NCBI GenBank assembly: GCA_937873495.1
Contig: CALMXZ010000007.1
Coordinates: forward strand, 112,501-176,500
Origin: an uncultured Trueperaceae bacterium
GTDB lineage: Bacteria > Deinococcota > Deinococci > Deinococcales > Trueperaceae
Length of the DNA: 64,000 bases
Direction of reading: 5' to 3'
In this document: positions 1 to 64,000 of the stretch, piece after piece
Layout: each line of letters opens with the position of its first letter
How positions within the stretch are numbered: the first letter of the stretch is position 1
Made by a program: the position numbers and the translations under genes
The notes under the pieces: generated by a model
The model's database searches: none
Told to the model about the DNA's origin: nothing
Seen by the model: only the letters and a program-made list of their open reading frames with translations

Positions 1-1833
1 CCGCAGCGCGGCGGCCTTGACCTCTGCCACGAGGGTGACGAGCTCCCGCTTGGACCCCTCCGGGTCGGAATCGACGAGCCGCCCGGCCGCTTCTGCACGC
101 CTCACGAGCGCGCTCAGCCGGTGGCCGACGTCGTCGTGCAGGTCGCTGCCTAAAGCGCGCCTGGCTTCGTCGCGGGCGTTGAGGCTAGCAAGGCGCGAGC
201 GCTCGAGGTCGGCCTCCAACTCGAGGGCATGGACGGCGGTGGCCACCTGACCCGCCAGGGCGCCCAGCAGGCCGCGGTCGGCCTTCGGCAGCCGCTCCTC
301 ACCCTGCCTGGGCGAGACGACCAACGCCCCCAGCGGCTCGCCTGCCCGGGTCATCGCGATGCGCTCTGCCGCCTGGCGGGGCTCGCCGTGGCTCGCGAGG
401 GTGGTGCCCCCCACCTCCACCGCCACATAGGGCAACCGTAGGGCCTCCGCCACGGCGCGCGCCGCGGTCACCAAGGCGGTGGCTGGCCTCTCCGTGTACT
501 CGAGCCTCTGGCCCAGCTGGGCGAGGGCGACGTACGGCTCGTCTCTGAAGCCGTAGACCAGGCGGTTCGCCGCGCGCTGCAGCCGCGAGCGCAAGGGATC
601 GAACGCCAGAGCCACGACCCCCGTGGCGGTCAACGCCAGTGGCCAGTCGGCCTGGCCCCCCAGCAACCGCCCCAGGCCTCCCACCAGGCCGACGTAGAAG
701 CCGATCACGCCCAACGTGAGGCCGCCGTAGACGAGGGTGCGACGGACGATGACGTCGATGTCGAACAGCCGGTGACGCAGGAGCGCCACCCCGGTGCAGG
801 CGACGTAGACCAGCTCGCAGAGGCAATGGTCGAACATGAGCGACGACACCAAGGGGACCTTGGGGATGAAACCAGCGTAGTTCAGCCAGAAGAGGAGCGT
901 AAGCGCCGCAGAGAGCCCGAAGCCGAAGGCCAGCCACCGCACCTGGGCCCGCTCAGGACCGTCGCCGTGCCCTATCACCAGCTGTAGGATCACGGCCAAG
1001 TTAGCCAGACTGTAGGCGCCGGAGAGGAGCGGCACGATCATCACCGCACCCGTGAGCCAGACTACGCCTAGCACGAACCAGGGCAGAACGTAGATCGCCA
1101 ACAGCAGCCACCCTCGCACAGGGCGCGCCGCCGGGAAGGCCAGCAGGAAGTGGAGAGCCAAGGGCGGTAGCACCAGCCACGGGGCCATGTCGCCCAGCAG
1201 CCGTGCGCCGTAAAGCCGTCCGGGCGCCAGAGCGTCGGCTACCGTCACGACCCCCACCACCGAGCTGATGGCGATGGCGAGCGTGAAACTCTCGAGCAGG
1301 AACAGCAGCCTGGCGCTCCGGTTCTCGGGGCGGCGGTAGAACACGAACGCCGCCAGGAGCCAGGCGAAGCACAGGTAGGCTCCGCCCATGGGGTTGCCGA
1401 GGAAGCTGCGCCAGGCCGCACCCAGTGCGCCGGGAAGCGTCCAGCGCACTAGCGGCACCTCGAGGTCCATCAGCTGGCCCCCGCGCATTACCGTGTAGGT
1501 CACGGTGCCGCCGGCCCAGTACTCGATGGGCGCCGGGCGGCCGCGTACGGCACCGCCGATGACCTCGAAGTAGGGAACGCCGTTCACGCCCAACAGCACG
1601 TCGCCGGGGGCAAGTGGCGTGGCGCCCTTCAACCCATGCTCCACGAACGTCGGTGCCTCGACCGGCGGTTCGACGGACCAGCCGTCGGTCGGCAAGCTAA
1701 GCCGGTAAGCCTTGAACCCGAGGGCGCCGAGCATGACGCCGAATGCTATTAGGAGCACCGTGCGGGCCGCCCGGCCCCAACGCTCCGGGAGCCGCTTGAC
1801 CTGCCGGCGAGTGGTGAAGGCAGTGACGGCCAC
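1..1833 (-). CDS. PDZ/multi-TM/GAF sensor histidine kinase (NarL/LiaS type), 3' end cut by window
   Basis: The reading frame runs off the left edge, so the ATPase domain is missing. Reading the minus strand gives an N-terminal membrane segment, a PDZ-like module (residues about 50-110, GLKGATPLAPGDVLLGVNGV), about seven or eight hydrophobic helices, a GAF-like region, then a HisKA_3 dimerisation box with the phosphoacceptor His in LGSDLHDDVGHRLSALV. This is the architecture of membrane kinases that pair with NarL/LuxR-type response regulators; the partner should lie beyond the left edge. The start is chosen as GTG 1833, preceded by GGAGGGG, because an ATG further upstream is out of frame; TTG 1926 is an in-frame alternative. 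A -10-like TACAAT lies at 1941-1946. The ligand cannot be inferred; the PDZ may sense a peptide or envelope protein terminus. Confidence 0.85.
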   Translation of the reverse strand, partial: MAVTAFTTRRQVKRLPERWGRAARTVLLIAFGVMLGALGFKAYRLSLPTDGWSVEPPVEAPTFVEHGLKGATPLAPGDVLLGVNGVPYFEVIGGAVRGRPAPIEYWAGGTVTYTVMRGGQLMDLEVPLVRWTLPGALGAAWRSFLGNPMGGAYLCFAWLLAAFVFYRRPENRSARLLFLLESFTLAIAISSVVGVVTVADALAPGRLYGARLLGDMAPWLVLPPLALHFLLAFPAARPVRGWLLLAIYVLPWFVLGVVWLTGAVMIVPLLSGAYSLANLAVILQLVIGHGDGPERAQVRWLAFGFGLSAALTLLFWLNYAGFIPKVPLVSSLMFDHCLCELVYVACTGVALLRHRLFDIDVIVRRTLVYGGLTLGVIGFYVGLVGGLGRLLGGQADWPLALTATGVVALAFDPLRSRLQRAANRLVYGFRDEPYVALAQLGQRLEYTERPATALVTAARAVAEALRLPYVAVEVGGTTLASHGEPRQAAERIAMTRAGEPLGALVVSPRQGEERLPKADRGLLGALAGQVATAVHALELEADLERSRLASLNARDEARRALGSDLHDDVGHRLSALVRRAEAAGRLVDSDPEGSKRELVTLVAEVKAAALR

Positions 1834-1962
1834 TATCCCCTCCGTAACCGACGAAGCCGACGCTGGGGCGGGCAGGAGCGTGCGTACGACGGCGCGGAGC
1901 AGTTGACCCCAGCGTTCGTAAACCAACTGCGAGCGGCGTCATTGTAACAACCCGGGAAGTGT

Positions 1963-2448
1963 TTACCTCCCCGAAGTTGCGGCCCCACCCGTCGGCTGCA
2001 GGGGCGGCAACCTCGTGAGCCCCAACGACCACACCGTCGGGCTCATGACCTCCGAAGCGCCGGCGGCCGCGGCGGCGCGGTAGCTGATCTGCCTGCCGTC
2101 GCTGGTCAGATAGAGCACGATGACGAAGTCCTGCTGCCCGGCCGCCGGTGGGGGGAAGCCGAGCAAGGTGGCGCACGTCGCCAACGGTTCGCAGCGGACC
2201 CTGAGGGACAGGGCGTAGTCGCCCGCAGGTAGTGCGCCGACGAGGGCTTGTTCCGCCCGCTGCTGGTAGTAGGCCGCCAGCCGGGAGTTCTGGTACTCGA
2301 GCTGGGCCTGGATCAGGTAGGACTGCGAGGCCGCCCAGTGAGTCAGCGTCGCCAGCGCGGCCAGCACCACCAGCCACTTGCCTCGAGCGAACCGGGGTGC
2401 AGTCCTGGCCCCCATGACCCCGAGTGAACTGTTGCGAGCCTGCCTCAT
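1963..2448 (-). CDS. Hypothetical membrane-anchored small protein
   Basis: A 161-residue protein with a short basic N-terminus (FARGKWLVVLAALATLTHWAASQS), which is a signal anchor or uncleaved signal, followed by a soluble exported domain containing two cysteines (RCEPLATCATLL). No family is recognised. ATG 2448 is preferred over GTG 2466 because GGGGAAAGG precedes it. It follows the iron-transporter genes on the same strand after a 170-base gap and precedes the sensor kinase, so it may be the accessory external protein of that kinase; this is a guess from position only. Confidence 0.6.
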   Translation of the reverse strand: MRQARNSSLGVMGARTAPRFARGKWLVVLAALATLTHWAASQSYLIQAQLEYQNSRLAAYYQQRAEQALVGALPAGDYALSLRVRCEPLATCATLLGFPPPAAGQQDFVIVLYLTSDGRQISYRAAAAAGASEVMSPTVWSLGLTRLPPLQPTGGAATSGR

Positions 2449-2533
2449 CCTTTCCCCTTTCCCCACGCGCCAAGCCTCGGCGGGCGGTTCGGGACAAGGC
2501 TAGGGCCCCAGATGGCGGGACGCCAGAGGCGCT

Positions 2534-2555
2534 CTTCCCGGGTATGAGCGGGAAG
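2534..2555 (-). terminator. Possible terminator hairpin after the iron ABC operon
   Basis: Inverted arms CTTCCCG and CGGGAAG separated by 8 bases lie between the stop of the iron-binding protein gene and the next gene on the same strand. There is no clear U-tract, so it could equally be a processing or stabilising stem. Confidence 0.35.
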
Positions 2556-2618
2556 CGCGGGCAGAGGCGTGAGGTGCAGGCGCCGCAACCGCGATACGCG
2601 GCGGGCCTGCGCCCAGAT

Positions 2619-3659
2619 CTAGATGATGCCCGCCTGGATGATCAGTTCCTTGGCCTTGTCGAGGTCCTGCAGGCTGTTCTGGTCGATGGCCGGCGGGGAG
2701 AGTTCCTCGATGGGCTTGAGGCCGAGCGGGCTACTCACCCCGAGGGCGAGCGGGTACTGCGGCGACTCGTTCGCGATGATCTGTTGGCCACCCTGCGCGT
2801 CCGCGAGCCAGGCGAGAAAGCGTTGCGCCTCCGCCTGGTGCCTGCTCGACTTGAGGACCGCAGCGCCAGAGGCGAGGAGGAGCGCGCCGGCGTCGCCACC
2901 GCCCATGTAGTGCACCCGAGAGGCAAGGTTCTCCTCGCCGCCACGGCTCTGGGCAAGTAAGTACCAGTAGTAGTGGTTGCTGAGCCCGAAAGCGACCTGA
3001 CCGGCCTCGACGGCGTCGCGGACGGCGCCGTTCTTCTGCAGGTTGAGGCCGTTCGCCTGGATGCCCTTAAGCCACGCCAGCGTCTGATCCTCGCCGATGG
3101 CGTTGATGAGGTACGTGACGGTGCTGACGAACGCACCGCTCGGGGCGTACGCGAACTTGCCCTTCCAGGCGGGGTCGGTGAGCTCGAGGATGCCCTTGGG
3201 CAGGGCGCTCTCGTCGATGAGCTGGGGGTTGTAGAAGATGACGCGCGAGCGCGCCGCGACGGCCACCCAGTCACCCGTCCCGGGGTTGAGCGACGGTTGA
3301 ACCTTGGCTAGCGTCTCCGGGTCGACGGGGGCCAGGAGGCCGCGGCTAGCGAGCGCGTTCATCGGGCCGGGCTCCTCGCTGAGGAACAGGTCGGCGGGCG
3401 AGCGGCCACCTTCCTCGATGATCTGGTTGACCAGGTCGGCGTCCTTCCCCGTGCGAACATCGACCCTGATGCCGGTAGCCTCGAAGAAGCCGGCGGCGAG
3501 CGCGTCTGCGAGGGTCTCGTGCTGGCCGGAGTAGAGGGTGAGGGTCGTGGGGGCGGCGGTGGTGCCCTGCGCCTTGGCGGCGCCGAAGACGAGTGCGGCG
3601 GCCGCGGTGGCCGTTGCCAGCCAGGTGACCGCCTTGCGCCTCGTGGTGGGAACGAACAT
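2619..3659 (-). CDS. Fe(III)-type ABC transporter substrate-binding protein (FbpA/FutA family)
   Basis: This 346-residue periplasmic binding protein has a clear Sec signal (MFVPTTRRK followed by a hydrophobic run ending AKAQ). The mature start TLTLYSGQHE, the EATGIRVDVRTG segment and the paired tyrosines in SNHYYWY are typical of the ferric-ion binding (FbpA/FutA/AfuA) family, where adjacent tyrosines ligate Fe(III). It is the last gene of a same-strand group: ATPase, then permease, then this gene. A perfect 25-base palindrome lies in the 180-base gap upstream. Iron is the most likely substrate; thiamine or polyamine binding is less consistent with the YY pair. Confidence 0.88.
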   Translation of the reverse strand: MFVPTTRRKAVTWLATATAAAALVFGAAKAQGTTAAPTTLTLYSGQHETLADALAAGFFEATGIRVDVRTGKDADLVNQIIEEGGRSPADLFLSEEPGPMNALASRGLLAPVDPETLAKVQPSLNPGTGDWVAVAARSRVIFYNPQLIDESALPKGILELTDPAWKGKFAYAPSGAFVSTVTYLINAIGEDQTLAWLKGIQANGLNLQKNGAVRDAVEAGQVAFGLSNHYYWYLLAQSRGGEENLASRVHYMGGGDAGALLLASGAAVLKSSRHQAEAQRFLAWLADAQGGQQIIANESPQYPLALGVSSPLGLKPIEELSPPAIDQNSLQDLDKAKELIIQAGII

Positions 3660-3763
3660 TGCTTACCTTCTTCCTGCCGGGCCCCGGGCTCCGGCACCGT
3701 GCGCCTTCGAGAGAACGAGTGCCGTTCCGGTCGGGTGAGCGTCGGGGCGCAAACCTGACGCCT

Positions 3764-3788
3764 AATCCTGAGTCGTTCACTCAGGATT
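3764..3788. promoter_or_regulatory. Perfect 25-bp palindrome upstream of the iron-binding protein gene
   Basis: Arms AATCCTGAGT (3764-3773) and ACTCAGGATT (3779-3788) are perfect reverse complements around a 5-base spacer. The site lies 105 bases before the binding-protein start and 51 bases after the permease stop. There is no U-tract on either strand, so an operator or an mRNA-stabilising stem is likelier than a terminator. A 9/10 match to one arm, AATCCTGACT, recurs at 6705-6714 upstream of the ATPase gene, which favours an operator. Confidence 0.6.
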
Positions 3789-3839
3789 TGTTGGGAGTCT
3801 CGCACCCTGGCCGGGCCGCCGTCAAGGCCCAGCGCGCGC

Positions 3840-5471
3840 TCACCGCCGAGCGGGGCGCCTCAGGGTCTGGCGGATCATTACGAAGGCCGGGATGGCCGTG
3901 ATGGCAACGAGCGCGGCGGCGTAGGGGGCGGCGGCCGCGAAGTCGAGCACCTCCCCCTCGGTCGTCGCCCACAGCGCCGTGGCCAACGTGCGCGTGCCCG
4001 TCGGGTGGAGGAGCAGGGTCATGGTGAGCTCCTTGCCCACGTTCAGCATGACCAGGACGGCGCCGACCGCGATCCCGGGCAGGGCCAGCGGCAGCGTGAC
4101 GCGGAAGAAGGTCGCGAGTGACCTCACGCCCAGCGAGCGCGCCACGTTGTCGAACTGGGGCGAGGCATGCCCGAACCCCACCTGCTGCGCCCCAACCGCG
4201 ATGGGCAGGTAGAGGATGACGTAACCGATCACTAGCATGGAGCTCGTCTGGTAGATCGGGTAGAGCCACCGGACGGACAGGTAGACGAGCGCCAACGAGA
4301 CGATGACGCCCGGCAGCGAGTGAGCGATCCAGGTGGAACGCTCCGTCAGCATAGCAAGTCGGCCCGGGTAACGGACCGCGAGAAGGCTCACGGGGATGGC
4401 CGCGATGCTCGCCGCCAGCGCGGTGGCAAGCGCGTACTGCGCCGTGTCCTGCGTGGCACCGATGAGGCGCGCCCAGTCGAAGGCAGCGTCGGGCCGCAGC
4501 AGCAGCCGCACCAACCCCCCGCCCATGGCGGACAGCGGCACTCCGAGCGCGAGCGTGAGCAGGAACCCCGACGCGCCAAGCCACAGCCAGCGGCTGCGTC
4601 CTAGACGCCACAGGCTCGGGGCGCGCGCCACGCCGCCGCCCGTGCGCGCGGCGCTGGGCCGACCCCTCACCTTGAGGTCGAGCACCAGCAGCGCGAGCGA
4701 ACCGACAGCGAGGACTAACGAGAGGGTCCGGGCGGCCTCTGGCGCGCTCAGGACGGTCACTCGCTGCACGATGGCGGTGGTCAGGGTCCGGAACCTGAGA
4801 AGCTCGAGGGCACCGAACTCCGCGAACATGTGTAGCGCAACGATCAGCCCACCGCCCGCGATGGCCGTCCGCAGTTGCGGGAGGGTCACCCGGAAGAACG
4901 CCACGGCCGCGCTCGTGCCGAGGGAGCGCGCGGCCTCCTCCTGCGCCGGGTCGAGCCCCCTGAGGGCAGCCACCACGGGCAGGTAGATGTACGGGTACAT
5001 GGCGAGGCTGAGGATGATGACGGCGCCCGGCAGGCCGTAGATGAACGTCGAGCGGGGCGCCAGCTCGTAGAAGGTCGCTACCCAGGTGTACGAACCCACG
5101 AACGAAGGGATCCCGAGCGGCAGCGCGAAGAGCACCGTAAGGAGCGGCCTGGCGGGCAGGTCGGTGCGCACCACCAACAGCGCCAGCGCCACCCCGAGAC
5201 CGGCGCAGGTCAGGGTCACGCCCAGCGCCAGCAGCAGGGTGTTGGTGACGAGGATGCCGGTGGTGGGGCTCGAGAGTTCGCGAAGGAGGAGCGGCAGGCT
5301 GATCCCGCCGCGGAAGAGCAGGTAGGCCACGGGCGTCAAGGCCAGCAGCGCCACCAGCACGGCCGGCACCGCCAAGGCCGCGGGCGGCCGCGCCCCAACG
5401 ATCCTCGGGCGGGGAACTAGCGCTACAGGTGGGGCATGCCGTTCAGGCGGTGGCGTGTTCTTGGTGGTCAT
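3840..5471 (-). CDS. Iron ABC transporter permease, two fused BPD domains (FbpB type)
   Basis: The 543-residue protein has two tandem binding-protein-dependent permease halves with about 12 membrane helices. Each half carries an EAA-type loop: DPAQEEAARSLGTSAAVAFF in the first and FDNVARSLGVRSLATFFRV in the second. That duplicated single-chain arrangement is characteristic of FbpB-type iron permeases. The start ATG 5471 overlaps the 3' end of the ATPase gene by 29 bases, so the two are translationally coupled. It should form the membrane channel for the Fe-loaded binding protein encoded next. Confidence 0.9.
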   Translation of the reverse strand: MTTKNTPPPERHAPPVALVPRPRIVGARPPAALAVPAVLVALLALTPVAYLLFRGGISLPLLLRELSSPTTGILVTNTLLLALGVTLTCAGLGVALALLVVRTDLPARPLLTVLFALPLGIPSFVGSYTWVATFYELAPRSTFIYGLPGAVIILSLAMYPYIYLPVVAALRGLDPAQEEAARSLGTSAAVAFFRVTLPQLRTAIAGGGLIVALHMFAEFGALELLRFRTLTTAIVQRVTVLSAPEAARTLSLVLAVGSLALLVLDLKVRGRPSAARTGGGVARAPSLWRLGRSRWLWLGASGFLLTLALGVPLSAMGGGLVRLLLRPDAAFDWARLIGATQDTAQYALATALAASIAAIPVSLLAVRYPGRLAMLTERSTWIAHSLPGVIVSLALVYLSVRWLYPIYQTSSMLVIGYVILYLPIAVGAQQVGFGHASPQFDNVARSLGVRSLATFFRVTLPLALPGIAVGAVLVMLNVGKELTMTLLLHPTGTRTLATALWATTEGEVLDFAAAAPYAAALVAITAIPAFVMIRQTLRRPARR

Positions 5472-6555
5472 GCGTCGTTACGCGCCCTAGGGTCCCTTCG
5501 GCGACGCGCACGCCCACGACGGTCCCGACCCGGGGCACAGCGTGGCCCTGCAGCCGCACCCGCACCGGCGCACCCGAGCCATCGACGCCCAACCGTAGGC
5601 GCACGACGCTATCGTGGCCGAAGAAGCTGGTGCTCATCACGCGCGCCTTGACGCCGCCGTCGGCCAGTTCCAACTGTTCGGGCCGCAGCATGACCATGCA
5701 CTTGCCGAGCATGGAACCTCCGACGCCGCCTTGCACAGCGATGCAGCCGAGGGCGCACTCCACGCACGGGTGGACAGGGTCGGTGCCGGGCGGCGCCACC
5801 ATGGCCGGCAGCAATATGGCCTCGCCAACGAAGCTGGCGACCTGCTGGTCAGCGGGGCTGGCGTAAACACCGTGCGGCGAGTCGGCCTGCACGACGCGCC
5901 CCTGGCGCATGACTGCCACGTGGTCGGCTAACGACAGGGCCTCCTCCTGGTCGTGGGTCACGAGTACCGCCGTGGTGCCAAGCGAGCGCAGCAGGTCGCG
6001 GACCTCCTCGCGCAACTCGACGCGCAGCGTCGCGTCGAGGGCTGAGAAGGGCTCGTCGAGCAACACCACCTCGGGTAACGGCGCCAGGGCCCTGGCAAGG
6101 GCAACGCGCTGCTGCTGACCACCCGACAGTTCCTCCGGGCGCCTAGCCTCGTGGCCGGGAAGGCCAACGAGTTCGAGGAGTTCACGCACGCGCTCGGAAC
6201 GCTGGCGCCGGGTGCGGCCGGAGAGGGCCCAGCCCCCAAGGCCGAAGCCCACGTTCTGCCCGACACTGAGGTGCGGGAAGAGCGCCCCTTCCTGCGGGAC
6301 GATGCCGATCCCGCGCAGTTCCGGCGGCACCTGGGTTCCTGCGCTCGTGAGGACCCTGTCGCCCAACGTGACCTCGCCCCGGTCGCACCGGTCGAAGCCC
6401 GCCACGACACGGAGCAGGGTCGTCTTCCCGCAGCCGGACGCGCCGAGGATGGCGGTGAAGCCACCTGCGCCCACGTCGAGGTCCACGTCCTGCAGGGCAG
6501 TCACCGGCGCCGGCTTGGCCACGAACGTCTTGCTGACACCCCTGAGGCTCAGCAT
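5443..6555 (-). CDS. Iron ABC transporter ATP-binding protein (FbpC type)
   Basis: An ABC ATPase of 370 residues with Walker A GASGCGKTTLLR, signature [15 protein letters not shown], Walker B VVLLDEPFSALD and the switch His in VLVTHD. A C-terminal TOBE-like extension (MLRPEQLEL and following) matches the FbpC/PotA class. The ATG at 6555 (MLSLRGVSKTF) is chosen; the reading frame continues upstream to 6621 but that part has no family similarity. It is the first gene of the iron-uptake group, with 231 bases of non-coding DNA before it. Confidence 0.9.
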   Translation of the reverse strand: MLSLRGVSKTFVAKPAPVTALQDVDLDVGAGGFTAILGASGCGKTTLLRVVAGFDRCDRGEVTLGDRVLTSAGTQVPPELRGIGIVPQEGALFPHLSVGQNVGFGLGGWALSGRTRRQRSERVRELLELVGLPGHEARRPEELSGGQQQRVALARALAPLPEVVLLDEPFSALDATLRVELREEVRDLLRSLGTTAVLVTHDQEEALSLADHVAVMRQGRVVQADSPHGVYASPADQQVASFVGEAILLPAMVAPPGTDPVHPCVECALGCIAVQGGVGGSMLGKCMVMLRPEQLELADGGVKARVMSTSFFGHDSVVRLRLGVDGSGAPVRVRLQGHAVPRVGTVVGVRVAEGTLGRVTTHDHQEHATA

Positions 6556-6704
6556 GCCGCCGACCCCGCAACGGCCCTGACGTCGCCTGGTCGCGCCCTC
6601 ACGGGGTTGTGCTCGTGCCAACTCGGAACATGCGCGCGTACGTCCTTATCCGGGCCCGTCGAAGGCCGGGCCACCCCTTGGAGCCAGGCCAGGCAGCGCG
6701 CCGC

Positions 6705-6714
6705 AATCCTGACT
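6705..6714. promoter_or_regulatory. Half-site AATCCTGACT resembling the 3764-3788 palindrome
   Basis: Nine of ten bases match the left arm of the palindrome upstream of the binding-protein gene. It lies 150 bases before the ATPase start in the only sizeable gap upstream of the operon. A shared regulator is inference. Confidence 0.35.
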
Positions 6715-6786
6715 CTACTGGTCAAGCTTACCCCACGTGGCGGCCCGCACCTGTTCACGGCGGTGCGGGGTCGGGAGGGCGCCGGC

Positions 6787-7596
6787 TCAGCCTTCCCACG
6801 GCGCCAAGCCCCGCCTGATGGTCTCCGCCGCGCCTGCGAGGGCCGCCAGCGAGGCCCGGTGGAGCCCGCTGCCGAACGTCACGCGCGCCACGCCCAACTC
6901 GGCCAGCCGCCCCAGACCCGGGGTGCTGGGACGCGCCATGACGTTGACGGGGCCTCCCACGCCCTTCACGTACGCTCCGATGTCGGCGTCTTCGCTGAGC
7001 ATGATGGGGAACACGCAGTCAGCGCCGGCGGCCAGGTAGCGGCGGGCGCGCGCCATGGACCGTTCCAGTCGCGTCGCCTCCGGCCCGTCCTGCCGCACGT
7101 GCACGTCGACGCGGGCGTTGACCACCAGGCCGGTGTTGGCCGCTCGCGCGGCGCGCACGACGGCACCGATCCGCTCGACCTGCTGCTCCGCGGGCACCAA
7201 CTGCCCGGTTCGCGGGTCGCTGTCTTCTAGGTTGCAGCCGACCACGCCGGCCCTGACCAACCGCTCCACCAGGGCATCTGCGCTCAGGCCGTAGCCGGTC
7301 TCGATGTCCGCCGTGACCAGCACCGGAGCCAGCCCCGGGCCCCGCGCCGCGGTCGCTCCCGCGACGATGCGCGCGGTGGCCGCGAACGCCTCTGCCGGGG
7401 GCGTGCCCTCGCCGTCGGAGTACCCGAGGGAGCGCGAGATGGCCCCGCTGGAAGTGGCGATGGCGCCAAACCCCGCCGTCACGAGGGTGGCGGCGCTGGC
7501 AGCGTCCCAGGCGTTCGGTAGCACGAGCGGACCCTGCCCGTGGTGGAGCGTCCTGAAACGCTCGGCGTCCGCCCGCCTGGTGACTGGGTTCGTCAT
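6787..7596 (-). CDS. Isocitrate lyase/PEP mutase family protein
   Basis: A 269-residue single-domain enzyme of the ICL/PEPM alpha-beta barrel superfamily. Visible landmarks are LPNAWDAASA at the N-terminus, ATSSGAISRSLGYSDGEG, VTADIETGYG (metal-binding acidic segment), GCNLEDSD and VVNARVDV. Family members cleave or rearrange 2-hydroxy/phospho-acids such as 2-methylisocitrate, oxaloacetate or phosphonopyruvate; the catalytic-loop KKCGH of true isocitrate lyase is absent, so the substrate is open. ATG 7596 has GGAGAGG at a good distance. It sits alone between the iron operon and the MMPL gene. Confidence 0.82.
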   Translation of the reverse strand: MTNPVTRRADAERFRTLHHGQGPLVLPNAWDAASAATLVTAGFGAIATSSGAISRSLGYSDGEGTPPAEAFAATARIVAGATAARGPGLAPVLVTADIETGYGLSADALVERLVRAGVVGCNLEDSDPRTGQLVPAEQQVERIGAVVRAARAANTGLVVNARVDVHVRQDGPEATRLERSMARARRYLAAGADCVFPIMLSEDADIGAYVKGVGGPVNVMARPSTPGLGRLAELGVARVTFGSGLHRASLAALAGAAETIRRGLAPWEG

Positions 7597-7624
7597 GGTC
7601 GTAGCACCTCTCCCTAGCGCCCCT

Positions 7625-7747
7625 TCACCTAAAGGGCGTTGAACCTCGCGCGCAAACCCGCCGCGGCCGCGCGGGCGCCCCCTCGGGATCGTCCCCGACG
7701 CGAGGTTCGGCCTTGGGTCCTTCGGCGCCCTGCGACGCTTGCCGCAT
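7625..7747 (-). CDS. Candidate 40-residue small ORF in the leader of the PEP mutase-family gene
   Basis: ATG 7747 lies exactly six bases after TATGCT (7754-7759 on the minus strand), the arrangement seen at many leaderless genes in this window. The ORF ends 28 bases before the next start codon. The peptide (MRQASQGAEGPKAEPR...) is hydrophilic and low-complexity with no recognisable family. It could be a real leader peptide or merely the start of a transcript for the downstream gene. Confidence 0.3.
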   Translation of the reverse strand: MRQASQGAEGPKAEPRVGDDPEGAPARPRRVCARGSTPFR

Positions 7748-7753
7748 GGCGGC

Positions 7754-7759
7754 AGCATA
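7754..7759 (-). promoter_or_regulatory. -10 element TATGCT upstream of the PEP mutase-family gene
   Basis: TATGCT is followed after six bases by an ATG. It predicts a transcript start near 7747 and a leader of about 150 bases before the PEP mutase-family gene. Confidence 0.4.
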
Positions 7760-7797
7760 AGCCCGTACTGGTCGGTGTCGGCCCGACCGTGAGGTGC

Positions 7798-10008
7798 TCA
7801 ACCAGGTCCCTTCGCGTCCCGGCCCTTGGCCAACGCCGACGGCCACCAGATGGCGCGGCCGATGTCGTACGTGAGGGCAGGCACGAGCAGGGAGCGCACC
7901 ACGAAGGTGTCGAGCAGCACCCCGAACGCCACGATGAACGCGATCTGGGCGAGAAACAAGACGGGTATGACGCCCAACGCCGCGAAGGTGGCAGCCAGCA
8001 CCAACCCGGCGGAGGTGATGACGCCGCCCGTGACCGCGAGGCCCCTGACGATCCCCTCGCGGGTGCCGTGCGCCAGCGCCTCCTCGCGCACACGGGTCAT
8101 GAGGAAGATGTTGTAGTCGATGCCGAGCGCCACGAGGAACACGAAGCCGTAGAGGGGCACGGCGGGGTCGGCGCCCGGGAAGCGGAAGATGCCGTCGAAG
8201 ACCAACGCGGCCACGCCCAGCGCGCTGCCGAACGAGAGCATGGTGCTTAGCACCAGCAGCACGGGGGCCACCACGGCGCGCAGCAAGAGCATGAGGATGA
8301 CGAGGATGACGGCCAGCACGACCGGGATGATGAGGTTGCGGTCGTGGATGGAGGCGTCGTTGGTGTCGATGGCGGTCGCCGTGACGCCGCCCACCAGGGC
8401 GCCCGGCGCCGCCGCCGCCAGCTCGCGCCTCAGGTCGCGCACGGTGGCCGCGGCCGCGTCAGAGTCGGCGGCGCTGTCGAGGGTGCCCTGCAGCAGCACC
8501 AAGCCGTCGACGACCGTCGGCGCCGGGGCCGGGGTGCCCGGAGGGCCGAACGCTGCCGGGCCGTCCGCGGTCACTGGCGCCGTGCCGCTGGCGGCGGCAC
8601 TGGTCTTGACACTGACGCCGGTGATGCCCGCGTGGTCGAGCAGCACGTTGGCGGCGGCCTGTAGCTGGGCCTCCTGCACGGCCACCAGCACGGGGCTACC
8701 CGACCCGCCGGGGAAGTGCTTGCCGAGGGCCACCTGACCGTCGCGGGCCTGCGAGGCGCCCAGCACCAAGTCTGACTGGGGCACGCCACCGGCGTGCAGT
8801 TGCGTGACGGCGAGGGCGAGTACGACCAGCACCGCGGTCGTGAGCAGCCAGATCTGTCGCGGCCGCGTCTCGATCAGGCGCGCCAGCCGCCGCCAGCCCC
8901 CGTGAAGGGCCAGGCCGTGTTCGGCGGCCACGACCTCGGGCTCGTACTTGGGGCTGCGAGGCCAGAAGGCGGCGCGCCCGAACGAGTACAGCAAGGACGG
9001 CAACAGCGTGAGGGCCGCCAGCACGGCGAACACGATGCCGACTGACGCCACCGGCCCTAAGGTGCTGTTGGAGCGCAGGTCGCTGAGGAGCAGGCACATG
9101 AGGCCCGCGATGACGGTGGAGCCCGAGGCGACGATGGGCTCGACCGCGCCGCGCAGCGCGCGCCTGGTGGCCACCCAGCGGTCCTGGTTGACGCGCAACT
9201 CCTCCCGGTAACGCGAGACGTAGAGCAGCGAGTAGTCGGTGGCCGCGCCGATGACGAGGATGAAGAGGATGCCTTGGGTCTGGCCGCTGAGTAGTAGCAC
9301 GCCCGACTTGGCCAGCCACCAGACGCTCAGGAGCGCCACCGTCAGCGCACACAGGCTGGTTGCCAGCACGGCGACGGGCAGGAGGAACGAGCGGTAGACG
9401 AGGATGAGGATGACGAAGACCGCGATGAGCGCCACGACGAGGAGGAGCCCGTCGATGCCCGCGAAACCCGCGACGAGGTCCGCGATGAAGCCCGCCGGGC
9501 CGGTCACGTAGACCGTCACGCCAGCCGGGGCCGAGGCGCGCAGCTGCGACCCGATCGCGTCGACGGTGTCCGTGATGCCAGTTCCGGGCCTGACCGTCGC
9601 GAACGCCTGCGCCGCCAGGCCGTCCTGCGATGGGATCGCGGGCGACACCGCGACCACCCCTGCGACGGTCGGCAGCTTTTCCAGGCCGTCGCGGATGGTG
9701 GTCAGTTGCGCTTCGCTGAGTGTAGTGTCCGCCGCGAACACGAGAACCGCAGGCATGGCCTCCGAGCCGTTGAAGGCACCGAGCAGGCGCTGCACCTTGG
9801 TGGCGTCCGCCGAGTCGGGGAGGTAACTCGTCTGGTCGTTGGACGAGACCTCGCTCACGCGCCCGAAGTACGGCCCACCGATGCCGGCGCCGACCAGCCA
9901 CGTCAAGACCAGGGCGGCCGGCAGCATGGCCCTCACCCACCGCTTGGGTCGCGCCGCAGTGGTAGTCGTTGGAGAGCCTTGAGGACCTGTGGCTGAGCGC
10001 TGTTTCAT
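7798..10008 (-). CDS. MMPL/RND-family membrane exporter
   Basis: The 736-residue protein has two repeats of an extracytoplasmic loop followed by a bundle of about six helices, as in MMPL and HAE-like RND exporters. Landmarks include GAATDYSLLYVSRYREEL in the first half and VALGIDYNIFLMTRVREEA in the second; the Asp-Tyr pairs in these helices carry proton coupling in the family. ATG 10008 is preceded by GGAGG at eight bases; the open frame upstream to 10086 overlaps the operator region. It is divergent from a MarR regulator and shares its dyad-rich intergenic DNA, so a drug or lipid exporter under MarR control is the natural reading. Confidence 0.9.
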   Translation of the reverse strand: MKQRSATGPQGSPTTTTAARPKRWVRAMLPAALVLTWLVGAGIGGPYFGRVSEVSSNDQTSYLPDSADATKVQRLLGAFNGSEAMPAVLVFAADTTLSEAQLTTIRDGLEKLPTVAGVVAVSPAIPSQDGLAAQAFATVRPGTGITDTVDAIGSQLRASAPAGVTVYVTGPAGFIADLVAGFAGIDGLLLVVALIAVFVILILVYRSFLLPVAVLATSLCALTVALLSVWWLAKSGVLLLSGQTQGILFILVIGAATDYSLLYVSRYREELRVNQDRWVATRRALRGAVEPIVASGSTVIAGLMCLLLSDLRSNSTLGPVASVGIVFAVLAALTLLPSLLYSFGRAAFWPRSPKYEPEVVAAEHGLALHGGWRRLARLIETRPRQIWLLTTAVLVVLALAVTQLHAGGVPQSDLVLGASQARDGQVALGKHFPGGSGSPVLVAVQEAQLQAAANVLLDHAGITGVSVKTSAAASGTAPVTADGPAAFGPPGTPAPAPTVVDGLVLLQGTLDSAADSDAAAATVRDLRRELAAAAPGALVGGVTATAIDTNDASIHDRNLIIPVVLAVILVILMLLLRAVVAPVLLVLSTMLSFGSALGVAALVFDGIFRFPGADPAVPLYGFVFLVALGIDYNIFLMTRVREEALAHGTREGIVRGLAVTGGVITSAGLVLAATFAALGVIPVLFLAQIAFIVAFGVLLDTFVVRSLLVPALTYDIGRAIWWPSALAKGRDAKGPG

Positions 10009-10093
10009 GGTGAATGCCTCCAGTGGCGAACGCGAGCTTAGCGAGGGTGCAGGTGGCGCCTCGGCCGTTTCGCACCTCACTTGCACTAGCTAT

Positions 10094-10110
10094 TGCTAGC
10101 TAAGCTAGCA
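10094..10110. promoter_or_regulatory. MarR-type operator between the exporter and regulator genes
   Basis: TGCTAGC and GCTAGCA (perfect reverse complements) flank TAA. Further copies of the CTAGC core lie at about 10086-10090 and 10117-10130, giving a cluster of overlapping dyads in the 142-base divergent gap. This is what an autoregulated MarR/exporter pair would need. Confidence 0.65.
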
Positions 10111-10150
10111 GCAAGCCTAGCACGCTAGCAGTTTGACGTAGCATGTGGGC

Positions 10151-10735
10151 ATGGACGAGTTAGCGGGCACTCAGGAGCTAGCCCCAGCCGACTTGTACGG
10201 CCTGGAGGCCAACGACCCGGGCGGCAGACTCATCGACCGGACCGTGCTCGGCGACCAAGACGTCGGCCAGATCAACCGAGTGATGGCCGCTCTCGGTAGG
10301 TTACGGGACGCCGAACGGCACCTGTCAGAGGCGTCCCTGAAGTACATGAGGCTGAACGACACCGACATGCGCGCGCTGCACTACCTGATCGTCTGTGCCA
10401 ACCAAGGCGTCATCGCCACCGCCGGTGGCATCGCCACCCACCTTGGCATCTCAAGCGCCTCGACCACCAAGCTCCTCGACCGCTTGGAGCAGGCAGGGCA
10501 CGTCTCGCGCGCGCCACACCCCACTGACCGCCGTGCCCTCTCCATCAGCATCGCGCCCGCCACCCGCGAAGCCGCCATGAACACCGTTGGCCGTCAGCAC
10601 GCCCGCCGCTTCCTCGCCGCGGCCCGGCTCAGCCCCACCGAACGCGAGGCCGTGATCCGTTTCCTCACCGACATGGCGGCCGAGCTCTTGGGCGGGGAGG
10701 AGGCGTGGGTGGAGGCGGTGGTTGCGGCAGGGTGA
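10151..10735 (+). CDS. MarR-family transcriptional regulator
   Basis: A 194-residue protein with a winged helix-turn-helix at about residues 70-150: LNDTDMRALHYLIVCANQG, THLGISSASTTKLLDRLEQAGHVSR (recognition helix) and the wing PHPTDRRALSISI. This is the standard MarR DNA-binding signature. ATG 10151 is chosen because TAGCAT ends six bases before it; GTG 10145 is in frame two codons earlier. It is divergent from the MMPL exporter and probably represses it until a ligand binds. Confidence 0.88.
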   Translation: MDELAGTQELAPADLYGLEANDPGGRLIDRTVLGDQDVGQINRVMAALGRLRDAERHLSEASLKYMRLNDTDMRALHYLIVCANQGVIATAGGIATHLGISSASTTKLLDRLEQAGHVSRAPHPTDRRALSISIAPATREAAMNTVGRQHARRFLAAARLSPTEREAVIRFLTDMAAELLGGEEAWVEAVVAAG

Positions 10736-10913
10736 GCGTGGGTGGTCCGCACCGCTTCGTGCTGGGCCGCCAGGGCCTCATGCCGCACACCCGGGTGACC
10801 GCCTACGCGCCGGAACGGTGGCAGCAAGCGGTGGACCCCGTTCTTAGCGGACGTTCACCATCTAAGCGCCGTGGGGGACCTCCGCTGCGACGCGCCTGAG
10901 TAGGCTACGCCCG

Positions 10914-11062
10914 TCAGCGGGGCCAGGCCCGGGCTTGCGAGACCGCGAGGTCACGGTCGTGATCCTTGCGGATGCGTCTGAGACGGGCGTACCAGGCGTT
11001 CGTGCGTTCGATCACCCAGCACTTTGGGAGCGGAACGAGCCCGCGCTCACTGGGCGAGAAGA
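10914..11062 (-). pseudogene. C-terminal remnant of an IS5-family transposase
   Basis: Minus-strand translation ending at TGA 10914-10916 reads LIFSPSERGLVPLPKCWVIERTNAWYARLRRIRKDHDRDL. The LPK.WV.ERT.AW..R.RR..KD pattern is the hallmark of the C-terminal part of IS5-group DDE transposases and includes the catalytic Glu of VIERT. The N-terminal two thirds are missing, so it is a fossil. Confidence 0.75.
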
Positions 11063-11107
11063 TCAGCGGTTGGCCCTCGTACCAATGCCCGACGTTACGG
11101 TTGGCGG

Positions 11108-11318
11108 GGTGGCGGGAGCGGCGTCTGGATGCTCTTGCGTTCCCGTACTTGATGGTGGACGCAGGCTAGCTACGAGCGCGTGCGCGTTGACGGGCGGGTG
11201 GTGAGCCAAGGCGTGCTGATCGTCACGGGCGCCAGGGAGGACGGGCAGCGTGAGCTACTGGCGGTGGACGTGGCAGACTCGTAGCCCGAGGCGACCTACG
11301 ACCTGCTCTTTCGGAGCG
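11108..11318 (+). pseudogene. Frameshifted fragment of an IS256 (Mutator) family transposase
   Basis: One frame reads WRERRLDALAFPYLMVDAG and stops at a TAG. The neighbouring frame continues as YERVRVDGRVVSQGVLIVTG, REDGQRELLAVDVADS, a stop codon, then PEATYDLLFRS. The YLMVDA.YE.VRVDGRVVSQ.VLI sequence is typical of the region around the first catalytic Asp of IS256-type transposases. One frameshift and at least one nonsense codon make it inactive. Confidence 0.75.
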
Positions 11319-11336
11319 GCCCTGGAGCGATCTCCG

Positions 11337-11573
11337 TTACGAGGTACCTGCCCGGCCCTCAAGCAACTGTTCGAGCTCCCGCCAGAGGCCACGCACGCGG
11401 CGCTCCAGCTCCTTGACGGTGTCCAGCACTAAGGAATCACTGATCTATCACGTGAGCACCCGGGGCCAACCCATCAGGAACTTGTGGACACTTTCGGGCT
11501 TGACTAGGCACATGGGCGCCCAGGCGACAAACCGATGACCCGCCAAGCGTTCGAGAAGGTGGATGTACCCCAA
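11337..11573 (-). pseudogene. Unidentified decayed coding trace
   Basis: The minus strand reads LGYIHLLERLAGHRFVAWAP, MCLVKPESVHKFLMGWPRVL, then two adjacent stops, then in the same frame LDTVKELERRVRGLWRELEQ and a terminal stop. The composition is protein-like with a coiled-coil tail. No family is recognised; a mobile-element origin is suggested only by the neighbours. Confidence 0.4.
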
Positions 11574-11631
11574 CTGCGCGAGGCTGGGGCGCCATCACAC
11601 CGCCGACCGCCGGCTCCAGCCCGCCAAGCGT

Positions 11632-11637
11632 TACGCT
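11632..11637 (+). promoter_or_regulatory. -10 element TACGCT of the Nif3-like gene (leaderless)
   Basis: Six bases separate the hexamer from ATG 11644, placing the expected transcript start on the start codon. Confidence 0.5.
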
Positions 11638-11643
11638 TGGACC

Positions 11644-12402
11644 ATGAAGCGTGACGAACTAGTTGCCTGGCTCGACGACTACCTCGACGTCAAGGCCTTC
11701 GCTGCCGCCGACTCTAGCTTGAACGGGCTCCAAGTCGAGGGCGCCTCCGAGGTCACCAAGGTAGCCGTGGCGGTCGACGCCTCCCTCAACACGTTCCAGC
11801 AGGCCGCCGCCAACGGCGCGGACATGCTCATCGTCCACCACGGGCTCTTCTGGGGCCGGCCGGAGGCCGTCACCGGCATGCACCGCGCCCGGGTGCAGTT
11901 CCTGCTGGACCACGACCTGAACCTCTACGCCAGTCACCTGCCACTCGACGCGCACCGCGAGGTCGGCAACAACTGGGGGCTCGCCAGAGCCCTCGGGATG
12001 GTCGAACTCAAGCCGTTCGGGGTCTACAAGGGCGTGAGCATCGGCGTCAAGGGTGAGTTCCCCGCGCCCAAGCCGCTGAGGGAGCTCGCGGACCAGATCG
12101 AGGCGCGCCTGGGCGAGCAGGTCCTCGTGCATGCGGGCGGCCCGGACCCCGTGACGAGCCTCGGCATCATCTCCGGTGGCGCGACTTGGGACCTCGTCAC
12201 GGCGGCGCAGGAGGGCCTCGACGCCTTCTTGACCGGCGAGCCGCGGCACGAGGTCTTCTATCACGCGTTCGAGCGCGGCATAAATGGTTTGTTCGGCGGC
12301 CACTACATGACCGAGACGGTCGGCGTCAGTCTCCTGGCGCGCCAGTTGGAGGAGCGGTTCGGCCTCGCCACCGAGTTCGTCCTCCTGCCGACGGGCCTCT
12401 AG
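11644..12402 (+). CDS. Nif3-like dinuclear metal centre protein
   Basis: A 252-residue member of the NIF3/YbgI family, which forms hexamers with a two-metal site. The metal-binding motifs are IVHHGLFWG (two His), LYASHLPLDAH and, near the C-terminus, GHYMTETVGV with the Glu ligand. The biochemical role of the family is not settled; proposed activities include GTP cyclohydrolase-like or metallo-hydrolase functions. The start is ATG 11644 (MKRDELVAWLDDYLDV), since homology begins there and a leaderless promoter fits. The stop abuts the tmk start with no gap, so they are co-transcribed. Confidence 0.9.
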   Translation: MKRDELVAWLDDYLDVKAFAAADSSLNGLQVEGASEVTKVAVAVDASLNTFQQAAANGADMLIVHHGLFWGRPEAVTGMHRARVQFLLDHDLNLYASHLPLDAHREVGNNWGLARALGMVELKPFGVYKGVSIGVKGEFPAPKPLRELADQIEARLGEQVLVHAGGPDPVTSLGIISGGATWDLVTAAQEGLDAFLTGEPRHEVFYHAFERGINGLFGGHYMTETVGVSLLARQLEERFGLATEFVLLPTGL

Positions 12403-13059
12403 ATGGCCTCCCGGAGAGAGGGGCGCGGGCGCCTCGTGGTCTTCGAGGGCCCCGAGGGGGCCGGCAAGTCGACGCAGCTAGCGGCCCTCTCCGCACGCCT
12501 GACCGCGGCCGGGTACGACACCCTGTTCACGCGCGAGCCCGGCGGCACGCCGGCCGGTGAGGCCGTCAGGCGGGTCGTGCTCGACCCGACGTTGCGCGTC
12601 GACCCGTTACCCGAGTTCCTCCTCTACTCCGCCGCCCGGGCCCAGCACGTCGCCGACGTCATAGCGCCGGCTCTGGCCGCGGGGCGCGACGTCGTCTGCG
12701 ACCGCTTCACCGCCGCCTCCGTCGCCTACCAGGGGTACGGCCGCGGGCTGGACCTCGGGTTCGTCGCCGAGCTCAACGCGCGCGTCACGGGCGGCTTGGA
12801 GGCCGACCTGACCGTCCTGCTCGACATCGACCCTGCCGCCGGACTGGCCAGGGCTTCAGGGCGGGCCGCGCACGACCGGCTCGAGGCGGCGGGCCTGGCC
12901 TTCCATCGCCGCGTGCGTTCAGGCTTCGTCGCGCAGGCGGAGGCCGACGGCGGGCGGCGCTGGGTGCGCATCGACGCGGAAGCCGCCGAGGCGGCGGTCA
13001 CCGAGGCCGTCTGGCGGGCCGTCTCTCCCCTCCTGGCTCCAAGCGAGGTCGGTCAATGA
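12403..13059 (+). CDS. tmk: Thymidylate kinase
   Basis: Phosphorylates dTMP to dTDP. The 218-residue protein has the P-loop FEGPEGAGKSTQ, the TREPGGTPAGEAVR lid-side motif, the DRFTAASVAYQGYGRGLD substrate motif and a Glu/Asp-rich C-terminus, all diagnostic. The ATG follows the Nif3-like stop directly and the stop overlaps the glutaminyl-cyclase gene by four bases (ATGA). Confidence 0.95.
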   Translation: MASRREGRGRLVVFEGPEGAGKSTQLAALSARLTAAGYDTLFTREPGGTPAGEAVRRVVLDPTLRVDPLPEFLLYSAARAQHVADVIAPALAAGRDVVCDRFTAASVAYQGYGRGLDLGFVAELNARVTGGLEADLTVLLDIDPAAGLARASGRAAHDRLEAAGLAFHRRVRSGFVAQAEADGGRRWVRIDAEAAEAAVTEAVWRAVSPLLAPSEVGQ

Positions 13060-13823
13060 GGCCCTGGCTCACCCCCGTGCTTGCGGCGATCGCACTGGCG
13101 CTGCTAGCCTCTGGCTGCCGCGGCCGAGACTCCGAACGCCTTGGGGTGGAGATCGTCGCCCAGCACGCGCACGACCCGCAGGCGTACACGCAGGGCCTCG
13201 TGTGGCACGAAGGGACGCTGTACGAGAGCACCGGCCTACTGGGGCGCTCGAGCCTGCGGGAGGTGAGGCTTGACGGCACGGTACTGCGCAAGCGCGACCT
13301 CGCCCCCAATGTGTTCGGCGAGGGCCTGGAACTCGTCGGCGACGAACTGCTCCAACTCACGTGGCAGAACGGCGTGCTCCTGCGCTACGACGCGACCACC
13401 TTCGAACCGACGGGAACGCAGCGCTACGCGGGCGAGGGCTGGGGCCTCTGTTTCGACGGCGCCACCCTGTGGATGAGCGACGGCAGCGCGAAGCTGACCA
13501 AGCGCGACCCCATCACGTTCGAGATCGAGGGGAGCGTCGAGGTGAGCCGCGACGGCAAGCCGCTGACCATGCTGAACGAGCTGGAATGCGTGGCCGGGTC
13601 GGTCTACGCCAACGTCTGGAAGACCGACGAGATCGTCAGGATCGACCCCGCGTCCGGAAGGGTGACCGGCGTTGTCGACGCGTCCGAACTCAGGCGCATA
13701 GCGGGCGTCACGGACCGCGACGCCGTCCTCAACGGCATCGCCTACGACGAAACCAGCGGCAACTTCCTCGTGACCGGGAAGTTGTGGCCCGCCTTGTTCG
13801 AGGTGCGTTTCATCGCCCCGTGA
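13056..13823 (+). CDS. Glutaminyl-peptide cyclotransferase lipoprotein
   Basis: The 255-residue product has a lipoprotein signal (LALLASGC) and a five-bladed propeller typical of plant-type glutaminyl cyclases: HDPQAYTQGLVW, YESTGLLGRSSL, VFGEGLE, EGWGLCFDGATLWMSDGS, LNELECVAGSVYANVWKTD and LNGIAYDETSGNFLVTGK. These enzymes convert N-terminal Gln of exported proteins to pyroglutamate. The gene overlaps tmk by four bases. Family membership is firm; the protein substrate is unknown. Confidence 0.9.
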   Translation: MRPWLTPVLAAIALALLASGCRGRDSERLGVEIVAQHAHDPQAYTQGLVWHEGTLYESTGLLGRSSLREVRLDGTVLRKRDLAPNVFGEGLELVGDELLQLTWQNGVLLRYDATTFEPTGTQRYAGEGWGLCFDGATLWMSDGSAKLTKRDPITFEIEGSVEVSRDGKPLTMLNELECVAGSVYANVWKTDEIVRIDPASGRVTGVVDASELRRIAGVTDRDAVLNGIAYDETSGNFLVTGKLWPALFEVRFIAP

Positions 13824-13878
13824 GCGCGCGGCTGGCAACGGCCGCCGCCCGAGCGTTCAGCGTCGGTACGGCCCGGCG

Positions 13879-14250
13879 TCAGCTCGAGGTGGAGCCGCCG
13901 CTCGCCACCGGCACCGGCGCGGAGCCTGAGCCGCCGGAGCCCGACGCCGAGGGCTTGCCCTCCGTGGGCTTGCTCTCCGCGGGTTTGCTCTCGTTCGACT
14001 TACCTTCGCCCGCCTTGTTCGCAGCGCTCTCCGAGCCGCCGGCGGCCTTGGCCTCCGGCTTGCCGGACGCAGGCTTCCTGATGTCGTTGACGTAGAACCC
14101 CGAACCCTTGAACGCGATCCCGACGGGCTGGATCAAGCGCTTCACGGCCGCGCCCGTCTCCGGGTGGACGGAGAGCGGGGCGTCGGTGATCCGTTGGTCG
14201 TACTCGAACGTCTCACCGGTATCGAGGTCCCGATAGAGGTAAGTGGGCAT
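13879..14250 (-). CDS. FmdB-like protein lacking the zinc-ribbon cysteines
   Basis: The first 60 residues follow the FmdB pattern: MPTYLYRDLDTGETFEYDQR at the start and LIQPVGIAFKGSGFYVND at the end of the domain. However the four cysteines of the CxxC zinc ribbon are absent, replaced by Asp/Thr and Pro/Glu/Thr. The remaining half is a low-complexity Lys/Glu/Ser/Pro tail (KPAESKPTEGK). The length is 123 residues. ATG 14250 has GGAGG upstream. It converges with the glutaminyl-cyclase gene and is divergent from gpsA. Function is unknown; FmdB was named as a putative regulator. Confidence 0.8.
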   Translation of the reverse strand: MPTYLYRDLDTGETFEYDQRITDAPLSVHPETGAAVKRLIQPVGIAFKGSGFYVNDIRKPASGKPEAKAAGGSESAANKAGEGKSNESKPAESKPTEGKPSASGSGGSGSAPVPVASGGSTSS

Positions 14251-14323
14251 GGTTCCTCCGAGGCATCGCGCCGCCCGGCAGGCAGCCGCTTGCGACGCCA
14301 AAGGTCAAGATACCACCACCTGG

Positions 14324-14329
14324 TACGCT
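14324..14329 (+). promoter_or_regulatory. -10 element TACGCT of gpsA (leaderless)
   Basis: Identical in sequence and in 6-base spacing to the Nif3-like gene promoter; ATG 14336 would be the transcript start. Confidence 0.5.
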
Positions 14330-14335
14330 TACGGC

Positions 14336-15352
14336 ATGACGTGCGCTGCATCACTCGGGCTCCCACCTAGCGGCCCACTGGCCGTGCTCGGCGCGGGCGC
14401 CTGGGGCACCGTCGTCGCCTCGCTCCTCGCTCGCAACGGCCACGAGGTGCGACTCTGGTCCCAGCGGGAGCAGCTCGCCGACGCCATCAACGCCAGCCGC
14501 CGGAACGAGCAGTACGTGCCCGGCCTCGCCCTCCCGCCTTCCGTGCGCGCCACCGCCGACCTGGCCGCCGCCGTGCGCGGCTGCGTCCTCGCCTTCATGG
14601 CGGTGCCTTCCAAGGCGTTCAGGCAGGTGAGCGAGAGCCTCGTTGAAGTCGGGGCGCCCCCCGCGCTCGTGAGCTGCTCGAAGGGCCTCGAGGTCGCGAC
14701 CTTCAAGCGCCTCTCGCAGGTGGTGGCCGAGTACCTGCCCGCCGTGCCGCTCGCCGTCGTCTCCGGGCCGAACCTGGCGACGGAGATCGCGGCCGACAAG
14801 CCGGCGGCCACGACCGTGGCGAGCCCGGACGCCCATCTCGCCAAGCGCGTCCAGCAGTTGCTGCAGCAGAGCACGTTCAGGGCCTACACGAGCGTCGACA
14901 TGGTAGGCGTCGAGATCGCCGGCGCCCTCAAGAACGTCATCGCCCTCGCCTGCGGCGTCAGCGACGGGCTCGGGCTCGGCAACAACACGAAGGCCTCCAT
15001 CATCACCCGCGGCCTGGCCGAGATCGTGCGTTTCGGGACCGCGATGGGCGGTCAGGTAGCTACCTTCTACGGCCTGGCCGGGGTCGGCGACCTGGTGGCC
15101 ACCTGCTCGAGCTCGGAGTCTCGCAACCACAAGGTCGGGGTGCTCCTGGCCGATGGGGCCACGCTCGCCGAGATCGAGGCGAGCGGCCTGACCGCCGAGG
15201 GCGTCCCGACGGTCAAGGCGCTCCACGGCGCCATCCTTGGGAGCGGCGTCGAGCTCCCGATCAGCCGCGAGGTCTATAGCGTGGTGTTCGAGGCGAAGGA
15301 CCCGCGGGACGCGATAAGCAGCCTGATGACGAGAGCGGAGAGAGCGGAATGA
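14336..15352 (+). CDS. gpsA: NAD(P)-dependent glycerol-3-phosphate dehydrogenase
   Basis: Reduces dihydroxyacetone phosphate to sn-glycerol-3-phosphate for phospholipid synthesis. The 338-residue protein has the Rossmann motif VLGAGAWGTVVASLLARNGH, the EQYVPGLALP segment, SCSKGLE, VSGPNLATEIA and the catalytic-domain EIAGALKNVIALACGVSDGL..GNN.KA motif with the essential Lys. The start is set at ATG 14336, after TACGCT; the frame is open further upstream but not conserved. Its stop overlaps the ABC ATPase gene by four bases. Confidence 0.95.
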   Translation: MTCAASLGLPPSGPLAVLGAGAWGTVVASLLARNGHEVRLWSQREQLADAINASRRNEQYVPGLALPPSVRATADLAAAVRGCVLAFMAVPSKAFRQVSESLVEVGAPPALVSCSKGLEVATFKRLSQVVAEYLPAVPLAVVSGPNLATEIAADKPAATTVASPDAHLAKRVQQLLQQSTFRAYTSVDMVGVEIAGALKNVIALACGVSDGLGLGNNTKASIITRGLAEIVRFGTAMGGQVATFYGLAGVGDLVATCSSSESRNHKVGVLLADGATLAEIEASGLTAEGVPTVKALHGAILGSGVELPISREVYSVVFEAKDPRDAISSLMTRAERAE

Positions 15353-16260
15353 GCGCGATCACGGCCACCGGCCTCACGAAACGGTACGGGGCGGTCGCCG
15401 CCGTGTCGGAACTGAGCTTCGACATCGCCCAGGGCGAGATCGTCGGCTTCCTCGGCCCGAACGGCGCCGGCAAGACGACCACCCTGCGCATGCTCGCCGG
15501 GCTGGTCAAACCGACCTCCGGCACCTGCCAGGTCCTCGGTGCCGAGGTGCCGGGCACCACGCTGCGGCGCGTCGGCACCATGATCGAGGAGCCGACCTTC
15601 TACCCGTACCTGTCGGGGCGCGCCAACCTGCGCCATGCCGCCTTGCTGCACGGCGACGTGCCCGATGGGCGTGTCGACGAGGCGCTCGCCTTCGTCCGCA
15701 TGCAGGACGCCGCCTCCAAGAAGGTCAAGGCCTACTCGCAGGGCATGCGCCAACGCCTGGCGCTCGCCCGTGCGCTCCTCTGGCGCCCCCAGGTCCTGCT
15801 CCTCGACGAGCCGACCAACGGGCTCGACCCGACGGGCATCGCCGAGTTCCGCGAGTCCCTCAAGGAGGTGGCGGCCGAAGGCACCACCGTCCTGGTCTCG
15901 AGCCACATCCTCGCCGAGGTCGAGAAGTTCGTCGACCGCGTGCTCGCGATCGACAAGGGCGTCCTGAGGTTCGACGGCAGGCTGACGGACCTGCTGGCCA
16001 GGATGGGGGAGCAGCAAGTGCGCTACACCGTGCGGGCCGCCGACCGGGCGGCGCTCGTCGCCGCCCTGGAGCGGCTCGGCCTTGGCTACACGCCGAACGG
16101 CTCGGACGGCGCCGATGTGCTGGTCGCCCGCGACCGCTCCGAGGGCCTGGTAAGCGACCTGGTTGCCCAGGGTGTCAGGGTGCTCGCCGCCAGCGTGCAC
16201 GGCGACGACCTCGAGGCCGCCTACCTCAAGCTCGTCAACGGCCAAGGGAGGCCAGCGTGA
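15349..16260 (+). CDS. ABC-2 exporter ATP-binding protein
   Basis: A 303-residue ATPase with Walker [13 protein letters not shown], signature YSQGMRQRLALARAL, Walker B VLLLDEPTNGLDP and switch His VSSHILAEVE, followed by a C-terminal domain of about 90 residues. This fits the bacitracin-resistance/DrrA-like ABC-2 group. It overlaps gpsA upstream and the permease downstream by four bases each. The substrate is not evident. Confidence 0.9.
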   Translation: MSAITATGLTKRYGAVAAVSELSFDIAQGEIVGFLGPNGAGKTTTLRMLAGLVKPTSGTCQVLGAEVPGTTLRRVGTMIEEPTFYPYLSGRANLRHAALLHGDVPDGRVDEALAFVRMQDAASKKVKAYSQGMRQRLALARALLWRPQVLLLDEPTNGLDPTGIAEFRESLKEVAAEGTTVLVSSHILAEVEKFVDRVLAIDKGVLRFDGRLTDLLARMGEQQVRYTVRAADRAALVAALERLGLGYTPNGSDGADVLVARDRSEGLVSDLVAQGVRVLAASVHGDDLEAAYLKLVNGQGRPA

Positions 16261-17210
16261 GCGCACTGCTCGACGTAATCAGGGCCGAGACGTTCAAGGT
16301 CCTTCGCAAGCGGCGCCTCTACGTGCTCGCCGCCCTCTACTGGGTCCTGCTCCCGGCGCTCGTCCTGATCGTGGCGCGCGTCGTGCACGTGAACCTGGCC
16401 GGCTCGTTCGCCAACGACGGCGGCACGGTCGACCAGGGGCTCCAGTTCTTCGCCTCGCCGATCGGCATCGCGCGCCTCGCGCTCTCCGCCCCCGCGTTCA
16501 CGAGCCCGACGCTGTACATCGTGGCCGTCACGCTACTCGCCGCCCTACTGATCGGCGACGAGCGCTCGCAGAACATGTGGAAGACCGTCCTGGTCGTACA
16601 ACCCAAGCGCTGGGCCGTGCTGGCCGGCAAGATCGTCGTCACGATGGGCGCGCTCGCGGCCCTCATGCTCGGCGCCGCCGTCTTCGGCTTCCTGTTCGGC
16701 GCCGTCGGCACGACGTTCCTGCCGACCGACTTCAGCGGCGCCTGGCCGCCCCTCGCCGGGCTCTACCTGCTCCAGCTCGCGCAGCTGCTCGCCCCGGTCC
16801 TCCTCGCCTTCCTGCTCATCACGCTCGTGCGCTCCGGCGTGCTCGGCGTCGTGATGGTCCTGTTCCTGCCGAGCCTCATCGAGACGCTCTACACCGTGCT
16901 CAACACCATCGCGCAGCTCCAGCCGCTCAACCGGATCAACGCCATCTTCCAGGCGCTGCGCATCCAGAACACGTGGCAGGCGCTGCCCAAGTACTTCTTC
17001 ACGAGCAACCTCTACAACCCGGGCAGGCAGGCTTCCGGCGAGCTGCTCGGCCAGATCGGCGTAAGCGGAGAGCTGAGCGGCAGCGGTCCCTTCGCCACCC
17101 TACTCGGAACGGGGATGACCCTCGGGCACTCCGCGCTCGTCATGGCGGGCTACGCCGTGCTGTTCGGCGCCATCCTCTTCTGGTGGTTCCTGAGCCGCGA
17201 CTTCGACTAG
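16257..17210 (+). CDS. ABC-2 type permease
   Basis: A 317-residue membrane protein of about six helices beginning MSALLDVIRAETFKVLRKRR, which is the standard cytoplasmic start of ABC-2 permeases, with a long external loop between helices one and two. GTG 16257 overlaps the ATPase stop. It pairs with the preceding ATPase as an exporter; the gene ends 12 bases from the convergent GGDEF gene. Confidence 0.85.
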   Translation: MSALLDVIRAETFKVLRKRRLYVLAALYWVLLPALVLIVARVVHVNLAGSFANDGGTVDQGLQFFASPIGIARLALSAPAFTSPTLYIVAVTLLAALLIGDERSQNMWKTVLVVQPKRWAVLAGKIVVTMGALAALMLGAAVFGFLFGAVGTTFLPTDFSGAWPPLAGLYLLQLAQLLAPVLLAFLLITLVRSGVLGVVMVLFLPSLIETLYTVLNTIAQLQPLNRINAIFQALRIQNTWQALPKYFFTSNLYNPGRQASGELLGQIGVSGELSGSGPFATLLGTGMTLGHSALVMAGYAVLFGAILFWWFLSRDFD

Positions 17211-17222
17211 GGGCGCCGCCCC

Positions 17223-18152
17223 TCAGTGGAGCGTGCGCTTGCGCTTCTGTTCGTACATGCGGGCGTCCGCTCGGCTTACGAGCGCCTCGAACGACTCGGC
17301 GTCGTCGGGGTAGAGCGCCGCGCCGACGCTGGCCGAGAGCCGCACGGTGCCCGGCTCGAGGTGGATGGGCTCCTCGACGACCTCGATGAGGCGGCCCGTC
17401 ACGCGGTCGACGGCGCTGAGGTCGCCGCCGGCCAGCAGGACGGCGAACTCGTCGCCGCCCAAGCGCGCCACCATCTCGTCCGGCCGCACCTTCGTGGTCA
17501 GGCGCTGGCCGATGATGCTGAGCACCTGGTCGCCGACCTCGTGGCCGTACGTGTCGTTGACGGCCTTGAAGCCGTTCAGGTCGAAGTACAGGAGGGCCAT
17601 CGGCACGCTGCGCCGGCGCAGGACCCAGAAGCGCGTCTTCAGGTGGCGACGGTTGGCGAGGCCCGTCAGGTCATCGCGGTTGAGGAGCTCGACCGCCTGG
17701 CGCAGCACCGACTTGTAATGCGTGATGCTCCTGAACTGGACGATCAGGTAGACATCGTCGAGCGGGATGACCGTCACCGCGTACCACATGAGGTTCTCTC
17801 GTCCCTCACGGGTGAGGCCGTCCTGCGAGAGGGTGCCTAGGGGGGTCGGGAAGACCTGCTCGAACTCCTGGACGCGTTTGGTCACGTGGGCCGTCACCAA
17901 ACGCCGGTACACGCGCGGGTCGAACGGCGATTCGCGCACGGAGCGGGCTGCGCTCCCGACGACCGTCGCGGGGTCGATCTCGAGGGCGGCGATGGCGCTC
18001 TGGTTCAGGTCGCACCATTCGAAGTCGTCGAGTCGACCGGCGTCGGTCCGCACGGCCTTGAAGAGGACCATGCCGTGCGGCGCGTGGTGGAAGTACCCTT
18101 CCCACAAGCGCTCGCCGAGCATCAGAGTTGGCATGCCTTGTACGCTCTCCAT
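17223..18152 (-). CDS. PAS-GGDEF diguanylate cyclase
   Basis: The 309-residue soluble protein has an N-terminal PAS-like sensor (HHAPHGMVLFKAVRTD, FEWCDLNQSAIAAL) and a C-terminal GGDEF domain (RDDLTGLANRRHLKTRF, DLNGFKAVNDTYGHEVGDQ, VARLGGDEFAVLL, LSASVGAALYPDDAES). The intact GGDEF signature and metal-binding Asp predict cyclic-di-GMP synthesis. The usual RxxD inhibitory site five residues before the motif is RPDE here, so product inhibition may be weakened. ATG 18152 has GAGGGG just upstream; ATG 18164 is an in-frame alternative. Confidence 0.9.
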   Translation of the reverse strand: MESVQGMPTLMLGERLWEGYFHHAPHGMVLFKAVRTDAGRLDDFEWCDLNQSAIAALEIDPATVVGSAARSVRESPFDPRVYRRLVTAHVTKRVQEFEQVFPTPLGTLSQDGLTREGRENLMWYAVTVIPLDDVYLIVQFRSITHYKSVLRQAVELLNRDDLTGLANRRHLKTRFWVLRRRSVPMALLYFDLNGFKAVNDTYGHEVGDQVLSIIGQRLTTKVRPDEMVARLGGDEFAVLLAGGDLSAVDRVTGRLIEVVEEPIHLEPGTVRLSASVGAALYPDDAESFEALVSRADARMYEQKRKRTLH

Positions 18153-18250
18153 GCTTCCCCTCATGATAATCACCGTTCGGGGACCCGCATCACATGAGAG
18201 AGGACCTCGAGGCGGCCCGGCCCGCTCGCGGCCCCCATTGGGAAACTCGT

Positions 18251-19126
18251 CTAGCCCCCCGAGCCTTGCCCTTCCGCGCCAACGGCGACGGGCAGGTCGC
18301 GCGACGACCAGTCGCTCCACGAGCCCGCGTACAGCTTCGCTCCGGGGTAGCCGGCGAGCTCGAGCGCCAGCACGAGGTGGGCGCCGGTCACCCCCGAACC
18401 GCAGTAGGCGATCACGGTCTTGGAGCCGTCGGCCACGCCAGCTGGCAGATCGAGGTGCTTGCGGAGCTCAGTGGCAGTGAGGAAGCGCCCGTCCTGCAGG
18501 TTGGCGGCGAAGAAGCGGTTGAGGGCGCCGGGGATGTGGCCGGCTTTGGGGTCGAGCGGCTCCGTCTCACCCCGATACCGCTCGGGGGCCCTGGCGTCGA
18601 GCAGCACGACGTCGTCGCTTCCGATGGCGGCCGCCACCTGCTCCGCGTCGACGACCATCTCGGGTCGCGGCATGACGCTGAACGCCGCGCGCGCATGCCC
18701 GGGCTCCGCGGTCGTCAAGACGCCACCGGCCGCCAGGTAGGCGTCGAGCCCACCGTCGAGGAGCCGGACGTCGTCATGCCCGGCGAAACGCAGCAACCAC
18801 ACGGCCCGTCCGGCGTACATGCCCCCGGCGTGGTCGTACACGACGACGGAGTGCTCGTCCCCTATGCCGAGAGCGCCGAGCTTGGTGGCCAGCTCTTCCA
18901 GGTCCGGCAGTGGGTGCCGGCCGCCGTGGACGCCCTTGGGGCCGGACAGGTCGTCATCGAGGTCGAGATGCACCGCCCCCGGAACGTGACCGGCAGCGTA
19001 GGCGGCCCTGCCGAAGGCTGGATCGGAGAGCTCGAAACGGGCATCGACGACGCGAAGACGAGTGTCGCCGGCCCGGAGCGCAGCGACTAGTTCCTGGCCC
19101 GACATCGGTGGCTTGATCTTTGACAT
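18251..19126 (-). CDS. sseA: 3-mercaptopyruvate sulfurtransferase (two-rhodanese protein)
   Basis: The 291-residue protein has two rhodanese domains. The N-terminal one is catalytically inert (VVDARFELSDP, VVYDHAGGMYAGRAVWLLR, with no Cys loop). The C-terminal one carries the active-site loop CGSGVTG in VIAYCGSGVTGAHLVLALEL. CGSGVT is the loop of mercaptopyruvate sulfurtransferases, whereas thiosulfate enzymes have CRKGVT. The start ATG 19126 follows TACACT (19132-19137) by five bases. It is divergent from the RNA methyltransferase, with only 38 bases between start codons. Confidence 0.9.
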   Translation of the reverse strand: MSKIKPPMSGQELVAALRAGDTRLRVVDARFELSDPAFGRAAYAAGHVPGAVHLDLDDDLSGPKGVHGGRHPLPDLEELATKLGALGIGDEHSVVVYDHAGGMYAGRAVWLLRFAGHDDVRLLDGGLDAYLAAGGVLTTAEPGHARAAFSVMPRPEMVVDAEQVAAAIGSDDVVLLDARAPERYRGETEPLDPKAGHIPGALNRFFAANLQDGRFLTATELRKHLDLPAGVADGSKTVIAYCGSGVTGAHLVLALELAGYPGAKLYAGSWSDWSSRDLPVAVGAEGQGSGG

Positions 19127-19131
19127 GCGGG

Positions 19132-19158
19132 AGTGTATCCCCGAGGCACGCATATGAT
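19132..19158. promoter_or_regulatory. Back-to-back leaderless promoters of sseA and the SpoU methyltransferase gene
   Basis: TACACT on the minus strand (19132-19137) serves sseA with a 5-base gap to its ATG. TATGAT on the plus strand (19153-19158) serves the methyltransferase with a 6-base gap. The two -10 elements are only 15 bases apart, so the polymerase footprints must overlap. Confidence 0.6.
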
Positions 19159-19164
19159 GCTCGA

Positions 19165-20007
19165 ATGGCCCCTAGACACGTGGAGAGCGCCACCAACCCG
19201 TTCATCAAGGAGCTCGCCGCGCTGAAGGACCGGCGTGCCCGCGAGCGCAGCGGCACTTACCTAGTGGAAGGGCAGCGTGAGGCCGGACGCGCTCTGGACG
19301 CGCTGGTGGACGCGGTGCACGTGGTCGTCGCTCCCTCGCTCCTCCAGGGCGGGGCGAGCGTCGAGGCGTGGCGGGCGCGCGCCGAGGCGGCCGGCGCGGC
19401 GTTCTGCACCGCGAGCGCGAGCGCGTTCGAGCGCGTGAGCATGCGTGAGAACCCGGACGGTGTCCTGATCGTCGCCCGCACGCACCGCACGCCCCCGGCG
19501 CGCGTGCCCATGCCGGCGGGCGCGCTCGTGCTCGTGCTCGCGGGGCTCGAGAAGCCGGGCAACGTCGGGGCGCTGCTGCGCAGCGCGGACGCCTTCGGCG
19601 TGGACGCCGTGCTCACGTGCCCCGACCAGGACGGCCCTGGCGGCGCGACCGGCGTCGACCTGGAGAACCCGAACCTCATCAGGGCCGCCATGGGCAGCTC
19701 CTTCACCTTGCCCGTCGGGACCGGCACAAGGGAGGAGGTCCTGGCCGCCGTCCGCGCGGCCGGGCTGCGCCTCGTCGCCACCAGCCCCGCCGCCACGACC
19801 ACCGTGTGGGACTACGACCTGACGGCCGGCGCGGCCGTCCTCCTGGGGCGCGAGCACGAGGGCCTGTCGGAGTGGTGGCTCGAGCGCGCCGACGCACAGG
19901 TCCAGGTGCCCATGCGGGCGGCGGCGGCGGACAGTCTCAACGTCTCCGTGACGGGGGCGCTGCTCCTCTTCGAGGCGTCAAGGCAGCGGCGAGGAAGCGC
20001 CCGCTAG
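19165..20007 (+). CDS. SpoU/TrmH-family RNA 2'-O-methyltransferase
   Basis: A 280-residue protein with an N-terminal substrate-binding domain (TNPFIKELAALKDRRARERS, YLVEGQREAGRAL) and the SPOUT knot domain: LAGLEKPGNVGALLRSADAFG (motif 1), VLLGREHEGLSEWW (motif 2) and MRAAAADSLNVSVTGALLLFE (motif 3). It should methylate a ribose in rRNA or tRNA using S-adenosylmethionine. The start is ATG 19165. Its 3' end overlaps the convergent receiver gene by 30 bases. Confidence 0.92.
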   Translation: MAPRHVESATNPFIKELAALKDRRARERSGTYLVEGQREAGRALDALVDAVHVVVAPSLLQGGASVEAWRARAEAAGAAFCTASASAFERVSMRENPDGVLIVARTHRTPPARVPMPAGALVLVLAGLEKPGNVGALLRSADAFGVDAVLTCPDQDGPGGATGVDLENPNLIRAAMGSSFTLPVGTGTREEVLAAVRAAGLRLVATSPAATTTVWDYDLTAGAAVLLGREHEGLSEWWLERADAQVQVPMRAAAADSLNVSVTGALLLFEASRQRRGSAR

Positions 20008-20379
20008 CATGCTGCGCACCGCCTCGCGGAAGTCCTTGCCTTCGAGCGGCTTGAAGATGACCGCGTCGGCGTGCGCCATGCGGGCATGCGTCAGGGTCTC
20101 CTCGTCACGCATCGCCGTCAGGACGAGGACCGGCACGTCCTTGAGGCGCGGGATCCGCTTCATCCTGTGGCAGACCTCCAGGCCCCCGAGGTTCGGCATC
20201 TTCACGTCGAGGATGGCCAGGTCGGGCGTGTTGTCCTTCAGGTACTCGAGGGCCTCCCTGCCGTCCTCGACCTTCACGACCTCGTACCCGTCGACCGACA
20301 GGAGCATCTCGAGGACCAGCCGCTGACCTTCGGCGTCGTCCGCGACGAGGATGGTGGTCCGTCTCTCCGTCTCGCTCAC
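19978..20379 (-). CDS. Stand-alone CheY-like receiver protein
   Basis: 133 residues comprising only a receiver domain: acidic pair LVADDAEGQR, phosphoacceptor Asp in LAILDVKMPNLGG, Thr in VLVLTAMRDEE and Lys in VIFKPLEGKDF. With no output domain it must act by protein contact or in a phosphorelay. GTG 20379 follows TAAGCT (20386-20391) by six bases, suggesting leaderless expression. The partner kinase is not obvious nearby; the partial kinase at the left edge is 18 kb away. Confidence 0.9.
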   Translation of the reverse strand: MSETERRTTILVADDAEGQRLVLEMLLSVDGYEVVKVEDGREALEYLKDNTPDLAILDVKMPNLGGLEVCHRMKRIPRLKDVPVLVLTAMRDEETLTHARMAHADAVIFKPLEGKDFREAVRSMLAGASSPLP

Positions 20380-20423
20380 CCCTAAAGCTTACGTAATCGC
20401 GCACCCTGGTGGCACGGGACCGG

Positions 20424-20429
20424 TAGACT
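20424..20429 (+). promoter_or_regulatory. -10 element TAGACT of mscL
   Basis: TAGACT lies 25 bases before the ATG; here a normal CAGGAGG ribosome-binding site is present between, unlike the leaderless genes. Confidence 0.45.
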
Positions 20430-20454
20430 CGGCGGGAAGTTCCCAGGAGGCTTC

Positions 20455-20880
20455 ATGATCAAAGAGTTCCGCGATTTCATCAACCGTGGCAACGTGCTCG
20501 ACCTGGCTGTCGCGGTCATCATCGGCGGTGCCTTCGGCGCCATCACGACGTCGCTGGTGAACCAGGTCATCATGCCGGTGATCGGCCTGCTCCTAGGCGG
20601 CGCCGACTTCAGCAACTTGGGCATCATCATGAAGGACCGCGAGCAGTACGCGAGCGTGGCGGACGCCGTCGCGGCCGGTGCCCCCGTCCTCCAGTACGGC
20701 GCCTTCCTGAACACGGTCATCAACTTCTTCCTCATCGCCATCGTGCTCTTCTTCATCGTCAAGGCCTTCAACCAGGCCAAGAAGGCGTTCGAGAAGCCGG
20801 CCGAGGCCGCCGCTCCGGCACAGCCGAGCGCCGAGGTCAAGCTCCTCACGGAGATCCGCGACGAACTCAAGAAGCGCTGA
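20455..20880 (+). CDS. mscL: Large-conductance mechanosensitive channel
   Basis: The 141-residue protein begins MIKEFRDFINRGNVLDLAVA and continues with the glycine-rich pore helix VIIGGAFGAITTSLVNQVIM, a periplasmic loop, a second helix (FLNTVINFFLIAIVLFFIVK) and the amphipathic C-terminal bundle. This is diagnostic for MscL, which opens under hypo-osmotic shock. A strong CAGGAGG site precedes the ATG. Confidence 0.96.
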   Translation: MIKEFRDFINRGNVLDLAVAVIIGGAFGAITTSLVNQVIMPVIGLLLGGADFSNLGIIMKDREQYASVADAVAAGAPVLQYGAFLNTVINFFLIAIVLFFIVKAFNQAKKAFEKPAEAAAPAQPSAEVKLLTEIRDELKKR

Positions 20881-20901
20881 GCAGCGGCTAGGCCGTACTG
20901 G

Positions 20902-22737
20902 TCAGTAGAGGATCATCAGTTCGAGCTTGGCGGGGCCGGCGCGCCACACGTCTTCTGTGGCAACGAAGCCGATCGTGACCGGCCCCACCAGGCGCAGCAG
21001 CAGGTTCGTGAACATCTCTTCCGTGACGGGCCCGAAGTCGGGGAGCTGACCGTCGTCGAGGCCGGCGCGGCGCAGTTCGCGCACGGCGTCCGCCTTCAGT
21101 TGTGCGATGGCCGCCCGTATCTCCCCCTGGCTGGCCGGCAGCTCCGGCGAGCCGAGGTGGAGGCCGTGGCTCACGACCAACTGCCCCTTGGCGTACAGCT
21201 CGGTGTTCTCGATGGCCTCGACGAGCACGTCGATGGTCGAGCTGATCTGGTTGCTCGGCGAGATCAGGCGCACGAGGTCGGGGCCCGCGGTCTGGCCGAT
21301 CTCGTCTACCAGGACGTTGAACTGCTCCGTGGTGACCCGCACGCGCTCCACGCCGCGCCTGGCAACGAAGGCGGTGGCGTCGTTTATGAACGCGGCGAGC
21401 TCCTCGCGGATGGCGGCCGGCTCCTGCGCGTAGATGGCGCCCGAGTAGATGAGCTGGTCCTTGACGAAGTAGACCTCGCCGCCCTCGAAGCGCTCGTACT
21501 GCTGCTGCAGCTCCGCCAGGTCGCGCGCCTGGCTCTCGACGTCGCGCAGGAGCCCGTCGACCGTGGCCTGCAGGTCCTGGACGGTGGCGTTGCGCTCCCT
21601 GATCTGGTTCTCGAGGCCGACGTTCAGCTCGGCGAGCGAGTTGTTCTGCAGCTGGATCCGCGCGTTCTCGCTCGATAGGAGCTCGTTCGTCGAGTTCAGG
21701 TTCGTGTTCTCGTCGCGCAAGGCCTGCGCCTGTTTACGCAGCTCCTCCGCGCTCGCCTCGAGCCCCCCGACCTCCGCGTTCAGGTCCACGAGCCTCTCGG
21801 AGAGGTCGGCCGCCTGTTCGAGGGCGGCGTCGCGCTCCAGGTTCGCGGCGTCCCGATCGGCGACGGCTGCACTGCGGTCGTCGAGGGCGGCGTCCCGATC
21901 GGCCAACGCGGTGTCGCGCGCCGCGCGCGCGGCGCCGAGGTCCTGTTGGGCGCTCTGGACCTGCTGCTCCGCGGTCGCAAGGCGCAGCTCGACGTCGACG
22001 AGGTCGCCTTGCAGGCGCATGAGCTCGGCGTTGGCGTCCGCCAGCTGCGACCTGGCGTCCGCCAGGCCGAGCTCCAACTTGGCCGTCTCCTCTTGAGCCT
22101 GCGTGGCGGCCGAGCGCGCCTCGTCGGCCTCGGCCATGGCCCTGTCGCGATCCGCCCTCGCGTCGCCGAGCGCCCCGGTGGCGGCGTCCAGCTCGACCTG
22201 CGTGTCGTGCAGCCGCTCCTCGGCGGCCCTGACCTCGGTATCGGCGTCCGCCACGCGCTGCTCGGCGTCGGCCACCTGGCTCGCCAGGTCGTCGCGCTGC
22301 GTCTGGAGGGCGTCGCGCTCCTGCATCGCGGTGTCGCGCGCTTCCTGCGCGGCGTCGCGCTGCGCCTCGGCCGTGGCGATGGTCCGCTGCGCCTCCTCGA
22401 GCTGGCTCTCCACCTCGGCGAGCTGCCGGTTGGCGTCGGCCACGTTCTGGTTGAGCACGCGCTGCTGCGCCCTGAGCTGGTTCAGCTCGTCCAACGTACG
22501 CTGCACGTTGAGGATCGTGCGCGTAGCGTTCTGGAACGCCAGCGCGAGCACGCCGATGGTCGTGAGCATGATCAGGATGCCGGACAGCACGCCGACGAGC
22601 TGGCCCGTCGTGCGCGGCCTCGTGCCGAACAGGCTGAGGCGCCGCCTGCCGACGTAGGTGCCGAGCCGGTCGCCGAGGTAGGCGATGACGCCCGCCAGGA
22701 CGACGAGGAGGAGGACCAGTAGGGCTACTAGGGTCAT
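20902..22737 (-). CDS. DUF3084 coiled-coil membrane protein
   Basis: The 611-residue protein has two N-terminal membrane helices (MTLVALLVLLLVVLAGVIAY and LVGVLSGILIMLTTIGVLAL), with an RRRLSLFGTRPRTTGQL segment between, then a coiled coil of more than 300 residues (repeating Ala/Asp/Arg/Glu heptads) and a globular C-terminal domain (GEVYFVKDQLIYSGAIYAQE onward). This matches DUF3084 proteins known from cyanobacteria and Deinococcota; no function is established. A scaffold between membrane and envelope is a guess. It follows lptB on the same strand by 45 bases. Confidence 0.85.
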   Translation of the reverse strand: MTLVALLVLLLVVLAGVIAYLGDRLGTYVGRRRLSLFGTRPRTTGQLVGVLSGILIMLTTIGVLALAFQNATRTILNVQRTLDELNQLRAQQRVLNQNVADANRQLAEVESQLEEAQRTIATAEAQRDAAQEARDTAMQERDALQTQRDDLASQVADAEQRVADADTEVRAAEERLHDTQVELDAATGALGDARADRDRAMAEADEARSAATQAQEETAKLELGLADARSQLADANAELMRLQGDLVDVELRLATAEQQVQSAQQDLGAARAARDTALADRDAALDDRSAAVADRDAANLERDAALEQAADLSERLVDLNAEVGGLEASAEELRKQAQALRDENTNLNSTNELLSSENARIQLQNNSLAELNVGLENQIRERNATVQDLQATVDGLLRDVESQARDLAELQQQYERFEGGEVYFVKDQLIYSGAIYAQEPAAIREELAAFINDATAFVARRGVERVRVTTEQFNVLVDEIGQTAGPDLVRLISPSNQISSTIDVLVEAIENTELYAKGQLVVSHGLHLGSPELPASQGEIRAAIAQLKADAVRELRRAGLDDGQLPDFGPVTEEMFTNLLLRLVGPVTIGFVATEDVWRAGPAKLELMILY

Positions 22738-22782
22738 GCTTCGGCCCCGCGCGCGCTGGGCTCCTCGCCCCCTAGGCCGCGG

Positions 22783-23556
22783 TCAGAGCTGGAACTCATT
22801 ACCGAGATAGTACGTGCGGACGTCCGGGTCGGCGGCGAAGTCGGCGGGGGTGCCGTCGAAGCGGACGCGGCCGTCGAACATCAACACGACGCGATCGGCG
22901 ATGGCAAGGGTCTCCCTCACGCTGTGGTCGGTGAGGAGGACGCCGAGCCCGCGCCTGTCGCGCAGGTCGCGGACGATGGTCTGGATCTCCCTGATGGACT
23001 TCGGGTCGACGCCCGTGAACGGCTCGTCGAGCAGCAGGAAGTCGGGGTCGACGGTCAGGCTCCTGGCGATCTCCAGGCGCCTGCGTTCACCGCCGGACAG
23101 CGTGTCGGCCCGGTTCCTGGCCAGGTGGGCGATGTGGAACTCCTCCAGCAGGGCCTTGGCGCGCTCCTCCTGCTCGGCGCGGCCGAGGTCCTGGAACTCG
23201 AGGATGGCGAGGAGGTTGTCGATGACGCTCAGGCGCCTGAAGGCGCTCGGCTCCTGCGCGAGGTAACCGAGGCCGATCCTCGCGCGCTCGTGCATGGGCC
23301 AGAGCGTGATGTCCTGGCCGCCCAACGTGATGCGGCCGGAGTTGGGGCGCACGAAGCCGACGACCATGTAGAAGCTCGTCGTCTTCCCCGCGCCGTTGGG
23401 GCCGAGGAGCGCGACGATCTCGCCGCGTCTTAGCACCAGGTCGACGCCGTCGACGACCTTGCGCCTGCCGTAGCGCTTCACCAGGCCGCTGGCGCGCAGC
23501 TCTACCCCGTTCGACACCGGCGAGACGCCGTTGGAGACGCTATCAACGGCCCGCAT
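22783..23556 (-). CDS. lptB: LPS export-type ABC ATPase (LptB family)
   Basis: A 257-residue ATPase with Walker [36 protein letters not shown], signature [15 protein letters not shown], Walker [14 protein letters not shown] and the H-loop [11 protein letters not shown]; the [10 protein letters not shown] and DHSVRETL words are specific to LptB. In Gram-negatives LptB powers lipid export to the outer membrane. ATG 23556 lies eight bases after TACCAT (23565-23570). No lptF/G/C genes are visible here, so partners must be elsewhere. Confidence 0.9.
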
Positions 23557-23617
23557 ACCGGGGCATGGTATCACGCGAGCCCGTGAGAGCCTGGTGAAGC
23601 TCTTCGTACGGCCGGGT

Positions 23618-25003
23618 TCAGCCTTCCAGCGCGATGAGGAACGGGTCCTCCAGCGCGGTGCAGACCCAGCGCAGGAACCTGGCGGCCGCCGCGCCGTCGA
23701 TGAGCCGGTGATCGTAGGTGAGCGACATGGGCAGCATGAGGCGGGGTTCGAACTCGCCGGTGGCGGCGTTCCACACGGGCTCCATGCTCGAGCGCGAGAC
23801 GCCGAGGATGGCGACGTCCGGCGGGTTGACGATCGGCGTGAAGCCGTACCCGCCGATGCCGCCGAGGTTCGAGATGGAGAAGTTGCCGCCCTGCATCTCG
23901 TCGGGCGAGAGCTTGCGGTTCCGCGCCTTCACCGCCAGCTCGCCGAGCTCGACGGCCAGCTCGAGCATGTTCTTGCGATCGGCGTTCTTCACGACGGGCA
24001 CGAGGAGGCCGGCGTCCGTGTCGACCGCTACCCCGACGTTGACGTAGCGCTTGTGGACGATCTCCTGCGCGGCCACGTCGATGCTGGCGTTGAAGTCGGG
24101 GAAGCGCCTGAGGGCGCCCGCGACGACCTTGAGGAGGATGGCGGTGGGCGTCAGCTTCGCGCCCAACGCCTCGGCCTTGGGCTGGTAGCGCTTGCGAACG
24201 ACCTCCAGCTCCGTGATGTCGGCCTTGTCGAACTGAGTGACCATCGGCACGCTCGACCAGGCGTTCGTCATGGAGCGCACGGTGGCCTTGCGCACGCCGC
24301 TCATGGGTGTGCGCTCCGTCTCGCCCCAGCGGGAGAAGTCGGGCAGCGCGGCCGGTTGCGTCGCGGCAGGCGCCGCAGGCGCGGTGGCGGTCGTGGCGCC
24401 CGCCGGCGCGGGCACGGCACCGCCGGCGTCGGCGTACGCGCGCACATCGGCGGCCGAGATGCGGCCGAGGACCCCGCTGCCTTGCACGGCGCGGATATCG
24501 ACCCCGAGCTCCCTGGCGAGCCGCCTGACGGACGGCGCCGCAGGCACCGTCCCGCCGCTCTCGTGCGCCGGCGCGGCGGCCGAAGGCCTCGGGGTCGGGT
24601 CGGCCGGTTGGGGCGCCCGGGCCGGCACCGCCTGGGCCACGGGCTCGGAGGGCTGGGAGGCGGGCGCGCCGACGCCCTGCTGCGCGCTCGGCGCGGCGGT
24701 CGGCGTGGTGGCCGGCGCGGCGCTCGGCGCCGTGCTCGGCGCCCGGCTCCCGGCCTGCGCGGAGGCCTCCTCATCGACGACGACGAGGACGGACCCCACC
24801 CGCGCTTCCTGGTTCTCGCTGACGTTGATCTTGCTCACGACGCCGCTGGCCGACGACGGCACCTCGACGACGGCCTTGTCGGTCTCGAGTTCGACGAGCG
24901 GCTGGTCCTTGGCGACGGTATCGCCGACCTTGACGAGGACGCCGACGACGGTGCCTTTCTCGATTCCCTCGCCGATGTCCGGTAGCTTCACTTCAGTTGG
25001 CAC
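23618..25003 (-). CDS. Pyruvate dehydrogenase E2 (dihydrolipoamide acetyltransferase)
   Basis: The 461-residue protein has one lipoyl domain (lipoylated Lys in [19 protein letters not shown]), an Ala/Pro linker, a peripheral subunit-binding domain ([35 protein letters not shown]) and the catalytic acyltransferase domain ending with the active-site [16 protein letters not shown]. It transfers the acetyl group from E1 to CoA. It lies 21 bases after the E1 gene on the same strand. Only one lipoyl domain is present, versus three in the E. coli enzyme. E3 is not in the window. Confidence 0.93.
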
Positions 25004-25024
25004 GAGCAGTTCCTTTCGGCCGGG

Positions 25025-27751
<2,727 letters not shown>

Positions 27752-27880
27752 TCTTCTCACCTTCTCGTGCGCACCTTCGCTTGGCGGCGGTCTGCCGGCC
27801 GCCCGAGGCGGCCTCACCCGAGGCCGGCTCCAAGCGCGTCACGCATCGGCCCGACCACCCCGGTCGGCGCCGCACTCAGG

Positions 27881-27896
27881 CCATGTTACGTCATGG
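27881..27896. promoter_or_regulatory. Dyad CCATG..CATGG upstream of aceE
   Basis: CCATGTTACGTCATGG has inverted ends CCATG/CATGG. Its TACGTCATGG half recurs in the dyad at 27930-27947. Together they make a plausible operator pair for the pyruvate dehydrogenase genes. Confidence 0.4.
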
Positions 27897-27929
27897 ATGG
27901 CTCTGTTTCCGCGTTCTGGTTAAACGTTT

Positions 27930-27947
27930 CACCACTACGTCATGGTG
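27930..27947. promoter_or_regulatory. Dyad CACCA..TGGTG overlapping the mtnN 3' end
   Basis: CACCA and TGGTG flank an 8-base core; the site shares TACGTCATGG with 27887-27896. It overlaps the last codons of the nucleosidase gene, about 180 bases before aceE. Confidence 0.35.
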
Positions 27948-28668
27948 TTTGGGCGCCGGCGGCCAGCCGCCGCAACAGCCCGCGCACCACGCTCTCGGCG
28001 CGCTCGGCGGCGACGACCGTGAACGCCCTGAAGTCGACGCTGGCCGAGTGGTCGGCCGTATCCGAGATGCTCCTGATGATGACGAACGGCACGCCCCAGC
28101 GGGCGCAGACCTGCGCCACGGCCGCCCCCTCCATCTCGGCGCACGCGGCGCCGAAGGCCTCCCGCAACTGCCGCACGCGCGCGGGGTCGGACACGAAGGC
28201 GTCGCCTGACGCGACGCGACCCTCGACGACCCGCACGCCGACCAGCTCGCGCGCCGCCGCCAGCGCCGCCGCGCGCAGGGCGGGGTCGGCCTCCCAGGCC
28301 TTCCCTACCCCCGGCACCTCGCCCGGCTCGTAGCCGAGGCTGGTGACGTCGACGTCGTGCTGCACGGCGTCCGAACTCACGACCACGTCGCCGATGCGAA
28401 GGGCGGCTGCGACCGCGCCCGCCACGCCGGTGAACACGACGCGTTCGGCCCCCACGCTCAGGAGCGCCTGCGTGAGCGCGGCGGCGTTGACCTTGCCGAT
28501 GCCGCACTCGGCGAGCAGGACCGGCACGCCCTCCAGCGATCCGCTCTCCCACGCGAACGGCCCGGAGCGGGCGGCCGCCGGAGCGGAGAGGCGGGCGCGC
28601 AGCCGCGCGACTTCCTCGGCCATGGCGCCGATCACCGCCGTAGGGCGGCGGGCGGTCTCAGCCGGCAT
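27940..28668 (-). CDS. mtnN: 5'-methylthioadenosine/S-adenosylhomocysteine nucleosidase
   Basis: A 242-residue PNP-fold hydrolase that cleaves adenine from MTA and SAH. Landmarks are AVIGAMAEEVARL with the catalytic Glu, ECGIGKVNAAALTQAL, VFTGVAGAV, GDVVVSSDAVQHDVDVTSLG, the EMEGAAVAQVC ribose-binding Met-Glu pair and RSISDTAD with the catalytic Asp. It follows the membrane-protein gene by three bases on the same strand. Confidence 0.92.
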   Translation of the reverse strand: MPAETARRPTAVIGAMAEEVARLRARLSAPAAARSGPFAWESGSLEGVPVLLAECGIGKVNAAALTQALLSVGAERVVFTGVAGAVAAALRIGDVVVSSDAVQHDVDVTSLGYEPGEVPGVGKAWEADPALRAAALAAARELVGVRVVEGRVASGDAFVSDPARVRQLREAFGAACAEMEGAAVAQVCARWGVPFVIIRSISDTADHSASVDFRAFTVVAAERAESVVRGLLRRLAAGAQTP

Positions 28669-28671
28669 CGG

Positions 28672-29265
28672 TCAGCGGCGCGGTGCGGGCGGCGCGGCGT
28701 AGAAGACGAGGCGACCGAGGTAGGCACCGGCCACCACGCCCGCGGCCCCGACGCCGACGAGCAGAAGGAAGTTGAGGTCGAAGCCGGCGTTAGGCCCGAA
28801 GAGCCGCGTGGCGAGCATGCCGAGCGCGAGGGCGAGGCCCGTGATGAGCGTGAAGGTCAAGGCGTTGCTGCGCCCTTGGCGGAGCTGGAACAGCACCGAG
28901 AAGTAGCCGAACAGCAGGAAGAAGCCCGCCCCGGTGAGGCTCGTGCCGACGGTGCTCTCCGTCGGAGGCACCGCCGCCTGCAGGACGATGAAGAAGACGG
29001 TGGCGATCATCAGCGCGCCGGAGAAGCGCCCGGGCAGGCGCTTGCGCTGCTCGGGAGTCAAGGATTTGACGTTCACGGTCTTCAGGTCGGGCGCGGCTTC
29101 GCCACCGGCTCGCGAGCCCGCCTTGGCCCCGCCCTTGGCGGACCTCGCACCGCGCTGGGCCCTGAGCGCGGCCAGCCGCGCGCGGCGCTCCTGGCGCCTC
29201 CGGTCCTTCTCCTTGGCGGCCTTCTCGTCGAGCTTCGCCTGCGCCCTGCGCAGCTGTCGGTTCAT
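28672..29265 (-). CDS. Hypothetical membrane protein with basic coiled N-terminus
   Basis: 197 residues: a very basic, charged N-terminal third (KLDEKAAKEKDRRRQERRAR) followed by four hydrophobic helices. No family is recognised. ATG 29265 lies six bases after TATGCT (29272-29277), a leaderless arrangement. The mtnN gene starts immediately after it, so the two are one transcript. Confidence 0.7.
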   Translation of the reverse strand: MNRQLRRAQAKLDEKAAKEKDRRRQERRARLAALRAQRGARSAKGGAKAGSRAGGEAAPDLKTVNVKSLTPEQRKRLPGRFSGALMIATVFFIVLQAAVPPTESTVGTSLTGAGFFLLFGYFSVLFQLRQGRSNALTFTLITGLALALGMLATRLFGPNAGFDLNFLLLVGVGAAGVVAGAYLGRLVFYAAPPAPRR

Positions 29266-29271
29266 GCGGGT

Positions 29272-29277
29272 AGCATA
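29272..29277 (-). promoter_or_regulatory. -10 element TATGCT of the membrane protein-mtnN transcript
   Basis: Six bases separate the hexamer from ATG 29265. It should drive the membrane-protein gene and mtnN. Confidence 0.5.
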
Positions 29278-29339
29278 ACCGGCCCACCTTCCGGCCCGCG
29301 ATCCTCGCCCGGCGGAGCCGTGCTAGGCTCGCGCAACCG

Positions 29340-30548
29340 ATGACGGACGCCCTCCTGAGCTTGATCGCACGACGCTTCGGGACGCCGACCTACGTCTACG
29401 ACCTCGACGTCGTCGACGCGCAGGTCGCGCGCCTACGAACCGCGTTCCCCTTCGCCGACCTCCGCTACGCCGTGAAGGCGAACGCCAACGGCGCGCTGCT
29501 GCGGCACCTCGTGGCGCTCGGAGTCGGCGCCGAGGCCCTGACGGAGGGAGAACTGGAACGCGCGCTGCGCGCCGGCTTCCAGCCGGTGCAGGTCGTCCTC
29601 GGCGGCCCCGGCCACACGCCGGGCCTGGCGCGCAGAGCGGCCGAGACGGGCGTCGGCCTCGTCAGCCTCGATTCCGTCGGGGCCTGGCGGGTCTGGCGCG
29701 GCACCGAGGCTCCCGACACGCGCTTCCTCGTGCGCGTCAACCCGGGCTTCGACCCCCATACGCACGAACACCTGGCCACAGCGGCGGCCACCTCCAAGTT
29801 CGGCGAGCCGACCGACGCGGCGCTCGCCGTCGCCCGCGAGGTGGCCGCGACCGGCCGCTTCGCCGGCTTCCACGTCCACGCCGGCTCGATGCTCGACGAC
29901 GAGGCGGTGGCCGGCCTGGTGGTCGCCGCCCTCGAGCCGCTCTACGCCGAGTTCCCCGACGCCGAGCTCGTCGACTTCGGGGGTGGACTCGCGGTGCCGC
30001 GCCCGCCCCTCGCGAGCTTCGCGGCTGCCTACGAGCGGTTCGTCCAGCGCTCCGGCAAGCGCGTGCTGCTCGAGCCGGGCCGCTTCGTGATCGCCGAGGC
30101 AGGCACGCTCCTTACGCGCGTGCTGCACGTCAAGAAGGGCGCGAGGCGGCACGTCATCGCCGACGCGGGCATGGCCGACCTCCTTAGGCCGGCGCTCTAC
30201 GGCGCCAGCCACCCGGTACGCCTGGTGGCGGGCGACGGCGACCCGGCGGGCGACGGCCGCGCCGCCGACGCGGGCGGGCGTGGCGGCGGCGAACCCGGTC
30301 TGCCGACGGACGTCGACGGGCCGCTGTGCGAGAACGCCGACCGTCTCGGCCAGGACGTCGAGCTGCCCGCGGTCGAAACAGGCGACCTCCTGGCGGTAGG
30401 GACCGCCGGCGCCTACGGCTTCGCCATGGCGTCGAACTACGCCGGGAGCCTGCGCCCCGCCGAGGTCGTGGTGCGCGCGGGCGAGGCGCGCCTAGTGCGC
30501 AGGCGGGAACGGCCGGAGGACCTCTGGCGGCTGGAAGAGGAAGTCTAG
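29340..30548 (+). CDS. lysA: Diaminopimelate decarboxylase
   Basis: Last step of lysine synthesis, meso-DAP to L-lysine plus CO2. The 402-residue PLP enzyme has the PLP-lysine motif LRYAVKANANGALLRHL, VVLGGPGHTPG, VNPGFDPHTHEHLATAAATSKFG, FHVHAGSM, VDFGGGLAVP, LEPGRFVIAEAG and AGSLRP near the end. A Gly/Asp-rich insert (DPAGDGRAADAGGRGGGEPG) precedes the conserved VDGPLCENAD; it is longer than usual. TAGGCT lies ten bases before the ATG. Confidence 0.92.
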   Translation: MTDALLSLIARRFGTPTYVYDLDVVDAQVARLRTAFPFADLRYAVKANANGALLRHLVALGVGAEALTEGELERALRAGFQPVQVVLGGPGHTPGLARRAAETGVGLVSLDSVGAWRVWRGTEAPDTRFLVRVNPGFDPHTHEHLATAAATSKFGEPTDAALAVAREVAATGRFAGFHVHAGSMLDDEAVAGLVVAALEPLYAEFPDAELVDFGGGLAVPRPPLASFAAAYERFVQRSGKRVLLEPGRFVIAEAGTLLTRVLHVKKGARRHVIADAGMADLLRPALYGASHPVRLVAGDGDPAGDGRAADAGGRGGGEPGLPTDVDGPLCENADRLGQDVELPAVETGDLLAVGTAGAYGFAMASNYAGSLRPAEVVVRAGEARLVRRRERPEDLWRLEEEV

Positions 30549-30628
30549 GAGCGCCCCAGGGCCTGGCCGCCGGCCGGAGAGCGGTACGCGGCCGACCGGA
30601 CAGCACGACCGGCGCGTGGTCCCGGCGC

Positions 30629-30674
30629 TAGACTCGGAGCATGGGACCGCACCGACTCAACCCGGATCTAGGCT
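30629..30674 (+). promoter_or_regulatory. Two tandem -10 elements (TAGACT, TAGGCT) before the aldehyde dehydrogenase gene
   Basis: TAGACT (30629-30634) is followed after six bases by ATG 30641. TAGGCT (30669-30674) is followed after seven bases by ATG 30682. The two units are similar (CTAGACTCGGAGCATG against CTAGGCTCGGCGGCATG), as if one arose from the other. Confidence 0.5.
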
Positions 30675-30685
30675 CGGCGGCATGA
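30641..30685 (+). CDS. Candidate 14-residue upstream ORF coupled to the aldehyde dehydrogenase
   Basis: ATG 30641 begins MGPHRLNPDLGSAA and its TGA overlaps the dehydrogenase ATG (ATGA at 30682-30685). It starts exactly where a leaderless transcript from TAGACT would start. Either a short leader peptide with translational coupling or a chance ORF in an alternative longer transcript. Confidence 0.35.
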   Translation: MGPHRLNPDLGSAA

Positions 30686-32121
30686 AGACCATCGCCGACG
30701 TCACCGCCAAGTACCTCACCGACGACTGGCACGCCGCGACGAAGACCTTCGAGGTCGTCGAACCGGCAGCGGGCACGACGCTCGCCAGCGTCGCGGACTG
30801 CGACGCGCAGACGGCCAATCGGGCGGCGGACGTGGCGTGGGCGGCCTTCGAGCGGTGGCGAGCCACGAGCGCGTTCGAGCGCTCCGACGTTCTCGCCCGC
30901 TGGCACGACCTGATCATCGAGAACTCGGAGGCGCTGGCCACGACGATGACGCGGGAGATGGGCAAGCCCCTCAAGGAGTCTCGCGGGGAGGTCAAGTACG
31001 CCGCGGGCTTCGTCAGGTGGTACGCCGAGGAGGCCAAGCGCGTCTACGGCGACCTCTTCCCCGCGCAGGATCCGACCAAGCGCCTGCTCGCCGTGCCCCA
31101 GCCCGTGGGGCCGGCCTTCGCCATCACGCCGTGGAACTTCCCGCTGGCCATGGTCACGCGCAAGGCGGCACCGGCGCTCGCCGCCGGCTGCACGTTCGTG
31201 CTCAAGCCCGCCGAGCAGTCGCCCGTCTCCGCGCTCCTCCTCGCCGACCTGTGGCTGGAGGCCGGCGGCCCGGCCGGCACGCTCCAGGTGCTGCCGACCT
31301 CCGACCCGGCGCCCCTCTCCACGGCGCTCATCCATGACCCGCGCATCCGCAAGCTGACCTTCACGGGCTCGACGGAGGTCGGACGCCTCCTCTACGCCCA
31401 GGCGGCCGCCACGGTGAAGCGCATCTCGCTCGAACTCGGGGGCCACGCACCGTTCCTCGTCTTCGCGGACGCCGACCTCGACAACGCGGTCGCGCAGGTC
31501 ATGGCCAGCAAGTTCCGCAACGCCGGGCAGACATGCGTCTGCGCCAACCGGATCTACGTCCACTCATCGATATCCGAGGAGTTCACCGAGCGCTACGCGG
31601 CCGCGGCCGCGCGCCTCGTGGTCGGCGACCCGTTGGACGCCGACACCGACGTCGGCCCGCTCGTCGACGCTCAGGCGGTCGCGAAGGTCGAGCGGCACGT
31701 GGCGGAGGCCGTCGGCGGTGGCGCGCGGGTCGTCACCGGCGGCGAGCGGCTCGGCGGGCTCTACTACGCCCCCACCGTCCTGGCGGGCGTGAGACGCGAC
31801 GCGCTGATCATGCGCGAGGAGACGTTCGGCCCGGTGGCACCGCTCGTGTCCTTCGATACCGAGGATGAGGCCGTGAGGCTCGCCAACGACACGCCCTTCG
31901 GTCTGGCTGCCTACCTGTACACGCGCGATCTCGGACGCGCCTTCCGCGTCTCGGAGGCGCTGGAGTACGGCATCGTCGGCGTCAACGACGGCGTACCGTC
32001 CGCGCCGTACGCGCCCTTCGGCGGTGTGAAGCAGTCCGGCATCGGGCGCGAGGGCGGCCCGTGGGGCATCCAGGAGTACCTGAACCTCAAGTACGTGGCC
32101 ATGGGGCTCGGGAAGGCTTGA
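30682..32121 (+). CDS. NAD(P)-dependent aldehyde dehydrogenase, succinate-semialdehyde dehydrogenase type
   Basis: The 479-residue protein carries AITPWNFPLAMVTRKAAPAL, the general base Glu in LELGGHAPFLVF and the catalytic Cys in FRNAGQTCVCANRIYVH. The CVCANR sequence and the ending SGIGREGGPWGIQEYLNLKY are typical of GabD-type succinate-semialdehyde dehydrogenases. ATG 30682 follows TAGGCT by seven bases. A small gene overlaps or closely follows its stop. The physiological aldehyde is inferred from motifs only. Confidence 0.88.
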   Translation: MKTIADVTAKYLTDDWHAATKTFEVVEPAAGTTLASVADCDAQTANRAADVAWAAFERWRATSAFERSDVLARWHDLIIENSEALATTMTREMGKPLKESRGEVKYAAGFVRWYAEEAKRVYGDLFPAQDPTKRLLAVPQPVGPAFAITPWNFPLAMVTRKAAPALAAGCTFVLKPAEQSPVSALLLADLWLEAGGPAGTLQVLPTSDPAPLSTALIHDPRIRKLTFTGSTEVGRLLYAQAAATVKRISLELGGHAPFLVFADADLDNAVAQVMASKFRNAGQTCVCANRIYVHSSISEEFTERYAAAAARLVVGDPLDADTDVGPLVDAQAVAKVERHVAEAVGGGARVVTGGERLGGLYYAPTVLAGVRRDALIMREETFGPVAPLVSFDTEDEAVRLANDTPFGLAAYLYTRDLGRAFRVSEALEYGIVGVNDGVPSAPYAPFGGVKQSGIGREGGPWGIQEYLNLKYVAMGLGKA

Positions 32122-32150
32122 CCGGCCCCGAGGCGCCGACCGCCGAGGCC

Positions 32151-32489
32151 ATGGCGCTGCTCACGGGGTTGGCCGCGGCGGTGGGCGGCGGCGCGGAGAC
32201 GGCCGCCCGCTTCCACGCCTGTGCCTCCGACCGAATGCGCGGCGCGCTCGGCGGTGAGGCGCACTTCCTCCGCGCCTTCGGCAACGAGCGCTTCGCGCCG
32301 CTCGCGCACGGCCGGGCCGCCACGCTCTCCGAGGTCAAGCAGATCGGCGAGAGCGCCAGGGCGAGCCTCGCGGTGGAGACCGACGCAGGCACCGCGACGT
32401 TCGTCGTGGCCGTGGCGAAGGCGCGCTTCGGGCCGCGCGCGGGCACGTGGTGCCTCAGCGGCGTGGCGCGCGAAGGCATCGACCTGTGA
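32151..32489 (+). CDS. Hypothetical small protein downstream of the aldehyde dehydrogenase
   Basis: 112 residues from ATG 32151, or 123 from TTG 32118, which overlaps the preceding stop. It reads ARFHACASDRMRGALGGEAHF, then SEVKQIGESARASLAVETDA and AGTWCLSGVAREGI, a pattern reminiscent of small SnoaL/DUF4864-like proteins, but the similarity is weak. It is probably in the same transcript as the dehydrogenase. Confidence 0.55.
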   Translation: MALLTGLAAAVGGGAETAARFHACASDRMRGALGGEAHFLRAFGNERFAPLAHGRAATLSEVKQIGESARASLAVETDAGTATFVVAVAKARFGPRAGTWCLSGVAREGIDL

Positions 32490-32507
32490 CGGCCGGGCGG
32501 GCGCGGA

Positions 32508-32552
32508 CGGAGCGGGAGCCGACGGCGCCCCGGCACGCCGGCTCCCGCTCCG
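32508..32552. terminator. Strong hairpin between convergent genes
   Basis: Arms CGGAGCGGGAGCCG (32508-32521) and CGGCTCCCGCTCCG (32539-32552) are perfect 14-base complements around a 17-base loop, located between two convergent stop codons. There is no U-tract, but the position suggests a bidirectional terminator or RNase barrier. Confidence 0.6.
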
Positions 32553-32576
32553 CCCGGCGCGCCGTGTTCCGCCCGG

Positions 32577-33134
32577 CTACTTCGGCCGCACGTCCAGCGT
32601 CGCGGCCAGCGGCACGCTCTTGCCCGAGCGCACCTGCAGCGTGGCGCGCAGCCGGTACGGACCGGGGATCAGGTCGCTCGGCACGACCACCTTCACCACC
32701 GACCACAGCGAGTAGTCCGTCCTGGTGGTGTTGAACGACTCGCTACGCGAGTTGCGCTGCTCCACCATCACGCTGCTGAGGTTCACTTGCCAACCGTCGG
32801 CCACGCGCGCGTCGAGCAGGCCGAACATGCCGCTCGCGTCGCCGCGGGAAGCGTTGTAGCCGGACGGCACCCACAAGGTGACCTTCAGGTCCTTCGCCGC
32901 CAGGTCGAACTGTGCGAGCGAATGGTCGAAGCGCAGGTAGTAGGTCTGGCCTTGCTCGACCGGGATGGCGGCCCCGCCCACGAGGATGGGCGCGGCGCTG
33001 GAGCCGTTGGCCGCCGGCGCGCATGCCGAGACGACGAGCGCAAGCGCGAGGCAAGCGAGGGCGAAGGTGTACGGGCGGCCGGCCCGCGGGCCGGCCGTGC
33101 GGTGGACCGTTGGGGTGAAGCCGGGGAGCGTCAT
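32577..33134 (-). CDS. Hypothetical lipoprotein
   Basis: 185 residues with a lipobox (ALALVVSAC) at about residue 37 and a beta-rich mature part (YYLRFDHSLAQFDLAAKDLK, VVPSDLIPGPYRLRATLQVR). No family is recognised; the C-terminal part resembles an immunoglobulin-like fold by pattern only. ATG 33134 follows TAGCCT (33141-33146) by six bases. It is divergent from the COG2345-type regulator. Confidence 0.65.
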   Translation of the reverse strand: MTLPGFTPTVHRTAGPRAGRPYTFALACLALALVVSACAPAANGSSAAPILVGGAAIPVEQGQTYYLRFDHSLAQFDLAAKDLKVTLWVPSGYNASRGDASGMFGLLDARVADGWQVNLSSVMVEQRNSRSESFNTTRTDYSLWSVVKVVVPSDLIPGPYRLRATLQVRSGKSVPLAATLDVRPK

Positions 33135-33140
33135 GGCCCG

Positions 33141-33146
33141 AGGCTA
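33141..33146 (-). promoter_or_regulatory. -10 element TAGCCT of the lipoprotein gene (leaderless)
   Basis: Six bases separate the hexamer from ATG 33134. Confidence 0.4.
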
Positions 33147-33267
33147 CCAGAGGCTGATGAGCGCGTACCCTTACGTACACCGCGCCGACATGCGGACAAG
33201 CGCACATGCCATGATGCCCCGGAAGGCACGCGGTGCCACTCGCCCCGACCAGGCGCGCACGAGGACG

Positions 33268-33912
33268 ATGGACCAGACCGACTCCCGCAGGATCCCTACG
33301 AACCGCCACCTCTCCGAGGCCCGCTGGCGGCTCCTCGGCGAGGTCCTGCGCCACCGCGACCGCGGCCAGACGGTCGAGGAGCTGGCGGAGGCGCTGGCGG
33401 TGTCGCGCAACGCCGTGCAGCAGCACGTCACCTCGCTAGAGCGCGACGGCCTCCTCCGCGTACTTGGGCGTCGCACCACCGGCGGGCGGCCCGGGCGCGC
33501 GTTCACGCTGACCGACGCCGCCCTCGAGCTCTTCCCGCGGAGCTACGCGAGGCTGGCCGACGACATGCTGCGCAACGTGCGCGAGCTGTTCGGCGAGAGC
33601 GGCCTCGACCGGGTGCTCGTGAAGATGGCCGACGAACTCGCCGACGAGCTCGAACCGAGGCTGGCGGGCAAGAAGGGCGCCGAGCGGATCGCCGAGGTGG
33701 CGACCATCCTCCACGAGCTCGGCTACGAGGCGTCCGTCGACGACGGAGGCCGGTTGCGCGCGGCCAACTGCGTGTTCCACCAGCTCGCGCGCTCCAGCCA
33801 GGCGGTGTGCCGCTACGACCAGGTCCTGCTCCAACGGCTGCTCGGCGACGACGTCAGGCAGCTCGCCTGCATCACGGAGGGCACCGCGGCCTGCGTGTTC
33901 GCCATGAAGTAG
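33268..33912 (+). CDS. SufR-like (COG2345) winged-helix regulator with C-terminal cysteines
   Basis: A 214-residue regulator: winged helix at about residues 15-75 (TVEELAEALAVSRNAVQQHV, TSLERDGLLRVLGRRTTGGR) and a C-terminal domain with cysteines spaced C-x12-C-x19-C-x7-C (starting NCVFHQLARSSQAVC). Proteins of this type include the Fe-S cluster sensor SufR, so a redox or Fe-S ligand is plausible. ATG 33268 is chosen with GAGG upstream; longer in-frame starts exist. A class-V aminotransferase related to cysteine desulfurases lies 1.5 kb downstream, but no suf operon is seen here. Confidence 0.8.
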   Translation: MDQTDSRRIPTNRHLSEARWRLLGEVLRHRDRGQTVEELAEALAVSRNAVQQHVTSLERDGLLRVLGRRTTGGRPGRAFTLTDAALELFPRSYARLADDMLRNVRELFGESGLDRVLVKMADELADELEPRLAGKKGAERIAEVATILHELGYEASVDDGGRLRAANCVFHQLARSSQAVCRYDQVLLQRLLGDDVRQLACITEGTAACVFAMK

Positions 33913-33972
33913 GCCCGTAAGGCGGACCCGCCCCGCGCCAGGTTCGCCGTAGCGGTTGTACAGTTCTCGCCA

Positions 33973-35292
33973 GTGACAGAAGCCGGCCAGCCCGTCCGCA
34001 TCGGTGAGGTCTTCAGGGTCTGGCTACCGCTCGCCGCCAGCTGGTTGGTCATGGCCATGGAGCTGCCGGCCGTCAGCGCCATCATGACGCGCCTCGCCGA
34101 CCCGGAGCTGCACCTCGCGGCTTACGGCGGCGTGGTCCTGCCCGTCGCGCTGATCGTCGAGGCCCCGGTGATGATGCTGTTGGCCGCCAGCGTCGCCTTG
34201 GCCAAGGACCGGGCCTCCTACAGGCTCATCTACCGCTTCATGATGACGCTCGGGGCAGGGCTGACGGTGCTGCACGCCGCGCTGGCGTTCACGCCCCTGT
34301 TCGACCTGGTCGTCGTGCCGCTGCTCGGACCGCCCCCGAGCGTAGTCGAGCCGGCCAGGTTGGGCTTCCGGCTGCTGCTGCCCTGGACGTGGGCCATCGC
34401 CTACCGACGGTTCCATCAGGGGCTACTGATCCGGTTCGGACGCTCGCACCAGGTCACCATCGGGACCGCGCTACGCCTCGTGACCGTCGTGGGCGCCGCG
34501 GCCGTCCTCGGCTTCGCCCTTGGCGCCCAGGGCGTGGTCACCGCGGCGGCGGCGATCATCATCGGCGTGATCGTGGAGGCGCTCTACTCCGGCTTAGCCG
34601 CCCTGGCGGTCGTGCGAACGCAGCTCAGGCACGCGGCCGTCGCGACCCCGCCCCTCACCATCAGGTCCTTCCTGACCTTCTACTTCCCGCTCCTCCTCAC
34701 GAGCCTCCTGTCGCTGCTCGTGCAGCCGATCGGCAGCGCGGCGCTGGCGAGGATGCCGGAGGCACTGGCCTCGCTCGCCGTGTGGCCCGTCGTGAACGGT
34801 CTCCTGTTCATGCTGCGGTCGGTGGCGTTCGCCCTCAACGAGGTCGTCGTCGCGCTCCTCGACCGGCCCGGCGCCTACCGCACGCTGCGGCGCTTCGCGT
34901 GGCTGCTGGCCGGCACGCTCATGCTGATCACCCTGGCGGTCGCGTTCACGCCGCTCTCGCGCGTCTGGTTCGTGACCGTCTCCGGCCTCACGCCACCCCT
35001 GGCCGCACTGGCGAGCGTCGGGTTCGCCTGGGCGCTCCTGTGGCCGGCGCTCGACGCCTTCCGCAACCTCCTCCAAGGCGTGGCCGTGCACGCCAAGCGC
35101 ACGCCCGTCATCAGCTCGGCGACGATCGTGTTCCTCGTCGTCAGCGCCGCCCTACTGCTCGCCGGCATCCTGACGCAAAGCTTCCCCGCCCTGCCCGTCG
35201 CCATGGTCGCGTTCGTCACCGCCACGGCGGCGCAGGTGGCTTGGTTGGCCGTGAAGGTGCGCGGCGAAGCCGCGGCCTTGGCGCGGCGCTGA
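33973..35292 (+). CDS. MATE/MOP-superfamily-like multi-pass transporter
   Basis: The 439-residue protein has about 12 hydrophobic helices in two similar halves, each starting with an amphipathic segment (VRIGEVFRVWLPLAASWLVM; LTIRSFLTFYFPLLLTSLLS). That repeat is typical of the MOP superfamily (MATE and ANK-like exporters). GTG 33973 lies eight bases after TACAGT (33959-33964). It lies 60 bases after the regulator gene on the same strand. The substrate is unknown. Confidence 0.7.
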   Translation: MTEAGQPVRIGEVFRVWLPLAASWLVMAMELPAVSAIMTRLADPELHLAAYGGVVLPVALIVEAPVMMLLAASVALAKDRASYRLIYRFMMTLGAGLTVLHAALAFTPLFDLVVVPLLGPPPSVVEPARLGFRLLLPWTWAIAYRRFHQGLLIRFGRSHQVTIGTALRLVTVVGAAAVLGFALGAQGVVTAAAAIIIGVIVEALYSGLAALAVVRTQLRHAAVATPPLTIRSFLTFYFPLLLTSLLSLLVQPIGSAALARMPEALASLAVWPVVNGLLFMLRSVAFALNEVVVALLDRPGAYRTLRRFAWLLAGTLMLITLAVAFTPLSRVWFVTVSGLTPPLAALASVGFAWALLWPALDAFRNLLQGVAVHAKRTPVISSATIVFLVVSAALLLAGILTQSFPALPVAMVAFVTATAAQVAWLAVKVRGEAAALARR

Positions 35293-35390
35293 CGGGCCAC
35301 GCGCAGGCACCTCGGATGCGTGAGGCCCCAGGGGGCTGCGTTCCCGTTCCAGGCGCGGACGCGCGGAGCGCGCGCTCGAAGCGACAGCGG

Positions 35391-37052
35391 TCAGTACTGG
35401 AAGCGAGCCAACCCGGTGTCGGCGGTCGTCGTGCGGTCCGGCGCCGCGGGCGGAGCGGAGCGCAGCACCGCCGCCAAGCGCCGCGCCTCGGCGAGGTAGT
35501 CGGCGAAGTCCTCCTCGCGTGCGTTGGGTGACGTCGGGACCGGCGCCCACGCCTCGGGTTCGAACGCTCCGGCCCCATGCTCCGCCGCGCGCGGCGCGGC
35601 CGCGTGGCGCCACGCGCCGCTGCGCCAGTCGAAGTCGTAGAGCGGCAGGAAGGCGTCCCCTTCGTCGGCCAGGAACTCGATGGCCGACAGCAGGAACTCG
35701 AACTCCGCCTCCTCGATCATGAAATGGAAGCTCAACCGGCACCACCCCGGCCTCACGCCGTCGTAGCCGGCCTCGATCTGGTTCAGATAGGCGCGCGACG
35801 TCGCATCGTCTATCCCGAGGAGGTCGTGACCGTACGGCCCGGCGCATGAGCAGCCGGCCCGCCCCTGGATACCGAAGAGGTCCGAGAGGAGCCTGACGAC
35901 GAAACGCGGATGGAGGTAGCGCCCGGCCGGCTTCACTAGGAACGACACGACGGCCAGGCGCGGCGCCTCGAGGTTCCCCAGGACCTCGACCTTGGGGTTG
36001 CCGGCGAGCCGCGCGAGGGCGCGGCGGATGTACGCCTCCTCGCGCTGGGCGATCAGGTCCTCCCCGACGCGCTCCTTGACACGGAACGCCATCGCGGCGC
36101 GGAGCTTCTGCAAGATGCCTGGCGTGCCGGCGTCCTCCCGCGTCTCCACGTCGGCGACGTAACGCTGCTGGTCGCGGTTCACGAACGTGACCGTGCCGCC
36201 GCCGGCCGTCGTCGGACAGCTCAGCGAGTACAGCGACTCGTGGATGAGGAGCAGCCCCGTCGAGCCCGGACCGCCAAGGAGCTTGTGGGGGCTGAGCGCG
36301 ACGGCGTCGAGGCCGTCGTTCGCGCCGGGAGACGACTCGCTCACGTCGATGCGAACGTAGGGGGCGCTGGCGGCGAAATCGAAGGCGGCCAGGGCGCCGT
36401 GCTCGTGAAGCAGCCTCGCCACGGCCCGGACGTCGGTGAGGAGCCCGGTCACGTTGCTGGCCGCCGAGAACGACCCGAGGCGCGGCCGGTTCAGATAACG
36501 AGGGTCTCTGAGCACGCGCTCCAGAGCGGCAAGGTCGAGCGTGCCGTCGGGCGCCAACGGGATCGGCACGCGCTCGGCGAGCGACTCGCGCCACGAGACG
36601 TCGTTGGAATGGTGCTCGTACGGCCCGACGAAGACGACCCAGCGCTCGCGCGGCTCGAGCATCCCGACGACCCTGTCGCGCAGGTGCGGCGCCACGCTGA
36701 CGCCGAGCACCTCCTGCAGCCGCTTGAGCGCGCCGGTGGCCCCGGTGCCGGCGAAGATGAGCTTGTGGTGCTCACCGCCACCGAGCCGGCGCTTGAGGTA
36801 GGCGCGCGCCAGCTCCGTCAGCTCCGTCGTGTGGGCGCCGGTGGCGCTGTCCTCCGTATGGGTGTTGGCATAGAGGGGGAGCACCGCGCGCTCGAGCGCC
36901 TCCTCGACCGAGGCGAGGGGGCGGCCCGAGGCGATGTGGTCGGCGTAGGTGAGGCGCCGCGTGCCGAAGGGCGTGGCGAAACACGCCCCCTCGCCTACGA
37001 TGTCGGCCCGCAGCTCCTCCAACGTGAGCCGCGCCTGCTTCTCGGTCGCCAT
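35391..37052 (-). CDS. Long class-V aminotransferase (cysteine desulfurase-like fold)
   Basis: A 553-residue PLP enzyme. PLP-binding and substrate motifs are IFAGTGATGALKRL, YEHHSNDVSWRE (ring-stacking His), AAFDFAASAPY (PLP Asp) and the Schiff-base Lys in VALSPHKLLGGPGSTG. A cysteine loop, GRAGCSCAGPYGHDLLG, sits where desulfurases carry the catalytic Cys. It is about 150 residues longer than SufS/IscS, with the extra C-terminal region containing WCRLSFHFMIEEAEFEFLL and a poorly conserved tail. ATG 37052 has GGAGG upstream. Family is clear; whether it is a desulfurase, lyase or something else is not. Confidence 0.82.
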   Translation of the reverse strand: MATEKQARLTLEELRADIVGEGACFATPFGTRRLTYADHIASGRPLASVEEALERAVLPLYANTHTEDSATGAHTTELTELARAYLKRRLGGGEHHKLIFAGTGATGALKRLQEVLGVSVAPHLRDRVVGMLEPRERWVVFVGPYEHHSNDVSWRESLAERVPIPLAPDGTLDLAALERVLRDPRYLNRPRLGSFSAASNVTGLLTDVRAVARLLHEHGALAAFDFAASAPYVRIDVSESSPGANDGLDAVALSPHKLLGGPGSTGLLLIHESLYSLSCPTTAGGGTVTFVNRDQQRYVADVETREDAGTPGILQKLRAAMAFRVKERVGEDLIAQREEAYIRRALARLAGNPKVEVLGNLEAPRLAVVSFLVKPAGRYLHPRFVVRLLSDLFGIQGRAGCSCAGPYGHDLLGIDDATSRAYLNQIEAGYDGVRPGWCRLSFHFMIEEAEFEFLLSAIEFLADEGDAFLPLYDFDWRSGAWRHAAAPRAAEHGAGAFEPEAWAPVPTSPNAREEDFADYLAEARRLAAVLRSAPPAAPDRTTTADTGLARFQY

Positions 37053-37159
37053 GATCAACCTCCGCTCGCCCTCCAGGTTACATCCTGCGGCCAAGGGGGT
37101 CGGACCCGCCGTTCCGCCTCCCGGCGGTCCGCTCGCTCGCGTCAGGGGCGTTCACGGGT

Positions 37160-37165
37160 TAGACT
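37160..37165 (+). promoter_or_regulatory. -10 element TAGACT of the riboswitch-terC transcript
   Basis: Places the transcript start near 37172, just before the first conserved bases of the riboswitch. Confidence 0.5.
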
Positions 37166-37171
37166 CGTTCG

Positions 37172-37272
37172 CCGTTGAGGGGGAGTAGCCGCCCGCGCCC
37201 GCGGGAGCCCGCCATCGTCAACACGGCGACCAAAGGTCGTCCGGTGGCGCGCGTTCAGGCGAGACCCTGACG
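37172..37272 (+). ncRNA. yybP-ykoY manganese riboswitch
   Basis: The hallmark blocks are present in order: GGGGGAGTAGCC (37179-37190), CGTCAACACGG (37216-37226) and GGCGAGACCCTGAC (37258-37271). The closing stem can form between GTTGAGG and CCCTGAC. This RNA class senses Mn2+ and commonly precedes terC/alx and mntP genes. The GGGAGG ribosome-binding site (37272-37277) lies just after it, so translational control is likely: Mn2+ binding would free the site. Confidence 0.9.
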
Positions 37273-37282
37273 GGAGGTCATC

Positions 37283-38233
37283 ATGACCGAACCGCTATGG
37301 GCTTGGTTCGCCTTCATCGGCTTCGTTCTCGCGATGCTAGCCATCGATCTCGGGGTCTTCCAGCGCAAGGCGCACGTGGTGAAACCGCAGGAAGCGGCCC
37401 TCTGGACGGGCGTCTGGGTGAGCCTATCGCTGCTCCTCGGGCTGGCGTTCTACTTCTGGCTAGGGTCGGAGAAGGCCATCCAGTACGTGACGGGTTACGT
37501 GCTCGAGTGGTCGCTGTCCGTCGACAACATCTTCGTCTTCGTGCTCGTCTTCACCTACTTCAAGACGCCGTTCAAGTACCAGCAACGCGTGCTCCTGTGG
37601 GGCATCCTTGGCGCTCTCGCGATGCGCGCCATCATGATCGTGGTCGGCGCAGCGCTCATCCAGGCGTTCAGCTGGGTCCTCTACGTCTTCGGAGCGTTCC
37701 TCCTCTTCACGGGCGCCCGCATGCTCTTCCAGAAGGGCGAAGGCGAGACGGACCTCGAGAAGAACCCGGGGTTGCGCCTCGTCAGGCGGCTGATACCGGT
37801 CAGCTCCGAGTACGACGGGCAGAAGTTCTTCACCATCAAGGACGGCGTGCGCATGGCCACGCCCCTGCTCCTCGTGCTGGTCGTGATCGAGTTCACCGAC
37901 GTGCTCTTCGCCGTCGACTCCATCCCGGCCATCTTCGCCGTGACCACCGACGGTTTCATCGTGTTCACGGCCAGCATCATGGCCGTGCTCGGCCTGCGCT
38001 CCATGTACTTCCTGCTCGCGCACGTCGTCCACCGTTTCGTCTACCTCAAGACGGGGCTCGCCATCATCCTCGTCTACATCGGCGCGAAGATGCTGCTCCT
38101 CGACGTGCTGCACATCCCGAGCCTCGTGTCGCTCGCGGTGGTGATCGCCATCCTCGCGCTCAGCGTCGCGGCCTCGCTCCTGTGGGGCAAGCCGGAGGCG
38201 CCCGCGCACCAGGAGTCGGTTCCACCAAGCTGA
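37283..38233 (+). CDS. TerC-family membrane protein, probable Mn2+ exporter (Alx-like)
   Basis: The 316-residue protein has about nine helices and the two conserved acidic TerC motifs: VLEWSLSVDNIFVFVLVF and VVIEFTDVLFAVDSIPAIFA, which supply metal-binding Asp/Glu residues in the membrane. Together with the upstream yybP-ykoY riboswitch this points to manganese efflux rather than tellurite resistance. It is transcribed alone and converges with the reductase gene. Confidence 0.93.
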   Translation: MTEPLWAWFAFIGFVLAMLAIDLGVFQRKAHVVKPQEAALWTGVWVSLSLLLGLAFYFWLGSEKAIQYVTGYVLEWSLSVDNIFVFVLVFTYFKTPFKYQQRVLLWGILGALAMRAIMIVVGAALIQAFSWVLYVFGAFLLFTGARMLFQKGEGETDLEKNPGLRLVRRLIPVSSEYDGQKFFTIKDGVRMATPLLLVLVVIEFTDVLFAVDSIPAIFAVTTDGFIVFTASIMAVLGLRSMYFLLAHVVHRFVYLKTGLAIILVYIGAKMLLLDVLHIPSLVSLAVVIAILALSVAASLLWGKPEAPAHQESVPPS

Positions 38234-38313
38234 GGTCGAACGCACCCGCTAGTGTAGCGCGCTAGGTACACACGCGACGAGAGGTTAGTGGACGCCGCCG
38301 CACGCCGGCGCCC

Positions 38314-38922
38314 CTACTCCACCGCGTAGCGGTTGGTCACTATCCCGGAACCGGGGTAGGTGCGCGCGCCGAGGAGCTTGAAAGCCGCCTGGGGGCGGCG
38401 CTCGAACAACGACGCGCCGCCACCGGCCACCAACGGGAAGTACGTGATGTGCAACTCGTCGACGAGACCTTCGGCCAGCAGGCGGTTCCACAGCAGTCGC
38501 CCCATCAGGACGAGGATGTCGCGCCCGACGCCCTGTTTGAGCTCAGAGACGTGGGCGGGGGCCGATTCGACCGGCACGATGGTGGTGCTCCCGCTCCAAG
38601 CGCCGAGGTCGGCAGCGCCCAGCGTGTCGGAGACCACGACCTTCTCCACCTCCCGGATGAGCCTGGAGAACTCGCGGCGGATGGGAGTGGCGGCGGGATC
38701 GCCCTCGACGCCGGTCCAGAAGGCCTGGTTCCCGAGGAACGAGGTCTTGCCGCTCAGCAACAGCGTGTCAGCCGCGCTCAACCGCTCCACGTTGTACCGG
38801 TCGAACGCCTGGTCGCCCCGATAGTCCGGATGGAAGTGCTCGAAGAACGGCTCGATGGTCTTGCCGTGCGCCTCGTAGTAGCCGTCCATGGTGGCGAAGT
38901 TGCTGACGATGACCTTGCGCAT
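38314..38922 (-). CDS. Dihydrofolate reductase/RibD C-terminal family protein
   Basis: 202 residues starting MRKVIVSNFATMDGYYEAHG, with LLSGKTSFLGNQAFW, KVVVSDTLGAADL, GRDILVLMGRLLWNRLLAEG and VDELHITYFPLVAGGGASLF. These are the standard motifs of the YyaP/RibD-C dihydrofolate reductase-like family, of NADPH-dependent reductases with unknown substrate. ATG 38922 has GGAGG upstream. Confidence 0.88.
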   Translation of the reverse strand: MRKVIVSNFATMDGYYEAHGKTIEPFFEHFHPDYRGDQAFDRYNVERLSAADTLLLSGKTSFLGNQAFWTGVEGDPAATPIRREFSRLIREVEKVVVSDTLGAADLGAWSGSTTIVPVESAPAHVSELKQGVGRDILVLMGRLLWNRLLAEGLVDELHITYFPLVAGGGASLFERRPQAAFKLLGARTYPGSGIVTNRYAVE

Positions 38923-38952
38923 GTCCGGCCTCCACTTCGCTCCTACGCGACC

Positions 38953-40377
38953 TCAATCCCCGACGAGCGCGTCGAGCAGCCCGGTACGCCACGCTTCGGC
39001 CACCGGGTCGTACGCCCCGAAGCCGTCCGCGAACTCCCAGTACGCCCAGTTGAGGCCACGCGCCTCGAGCGCTTGGCGGACGGTGCGCGTCCACCTGACG
39101 CGTGAGGCCATGTCGGCTTTGCTGTACGCTCCGAACTCACCGACGAGCACGGGCGGTGCGCCGTTGGCTCCCGCCCACCCCTTCAGGAAGTCGAACGCCG
39201 CCTCGACCGCCTCCGTCTCGGTGACGAGGAGCGGGAGGACCGAGAAGCGCGGGTCGTCCGACCTGAGCTCGATGCTCTGCAAGACGAAGGGCGCCTGCGG
39301 CACGGCCGTGCGGTTCTGGAGGACGACCCGCGCCACCCCTCCGGCGGCGCCGCACTCCGCCAGATCGACGACCGTCTCGACGCCGGCCTCGGTATCCACC
39401 GCCACGCTCACGTTCTCGTCCTCCGGTCCGCAGGCGACCAGCAGCTCCACGGCGCGCGACGTCGTGAACGCGAGCTCGTCGAAGCCAAGGAGGGCCCCGA
39501 ACGGTTTCAGGTAGTAGCCCGCCCAGGCCGCGTCGAAGGTGAGCGTCAGCGCGTCGCCGTAAGCGCGCGTCGTGTCCCACGACCAGTCGGTCATCGCCGG
39601 GCTCGGAGTCACCCGCGTACCGGTCCAGGTGGTCCCGACGGGCGGCGCCGGCTCGACCCATTCGGCGCCCTGGTGCGTGAAGTAGAACGGGTCGTAGTAA
39701 TGCACGGTCAGGACGAGCCGATCGTCCGCCGGCCACGCCAGGCTGGGCAGGGCACCGATGCTGTTGAAGTCCGTCGGGCCGACGACCACCCAGCGGCTGG
39801 GGTTGGTCTCACGCACCACGGCCAGGGCTTGGGGGACGAGGTCGTTCCAGGCATCGATGTCCAGGGCGCCGTGCGGCTCGTTGAGGAGCTCGAAGAGCAC
39901 GGTGTCCGGAGCGTCCTGGTAGTGCTCGGCGATCTGCCGCCAGATGGCGAGCCACCGCTCGGCGTGGCCGGCGGGGTCCTCATGCAACTCGTCGTAATGG
40001 TGGAAGTCGACGATGACGTTCATGCCGCGCTCGATGATCCAGCCGACGACCTCGTCGACGCGCGCGAAGAAGGCGGGCTCGACGGTGTACGGCGCGACGG
40101 CCGAGGCGTGCGCCGACCACTTGACGGGCAGCCTGACCGTCTGGAAGCCGGCGCTCCGCACGGCCTCGGCGTAACCTTCCTGCAACGTTACGCCCCAGTC
40201 GCCTTCGTTCGGCGCCTCGAGGGCGTTGGCGAAGTTGATACCGCGGCCGAACGGCTCGGGCACCTTGCCACCGGGCGGCGGCACCGGCTGGCCGGCGCAG
40301 GCCACGAGCAGCACGAGGGCGAGACCGAGGCCGAAGACGACGGCCGAGGCGGCGGCGCGACGCGGTTCCTTGAGCAT
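38953..40377 (-). CDS. GH5-type glycoside hydrolase lipoprotein with inserted domain
   Basis: The 474-residue protein has a lipobox (LALVLLVAC) and a GH5 barrel: FGRGINFANALE, VRLPVKWSAHAS, VIVDFHHYDELHEDP, the acid/base Glu in FELLNEPHG, LTVHYYDPFYFTHQG and the nucleophile Glu in VLVGEFGAYSKAD, ending AYWEFADGFGAYD. Between VHYYDPF and VGEFG lie about 150 extra residues of beta-rich sequence, an insertion not typical of the family and possibly a carbohydrate-binding module. ATG 40377 follows TATACT by five bases. Confidence 0.88.
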   Translation of the reverse strand: MLKEPRRAAASAVVFGLGLALVLLVACAGQPVPPPGGKVPEPFGRGINFANALEAPNEGDWGVTLQEGYAEAVRSAGFQTVRLPVKWSAHASAVAPYTVEPAFFARVDEVVGWIIERGMNVIVDFHHYDELHEDPAGHAERWLAIWRQIAEHYQDAPDTVLFELLNEPHGALDIDAWNDLVPQALAVVRETNPSRWVVVGPTDFNSIGALPSLAWPADDRLVLTVHYYDPFYFTHQGAEWVEPAPPVGTTWTGTRVTPSPAMTDWSWDTTRAYGDALTLTFDAAWAGYYLKPFGALLGFDELAFTTSRAVELLVACGPEDENVSVAVDTEAGVETVVDLAECGAAGGVARVVLQNRTAVPQAPFVLQSIELRSDDPRFSVLPLLVTETEAVEAAFDFLKGWAGANGAPPVLVGEFGAYSKADMASRVRWTRTVRQALEARGLNWAYWEFADGFGAYDPVAEAWRTGLLDALVGD

Positions 40378-40382
40378 GAGCG

Positions 40383-40388
40383 AGTATA
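40383..40388 (-). promoter_or_regulatory. -10 element TATACT of the GH5 gene (leaderless)
   Basis: Five bases separate the hexamer from ATG 40377. Read on the plus strand the overlapping TATATG could serve a divergent start. Confidence 0.45.
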
Positions 40389-40398
40389 TGACCGGCGC

Positions 40399-40485
40399 AT
40401 GGTGCGCCAGACCGCAGCTGCCCTGACGCTAGCGGCCGACGCGGCGTTCGACCCGTACGTCGGGCTGGCGGCGGACGCGAGCTAG
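40399..40485 (+). CDS. Candidate 28-residue small ORF divergent from the GH5 gene
   Basis: ATG 40399 lies eight bases after TATATG and the ORF reads MVRQTAAALTLAADAAFDPY and stops at 40485. It has no recognisable family or ribosome-binding site; chance is likely. Confidence 0.2.
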   Translation: MVRQTAAALTLAADAAFDPYVGLAADAS

Positions 40486-40569
40486 GCGGCGTCCCGACGC
40501 CGGCCGGGACACCGCCCCATGACACCGGGACTCCCGGGCGCAGAACATACGCGTTCGGAGGTACCCAAC

Positions 40570-41457
40570 ATGTACGACCGTCAGATAGACCACCATGCGC
40601 CACGCGCGCTGATCACGCGGCTCGCGTGGCTCCCCCTCCTCACCGCCGCCCTGGCCTCCGGCCTCGCCCATGCGGCGGCCGACGTGCACGCCGAGTACGC
40701 CGACGGCAGCTTGCGAGGACCCCAGCTGTACGCCGGACAGGGCTTCCACTCCGTTGGCCTGATCAACGAGAGCGCGGACGCCGTCACGTTCAGCGTGTAC
40801 AGGTTGCACGAGGGCGCCGGGCTCGCCGCCTTCGAACAGACAGACGCCGCCCTGCAAGCCGCACTGCAGACCGCCGACTCGACCGCGGCCATGAAGGCGT
40901 TCATGGCGCAAGCCGACGCTCTCGGCGGCACCACCGTGAAGGCGCACGACGAGACCGACATGTTCGTCGACCTGGAGGAAGGGACGTACGTCGTGTCCGT
41001 GAGCGTGGAAGGCAACGACGCGAGCAAGCCCGTGTACACCTCCTTCATGGTCACGGAGGGTGGCGATCAGGGCGCGGCTCCCGAAGTAGCCAACGCGGTG
41101 CACCTCTCGGACTTCGCCTTCGACTTCCCGGCGACCGTGGCGGCCGGCGAGAACCTCTGGGAGGTCAGCAACACGGGCGAGCAACCGCACATAGCGGCGT
41201 TCTTCAAGCTCCTGCCCGGCAAGACGACCGCCGACCTGGAGACGTTCCTCAACGGCGCAACGGACGAAAGCACGCCGCCGCCGTTCGACACGAGCACGGA
41301 CGTGAGCATCGAGGCGCTGACCCCCGGAGCCACCGTCTATCTGCCTCTCGACTTCAGCGCCGGCACCTGGGTGGCCGTCTGCTTCGTGCCGGACATGAAC
41401 AACCCGTCGACGGCGCACTACATGGAAGGGATGCTCGAGGAGTTCGTCGTCAACTGA
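40570..41457 (+). CDS. Secreted cupredoxin-like protein
   Basis: A 295-residue exported protein with signal LAWLPLLTAALASGLAHAAA. The second half has a blue-copper pattern: His in TGEQPHIAAF, then Cys in WVAVCFVPDM, with His and Met in TAHYMEGM, i.e. the H...C...H..M ligand order. The N-terminal half is a separate beta-rich domain (HSVGLINESADAVTFSVYRL). ATG 40570 has CGGAGG nine bases before it. A copper or electron-transfer role is inferred; no partner gene is adjacent. Confidence 0.7.
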   Translation: MYDRQIDHHAPRALITRLAWLPLLTAALASGLAHAAADVHAEYADGSLRGPQLYAGQGFHSVGLINESADAVTFSVYRLHEGAGLAAFEQTDAALQAALQTADSTAAMKAFMAQADALGGTTVKAHDETDMFVDLEEGTYVVSVSVEGNDASKPVYTSFMVTEGGDQGAAPEVANAVHLSDFAFDFPATVAAGENLWEVSNTGEQPHIAAFFKLLPGKTTADLETFLNGATDESTPPPFDTSTDVSIEALTPGATVYLPLDFSAGTWVAVCFVPDMNNPSTAHYMEGMLEEFVVN

Positions 41458-41480
41458 ACGCGGGTACTTAGCGAGTAGGC

Positions 41481-41514
41481 GCGAGGGTACGGAGCAGGTC
41501 ATCCGTACCCTCGC
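41481..41514 (+). terminator. Terminator hairpin after the cupredoxin-like gene
   Basis: Arms GCGAGGGTACGGA (41481-41493) and TCCGTACCCTCGC (41502-41514) pair perfectly over 13 bases around an 8-base loop, 23 bases after the stop. The following sequence (TCTCATGTT) is only weakly T-rich. Confidence 0.65.
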
Positions 41515-41555
41515 TCTCATGTTCCGGACGTAGCCTGGGCGTCGCTTAAGGAGCG

Positions 41556-42320
41556 GTGACCCAGGTGTTCGAACGCGTTCCCTCCAGCCGCCAGAGCCGT
41601 GCCCGCAGGCCGCGCCGTGCCGGTCGGCCGTACGACGTGACCCCGAGCGCCTCTTCGACCCGGCCCCTGCCGAACGACCTGCGCTCCGCTCTGCACGACC
41701 GCCTCGGCCCCGGCCTCGCCAATCTCGAGGTGAGGCTCGAACTCCTGGAGACAGCCGTGACGGAACCGCCCCTCGCCGCCGACGTCACCGCGCTGAGGCT
41801 CCAGGCCGGTCGCCTGGTGAGCGAGCTCCGCAGCATCGTGCACGCCGAACCGCCCGCGCTGCTGGGTACGGGCCTGATCCCCGCCGTCGCCGAAGCATGC
41901 CGCGGCGCCGAGAGGCCCGGCTTGCGCGTCGGGTTCCGGGTCGTGGGCACGCCGTGGGAGCCGCCTGCCGGGCCGGCCGAGCTCCTCTACCGCGCGGCGC
42001 TCGAAGGGACCGCCAACGTAACCCGCCACGCGTACGCGAGCCGCTGCTCCGTGACGCTGCGCTTCGGCCGCGCCGCGCTGAGCCTGCAGGTGAGCGACGA
42101 TGGGATCGGCCCCACCCGACCGGCGCACGCCGCCTGCGCCGACGGGCGTGGCCTCGGCCTCGCCTCGCTGCGCCGCTCGGCGCGGCTCCTCGGCGGCGCG
42201 GCGCACCTGCTGCCCGCGCCTACCGGCGGGTCGTGTCTGTCGGTGACGCTGCCGCTGCCGCCGGCGGTACGCCCGCGGCGCACGCGCCGCTCGCGCCAAG
42301 CAGGGCGTTACCTACCGTGA
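41556..42320 (+). CDS. Cytosolic sensor histidine kinase (HisKA_3/HATPase_c)
   Basis: The 254-residue protein has no membrane segment and no obvious sensor domain. The dimerisation His is at about residue 47 (LRSALHDRLGPGLANLEVRL), the N-box is LEGTANVTRHAYASRC and the G-boxes are VSDDGIGPTRP and GRGLGLASLRRSARLLGG. GTG 41556 lies just after AAGGAG. The stop overlaps the response-regulator GTG by four bases, so this is a two-component pair; the missing sensor suggests a partner protein supplies the signal. Confidence 0.88.
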   Translation: MTQVFERVPSSRQSRARRPRRAGRPYDVTPSASSTRPLPNDLRSALHDRLGPGLANLEVRLELLETAVTEPPLAADVTALRLQAGRLVSELRSIVHAEPPALLGTGLIPAVAEACRGAERPGLRVGFRVVGTPWEPPAGPAELLYRAALEGTANVTRHAYASRCSVTLRFGRAALSLQVSDDGIGPTRPAHAACADGRGLGLASLRRSARLLGGAAHLLPAPTGGSCLSVTLPLPPAVRPRRTRRSRQAGRYLP

Positions 42321-43030
42321 GGACGGCCGGCGCCGGCCCGGCGAGGCCGGGAGCGCGGGCATCCGAGACCGGCACGGCCGCTCCCGTCACCGTGCTGGTG
42401 GCAGACGACCACGAGCTGTTCCTGGAAGGGCTGACCCTGCTCGTAGCCACCATGGACGGCTGCGAGGTCGTCGGGATGGCGCACGACGGCGCCCAGGCCG
42501 TCGAGCTGGCCAAGCGGCTGGCGCCGCGCGTGGTCCTCATGGACGCGCGCATGCCCCGCCTGTCAGGGCCGGAGGCCATCGCCCGCCTGGTGGCGGAGCT
42601 CCCGGGGACGGCCGTGGTGATGGTGACGATGTTCGCCGACGACGAGCTCGTCTTCCACGCCATGCGCGCGGGCGCCAAGGGCTACGTGCTGAAGGGCGCC
42701 TCCAAGGCCGAGCTGGAGCGCGCGATCATGGCGGCAGCGAACGGCGAGGCCCTGTTCGACCACGACATCGTCGAACGGTTCAGCCGCTACTTCGCCGGCG
42801 ACCCCATGGGTGGCACGCTGCCGTTCGACCTGACGCCGCGCGAACGCGAGGTGTTGGCGCTGCTGGCCCGCGGTCTGAGCAACCCCGCGATGGCCAGGGA
42901 GCTGCAAGTGACGACCAAGACGGTCAGGAACCACGTGTCCAACGTCATCGGCAAGCTCGGCGTCGGCACCAGGCAGGAGGCGGCGGCGAAGGCGAGGGAG
43001 GCCGGCGTCCTGCCCCCGGACGCGGCATAG
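42317..43030 (+). CDS. NarL/FixJ-family response regulator
   Basis: 237 residues: a receiver domain (VTVLVADDHELFLEGLTLLV, phosphoacceptor Asp in VVLMDARMPRLSG, Lys in YVLKGASKAE) and a LuxR-type HTH (LTPREREVLALLARGLSNPA, ELQVTTKTVRNHVSNVIGKL). GTG 42317 overlaps the kinase stop. It ends 92 bases before the phosphonate-type transport genes, which are candidate targets by position. Confidence 0.92.
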   Translation: MRTAGAGPARPGARASETGTAAPVTVLVADDHELFLEGLTLLVATMDGCEVVGMAHDGAQAVELAKRLAPRVVLMDARMPRLSGPEAIARLVAELPGTAVVMVTMFADDELVFHAMRAGAKGYVLKGASKAELERAIMAAANGEALFDHDIVERFSRYFAGDPMGGTLPFDLTPREREVLALLARGLSNPAMARELQVTTKTVRNHVSNVIGKLGVGTRQEAAAKAREAGVLPPDAA

Positions 43031-43122
43031 CCGTCCCGGTAGGCCCTCGCTACCCTCGTGCTACAGTCTCACTGCGCAAAGCATCCATAAGCGCGATGAC
43101 GTTGAACACTGGGAGGCGTTCG

Positions 43123-44013
43123 ATGAAACAGGCCCTCGTGAAGCTCGCATTCCTCGCCGCGGCGGTCAGCATGCTGCTGTCCAGCGCGGTCGCTCAAGCC
43201 CCCATAACGGTGAGGATCGGTTTCAACCCGACCCAGAACTCCGACCTGCTCACCGCGGCCTCGGAGGGCATCGCCAACTACCTCGAGTCGCAACTCGGCG
43301 GGGCCGTCGAAGTGCAGGTCTTCATCCCCACCGACTACCGCGGCCTCATCGAGGCCATGGGCTCCGGCAACCTCGACTTCGCCTTCTTCCCGCCCGACGG
43401 TTTCGTCGTAGCCAACCGTGAAGTCGGCGCCCAGGTCCTCCTGAAGTCCGTGCGCTCCGGCAACCCGTACTACTGGTCCGCGATCGTCGTACGCAAGGAC
43501 AGCGGCATCGAGAACATCGGCGACCTCGAAGGCAAGTCCATCGCCTGGATCGACCCGAACTCGGCCGCCGGCTACACCTTCCCGCGCGCCGAGCTGATCA
43601 CGGCCGGCATCAACCCTGACGACTTCTTCAGCAACCAGGTCTACGCCGGTGGGCACGACGCGGCCGTGCTGGCCGTCCTCAACGGCTCCGTCGACGCGGC
43701 CGCCACCTTCGCGAACGACGACCAGAACATCTCCGGCGCCTGGACGCAGTTCCTCGACGCCGACCAGGCCAGCCAGATCACCGCGATCTTCTACACGCGG
43801 CCGATCCCCGGCGACACGTTCAGCGTCTCGCAGCAGTTCGCGTCCGAGCACGCGGCCCTGACCTACCAGATCGCCGCCGCCATCGCCACCATCAAGGCGC
43901 CGGACAACAACCTGCTCATGGACCTCTACCGGATCGATTACATGATCCCGGCCGACAGCTCCGACTACGCCGTGGTGCGCGACACCCGCCGCATCCTGGG
44001 GCTCGACCAGTAA
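43123..44013 (+). CDS. Phosphonate/phosphite-type ABC substrate-binding protein (PhnD family)
   Basis: The 296-residue protein has a signal peptide (LAFLAAAVSMLLSSAVAQA) and PhnD features: VRIGFNPTQNSDLLTAASEG, FIPTDYRGLIEAMGSGNLDF, SIAWIDPNSAAGYTFPRAEL, AGGHDAAVLAVLNGSVDAAA and FYTRPIPGDTFSVS. GGGAGG precedes ATG 43123. It is the first gene of the phn-type transporter. No C-P lyase or phosphite dehydrogenase gene is visible, so phosphate, phosphite and phosphonates remain possible. Confidence 0.9.
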   Translation: MKQALVKLAFLAAAVSMLLSSAVAQAPITVRIGFNPTQNSDLLTAASEGIANYLESQLGGAVEVQVFIPTDYRGLIEAMGSGNLDFAFFPPDGFVVANREVGAQVLLKSVRSGNPYYWSAIVVRKDSGIENIGDLEGKSIAWIDPNSAAGYTFPRAELITAGINPDDFFSNQVYAGGHDAAVLAVLNGSVDAAATFANDDQNISGAWTQFLDADQASQITAIFYTRPIPGDTFSVSQQFASEHAALTYQIAAAIATIKAPDNNLLMDLYRIDYMIPADSSDYAVVRDTRRILGLDQ

Positions 44014-44028
44014 CAGCACGGGGAGGCA

Positions 44029-44062
44029 GGGGTCGGCGCCCGGTCCTCGCGTCGCCGACCCC
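44029..44062 (+). other. Intercistronic hairpin after the PhnD-type gene
   Basis: Arms GGGGTCGGCG (44029-44038) and CGCCGACCCC (44053-44062), perfect over ten bases, lie 15 bases after the stop and before the ATPase gene. It could stabilise the binding-protein mRNA or partly terminate, giving more binding protein than membrane components. Confidence 0.6.
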
Positions 44063-44098
44063 CTTCCCGTCCTGGCCTCAGATGGCCCCCCGCCCCAG

Positions 44099-44848
44099 AT
44101 GATCGAGGTCTCGAACCTTAGCAAGGTCTTCCCGGACGGCACCAAGGCGTTGTCCGACGTGAACGTCAGCGTGCCGGACGGCGACTTCATCGCGGTCATC
44201 GGCCTCTCCGGCGCGGGCAAGTCGACCTTCTTGCGCTGCCTCAACCGGCTCGTCGAGCCGAGTGCAGGCTCGATCACGGTCGGCTCCAGGGACGTCGCGC
44301 GCTTGCGAGGCAGGCAGCTTCAGCACTACCGCCGCACGGTCGGCTTCATATTCCAGCAGTTCAACCTCGTCCAACGGCTGTCGGTCCTCGACAACGTCCT
44401 GAGCGGTCGCCTCGGCTACCACCCCACCTGGCGCGGCCTGCTCGCCCTTTACACGGAAGTCGACAGGGAGCTCGCCATGTCCGCCATCCGCGAGGTGGGC
44501 TTGAGCGGCAAGGAGGACGCTCGCGTCGACCAGCTCTCGGGCGGCCAGCAGCAGCGCGTAGCGATAGCCCGCGCGATGGCGCAGGAGCCGCAGCTCATCC
44601 TCGCCGACGAGCCCATGGCCAGCCTGGACCCGCGTCTGTCCGACGTGATCCTCGGTATCTTGCGCAACTACAACGAGACGAAGGGCGTCACCGTGCTCGT
44701 CAACATCCACGTGCTCGACCTCGCCAAGCGCTACGCCAAGCGGGTGCTCGCCTTCAACAAGGGCAAGCTCGTGTTCGACGGGCCCGTGTCGAGCCTGGAC
44801 GACGACCTCGAGACCCGCATCTACGCCGGCTCGCTCGAGGCCCTCTGA
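44099..44848 (+). CDS. phnC: Phosphonate-type ABC transporter ATP-binding protein
   Basis: A 249-residue ATPase with Walker [18 protein letters not shown], the PhnC-specific Q-loop [21 protein letters not shown] and GRLGY.PTWRGL segment, signature [15 protein letters not shown] and Walker [14 protein letters not shown]. The switch position is NIHVLDLA, as in other PhnC proteins. It follows the binding-protein gene after the hairpin. Confidence 0.93.
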
Positions 44849-44885
44849 TGCGGGCAACCAACTATCTTCCTGACGGAGCCCTCTG

Positions 44886-46517
44886 ATGTGGGGCGCCCTG
44901 GCCGTCGGCGCACTCGTCGCCGTGCTGGCTGGTTTCGCGCGCGCCTCGATGCGCCGCCTCGTGGTGGCAGCCGGCGCCGCCCTGGTCGCCGTGTATATCG
45001 CTTTCCCGTTCTCGACCACCGTCGGCTTCGTGAGCCGCGACACCATCCGGCCGACGCTCCTGGGCCTGACGCCCCTCCAGCCGCTGCTGGCGGTCGTGTT
45101 CATCGCCGCCATGACCGCCATGGTGGTCGCGCTGCGGAGCCCAAGGGCAGGCGGGTTGACCGCCGTCGCCGCGGCCGGCGCGAGCCTGGCGGCGATCCTG
45201 GCCTGGCGCGCCCAACCGCCCGTGCTCGTCCATCTGCTCCCGCTCGGCGGCCTCATGGAGGTGCTCACGGCGCTGGTCCTCGGCGCGGCCATCGCGGCTG
45301 CCGGTTGGGGCTCGCGCCGCCTGCGCTGGCCGCTCCTCGGGCTCGGGCTGGTAGCCGGCATACTGACCGGCGTACTGCTGCTCTCCCCGACGGGCCACCG
45401 TCTGTTCCCCAACGCGGTCGGCTACTACCGGCTCGTTACGAAGACGTCGTCCGCTGAACAGGAGACGATCGTCGAGGCGTACAACGCCAACCTCGACGTC
45501 ACCAACTCGCAGCGCCAGCGGATAGGCCTGCGCCCGCTTCCACCCATCGAGAGCACGGCCGGGCTCGCCACCGAACGCCTGCCAGAAGAGGCCGCCGCGA
45601 CCGGTTACCGGATGCTCAGGCCGGCGGAGGGCGGCTACGGCGTCGGCGTGGCCTTCCTCCTCTGCGGGCTGCTGCTCGGCAGCGGCGTCATGCTGGCCGC
45701 GAAGCCCCGGCTCACGAGCACGAACGATCTCGTGACCGGCCTGGTGTACGCCACCGCGCTCGTCGTCCTCACCCCCGCCTTCGCCTCGACGAGGTTCAGC
45801 CTCGGGAAGATCGTCGAGGGGTGGCCGTTCCTCCTCAACTTCCTCGATCGCGCGTGGCCTCCGCTCCTCACGGACCCGAACTACGGGCAGTTCGGCCTCT
45901 TCCCGCTGCAAGAGGTCGCGAGCCAGATGCTGATAACGCTCGAGATCGCGCTCGTCGGCACGTTCCTCGGCGCCCTCTTCGCCGTTCCCCTCAGCTTCCT
46001 CGCCGCCCGCAACCTGACGGCCGATAACCCGCTCATGCGCGTGGCGTTCGTGATCACGCGCGGCTTCTTCAACCTGGACCGCGGGGTGGACACGCTGATC
46101 CTCGCCCTGATCTTCGTCGCCGCCGTGGGGCTCGGACCGCTCGCGGGCGTGCTGGCCATGGCCATCCACTCGATTGCCGACCTCGGCAAGCTCTACTCCG
46201 AGTCGATCGAGAACGTCGACCGCGGGCCCATCGAGGCCCTCGAGTCCGTCGGGGCCGCCGGCAGCAACGTCGTGCGCTGGGCCATCCTCCCGCAGGTGTC
46301 GCCGCTGTTCCTCGGCTGGACCCTCTACCGCTTCGAGATCAACTTCCGCGTCTCCATCGTCCTCGGCCTCGTGGGCGCCGGCGGCATCGGCTTCTTCATC
46401 CAGGACAAGATGGCCTCCGGTAAGTACGACCAGATGATTATCGCCATCATCGCCATCGTCATCGTGGTGAACATCATCGACTTCGTGTCTTCTTGGTTGC
46501 GGGGGAAGCTGGTTTGA
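44886..46517 (+). CDS. PhnE-type permease with large membrane N-terminal extension
   Basis: The 543-residue protein is about twice the usual PhnE length. The C-terminal part (about 300-543) is a normal permease: MLITLEIALVGTFLGALFAV, ARNLTADNPLMRVAF, RGVDTLILALIFVAAVG, the EAA loop IEALESVGAAGSNVVRWAIL and LVGAGGIGFFIQDKM. The first 290 residues hold about six or seven helices plus a hydrophilic external segment (TSSAEQETIVEAYNANLDVT); they do not resemble a second permease because no EAA loop is visible there. The gene follows phnC by 37 bases. Confidence 0.88.
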   Translation: MWGALAVGALVAVLAGFARASMRRLVVAAGAALVAVYIAFPFSTTVGFVSRDTIRPTLLGLTPLQPLLAVVFIAAMTAMVVALRSPRAGGLTAVAAAGASLAAILAWRAQPPVLVHLLPLGGLMEVLTALVLGAAIAAAGWGSRRLRWPLLGLGLVAGILTGVLLLSPTGHRLFPNAVGYYRLVTKTSSAEQETIVEAYNANLDVTNSQRQRIGLRPLPPIESTAGLATERLPEEAAATGYRMLRPAEGGYGVGVAFLLCGLLLGSGVMLAAKPRLTSTNDLVTGLVYATALVVLTPAFASTRFSLGKIVEGWPFLLNFLDRAWPPLLTDPNYGQFGLFPLQEVASQMLITLEIALVGTFLGALFAVPLSFLAARNLTADNPLMRVAFVITRGFFNLDRGVDTLILALIFVAAVGLGPLAGVLAMAIHSIADLGKLYSESIENVDRGPIEALESVGAAGSNVVRWAILPQVSPLFLGWTLYRFEINFRVSIVLGLVGAGGIGFFIQDKMASGKYDQMIIAIIAIVIVVNIIDFVSSWLRGKLV

Positions 46518-46542
46518 GGTCTAGGCGGATGGCGCCTAGACC
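46518..46542 (+). terminator. Terminator hairpin of the phn-type operon
   Basis: GGTCTAGGCG (46518-46527) and CGCCTAGACC (46533-46542) are perfect complements around a 5-base loop, starting directly after the permease stop codon. There is no U-tract. Confidence 0.65.
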
Positions 46543-46820
46543 GGCATCGGCATGATTGCACCCTTACTTTGCTATTCGTAAGCGACAGCCGGCGTAAGGT
46601 GCGAATCAGGATGTCTTCCCGGTCTTCGAAGAGTGGGCCGGCGAGGCGGATCAACGTGCCTATCGCGAACTGTGAGCGAGATTCAACGTTGTTTACGTTC
46701 CGTTCACGTACACGGCGATAGGACGGGTCTACCTAGGTACCGGAGGCCTCGGTCCCGATTGTAGGCGTCACCGCCACCGCGTGCCATGGGCTGAACCGGT
46801 CGCCCGTGAACGCGGCCGCC
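46543..46820. other. Convergent intergenic gap, no gene seen
   Basis: The rest of the 303-base gap between the converging permease and the M56-amidase gene contains no plausible ORF. A perfect 10-base palindrome TACCTAGGTA (46730-46739) echoes the arms of the PadR-type palindrome at 50153-50171, which may be chance. The DNA is noticeably less GC-rich than its left neighbour. Confidence 0.5.
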
Positions 46821-48584
46821 TCAGAGCCCCAGTTCCTCATAAGTCAGTACCAAGGGGAACGGGTTCGCTGAGGAAGCTGGGGGCAACTCGTCACTGTCCG
46901 TCTCCTCGTGTCTGTGCGCCAGGTACTCGATGATCCCGTCCGCGAGCGCCTTCGCCAACACCGCCTGGTACTCCTCGCTTGCCAGTAACGGCCCTTCCTC
47001 GGCATGCGTGACGAACCCGAGCTCGAACATGACCGCGGGCACCGACGCCCGGTCCAGCAGATAAGACCCGCGGGACCTCAAACCCCGGTCCGGCGCCCCC
47101 GTGGCGGCAACGAGCCGGGGATGGACCACCTCGGCCAAGGCGCTACTGGCGAGGAGCCGCGCCGTGAGCGTCGCGTCCGGTCCTGGGGCCGGCGTCCATG
47201 TCTGGACGCCGCGGAGAAAAGCGTTGCCGGCGTTGGCATGAAGGCTTACGAGAACGTCGGCGCTAGCCGCGATCGCCAACCGGCTGGTCAGATCGTCGCC
47301 TATGGAGTCACTCAGCCGGTCGGGGCCACTGCGCGTGAGGACCGTTCTTACGCCATTGGCATCCAGCAGATCCGCCAGTTTGACCGCGACCTGCAACACG
47401 ACCGCCTCTTCGTCGACGTACCCGATGGCACCGGTGCCGCCGCCATGCCCCGCGTCGATCGCCACTATGGGTACACCTGCTGCGGGTAACGTCCTCGCTT
47501 CCTGAGCGTCTCCCAGGCTGGCCCACGACGCCAACAGCCCGATACCGACGAACGGGAGCGCAGCCCGCAACGAATTGTGGGTAACAGGCTGACCGAGCAG
47601 GCGCCTCACGCGCCTGACGAGGTGTCCCGGGTTGCCGCCGGCGGTCAACAGCATGGGCGGCCTGACACGCGCACCTTCCAAACGCGCCAGCGCACGCGCC
47701 AACGCCAGGGGCTCGGAACCGGTCGTCGCCACCGCCAAGTCGTCGCATGCCTGCTCGCGCTCGAGCCTGATCACGGCTCCGACCCACCATGTGAAGGGGT
47801 GGAAGGGGAGCGCCACTTCAGCCGTAGCCAGAAGCAAGTTAACTAGGCCGTCCTTCCGCTTGAGATGCGCCAACTCGTGCGTCAAGACCAGGACCAATTG
47901 ATCGTCCGGCATAGCGGAACGCGCGCCACGCGGCAACAGCAAGAGGGGCCGTCGACCACCTATCACCGTTGGCGCGTCTACTCGCGAGCTTTCTCTTATC
48001 GCAACGGGCTTGGGCAATCCCAGCCGGCTTCGCAGGTCTGCCAGCCGACCTTCCAGCTCGGGCAGCGGCCGTCCACTGCGCCCTATGCGCACCGCAACGA
48101 CCAAAGATGCCAGCAGCCGCAGTAGCAAAGCTCCGCTCACTGCCAACCAACTCAAGCCGATGAGTGGTAGAAGACCGTCCGGGCGCGTCACGATAGGAGC
48201 AGCAAAACGCGCCAAGCGCTCGACCGGTAACACCCTGGCCCAACCCGCTAATCCCGCGAGGGAAGCGCTGCCTGACTCCGCGGCTCCACCCAGGGTCGCG
48301 AGAGCCGGACCAACATGTTCGGCGCTCTCGTGCTTAGTCTCGATGCCCTGGTGTGAGATAGGCCGGCGCAACTCACGCACTAAGAGGCCTGCGGGTGGCA
48401 CCGCCAACCAGATCACCAACGTCGTGAGCGCCAGACCGTGACGGAACACGCTGGTCTTCCACCTGGCACAGCGAAGGGCAAGCGCGAGTATGACCGCCAG
48501 CGCAAGCCCCTGCCACAGGCCATCGAACACGATCCAACCGAGACGCGTGAGAAACCCTTCCGGAGCGAGGGTGCCGAACATCAT
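46821..48584 (-). CDS. BlaR1-type M56 protease fused to an N-acetylmuramoyl-L-alanine amidase (Amidase_3)
   Basis: 587 residues. N-terminal helices (about 18-37, 50-68, 138-166) frame a cytoplasmic M56 metalloprotease domain with zinc site H236-E237-L238-A239-H240 and the downstream EREQACDD segment. A further helix (about 341-357) leads to an external Amidase_3 domain (about 371-557) with zinc/catalytic candidates H380 in AIDAGHGG, E392/E393, H449 in SLHANA and E521 in FELGFVTH. In BlaR1/MecR1 that external position holds a penicillin-binding sensor. The gene overlaps the BlaI-type repressor gene by four bases. It should relay cell-wall state to repressor cleavage; catalysis versus pure binding by the amidase is unresolved, though its active-site residues look intact. 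Confidence 0.9.
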   Translation of the reverse strand: MMFGTLAPEGFLTRLGWIVFDGLWQGLALAVILALALRCARWKTSVFRHGLALTTLVIWLAVPPAGLLVRELRRPISHQGIETKHESAEHVGPALATLGGAAESGSASLAGLAGWARVLPVERLARFAAPIVTRPDGLLPLIGLSWLAVSGALLLRLLASLVVAVRIGRSGRPLPELEGRLADLRSRLGLPKPVAIRESSRVDAPTVIGGRRPLLLLPRGARSAMPDDQLVLVLTHELAHLKRKDGLVNLLLATAEVALPFHPFTWWVGAVIRLEREQACDDLAVATTGSEPLALARALARLEGARVRPPMLLTAGGNPGHLVRRVRRLLGQPVTHNSLRAALPFVGIGLLASWASLGDAQEARTLPAAGVPIVAIDAGHGGGTGAIGYVDEEAVVLQVAVKLADLLDANGVRTVLTRSGPDRLSDSIGDDLTSRLAIAASADVLVSLHANAGNAFLRGVQTWTPAPGPDATLTARLLASSALAEVVHPRLVAATGAPDRGLRSRGSYLLDRASVPAVMFELGFVTHAEEGPLLASEEYQAVLAKALADGIIEYLAHRHEETDSDELPPASSANPFPLVLTYEELGL

Positions 48585-48964
48585 CTCCGCCTCGCCTTCT
48601 CGATCAGAGCTTCGATCTCGTCAAGCTCCGCTTTGGTCGCCCGCTTGACATCGAGCGCCCTCGACATGAGCGCCGCAGCCGAACCGCCGAACGCCCGGTC
48701 GAGCAGGTCTCCGAGCAGCGCCGTCTGCGCCTCCTCGCGGGTGACTGCGGCCCAATAGACGTAGGAGCGCCCTTCAAGGTGCCGGCCCACCAGGCCTTTG
48801 TCGAACATGATCTGGAGCATCGTCTGCACCGCCGTGAACGAGAGCTTCTCGCGCTCGTTGAGGGCAGCATGCACGTCGCGTACGCCGGCCCGCCCCCTCA
48901 CCCACAAGACGTCGAGGATGTCCAGTTCCCTCTCGGTAGGACCAGCACTGGCTTTCCGGGCCAT
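48581..48964 (-). CDS. BlaI/MecI-family repressor
   Basis: A 127-residue winged-helix protein: PTERELDILDVLWVRGRAGV, REKLSFTAVQTMLQIMFDKG (recognition helix region), LVGRHLEGRSYVYWAAVTRE and an oligomerisation tail. These proteins are inactivated by proteolysis when their M56 partner is triggered; here the partner gene follows with an ATGA overlap. ATG 48964 has AGGAGG upstream. Two operator copies overlap its promoter, so it autoregulates. Confidence 0.92.
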   Translation of the reverse strand: MARKASAGPTERELDILDVLWVRGRAGVRDVHAALNEREKLSFTAVQTMLQIMFDKGLVGRHLEGRSYVYWAAVTREEAQTALLGDLLDRAFGGSAAALMSRALDVKRATKAELDEIEALIEKARRR

Positions 48965-48984
48965 GTCGCCTCCTTCTTGGAGGC

Positions 48985-49014
48985 AATCTAAACTAGGGAA
49001 TTAGGCCTTGTCAA
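48985..49014 (-). promoter_or_regulatory. Near-consensus sigma-70 promoter of the BlaI/M56-amidase operon
   Basis: On the minus strand TTGACA (49009-49014) and TTAGAT (48986-48991) are separated by 17 bases. This is the best conventional promoter in the window, upstream of the repressor start at 48964. Confidence 0.75.
48991..49005. promoter_or_regulatory. Operator copy A of the BlaI-type repressor
   Basis: AACTAGGGAATTAGG, an imperfect dyad of form CTAG-RGAA-YTAG, lying inside the promoter spacer and -10 region. Confidence 0.65.
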
Positions 49015-49027
49015 CTAGAGAACTAGG
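49013..49027. promoter_or_regulatory. Operator copy B of the BlaI-type repressor
   Basis: AACTAGAGAACTAGG, a 13/15 match to copy A in direct orientation, placed 22 bases away (two helical turns) and abutting the -35 element. Confidence 0.65.
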
Positions 49028-49069
49028 TTAGGGCGGTCGGCGTTCCTGCACGCCAGCGCCACCAACGGC

Positions 49070-49804
49070 TCAGTACTGCCGGAGTCGCGAGCCGTTCAAC
49101 CTGCGCTGGATCGCGATCACCTCAACAAGGAGCAGCATGGGAAGGACAACGTCCAAAGCCGTGTTCAGTCCGTACCAGAACCCGGACTGGATGAGGGCCG
49201 GCTCGCCGGGAGCAGCGACCACCTTGGCGGCCAGGGAGGCCCCAAGACGGTAGAGGTGGGCGACGGCTACCTGCCAAACCAAGACCCCGACGGCGATCAC
49301 CGCACGGCCTAGCCACACCGAAGACCCGAGGGCCCCCATCACCCGATCGAAGACGGTTGGAGACACACCCAAACGACGCACCAGAAACGCGAGCCCCGAG
49401 ATCACGACCAGAATAGCGAGAAGCGGTGCGTAGAGACGCACCAAAGCGGCGACTCCGAGCAAGGACCTGGACTGGCTCAGGCCGGCAGCGAGCAGGTACA
49501 GGAGCGCCCGCGCTACCGGAACGAGGAGCATGTAGCCCACCAGCCCGAGCAACGCCCACTGCGCCCGCACGGCCCAGCCCATGTTCGGCCTGACCTTGCT
49601 GAACTCCCTCGTCAACGCGTCCGGCGTACCCACGCGGTGCGCGGCCAGCCAGAACGCCTCCTCCGGGCGCAGATCCTCGAGCAGCACCACCTCGATGTGC
49701 TCCAAGTGGTCCTGCAACTCGTCGACCTCGCTCACCGTGAGCCCGCCACGACTCAGGATCGAAGTGCGCCAATCACGAACGGCGGCATCACGGTCGAAAC
49801 TCAT
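49070..49804 (-). CDS. Membrane protein with permease prefix-type N-terminus
   Basis: 244 residues. The soluble N-terminus (VSEVDELQDHLEHIEVVLLE, PEEAFWLAAHRVGTPDALTR) matches the permease prefix domain that accompanies PadR regulators and ABC/FtsX-type membrane proteins. About five helices follow, without a MacB core. The start overlaps the PadR stop by four bases, so the pair is co-translated. In related PadR pairs the membrane partner is under control of the regulator; its activity is unknown. Confidence 0.75.
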   Translation of the reverse strand: MSFDRDAAVRDWRTSILSRGGLTVSEVDELQDHLEHIEVVLLEDLRPEEAFWLAAHRVGTPDALTREFSKVRPNMGWAVRAQWALLGLVGYMLLVPVARALLYLLAAGLSQSRSLLGVAALVRLYAPLLAILVVISGLAFLVRRLGVSPTVFDRVMGALGSSVWLGRAVIAVGVLVWQVAVAHLYRLGASLAAKVVAAPGEPALIQSGFWYGLNTALDVVLPMLLLVEVIAIQRRLNGSRLRQY

Positions 49805-50142
49805 ATCGTCCCCCAGGCGTTCCGCAACGTCACATCGACCGCCTCCCAAGCGGCTCTCTCACCGGCCAGCGCATCGAGACCCTTCTTGGTGATGGCGTAG
49901 TACTTGCGGCGTTTCCCGTTCTCGGCCACCCGCCAGTCCGACTCGATCAGGCCCTCGCGCTCGAGGCGATGGAGCACCGGGTAGAGCATCCCCTCTTGCC
50001 ACGCGAGGGCGCCGCCGGAGAGCTGCTCGACCTCCCTTAAGAGCGCGTAACCGTAGTTATCGCCTCGCCGCGCGAGGACGGCGAGCACGAGCGGGCGCGA
50101 CGACGCCGCCACCAAGTCCTTGGAGGGGGAGAACTCAGGCAC
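49801..50142 (-). CDS. PadR-family transcriptional regulator
   Basis: A winged-helix protein of 113 residues: LVLAVLARRGDNYGYALLRE, LAWQEGMLYPVLHRLEREGL, IESDWRVAENGKRRKYYAIT and a C-terminal dimerisation helix. GTG 50142 lies six bases after TAAGAT (50149-50154) and is preferred; GTG 50148 is in frame but would fall within the promoter. It is probably autoregulated through the palindrome between its -35 and -10. Confidence 0.9.
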   Translation of the reverse strand: MPEFSPSKDLVAASSRPLVLAVLARRGDNYGYALLREVEQLSGGALAWQEGMLYPVLHRLEREGLIESDWRVAENGKRRKYYAITKKGLDALAGERAAWEAVDVTLRNAWGTI

Positions 50143-50152
50143 GACCACATCT

Positions 50153-50171
50153 TACCTAGAGGTGCTAGGTA
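50153..50171. promoter_or_regulatory. PadR-type operator palindrome
   Basis: TACCTAG (50153-50159) and CTAGGTA (50165-50171) are perfect complements around a 5-base spacer and fill the region between a TTCTCA -35-like element and the TAAGAT -10 of the PadR gene. Confidence 0.65.
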
Positions 50172-50203
50172 TGAGAAGGGACAAACACAGGCAACGAGGC
50201 CCG

Positions 50204-50320
50204 CTAGTACACTCTTTCGAACCCCAGCCTCTCGTTGAGCCGCAGTACCGCCGTGTTCCGCGGGTCGTTGCTGGTCGTCACCGACACCGTTCCGCACTCA
50301 CTCAAGTACTGCAACGCCGG
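50204..50320 (-). pseudogene. C-terminal fragment of a GNAT acetyltransferase
   Basis: The minus strand reads LQYLSECGTVSVTTSNDPRN followed by TAVLRLNERLGFERVY and a stop. The N..N.AVLRLNERLGF pattern is the classic end of GNAT acetyltransferases. The rest of the gene is missing because the aldehyde dehydrogenase gene ends at 50323, so this is a relic. Confidence 0.7.
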
Positions 50321-50322
50321 CG

Positions 50323-51762
50323 CTAGCCGATACGCATCCTCACGCTCTTGACCTCGAGGTAGTTGCTCAGCGCCTGCTGGCCTTCCTCGCGCCCGATACC
50401 GCTCAGCTTGTAGCCGCCCGCCGGGCACTGGATGTCGCCGCAGAACCATTCGTTGACGTACACCTGACCCGACTGGAGCTTGCCCGCCACCCGGTGGGCC
50501 CGGCCGAGGTCCTTCGTCCACATGCCGTTCGCCAGACCGTACTCCGTGTCGTTCGCGAGGCGGACGGCCTCCTCCTCGCTGCCGAAGCCCGTGATCGTTA
50601 CGACGGGGCCGAAGACCTCCTCGCGGGAGATGCGCATGCCGGGCGTCACGTCGTCGAAGACCGTCGGCGCCACGAAGTAACCGTCCGCCAGGCCGCCTGT
50701 GGTGACGCGGTAACCGCCCGTCAGCAACCGCGCGCCCTCGCGCTTGCCGCCTTCGATGTGCTCGAGCACGGAGCGCATGTGGCGCTCGGAGACGACCGGT
50801 CCGATGGGATGGTCTTGCACGCCCGGACCGATCGACAGGCTCTCGACCCGCTCTACGAAGCGCCTGACGAACTCCTGCCTGATCGCCTCGTGGACCAGCA
50901 GCCGCGGACCGGAGACACAGATCTGCCCGGCGTTGGAGAAGGCCGCCCAGACGCTGCCTTCGACGGCCTGGTCGAGATCGGCATCGTCGAAAACGATGTT
51001 GGCGGCGTTGCCGCCGAGCTCGAGCACGAGGCGCTTCATCGTCCCTGCAGCGCCACGCATCATGCGCCTACCGACCTCAACCGAGCCGGTGAAGGTGATA
51101 CCGCGTACGTCGGCGTGCTCCAGCAGCGCCTCGCCCACCTCGGAGCCGGGGCCGGGCACCACGTTCACGAGGCCGTCGGGCAGGCCGGCCTCCTTGGCGA
51201 TCTCCCCGAGCTTGATGGCGCCGAGGAGCGCCTCCTGAGCGGGCTTCAGGATGACGGCGTTGCCGGCTGCCAGGGCGGGGGGCACGCTGCGCGACGCCTC
51301 CCAGAGCGGTCCGTTCCACGGGATGATGTGCGCTGTGACGCCGAGGGGCTCCCTGAGCGTGTAGGTGTGATGGTTCGGCGAGACGGGGATCTGCTGCCCT
51401 TCGATCTTGTCGACCAGGCCGGCGAAGTACTCGAAGCGCTTGGCGGCCACGTCGTTCACGGTCACGCGCGAGTACCAGAGCGCGCCACCCGAGTCGAGCG
51501 TTTCGAGCAGCGCGAGCTCCTCGACGTCGCGGACCATGATCTCCGCCATGCGCCAGAGGGCGGCAGCCCGTTCGCGCAGCGGCATGGCCTGCCAGCTCGC
51601 AGCGGCCGCCTTGGCGACTTTAACCGCCCGCTCCGCGTCGGCCGCCCCGCCCCGCGCCACCCTGGCGACCGCGCGGCCGGTGGCCGGGTCGATGACCTCG
51701 AACGTGTGTCCGCCGGCGGCGTCCACCCACGCGCCGTCGATGTAGAGTCCGAACTCCTTCAT
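50323..51762 (-). CDS. NAD-dependent aldehyde dehydrogenase (last gene of the carbohydrate operon)
   Basis: The 479-residue protein has IIPWNGPLWEASRSVPPALA, the general base Glu in LELGGNAANIVF, the catalytic Cys in SNAGQICVSGPRLLVH and EEVFGPVVTITGF. It is an ALDH-superfamily enzyme, class 1/2-like rather than semialdehyde-specific. It follows the ABC permease genes by 67 bases on the same strand and probably oxidises the aldehyde released by the operon aldolase. The preferred substrate cannot be read from sequence. Confidence 0.9.
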   Translation of the reverse strand: MKEFGLYIDGAWVDAAGGHTFEVIDPATGRAVARVARGGAADAERAVKVAKAAAASWQAMPLRERAAALWRMAEIMVRDVEELALLETLDSGGALWYSRVTVNDVAAKRFEYFAGLVDKIEGQQIPVSPNHHTYTLREPLGVTAHIIPWNGPLWEASRSVPPALAAGNAVILKPAQEALLGAIKLGEIAKEAGLPDGLVNVVPGPGSEVGEALLEHADVRGITFTGSVEVGRRMMRGAAGTMKRLVLELGGNAANIVFDDADLDQAVEGSVWAAFSNAGQICVSGPRLLVHEAIRQEFVRRFVERVESLSIGPGVQDHPIGPVVSERHMRSVLEHIEGGKREGARLLTGGYRVTTGGLADGYFVAPTVFDDVTPGMRISREEVFGPVVTITGFGSEEEAVRLANDTEYGLANGMWTKDLGRAHRVAGKLQSGQVYVNEWFCGDIQCPAGGYKLSGIGREEGQQALSNYLEVKSVRMRIG

Positions 51763-51829
51763 CCGTCTTGCCTCCTGGGTGTCAAGTCCGCCGTGCGTAG
51801 CTGGTCGGCCAGGGGCCGTGCCGACGGCG

Positions 51830-52750
51830 TCATGCCTCGAGCACGCCCTTCTTGCGAGAACGCGAAGCGCTGTACGCGACGAGCGCGACGAGCGTGATCA
51901 GGTACGGGAGCGCGAAGAGGAGCTGAGCCGGCAGGTTCGGCGCGGTGATCTGGAGGGAGTTGGCGACCCCCTCCGCGGCCCCGAACAGCACCGAGGCGAC
52001 GGCGGAGCCGAGGGCCGTGCCGTTGCCTACGATGGAGGCCACCAACCCGATCCAGCCGCGGCCGCCCGACATGTTCTGCACGAAACCGCCGAGGGTCAAC
52101 GACAGCTGCGCCCCGGCCAGGCCGGCGAGCAGGCCGCTGATGACCACCGCGGCGTACTGGATGCGGCGCACCGGCAGGCCGATGGCGCGCGCCGCCACGG
52201 GCCGCTCGCCGACCGCCCTCAGCCTGAGGCCGAAGCGCGACCGGAAGACGACGAAGGCCACGATGATGACGAGCGCCCACGCCGCGTAGTCGATGATCGT
52301 GTGGCCGCTGAGGAAGGCCAGGAACGGCACGTCCTTGAGCAGGGGCACCTCCAGCTTGGCGAGGGTGGGCGCCTGCGCGTAGCGCAAGGAGCCCTCGCGC
52401 CCGGAGATGAGCCAGGCGGCGTACGTGGTGGCCGCCGCGGCGAAGGCGTTCGTCGCCAGGCCGACGATGAAGATGTTGCCGCGCAAGTACAAGGCGAACC
52501 AGGCGAACACCAGCGCCAAGGCGCCGCTCGCCAGCATGGCGGACGCTACTCCCACCACCAGGCTTCCGGTCAGCCCCGTGCCGAGCACGCCCGCGAAGGC
52601 GCCGAACACGAGTAGGCCCTCGAGCGCGATGTTGAGGACGCCGGCGCGATCGGTGATCATGGCGCCGAGCGCCAGCAGGAGGATGGGCGTCGTCATGCGC
52701 AGGACGTCGGACCAGAGTTGGGCGTTGAAGACCTCGGCAAGCACGTTCAC
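51830..52750 (-). CDS. ABC permease, BMP/nucleoside-type (second subunit)
   Basis: A 306-residue membrane protein with about nine helices: MTTPILLLALGAMITDRAGV, LNIALEGLLVFGAFAGVLGT, FGLRLRAVGERPVAARAIGL and FIVGLATNAFAAAATTYAAW. This is the BPD_transp_2 fold used by purine nucleoside (YufQ/BmpC-like) and ribose transporters. GTG 52750 overlaps the stop of the companion permease by four bases. Confidence 0.88.
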   Translation of the reverse strand: MNVLAEVFNAQLWSDVLRMTTPILLLALGAMITDRAGVLNIALEGLLVFGAFAGVLGTGLTGSLVVGVASAMLASGALALVFAWFALYLRGNIFIVGLATNAFAAAATTYAAWLISGREGSLRYAQAPTLAKLEVPLLKDVPFLAFLSGHTIIDYAAWALVIIVAFVVFRSRFGLRLRAVGERPVAARAIGLPVRRIQYAAVVISGLLAGLAGAQLSLTLGGFVQNMSGGRGWIGLVASIVGNGTALGSAVASVLFGAAEGVANSLQITAPNLPAQLLFALPYLITLVALVAYSASRSRKKGVLEA

Positions 52751-53805
52751 GGTTCGCTCCGCCCTTCCCTGGCACCCAAAGCGCGACGGATCCAGACGTA
52801 GATGGCCTGCGCCGTTATGAGGTAGAAGATGACCGACTGGATGATGGCGGCGATCCGGGGCGACACGTCGGACATGAGGGACGCCGCGTTCGCCCCCGAG
52901 TGCAAGTAGCCGTACAGCAACGCCGCCGGCACCACGCCCAACGGGTGCAGCCTGGCGACGAGCGCCACGGTTATGCCGTTCCAACCGAGGTTGTTGGAGA
53001 ACCCGGTCACCAAGCGGCCGTGCACGCCCATGACCTCGAAGATGGCGGCGATGCCCGCGAACGCGCCGCTCACCGCCATCGCGACGAGGAAGTAGCGCCC
53101 TACCCTGATGCCGCTATAGCGCGCGAACCGCACGTTCTGGCCGGTCATGCGGAGCCGATAGCCGAACCCGGTGCGGTAAAGGACGAAGAACGCCAGCACG
53201 GCGCAGCCGATGCCGATGAGGAAGCCGACGTTGAGGTTCGAGGGCGGCAGCAGCTTGGTGAGCCGGAAGGCCGCGGCCAGCGGCGGCGTCGCCGGGAAGC
53301 CGGCGCTGGGGTCCACGAGGTAGCGGCGCAGGAAGAAGTCGAAGAGGTTGATGAGCGCCGCGCCGATGAGGAAGGAGGTGATCACCTCGGTGGCCCCGAA
53401 GCGGGTGCGGAGCCAGCCGGCGAGACCGGCGAAGGCGGCGGCGGCCAGGGCCGCGGCGACGGTCGCCACCGGGATCATCCAGGGCGTCACCCAGGGTGAG
53501 AAGGTCAGGACGGCCACGCCGGCCAGGGCCCCGATGTAGACCTGGCCCTCCGCCCCGAGGTTGACCGCGCCCACCTGGAACGCCACCGCCAACCCCAGCC
53601 CCGTGAAGACGAGCGGGGCGGCCGTCTGCAGCATGTTGCCCCAGAAGAGCTTGTTGAGGAACGGCCCCGCGAAGAACGCGTGCAGGGCGGTGGCCGGCTC
53701 CGCGCTGGTCGCCCAGATCAGGGCCACGCCTATGCCGAGGGCCACGCAGATGGTCAGGGCGAGGCTGAGGGCGTCCGCCACGCGGTCGAGCGTGCGTCCG
53801 CTCAT
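52747..53805 (-). CDS. ABC permease, BMP/nucleoside-type (first subunit)
   Basis: 352 residues, about ten helices, same superfamily as its partner: PLVFTGLGLAVAFQVGAVNL, GAEGQVYIGALAGVAVL, FGYRLRMTGQNVRFARYSGI and NNLGWNGITVALVARLHPLG. Together the two form a heterodimeric channel. ATG 53805 overlaps the ATPase stop by four bases; the longer upstream frame is not conserved. Confidence 0.88.
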   Translation of the reverse strand: MSGRTLDRVADALSLALTICVALGIGVALIWATSAEPATALHAFFAGPFLNKLFWGNMLQTAAPLVFTGLGLAVAFQVGAVNLGAEGQVYIGALAGVAVLTFSPWVTPWMIPVATVAAALAAAAFAGLAGWLRTRFGATEVITSFLIGAALINLFDFFLRRYLVDPSAGFPATPPLAAAFRLTKLLPPSNLNVGFLIGIGCAVLAFFVLYRTGFGYRLRMTGQNVRFARYSGIRVGRYFLVAMAVSGAFAGIAAIFEVMGVHGRLVTGFSNNLGWNGITVALVARLHPLGVVPAALLYGYLHSGANAASLMSDVSPRIAAIIQSVIFYLITAQAIYVWIRRALGAREGRSEP

Positions 53806-55340
53806 GCGGCGGCTCCGGCTTCGCCTTTGCCCTGGAGCATGCACATCCCGAGCTCCGCCTTGCCGGTCCTACCCTGCCCCGGCAGCATTGCCACGAGGGA
53901 ACCCCTGAAGAGGACACCGATACGGTCGCTCAACGCCAGCACCTCGTCGAGATCGGTCGAGATGAGGAGGACCGCGCAGCCAGCATCGCGGTACTGGACG
54001 AGCAGGTCGTGGATGAACTCCACGCCGCGGATGTCTATGCCTCGGCTCGGGCTGGAGATGAGGATCACCTCGAGCGCGTCCCCTGGGCTGGTGGTGAGCT
54101 CGCGCGCCAGGATCAGCTTCTGGATGTTGCCTCCCGAGAGCGTGTCGACCGGCGCTCCGAGGCCCGGAGCCCTGACGTCGAAGCGCTTCAGCATCGACTT
54201 CACGTCGTTACGTAGGCGCTTGCGGCGCAACACGCCGGCCGTCGAGGAGTGGCGGTGGCACTGCATGATGGCGTTCTCGAACACGCTCGCCTTCGGCGCG
54301 CAGCCCCACTGCATGCGGTCGGCCGGTACGTACCTGAGGCCGAGCGCCCTGCGCCGCGCAGGCGTGGCGGTGCTGACGTCCTCGTCGCCGAGCAGCACGC
54401 TGCCGCCGCTTGGTTCGACGAGACCGCCGAGCGCCAGCTCCAGGTCGAGCTGGCCGTTGCCTTCGACCCCGGCGATGCCGACGATCTCGCCGGCGCAGAC
54501 CGTGAAGCTCACGCCGTCGAGCGCCGGGCGGCCCTGCGCGTCATGAACGGTGAGGTCTCGCACGACGAGCCGCTCAGGGCCGGGGGAGCCGAAGCGGCGT
54601 TGGCGGTCGACCGCGATGTCCTCCCCCACCATGAGCCGCACGAGCTCGGCCTTGGTGGCGTCGGCCCCGGTGCGCCGACCGACCACCTTGCCGGCCCGCA
54701 GCACGGTGATGTCGTCCGCTATCTCGAGGACCTCCTCGAGCTTGTGCGCTATGAAGATGACCGTGCGGTTCTCGCTCACCAGGCGCAGCACGCCCTTGAA
54801 GAGCTTCTGCACCTCGACCGGCGTGAGGACCGCCGTCGGCTCGTCGAGTATCAACAGGTCGACGTTGCGGTAGAGCGCCTTCAGGATCTCGACGCGCTGC
54901 TGCTCCCCGACGGAGAGGTCGCGCACGCGGCGCCGTGGGTCGAGAGGCATGCCGTACTCGTGCGAGAGGGCGCGGACCTGCTCAACCGCCCGGGCGGAGT
55001 CGACCCCGCCGAGGCGCGTCGGCTCGTCACCCAGCACTATGTTCTCCGCCACGGTGAGTGACGGGAAGAGCGCGAAGTGCTGGTGCACCATGGCGATCCC
55101 TGCTGCGTGCGCGTCCCGCGGCGAGCCGGGGGAGTACGGCTCGCCCTTGAAGCGCATCTCCCCCGCGTTGGGGGCGACCACGCCGCCGATGACCTTCGCC
55201 AGCGTGCTCTTGCCTGCGCCGTTCTCCCCGATGACCGCGTGGACGCGACCCTTCTCTACGTCAAGGTCGACCCCTTGCAGCGCGCGCAGCGTCCCTTGGT
55301 ACGTCTTCTCCAGGTTCCTGCATTCCAGGTAAGCGCCCAT
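53802..55340 (-). CDS. Duplicated-domain sugar/nucleoside ABC ATPase
   Basis: 512 residues with two ABC domains, as in RbsA/YufO. The first has Walker A GENGAGKSTLAKVIGG, signature LSVGEQQRVEILKAL and Walker B LLILDEPTAVLTP. The second has a degenerate Walker A (GVEGNGQLDLELAL), signature LSGGNIQKLILAREL and a modified Walker B (LEVILISSPSRGIDI, with Ser-Ser in place of the usual Asn-Pro/Asp-Glu). The asymmetric second site is usual in this class. A 14-bp hairpin separates it from the binding-protein gene. Confidence 0.92.
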   Translation of the reverse strand: MGAYLECRNLEKTYQGTLRALQGVDLDVEKGRVHAVIGENGAGKSTLAKVIGGVVAPNAGEMRFKGEPYSPGSPRDAHAAGIAMVHQHFALFPSLTVAENIVLGDEPTRLGGVDSARAVEQVRALSHEYGMPLDPRRRVRDLSVGEQQRVEILKALYRNVDLLILDEPTAVLTPVEVQKLFKGVLRLVSENRTVIFIAHKLEEVLEIADDITVLRAGKVVGRRTGADATKAELVRLMVGEDIAVDRQRRFGSPGPERLVVRDLTVHDAQGRPALDGVSFTVCAGEIVGIAGVEGNGQLDLELALGGLVEPSGGSVLLGDEDVSTATPARRRALGLRYVPADRMQWGCAPKASVFENAIMQCHRHSSTAGVLRRKRLRNDVKSMLKRFDVRAPGLGAPVDTLSGGNIQKLILARELTTSPGDALEVILISSPSRGIDIRGVEFIHDLLVQYRDAGCAVLLISTDLDEVLALSDRIGVLFRGSLVAMLPGQGRTGKAELGMCMLQGKGEAGAAA

Positions 55341-55379
55341 CCCGTGCCCACACCTCCTTCCCGTCAGGCGGTCTACCGT

Positions 55380-55412
55380 GGGAACGGCCCTCGTCGCCCG
55401 AGGGCCGTTCCC
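55380..55412. other. Strong intercistronic hairpin after the BMP-type binding-protein gene
   Basis: GGGAACGGCCCTCG (55380-55393) and CGAGGGCCGTTCCC (55399-55412) are perfect over 14 bases around a 5-base loop. It lies 18 bases after the binding-protein stop and before the ATPase gene on the minus strand. It has no U-tract, so an mRNA 3'-end protector favouring binding-protein expression is likely. Confidence 0.7.
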
Positions 55413-55430
55413 ATCCTCTCGCGGTCCCGG

Positions 55431-56459
55431 TCAGTCGTTCAGTTCGGCCTGCAATAGGCCGAGCAGGTCGATGTCGCCCGAGACGATGCCGTCCATCACC
55501 GCGACCAGCTTGTCGCGGAGGGCCTGTGGAACGTGTTGCCTGTACAGGTCGTCGTCGGCGATGGAGATGGCGCCTTCCTCGACACCCGCCGTCTCGACGG
55601 TACCGTACGGCAGCGTGCCGGCCATGGCGGCCTCGACCGCGCTGTAGATGGAGTTGTCGATGCGCTTGAGCACCGAGCCGAGGATCACGCCAGGCTGCGA
55701 GGCGTTCTGGTTGGTGTTCACGGCGATGGCGTAGTTACCGGTCTCCGCCGCCGCACGGTGCACGCCGGAATCGCCGCCACCCGTGATGGACATGATCGCA
55801 GTGCTGCCACGGCTGTACATGTTCAGGGCGAGGTCGCGCGCGCGGTTCGGGTTGTTCCAGTCGCCGACCGCCGCGAAGAGCACCTCGATGGCCGGGTCGA
55901 CGTAATGCGCGCCGGCGGCGTAACCGGGGTGGATCTTGTTGTCCATGGCCGGGTAGGGCGTGCCGGCCAGCAGGCCGACCTTCGGCGCCGCCACGTCTGC
56001 CGACATGTCCGGGTTCGTGGCGAGCAGGCCGGCGAACACGCCGCCCACGAAGCCAAGCGCCTCGTCGGAGTAGATCAGGGAGTACACGTTCGGTAGCCCC
56101 TCGACGGACGAGTCGAGCAAGACGTACTTCTGGTCTGGGAAGAGCACGGAGACGGTCTGGAGGATCTGCGGCATGCCGTCCGTGAACGTGATGATGAGCT
56201 CGTAGCGCTGGGTGGCGACGAGGGCGATGAGGCCCGTCTCCCAGTCGGACGCCGCGCCGCCTTCCGCGACGCGCACGGTGACGTTCGGAAAAGCCTGGCG
56301 CACACGCTCGACGCCCGCCGTGATGGGCGGTTCGAGCGGGTTCCCACCCAGATCGCCCGGGAAGAAGACGGCGATGTCGAAGGTGTCTTGGGCGAAGGCG
56401 GCGCCGACGCTGAGCGCCAAGCTGAGTACGACCGTCGCTAGGAGGTTGCGGTGCTTCAT
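55431..56459 (-). CDS. BMP-family ABC substrate-binding protein
   Basis: 342 residues with signal peptide LLATVVLSLALSVGAAFAQ. Features of the Bmp/Med/PnrA family: FDIAVFFPGDLGGNPLEPPI, AEGGAASDWETGLIALV, LIITFTDGMPQILQTVSVLF, EALGFVGGVFAGLLATNPD and ITGGGDSGVHRAAAETGNYA. The family binds purine nucleosides, but in sugar operons related proteins bind sugars. ATG 56459 has GGGAG upstream; the frame open to 57083 overlaps the kinase gene and is spurious. Confidence 0.9.
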   Translation of the reverse strand: MKHRNLLATVVLSLALSVGAAFAQDTFDIAVFFPGDLGGNPLEPPITAGVERVRQAFPNVTVRVAEGGAASDWETGLIALVATQRYELIITFTDGMPQILQTVSVLFPDQKYVLLDSSVEGLPNVYSLIYSDEALGFVGGVFAGLLATNPDMSADVAAPKVGLLAGTPYPAMDNKIHPGYAAGAHYVDPAIEVLFAAVGDWNNPNRARDLALNMYSRGSTAIMSITGGGDSGVHRAAAETGNYAIAVNTNQNASQPGVILGSVLKRIDNSIYSAVEAAMAGTLPYGTVETAGVEEGAISIADDDLYRQHVPQALRDKLVAVMDGIVSGDIDLLGLLQAELND

Positions 56460-56512
56460 GTTGAGCTCCCTTCCTTGGTGCAGCTCGAGGCGCTCCGGCC
56501 CGGAACGCGGTT

Positions 56513-57976
56513 CTACGTCGTTCGGCCGATGAGCGCGAGTTCTCGGAACGGTTCCTTCAGGTGCTCGTAGAGCTTGAGGAACAGCGGGTACAGCTGCTCG
56601 TAGACGGCAACGTTCTTGGTGTCTGGCTCGATCACCTCCCGGTCGTGCACCATGCGGATGGCGACCTCGCGCAGCGGTTCGCGGTCCAGGGCGGCGCGCG
56701 CAAGGATGGCCGCGCCCAGAACGCCAGAGTCGATGATGCGCGGAACGTGCACCTGTCGCCCGGTCACGTCCGCCTTGATGCGGTTCCACTCGTCCGCCCG
56801 CGCCGTGCCGCCGCTGACGACGACGCTCTCGACGCTCCCCCCGATGCTCTCGAGGATCTCGCTGATCTGGCGCAGGCCGAAGGCGACCCCCTCCAGCAGC
56901 GCGCGACCGAGGTGGGCGCGACCGTGCCTGGCGTTCAGGCCGAAGAAGCACCCGCGGGCGTCGGCGTCGTAGATAGGGGTCCTCTCGCCCTGGAAGTACG
57001 GCAACGCCAGGACCCCGTCGCTGCCAGGCTTGGTCGCCGCGATAGCGGCCAGGACGGTGCCGCGGTCCGCGTCCCGCCCCCACAGCCGGTCGACCGCCCA
57101 GTCGAGCAGACCGCCGCTGTTGGACATGGCGCCGCCGACGATCCAGCCTGAGCCGAACGGACTCGGCAGGCCGAACACGCGCTGCCGTTGGTCGGAGAGT
57201 AGGACGCTCGACGCCAGGGAGACGCCTTCGGACGTGCCGCCGATGTTGGACAGCCGGCCCGACCGGCTCAGGTCGACCCCGATCCAGTGCGCGAACGCGT
57301 CCACCGTGCCGCTCACGACGATGGCGTCATGGCCGAGGCCCAACTCGTCCGCCGCGCGAGGGGTGATGCGCCCCAGGTCGGTGCCTGCCTGGACGGAGTC
57401 GGCCGGGAAGCGGCTGCGCTCGAGACCGGCGCCCGCCAGGCGGTCGTCGGTCCACGCAGGCAGACCCCGCAACGGCTCTATCGTCACGGGCGTGCCCGTG
57501 AGCCGGAAGGCCAGGTACTCGAACGACTGAAGGAAGCAGGCCGTCCTCGCGAACAGCTCCGGCTCGTGCTCACGCACCCAGAGGATGCGCGGGAGCGCGT
57601 CGAACTCGATGTTGACCTGACCGGCGCCCAGCCGCTCGGACAGCCAGGCGGCCTCGGCGACGGCCCGGCGGTCCGCCCACGTGATGGCGGCCCGCAATGC
57701 CTGCCCAGCCGCGTCGATGGGCACGACGGTCGGCGCTTGCCCGGCCACCGCGACGGCGACGATACGCCGGGTGTCGATCTCGGCGCGGACCGTACCAAGC
57801 GCGTCGACGAGGGCGCGCCACCAGCGCTCCGCCGGTTGCTCGGCCCAGGCTTCCCGCGGGCGGTCGAGCGCGTACTCGCTCCGCCCGCTCGCCAAGCACC
57901 GACCGGCGGCATCGAACGCGGCGGCCTTGAGGGCCGTGGTACCGAGGTCAACGCCGAGCACCAGGTCGCCGGTCAC
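56513..57976 (-). CDS. FGGY-family carbohydrate kinase
   Basis: A 487-residue kinase with VLGVDLGTTALKAAAFDAAG (phosphate-1 motif), AITWADRRAVAEAAW, the catalytic Asp region VVSGTVDAFAHWIGVDLS, LPYFQGERTPIYDADARGCF and VVVSGGTARADEWNRIKADV (adenosine motif). The overall layout is xylulokinase/LsrK-like. It should phosphorylate the sugar imported by the adjacent transporter. The stop of this gene is 53 bases before the binding-protein start; its start overlaps the DMT gene stop by four bases. Confidence 0.92.
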   Translation of the reverse strand: MTGDLVLGVDLGTTALKAAAFDAAGRCLASGRSEYALDRPREAWAEQPAERWWRALVDALGTVRAEIDTRRIVAVAVAGQAPTVVPIDAAGQALRAAITWADRRAVAEAAWLSERLGAGQVNIEFDALPRILWVREHEPELFARTACFLQSFEYLAFRLTGTPVTIEPLRGLPAWTDDRLAGAGLERSRFPADSVQAGTDLGRITPRAADELGLGHDAIVVSGTVDAFAHWIGVDLSRSGRLSNIGGTSEGVSLASSVLLSDQRQRVFGLPSPFGSGWIVGGAMSNSGGLLDWAVDRLWGRDADRGTVLAAIAATKPGSDGVLALPYFQGERTPIYDADARGCFFGLNARHGRAHLGRALLEGVAFGLRQISEILESIGGSVESVVVSGGTARADEWNRIKADVTGRQVHVPRIIDSGVLGAAILARAALDREPLREVAIRMVHDREVIEPDTKNVAVYEQLYPLFLKLYEHLKEPFRELALIGRTT

Positions 57977-58968
57977 GGTCGGCTCCCCGACCGGTCGGCC
58001 CGCGGCGCGGCGGTCCGGTCGCTACCCTTGGCGGCGGCCCCCAGCAGCTGGAACGCCACCACACCTGCGCTGGTGAGCCCGATGCCGAACCAGGCGAGAC
58101 CGTTGACGTACTCGCCAAGGAACCAGGCGCCGCCGAGCGCGGTGAGCATGGGCGTGAGCCCGTTGAGCACGAACACCGTGGCTGCCGGCAGGAGCTTCAA
58201 CGCGCTGAACATGGCGTACGACGCGATGACGCCGGCGAAAACGCCGCTTGCGACGAGCGCGGTGAGGTCCTCCGGCCTGATGGTCCGGTACACGCCGAGC
58301 TGACCGGAGACGGCCAGGAAGAGGAAGCTCGTGAGCACCGAAGTGCCGTAGTGCACCGTCATGCCGGCTGACCTGCCCACGCCGTGGCTCTGACCGCGGC
58401 GCCAGACCACGCCAGACAGCCCCCAGGCGAGCGCGGGCACGAGCGCCAGCAGCATCCCGAGGAACCAGGCGTCGGAGACGGGCTGACCCCTGCTCTGCCC
58501 GACGGCCAGGACGACCAATCCGGCGAGGGTGACGCCCATGCCGGCCATCCCCCTGAGCGTGACCCTCTCCCCCATCAGGAGCCAGCCGAACAGGGCTCCC
58601 CACACGAGCTGCGTCTGCAGCACCGGCACGGCCACGTTGACTCCGCCGACGTTGAGGGCGAAGAAGAAGGCGAACGTCCCGACGACGGAAACGAGACCGC
58701 TGCCCACGAAGAGCGCCAACTTCGCGCCGAGGAAGCCGGGTCTGCCGGGGATGAGCTGGGCGGCGTGCCCACCGCGCGCGAGCAGAGCCAGCCCGAGCAG
58801 GAAGCTGGGTAGGTCGCGCAGGAGCGGCGCTGCGATCGGGTTGCCGAACGCCACACCGGCCCGCCCGAACAGGTTGGCGCCGGTGTAGCCGACCACGGCC
58901 AACAACGCCCACAGTTCACCCGCGATGCCCTTAGAACTCGCTCTCAAGGTGCGGGTCGCTGTCCTCAT
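57973..58968 (-). CDS. DMT-superfamily (EamA) transporter
   Basis: 331 residues with ten helices in two EamA repeats; the second begins SDAWFLGMLLALVPALAWGL and ends FGIGLTSAGVVAFQLLG. ATG 58968 has GGAGGG about ten bases before. Having a drug/metabolite-type permease inside a sugar operon is unusual; it may export a product or import a second substrate. Start and stop overlaps place it firmly in the operon. Confidence 0.87.
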   Translation of the reverse strand: MRTATRTLRASSKGIAGELWALLAVVGYTGANLFGRAGVAFGNPIAAPLLRDLPSFLLGLALLARGGHAAQLIPGRPGFLGAKLALFVGSGLVSVVGTFAFFFALNVGGVNVAVPVLQTQLVWGALFGWLLMGERVTLRGMAGMGVTLAGLVVLAVGQSRGQPVSDAWFLGMLLALVPALAWGLSGVVWRRGQSHGVGRSAGMTVHYGTSVLTSFLFLAVSGQLGVYRTIRPEDLTALVASGVFAGVIASYAMFSALKLLPAATVFVLNGLTPMLTALGGAWFLGEYVNGLAWFGIGLTSAGVVAFQLLGAAAKGSDRTAAPRADRSGSRP

Positions 58969-58990
58969 GGCGAAGTCGCCCTCCTGCCGG

Positions 58991-59782
58991 CTACTGTCCG
59001 AAGTCACGCACGGCCTGCTCGACCGAGGCACCCTCGTGGATGACGCGCGCGAGCGCCCGCACCACACCGCCGGCGTCCTCGTGCTGCCACACGTTGCGGC
59101 CGACGGCCACGCCGTTGGCGCCCGCCAGAACGGCCTCGTGGACCATGGTGAGGAGCTCCTCGATAGAGCCCTTCTTGTTGCCGCCGAGCACGACGACGGG
59201 CGCGAAGACCCCCCTCGTGAGGGCGCCGAACGACGCTGGGTCGCCCGTGTAGGTGGTCTTGATGATGTCGGCGCCCAGCTCGACCCCGATACGGCTCGCC
59301 AGCGTGACGTTCTCCGGGGTGTGGTAGCTCGGGTCGAAGCCGCCCGGCATCATCTCGGCCAGCAGCGGCACGTTCCATTCGGTGCACTGGCTGGAGATCC
59401 GGCCGAGGTTGTGGAGCGTCTCGCCCCTGTTCACGCCCGGGAAGCCCATGGCGGCCACGGCGTCCGCTCCGACGCGCAGCGCGTCCTCGACCGTGTAGCG
59501 CTGCTCGAAGGAAGCGTCCTTGTCGAGCATCGAACCCGAGCCGTCCAGGCGCAGGATGAGGCCCATGGCGCCGAGGTTCGCCGAGTACTCCTTGGCGATG
59601 CCCATGGTGGTGAGGACGGCGTCTGCCCCAGCTTCGCGGACCGCATCGAGGATCTTCCCGGGGTCCGCGGCCTGGGGCAGTACGTTCATGTAGGAGCCGT
59701 GGTCCATCGCGACGATGAGCGAGCGTCCGTTACTGCGGAACAGCCTCCGCATGCGACGGTTCTTGGGGTGGGTGGTGGCCAT
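58991..59782 (-). CDS. Class I aldolase of the DeoC/FbaB/LsrF group
   Basis: 263 residues with IVAMDHGSYMNVLP, AGADAVLTTMGIAKEYSANL, DALRVGADAVAAMGFPGVNR, the Schiff-base Lys in GADIIKTTYTGDPASF and VVVLGGNKKGSIEELLTMVH and GVAVGRNVWQHED. It cleaves or condenses a phosphorylated keto-sugar via a Lys imine. The closest look is to LsrF and archaeal-type FBP aldolases. The dehydrogenase gene precedes it by four bases. Confidence 0.9.
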   Translation of the reverse strand: MATTHPKNRRMRRLFRSNGRSLIVAMDHGSYMNVLPQAADPGKILDAVREAGADAVLTTMGIAKEYSANLGAMGLILRLDGSGSMLDKDASFEQRYTVEDALRVGADAVAAMGFPGVNRGETLHNLGRISSQCTEWNVPLLAEMMPGGFDPSYHTPENVTLASRIGVELGADIIKTTYTGDPASFGALTRGVFAPVVVLGGNKKGSIEELLTMVHEAVLAGANGVAVGRNVWQHEDAGGVVRALARVIHEGASVEQAVRDFGQ

Positions 59783-59786
59783 GTTC

Positions 59787-60848
59787 CTACCTTTCCAGGT
59801 CGACGACGACCCGTTGCGTCGCGCCGGTCGGCACGCCGCGTTCCAGCTCCTCCGGGAGCTCGTCGAGGGGTATCTGCTTGGAGACGAGATGCTCCAGGAC
59901 GTCCTTGAGTTTCGGCAGTAGCTCTGCCGCGGTGCGCACGTCGTTCCGCGTCCGCGACTCCGTGCCGTCTATGCGGATCTCGTTGTAGTGGACCCTGTTC
60001 CAGTCGAGCTGGATCTTGGCGGCGGGGTGGGTGGAGGCGTAGAGGACGACGGTCGAGTACTTGCCCGCCATCTCGATGGCCTGTTCCGCGGCGGCGGCGA
60101 CGCCGGCCGTCACGAAGACGGCGTTCGTGCCCCTGCCGTCCGAGAGGGCCTTGGCGGCCGCCACGGGGTCGTCCTTGGTCGGGTTGACCACGACGTCGGC
60201 CCCAAGCCGGTCGCGGACGAAGGCAAGCCGCTCCTCGTCCGGATCGCTCACGAGCACCTTGCAGCCGTAGAGCTTGGCCAGCACCACGTGGAGCGAGCCC
60301 ATCGTGCCGGCCCCTATCACGGACACGGTGTCGCCGAGGGTGACCGTCGTCTTGCTGAAACTGTGGATGACGCAACCGAGCGGTTCAGACAGGGCGACGA
60401 TGTGGTGGGGCACGGCGGGGTCGACCTTGAAGACCTTGGCAGGGTCGACCGAGATGTACTCGCCGAAGCCGCCGCCTATCGTGTGGTAGCCGTCCCACTT
60501 GAGGTTCTCGCTGTAGAGCTTCACGCACTGGTTGTCCTGGCCACGCACGCAGTAGTAGCAGCGCCCGCAGCGGTAGACGAGGTCCATCGCCACGCTGTCG
60601 CCCGGCCGCAGGCCGGTGTCGCTCGGCGCGTCCTCGACGATGGCGGCTACCTCGTGCCCGGCGATGGAGGGCATCGGCACGTGCTTCTGGGCGCCGCTGT
60701 AGATCCTGCGCTCGAACGTGCAGATCCCCGTGCGGGTGACCCGCACCAGGACCTTCGCCGGGTCTGCCGTCGGCCTGGCCACGTCGCTCACGCCGATCTC
60801 GCGTGCTCCGCGGAACACCGCGGCGCGCATCCGAGTCTGACTGGTCAT
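59787..60848 (-). CDS. Zinc-dependent medium-chain alcohol/polyol dehydrogenase
   Basis: 353 residues of the MDR family. Catalytic zinc ligands: Cys in RTGICTFERR and His-Glu in SIAGHEVAAIVED. Structural zinc cysteines: CGRCYYCVRGQDNQC. NAD site: VSVIGAGTMGSLHVVLAKLY. It is related to sorbitol/threonine dehydrogenases and probably oxidises or reduces the sugar before phosphorylation or cleavage. The stop of the regulator gene overlaps its start by four bases. Confidence 0.9.
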   Translation of the reverse strand: MTSQTRMRAAVFRGAREIGVSDVARPTADPAKVLVRVTRTGICTFERRIYSGAQKHVPMPSIAGHEVAAIVEDAPSDTGLRPGDSVAMDLVYRCGRCYYCVRGQDNQCVKLYSENLKWDGYHTIGGGFGEYISVDPAKVFKVDPAVPHHIVALSEPLGCVIHSFSKTTVTLGDTVSVIGAGTMGSLHVVLAKLYGCKVLVSDPDEERLAFVRDRLGADVVVNPTKDDPVAAAKALSDGRGTNAVFVTAGVAAAAEQAIEMAGKYSTVVLYASTHPAAKIQLDWNRVHYNEIRIDGTESRTRNDVRTAAELLPKLKDVLEHLVSKQIPLDELPEELERGVPTGATQRVVVDLER

Positions 60849-61819
60849 CCTTCGTCTCCTCCCATGTCTTCTCCTCCCATGAGGTGGGGGATCTGGCTGT
60901 CGCCCTTCACGGGCGTCTCTGCTCCCCTGGCGGGGTCCTTGCCCGCCAGGCCGAGCCGGTCGCGGGACTTCCGGACCTTCTGCAGCAGGATCTGGTTGTA
61001 GCGCTGGAACGCCGCCCTGAAGCGTTCGGGGTCGGAAGCGAATAGTTCGAGGAACAGCACGTCCACGACGTAGAGCTGCGCAATGCGACCTCCGAGGCTG
61101 CCGTCGGGGATCAGGTGGCGGGTAACCGCCGTCGACAGGACGACGTCGGCCACCTCGACCACGCTCGAATCCTGGAAGTTGGTGAGGGCCACCGTCGTGG
61201 CGCCCTGATCGCGCGCCATGGCCAGGTTCTCGACCACGCTGCGGGTCTCGCCGGAGTAGGTGATGGCGAGGGCGACGTCGGCCTCGCCGAGGCCCGCCGA
61301 CGAGATGGCCTGCATGTAGTTGTTCTCGTAGGTGGCGGCGTAGATGCCGAGGCGTTTCAGCTTCTCGACCAGGTCCATGCCGACGATGTACGAGGTGCTG
61401 GCACCGTACACGTCAACGTGGCGCGCCTTGGCGAGCAGACCCGCGACGTGCCGCACCTTCTCCATGTCCAGGGCGGCAGCGGTCTCGTCGAGGCCGAAGC
61501 GCGTGTTCTCGAGCAGCTCACTTGCGTACGCGGAAGGTAGCTCCTTGTGCGCTGCGATGCTCGGGATGAGGGTGCCTATCTCCAGGGCGAGGGCGAGCTT
61601 CATCTCCTTCACGCCCTCGAAACCGATGTCTTGGGCAAGCCTGACGATGGTGCTCGTGCTGGTCCTGCAGCGAGCGGCGATGTCCTGAACGGAGAGGCTC
61701 AGGGCCGCGCTCGGGTCGTCGAGGATGAACTCGGCCACCACCTGCTCAGCAGCGGACAACTTGGGGTAGTGCTGACGTAATCTCTGCAGCCCATGCCGCG
61801 AGGGACGCTTGGTTGTCAT
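60845..61819 (-). CDS. RpiR/MurR-family regulator of the carbohydrate operon
   Basis: 324 residues: an N-terminal HTH_6 domain (QHYPKLSAAEQVVAEFILDD, SVQDIAARCRTSTSTIVRLA, QDIGFEGVKEMKLALA) and a sugar-isomerase (SIS) domain (VDVYGASTSYIVGMDLVEKL, VALAITYSGETRSVVENLAM, GATTVALTN). The SIS domain of this family binds phosphosugars as effector, so the inducer is probably the kinase product. It is the first gene of the operon and has the strongest promoter there. Confidence 0.92.
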   Translation of the reverse strand: MTTKRPSRHGLQRLRQHYPKLSAAEQVVAEFILDDPSAALSLSVQDIAARCRTSTSTIVRLAQDIGFEGVKEMKLALALEIGTLIPSIAAHKELPSAYASELLENTRFGLDETAAALDMEKVRHVAGLLAKARHVDVYGASTSYIVGMDLVEKLKRLGIYAATYENNYMQAISSAGLGEADVALAITYSGETRSVVENLAMARDQGATTVALTNFQDSSVVEVADVVLSTAVTRHLIPDGSLGGRIAQLYVVDVLFLELFASDPERFRAAFQRYNQILLQKVRKSRDRLGLAGKDPARGAETPVKGDSQIPHLMGGEDMGGDEG

Positions 61820-61828
61820 TTCCCCACG

Positions 61829-61857
61829 AGCTTATGGCTCGGCGCGGAGGTTGTCAA
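61829..61857 (-). promoter_or_regulatory. Promoter of the RpiR-led operon
   Basis: On the minus strand TTGACA (61852-61857) and TAAGCT (61829-61834) are separated by 17 bases, upstream of ATG 61819. ACTTT and AAAGT inverted ends at about 61859-61885 flank an AT-rich stretch just upstream and could be part of the RpiR operator. Confidence 0.7.
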
Positions 61858-62054
61858 GACTTTGTTCTTCTCAATGTACTAAAGTTTCGGAACGATTATG
61901 AGCACGCTGAGGCGCCGATCACGCGGCCGGCGTCAAGCGAAGGCGAGAATCAGGGGCGCGTGTCGCCGGTCCGGGCGTACCCCCTGCTCACACCCCGGCA
62001 CCGGCGAGTCGATGCCGTGATCAGCCGACCGCCGCACGGGCAGGAAAGGACCTC

Positions 62055-62726
62055 ATGCGCCTCCTTCTCACCTCCGGCGGGGTCAAGAACCGAAGCATCA
62101 ACGACGCGCTCGTCGACCTGCTCGGCAAGCCGATCGCCGAGTCGAACGCCTTGTGCATACCCACGGCCTCGTACGGGCACCCGTGGGTCAAGCCGCAAGG
62201 GACGTGGCGCTTCATCAGCGGCAACTCACCCGCGCCGATGTGCGACCTCGGCTGGAGCTCGGTGGGGATGCTGGAACTCACGGCGCTGCCCAGCATCGGA
62301 GCGGAGCGCTGGCTCCCCTGGGTGAAGGAGACCGACGCGCTGCTTGTGGACGGCGGCGACGCGCTCTACCTCTGCCACTGGCTACGCGAGTCCGGCCTGG
62401 CCGACCTCCTGACGTCGCTAGACAACCTCGTCTGGGTCGGCCTCTCGGCCGGGAGCATGGTGATGACGCCGCGTATCGGTGAGGAGTTCATAGCGATGAA
62501 ACCGCCCCTCACCGGCGACGACCGGGCGCTCGGGCTCGTCGACTTCTCGATCTTCCCGCACCTCGAGCACCCGCTGCTGCCGTCCAACACCATGGCCGCC
62601 GCCGAAGCATGGGCCGCCCGTCTTGGAGTGCCGGCTTACGCGATGGACGACGACACCGCCATCAAGGTCGTCGATGGCGGTGTCGAGATCGTGTCCGAGG
62701 GGAAGTGGCGGTTCTTCGGGCGCTGA
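62055..62726 (+). CDS. Peptidase S51 family protein (PepE-like)
   Basis: 223 residues with the glutamine-amidotransferase-like fold of dipeptidase E: MRLLLTSGGVKNRSINDALV, DALLVDGGDALYLCHWL, the nucleophile Ser in WVGLSAGSMVMTPRIGEEF, LVDFSIFPHLEHPLLPSN and AYAMDDDTAIKVVDG. PepE cleaves Asp-X dipeptides; the exact substrate here is not certain. AGGAAAGGA precedes the ATG. It is divergent from the RpiR regulator and converges on the AMP nucleosidase gene with a five-base gap. Confidence 0.87.
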   Translation: MRLLLTSGGVKNRSINDALVDLLGKPIAESNALCIPTASYGHPWVKPQGTWRFISGNSPAPMCDLGWSSVGMLELTALPSIGAERWLPWVKETDALLVDGGDALYLCHWLRESGLADLLTSLDNLVWVGLSAGSMVMTPRIGEEFIAMKPPLTGDDRALGLVDFSIFPHLEHPLLPSNTMAAAEAWAARLGVPAYAMDDDTAIKVVDGGVEIVSEGKWRFFGR

Positions 62727-62731
62727 GCGAC

Positions 62732-63619
62732 CTACCACCGATAGTGCCGAATATGCTCCCCGCGCTCCGCGATCTCGCTCATCGACTGGATGCCGAGTTC
62801 GATATGCCGATCGGTGAACTCGCGGAACACGGCCTTGGCTGAGTCCTTCGTCTTGATGCCGTCACGCCGCAGCGGGAGGTCGGACACCAGAAGCAGAGCC
62901 CCGATCGGCACCTTGCTCGCGAAGCCGACCGAGAAGAGCGTGGCCGTCTCCATGTCGATACCAAGGGCGCGCTCCTCGTACAGCTGCTGCTTGAACCCCT
63001 CGTCGAACTCCCAGAAGCGGTAATCGGTGGAGTGGACAACGCCCGTGCGGTAGTCGAAGCCACGCTCGACGATGATCTGCGAGACGAACTTCTGCACCTT
63101 GAAGGTCGGCAGCGCAGGCACTTGCGGAGGCATGAAGTGCGTCGAGGCGCCCTCGTCGCGGATGGCGGCCGTAGGCAGCACGAAGTCGCCTAGCTGCAGC
63201 GAGCGGTGCAGGCCGCCGCACATGCCGAGGAAGAGGACCGCCTTCGGTTCGGCCGTGGCGAGCACCTCGATGATGAGCGCCGCCACGGGCGAGCCGACCG
63301 AGAAGTTGATGATCGACACGCCCAACGTCGCACTGTGACGCGCCATCATGGCCGAACCGCGGGTGGTGACCACGTCGTCGGCCATGCCCTCGAAACGATC
63401 GAGGTAGTACTGGAAGTTGGTGAGGAGGATCTGCTTCTGCAGCGCCTCGGGCGCGGCCCCCGTGTAGCGCTCGAGGATCTCGCGGCCTATGCGCCACTTC
63501 TCCGGGTTGTTGTAGATGAGGTTGCGGTTCAGCCGACGGTCGTCCTCGAGGGTGTCCGCTGGGCCGGCGGCGCCGGGCGCTTGGCCCGTGATAGGCGACT
63601 GCTCGCCATCGTTCGACAT
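62732..63619 (-). CDS. amn: AMP nucleosidase
   Basis: 295 residues. Nucleoside phosphorylase-fold enzyme: NLIYNNPEKWRIGREILERY, FQYYLDRFEGMADDVVTTRG, INFSVGSPVAALIIEVL, VLFLGMCGGLHRSLQLGDFV, ALGIDMETATLFSVGFAS (Met-Glu ribose site) and LLVSDLPLRRDGIKTKDS with the catalytic Asp. Hydrolyses AMP to adenine and ribose-5-phosphate. It lacks the long N-terminal regulatory domain of the E. coli enzyme (about 480 residues). ATG 63619 follows TAAGAT (63625-63630) by five bases. Confidence 0.9.
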   Translation of the reverse strand: MSNDGEQSPITGQAPGAAGPADTLEDDRRLNRNLIYNNPEKWRIGREILERYTGAAPEALQKQILLTNFQYYLDRFEGMADDVVTTRGSAMMARHSATLGVSIINFSVGSPVAALIIEVLATAEPKAVLFLGMCGGLHRSLQLGDFVLPTAAIRDEGASTHFMPPQVPALPTFKVQKFVSQIIVERGFDYRTGVVHSTDYRFWEFDEGFKQQLYEERALGIDMETATLFSVGFASKVPIGALLLVSDLPLRRDGIKTKDSAKAVFREFTDRHIELGIQSMSEIAERGEHIRHYRW

Positions 63620-63624
63620 GCGCC

Positions 63625-63677
63625 ATCTTATCGCTACGCCCGTGATAACCGGGCGCAGCGCCCGCCGGGGTTACTAT
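63625..63677. promoter_or_regulatory. Divergent leaderless promoters of amn and metH
   Basis: TAAGAT on the minus strand (63625-63630) serves amn with a 5-base gap. TACTAT on the plus strand (63672-63677) serves metH with an 8-base gap. The 66-base divergent gap is too short for a cobalamin riboswitch. Confidence 0.5.
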
Positions 63678-63685
63678 TGCCGTTC

Positions 63686-64000
63686 ATGAGCACCCGAGCC
63701 GACGCCGCGGCCGCCCTGAAGCGCCACCTGCGAGAACGAGTCCTGATCCTGGACGGCGCCATGGGGACCATGATCCAGGCGGCCCGCCCGACGGAAGCCG
63801 ATTTCCGCGGCGAACTCTTCACTAAGCACCCCAAGGACCTGAAGGGCGCCAACGACGTGCTGGTGCTCACCCGGCCCGAGCTCATACGCTCCATCCATGA
63901 GGCGTACCTGCGCGCGGGCGCCGACATCATCGAGACGAACACTTTCAACGCGACGCGGCTGGGTCTCGCCGAGTACGCGCTCGGCGATCACATCGCGCAG
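63686..64000 (+). CDS. metH: Cobalamin-dependent methionine synthase, N-terminus (runs off right edge)
   Basis: The first 105 residues belong to the homocysteine-binding domain of MetH: RVLILDGAMGTMIQAARPTE, LKGANDVLVLTRPELIRSIH and AYLRAGADIIETNTFNATRL. The GAMGTMIQ and ETNTFNAT blocks are diagnostic. The zinc cysteines and the cobalamin domains lie beyond the window, so BhmT-like short homologues cannot be fully excluded. Confidence 0.88.
   Translation, partial: MSTRADAAAALKRHLRERVLILDGAMGTMIQAARPTEADFRGELFTKHPKDLKGANDVLVLTRPELIRSIHEAYLRAGADIIETNTFNATRLGLAEYALGDHIAQ

Follow-up and report, generated by a model that had tools for sequence, protein, structure and literature searches.

A BlaI-paired M56 membrane protease carrying an Amidase_3 domain in an uncultured Trueperaceae bacterium: a putative BlaR1-type receptor with a cell wall hydrolase as its outside domain

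Introduction

BlaR1 is known for sensing antibiotics. The BlaR1/BlaI and MecR1/MecI systems of Staphylococcus and Bacillus licheniformis combine a BlaI-type repressor with a four-helix membrane protease of the M56 family (HExxH and ExxxD motifs) whose C-terminal sensor domain is exported, and their promoters carry dyad operators. The zinc site of BlaR1 is formed by H201ExxH and E242xxxD, and both the direct cleavage of BlaI and a sensor-to-protease compression have been demonstrated for it (PMC9834060). In B. licheniformis, a dipeptide derived from the cell wall acts on BlaI (PMC3305447). A pair of the BlaI/BlaR1 type is also found in cyanobacteria, where PetR/PetP serves copper rather than beta-lactam responses; its targets are plastocyanin and cytochrome c6, and no wall hydrolase has been described for it (PMC7896320).

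The locus described here lies in a window of 64,000 nucleotides, the whole stretch of DNA that was analysed, from an uncultured Trueperaceae bacterium. Like the BlaR1 and MecR1 systems, it pairs a BlaI-type repressor with a predicted four-helix M56 protease that has both motifs and a C-terminal outside domain, with predicted dyad operators at the promoter; like PetR/PetP, it appears to serve something other than beta-lactams. It differs from BlaR1/MecR1 in that its sensor is an Amidase_3 domain instead of a penicillin-binding domain and in that its operon lacks a beta-lactamase or mecA. The domain has the fold and all catalytic residues of free Amidase_3 enzymes (CwlV, AmiC, Rv3717 and Nostoc AmiC2) but, unlike these, is tethered to a membrane protease. 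A literature search (most subscription papers being outside its scope) returned no description of M56 plus Amidase_3 proteins, those of Bacteroidota included, or of hydrolase-bearing BlaR1 proteins; the architecture itself is probably already listed in domain databases.

Gene organisation

The module consists of two genes which overlap by four bases (ATGA):

48581-48964, minus strand: blaI-type repressor gene, 127 aa (ORF list and Pfam; sole PF03965 match found in the genome)
46821-48584, minus strand: M56-Amidase_3 fusion gene, 587 aa (ORF list and Pfam; sole PF05569 match found in the genome)

These ORFs confirm exactly the coordinates given in the initial annotation, which had reported a repressor overlapping a 587-residue protein by four bases. 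Pfam analysis identified Penicillinase_R in the repressor (PF03965; 90.9 bits, cut-off 22.6), and Peptidase_M56 (PF05569; residues 137-326; 89.2 bits, cut-off 31) and Amidase_3 (PF01520; residues 374-552; 112.5 bits, cut-off 27) in the fusion protein. The fusion gave no Pfam match to a penicillin-binding domain, its C-terminal part being Amidase_3 only; Pfam, motifs and the structural model agree with the earlier description of a BlaR1 layout in which Amidase_3 takes the place of that domain. The repressor scored below the cut-off of the CopY/TcrY equivalog TIGR02698 (57.5 versus 121.95 bits), and the fusion protein far below that of NCBIfam blaR1_generic (57.3 versus 400 bits). Pfam detected neither a beta-lactamase nor mecA in the operon or in those neighbouring genes that were scanned, in keeping with the operon having been noted as free of a beta-lactamase. 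An Rfam search of the locus returned no RNA element.

The fusion is encoded in one unbroken frame without a second signal peptide, and the amidase begins approximately 10 residues past the last predicted membrane helix (residues 338-362; AlphaFold model). As this helix leads directly into the amidase, it would be the sole export signal and route for the domain.

Immediately before blaI, on its strand (49070-50148), the gene of a PadR-type regulator overlaps one that encodes a membrane protein whose start is permease-prefix-like; these form a regulatory pair separate from the blaI module.

M56 protease and membrane core

The following features were assigned to the N-terminal part of the fusion protein:

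47607-48176, minus strand: Peptidase_M56 domain, residues 137-326 (Pfam; model resembles BlaR1 cryo-EM structures)
47865-47879, minus strand: HELAH zinc motif, residues 236-240 (sequence; invariant alignment columns)
47742-47756, minus strand: E277xxxD281, counterpart of BlaR1 E242xxxD (invariant columns; BlaR1 motif from PMC9834060)
47499-47573, minus strand: last predicted membrane helix, residues 338-362, leading outside (model secondary structure)

Residues H236, E237, H240, E277 and D281 are invariant in an alignment of 72 rows; the predicted M56 active site is complete, with metal and catalytic residues kept. The AlphaFold model of the whole fusion has a mean pLDDT of 77, with the M56 core mostly above 90 and the amidase part less confident (many blocks at 55-85); the relative placement of the two domains in this model is unreliable. 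Four long membrane helices are present in the model (residues 11-39, 45-73, 135-170 and 338-362). Foldseek analysis matched it to the cryo-EM structures of Staphylococcus aureus BlaR1 (PDB accession nos. 8ext and 8exq; probability 1.00), with a low global TM that supports the fold but not its detail. By homology to BlaR1, the four-helix membrane core would place the M56 domain inside and the amidase outside.

Amidase_3 domain

The C-terminal half of the protein comprises one feature:

46929-47465, minus strand: Amidase_3 domain, residues 374-552, with H380, E392, H449 and E521 intact and the AmiC-type blocking insert absent (Pfam and alignment; fold match 5emi)

The amidase motifs are DAGHGG (residues 377-382), SLHAN (447-451) and FELGF (520-524). 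H380, E392, H449 and E521 are invariant among 30 free and fused amidase domains from several phyla, so that fused and free amidases alike keep the catalytic Glu and the full set of three zinc ligands. The putative amidase active site is complete, and the loss of zinc ligands that the initial annotation had named as a possible objection is not seen in the alignment. The best solved relatives of this half are CwlV (1jwq) and Nostoc AmiC2 (5emi), and Foldseek with the model retrieved Amidase_3 structures (5emi, TMt 0.84). The structural modelling suggested at that earlier stage has produced matches to both BlaR1 and Amidase_3 structures.

An insert of approximately 40 residues following the second His region was found by alignment in most free amidases of Trueperaceae and Thermaceae. 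It is missing from the window amidase and from the fused amidases of Bacteroidota, as well as from the free Deinococcota amidases L010 and L016. AmiA/B possess a self-blocking regulatory region (PMC10268282), to which this insert may, by its position, be equivalent; if this is right, the fused amidase would have an open active site.

Promoter and putative operators

A promoter-like sequence (TTGACA-N18-TAGATT) and two operator-like boxes were identified ahead of blaI:

49009-49014, minus strand: predicted -35 element of the blaI promoter, TTGACA
48985-48990, minus strand: predicted -10 element of the blaI promoter, TAGATT
48991-49006, no strand assigned: operator-like box 1, AACTA-N6-TAGGC, which occupies the whole -35/-10 spacer and differs from AACTA-N6-TAGTT at 2 positions
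49013-49028, no strand assigned: operator-like box 2, AACTA-N6-TAGGT, which lies 22 bp upstream of box 1 and differs from AACTA-N6-TAGTT at 1 position

Both boxes (form AACTA-N6-TAGG) lie within a 22-bp direct repeat, and box 2 overlaps the edge of the -35 element. The placing of the repressor among BlaI proteins draws on its profile match together with these two dyad-like boxes, candidate operators, at its own promoter. Genome-wide, AACTAGRGAAYTAGG with fewer than two mismatches occurs at two sites, both of them before blaI, while looser matches reached totals no higher than the control. The cross-phylum pattern AACTA-N6-TAGTT was likewise present genome-wide in no more than control numbers, and paired boxes were found nowhere else in the genome. 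Given that the operator pair was found ahead of blaI alone and that other near-matches do not rise above the control, the main target of the operon is probably the operon itself, which supports the original guess as to its regulon; a distant target with a weak or degenerate operator is conceivable. Two further operator candidates with two mismatches each (C14:42907 and C15:123397) were rejected, the totals of 16 and 12 being lower than the 28 and 27 of the reversed-pattern control.

Several BlaI promoters of the same family possess a palindrome at the same -35/-10 position, and L127 (AACTAATTTATTAGTT) and L128 (TACTAATTAATTAGTA) share the half-site of the window promoter. A different palindrome, of the ACGAA...TTCGT type, occupies this spacer in the BlaI promoters of L114, L116, L120 and L126, which suggests two operator specificities (this type versus the window half-site) inside one family.

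Fusions in Bacteroidota and their origin

A sample of 345 genomes from Bacteroidota, the phylum that includes Spirosoma, yielded four M56-Amidase_3 proteins. One of these, from G1006, then served as query against 296 genomes of the family to which G1006 belongs; both domains were present in 17 of the 30 best loci, which were those examined. In total, such fusions occur in at least 20 Bacteroidota genomes. The uniqueness implied at first for the window protein does not hold, given these fusions and a version with an SLT domain in Acidobacteriota (below).

The survey of neighbouring genes proposed in the initial annotation showed blaI directly upstream, on the same strand, in 20 of 20 Bacteroidota fusions. 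AACTA-N6-TAGTT (0-1 mismatch) is present in 18 of these 20 blaI promoters, usually as pairs 20 bp apart; its 42 sites compare with 0.52 expected from shuffles, an expectation that ignores shared descent, so that the count overstates the independent evidence. The half-site class is common to these promoters and that of the window. The Bacteroidota proteins (L232-L234, L243, L245 and others) thus resemble the window protein in domain order, upstream blaI and operator class, but their origin is probably separate, and several possess extra Plug or TonB-like C-terminal parts. In most of the loci inspected, the neighbouring genes are unrelated and on the opposite strand, which makes this a module without an obvious separate target gene.

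Close relatives of these fusions in Chitinophagaceae (L246, L247 and others), with M56 domains up to approximately 60% identical, lack the amidase; their C-termini are Plug/TonB-like, consist of Plug-like repeats or are unknown, which shows that the outside domain is often gained or lost.

The M56 tree places the window protein beside its sister L003, from the same family (99*), and far from the Bacteroidota fusions. In the amidase tree, its domain joins the free amidases of Deinococcota (support 90), again apart from the Bacteroidota fusions. Forcing all fusions together in the M56 tree was rejected (AU p=0.000135, log-likelihood 249 lower), under a constraint that leaves out nearby non-fusion Bacteroidota rows. 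The M56 test and the amidase tree indicate that two origins of M56-Amidase_3 are the better reading.

Other outside domains of M56 proteins

C-terminal regions were surveyed in 92 sequences, namely the 80 best M56 relatives that an alignment-driven scan gave from 84,980 species, and family members. Amidase_3 was found in the window protein only and in none of the 80 best relatives. The other C-termini are very diverse (TonB_C, CarboxypepD_reg, DUF3738, SBP_bac_5, PQQ, ankyrin and others), and the swapping of outside domains is thus normal in the M56 family. Two family relatives (L006 and L007, from G096 and G109) have M56 joined to an entire peptide-binding domain, SBP_bac_5, possibly forming a peptide-sensing receptor. 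In another locus (L004, G097:C654), which has BlaI upstream, the beginning of a Beta-lactamase domain (PF00144) comes after M56, and the frame stops early.

Apparent long matches from Acidobacteriota (G376, G400, G271 and others) were rejected as amidases and led instead to the SLT fusion L150. Lytic transglycosylase SLT domains form 10 of 85 M56 C-termini in this phylum (carriers include L150 (G427:C1), L201, L204, L210, L214, L216, L217 and L219). Most members have a catalytic motif of the ES...GLMQ type, and L150 and L288, at least, have blaI directly upstream. Two other Acidobacteriota M56 proteins match Polysacc_deac_1, possibly a further wall or polysaccharide enzyme used as an outside domain.

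The finding is real and more general than first noted, and amounts to the swapping of a domain in a family for which such swaps are known. BlaR1-type receptors appear to have recruited wall hydrolases repeatedly, as Amidase_3 and as SLT. It is tentatively suggested that these proteins form an unrecognised, repeatedly evolved BlaR1-type class bearing an active peptidoglycan hydrolase outside (Amidase_3 in Deinococcota and Bacteroidota, SLT in Acidobacteriota), in which the signal would be the cutting or engaging of the wall, the relay BlaI proteolysis and the response synthesis of the protein's own hydrolase. If true, a receptor with a wall-cutting enzyme as its sensor would link transcription to the turnover or damage of the wall within a single protein, and the old proposal that BlaI-type repressors are controlled by products of peptidoglycan breakdown would become testable. 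That M56 receptors have convergently recruited hydrolases from two unrelated families suggests that sensing of the wall may be a frequent role of these receptors outside pathogens, and a recurring, separately evolved design points to an undescribed wiring of wall damage to gene control.

Proposed mechanism

Domains and reading frame support the architecture initially described, in which a wall enzyme is coupled to a BlaI repressor. The reading preferred here, and considered on balance probable, is that of a self-contained, autoregulated signalling module. At rest, BlaI would repress its own operon. The exported amidase would engage or cut peptidoglycan, be it exposed or altered wall or fragments of it, and the resulting movement would be relayed via the membrane helices as in BlaR1. 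M56 would then cleave BlaI and the operon would be derepressed, the main output being more of the receptor-amidase, a wall-triggered wall hydrolase under positive feedback. This order of steps, from amidase through M56 to BlaI, is borrowed from BlaR1. The amidase is not essential to the Chitinophagaceae M56 branch, which counts against the mechanism.

Instead of allostery, an active amidase might exert feedback through its products, with released stem peptides entering the cell to derepress BlaI directly while M56 processes the peptide or the repressor. When a gamma-D-Glu-diamino-acid dipeptide that arises in wall turnover binds BlaI/MecI, the complex with DNA is destabilised, and BlaR has been proposed as the maker of this dipeptide (PMC3305447). 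Amidase_3 enzymes release stem peptides, its precursors. The strictly kept catalytic residues also favour product feedback, but S. aureus BlaR1 cleaves BlaI directly without other components (PMC9834060), and this explanation is held to be unlikely as a replacement. Because the amidase releases the dipeptide precursor, such a route is compatible with the proposed relay from amidase to M56.

Control might otherwise run from the inside outwards, M56 setting the activity or release of the attached amidase and BlaI merely tuning its amount. BlaR1 is capable of self-cleavage (PMC9834060), and fused amidases lacking the insert at the self-blocking place of AmiA/B (PMC10268282) would be expected to have some other restraint. 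However, BlaI accompanies every fusion without exception and the core is BlaR1-like; both points favour signalling from the outside in to the repressor, making this reversed order rather unlikely.

The amidase could also be a peptidoglycan-binding domain only, localising or sensing without turnover, much as the BlaR1 sensor is itself a penicillin-binding enzyme domain used for sensing and as other M56 proteins bear binding-type domains such as SBP_bac_5. Pure binder domains usually lose catalytic or zinc residues. Here, neither the catalytic Glu nor any of the three zinc ligands varies among fusions and free enzymes, and the unrelated SLT fusions retain their catalytic Glu motif, so that a role in binding alone is improbable.

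Lastly, an assembly or frameshift artefact joining two genes, a risk already recognised in the initial annotation and suggested by the presence of the fusion in a single genome of its genus, is effectively refuted by the uninterrupted, helix-led frame without a second signal peptide and by the same domain order with upstream blaI in at least 20 Bacteroidota genomes.

Distribution and acquisition

No second M56-Amidase_3 protein was found among 111 genomes of the window's own phylum, and a sample of 343 Planctomycetota genomes gave no copy among the matches listed. A scan of 84,980 species genomes with fusion patterns, which were too specific, gave no match, and a plasmid search returned no record covering 80% of the fusion protein.

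A single BlaI and a single M56 protein were found in the window genome. In five other genomes of the same genus, BlaI was not detected and M56 gave no match to the fusion. DNA matches to these congeners end where phnE ends, synteny being otherwise uninformative. Third-position GC is 0.69-0.82 in the module versus 0.91-0.94 in three neighbouring genes; by this low value and its absence from congeners, the module is likely a recent arrival.
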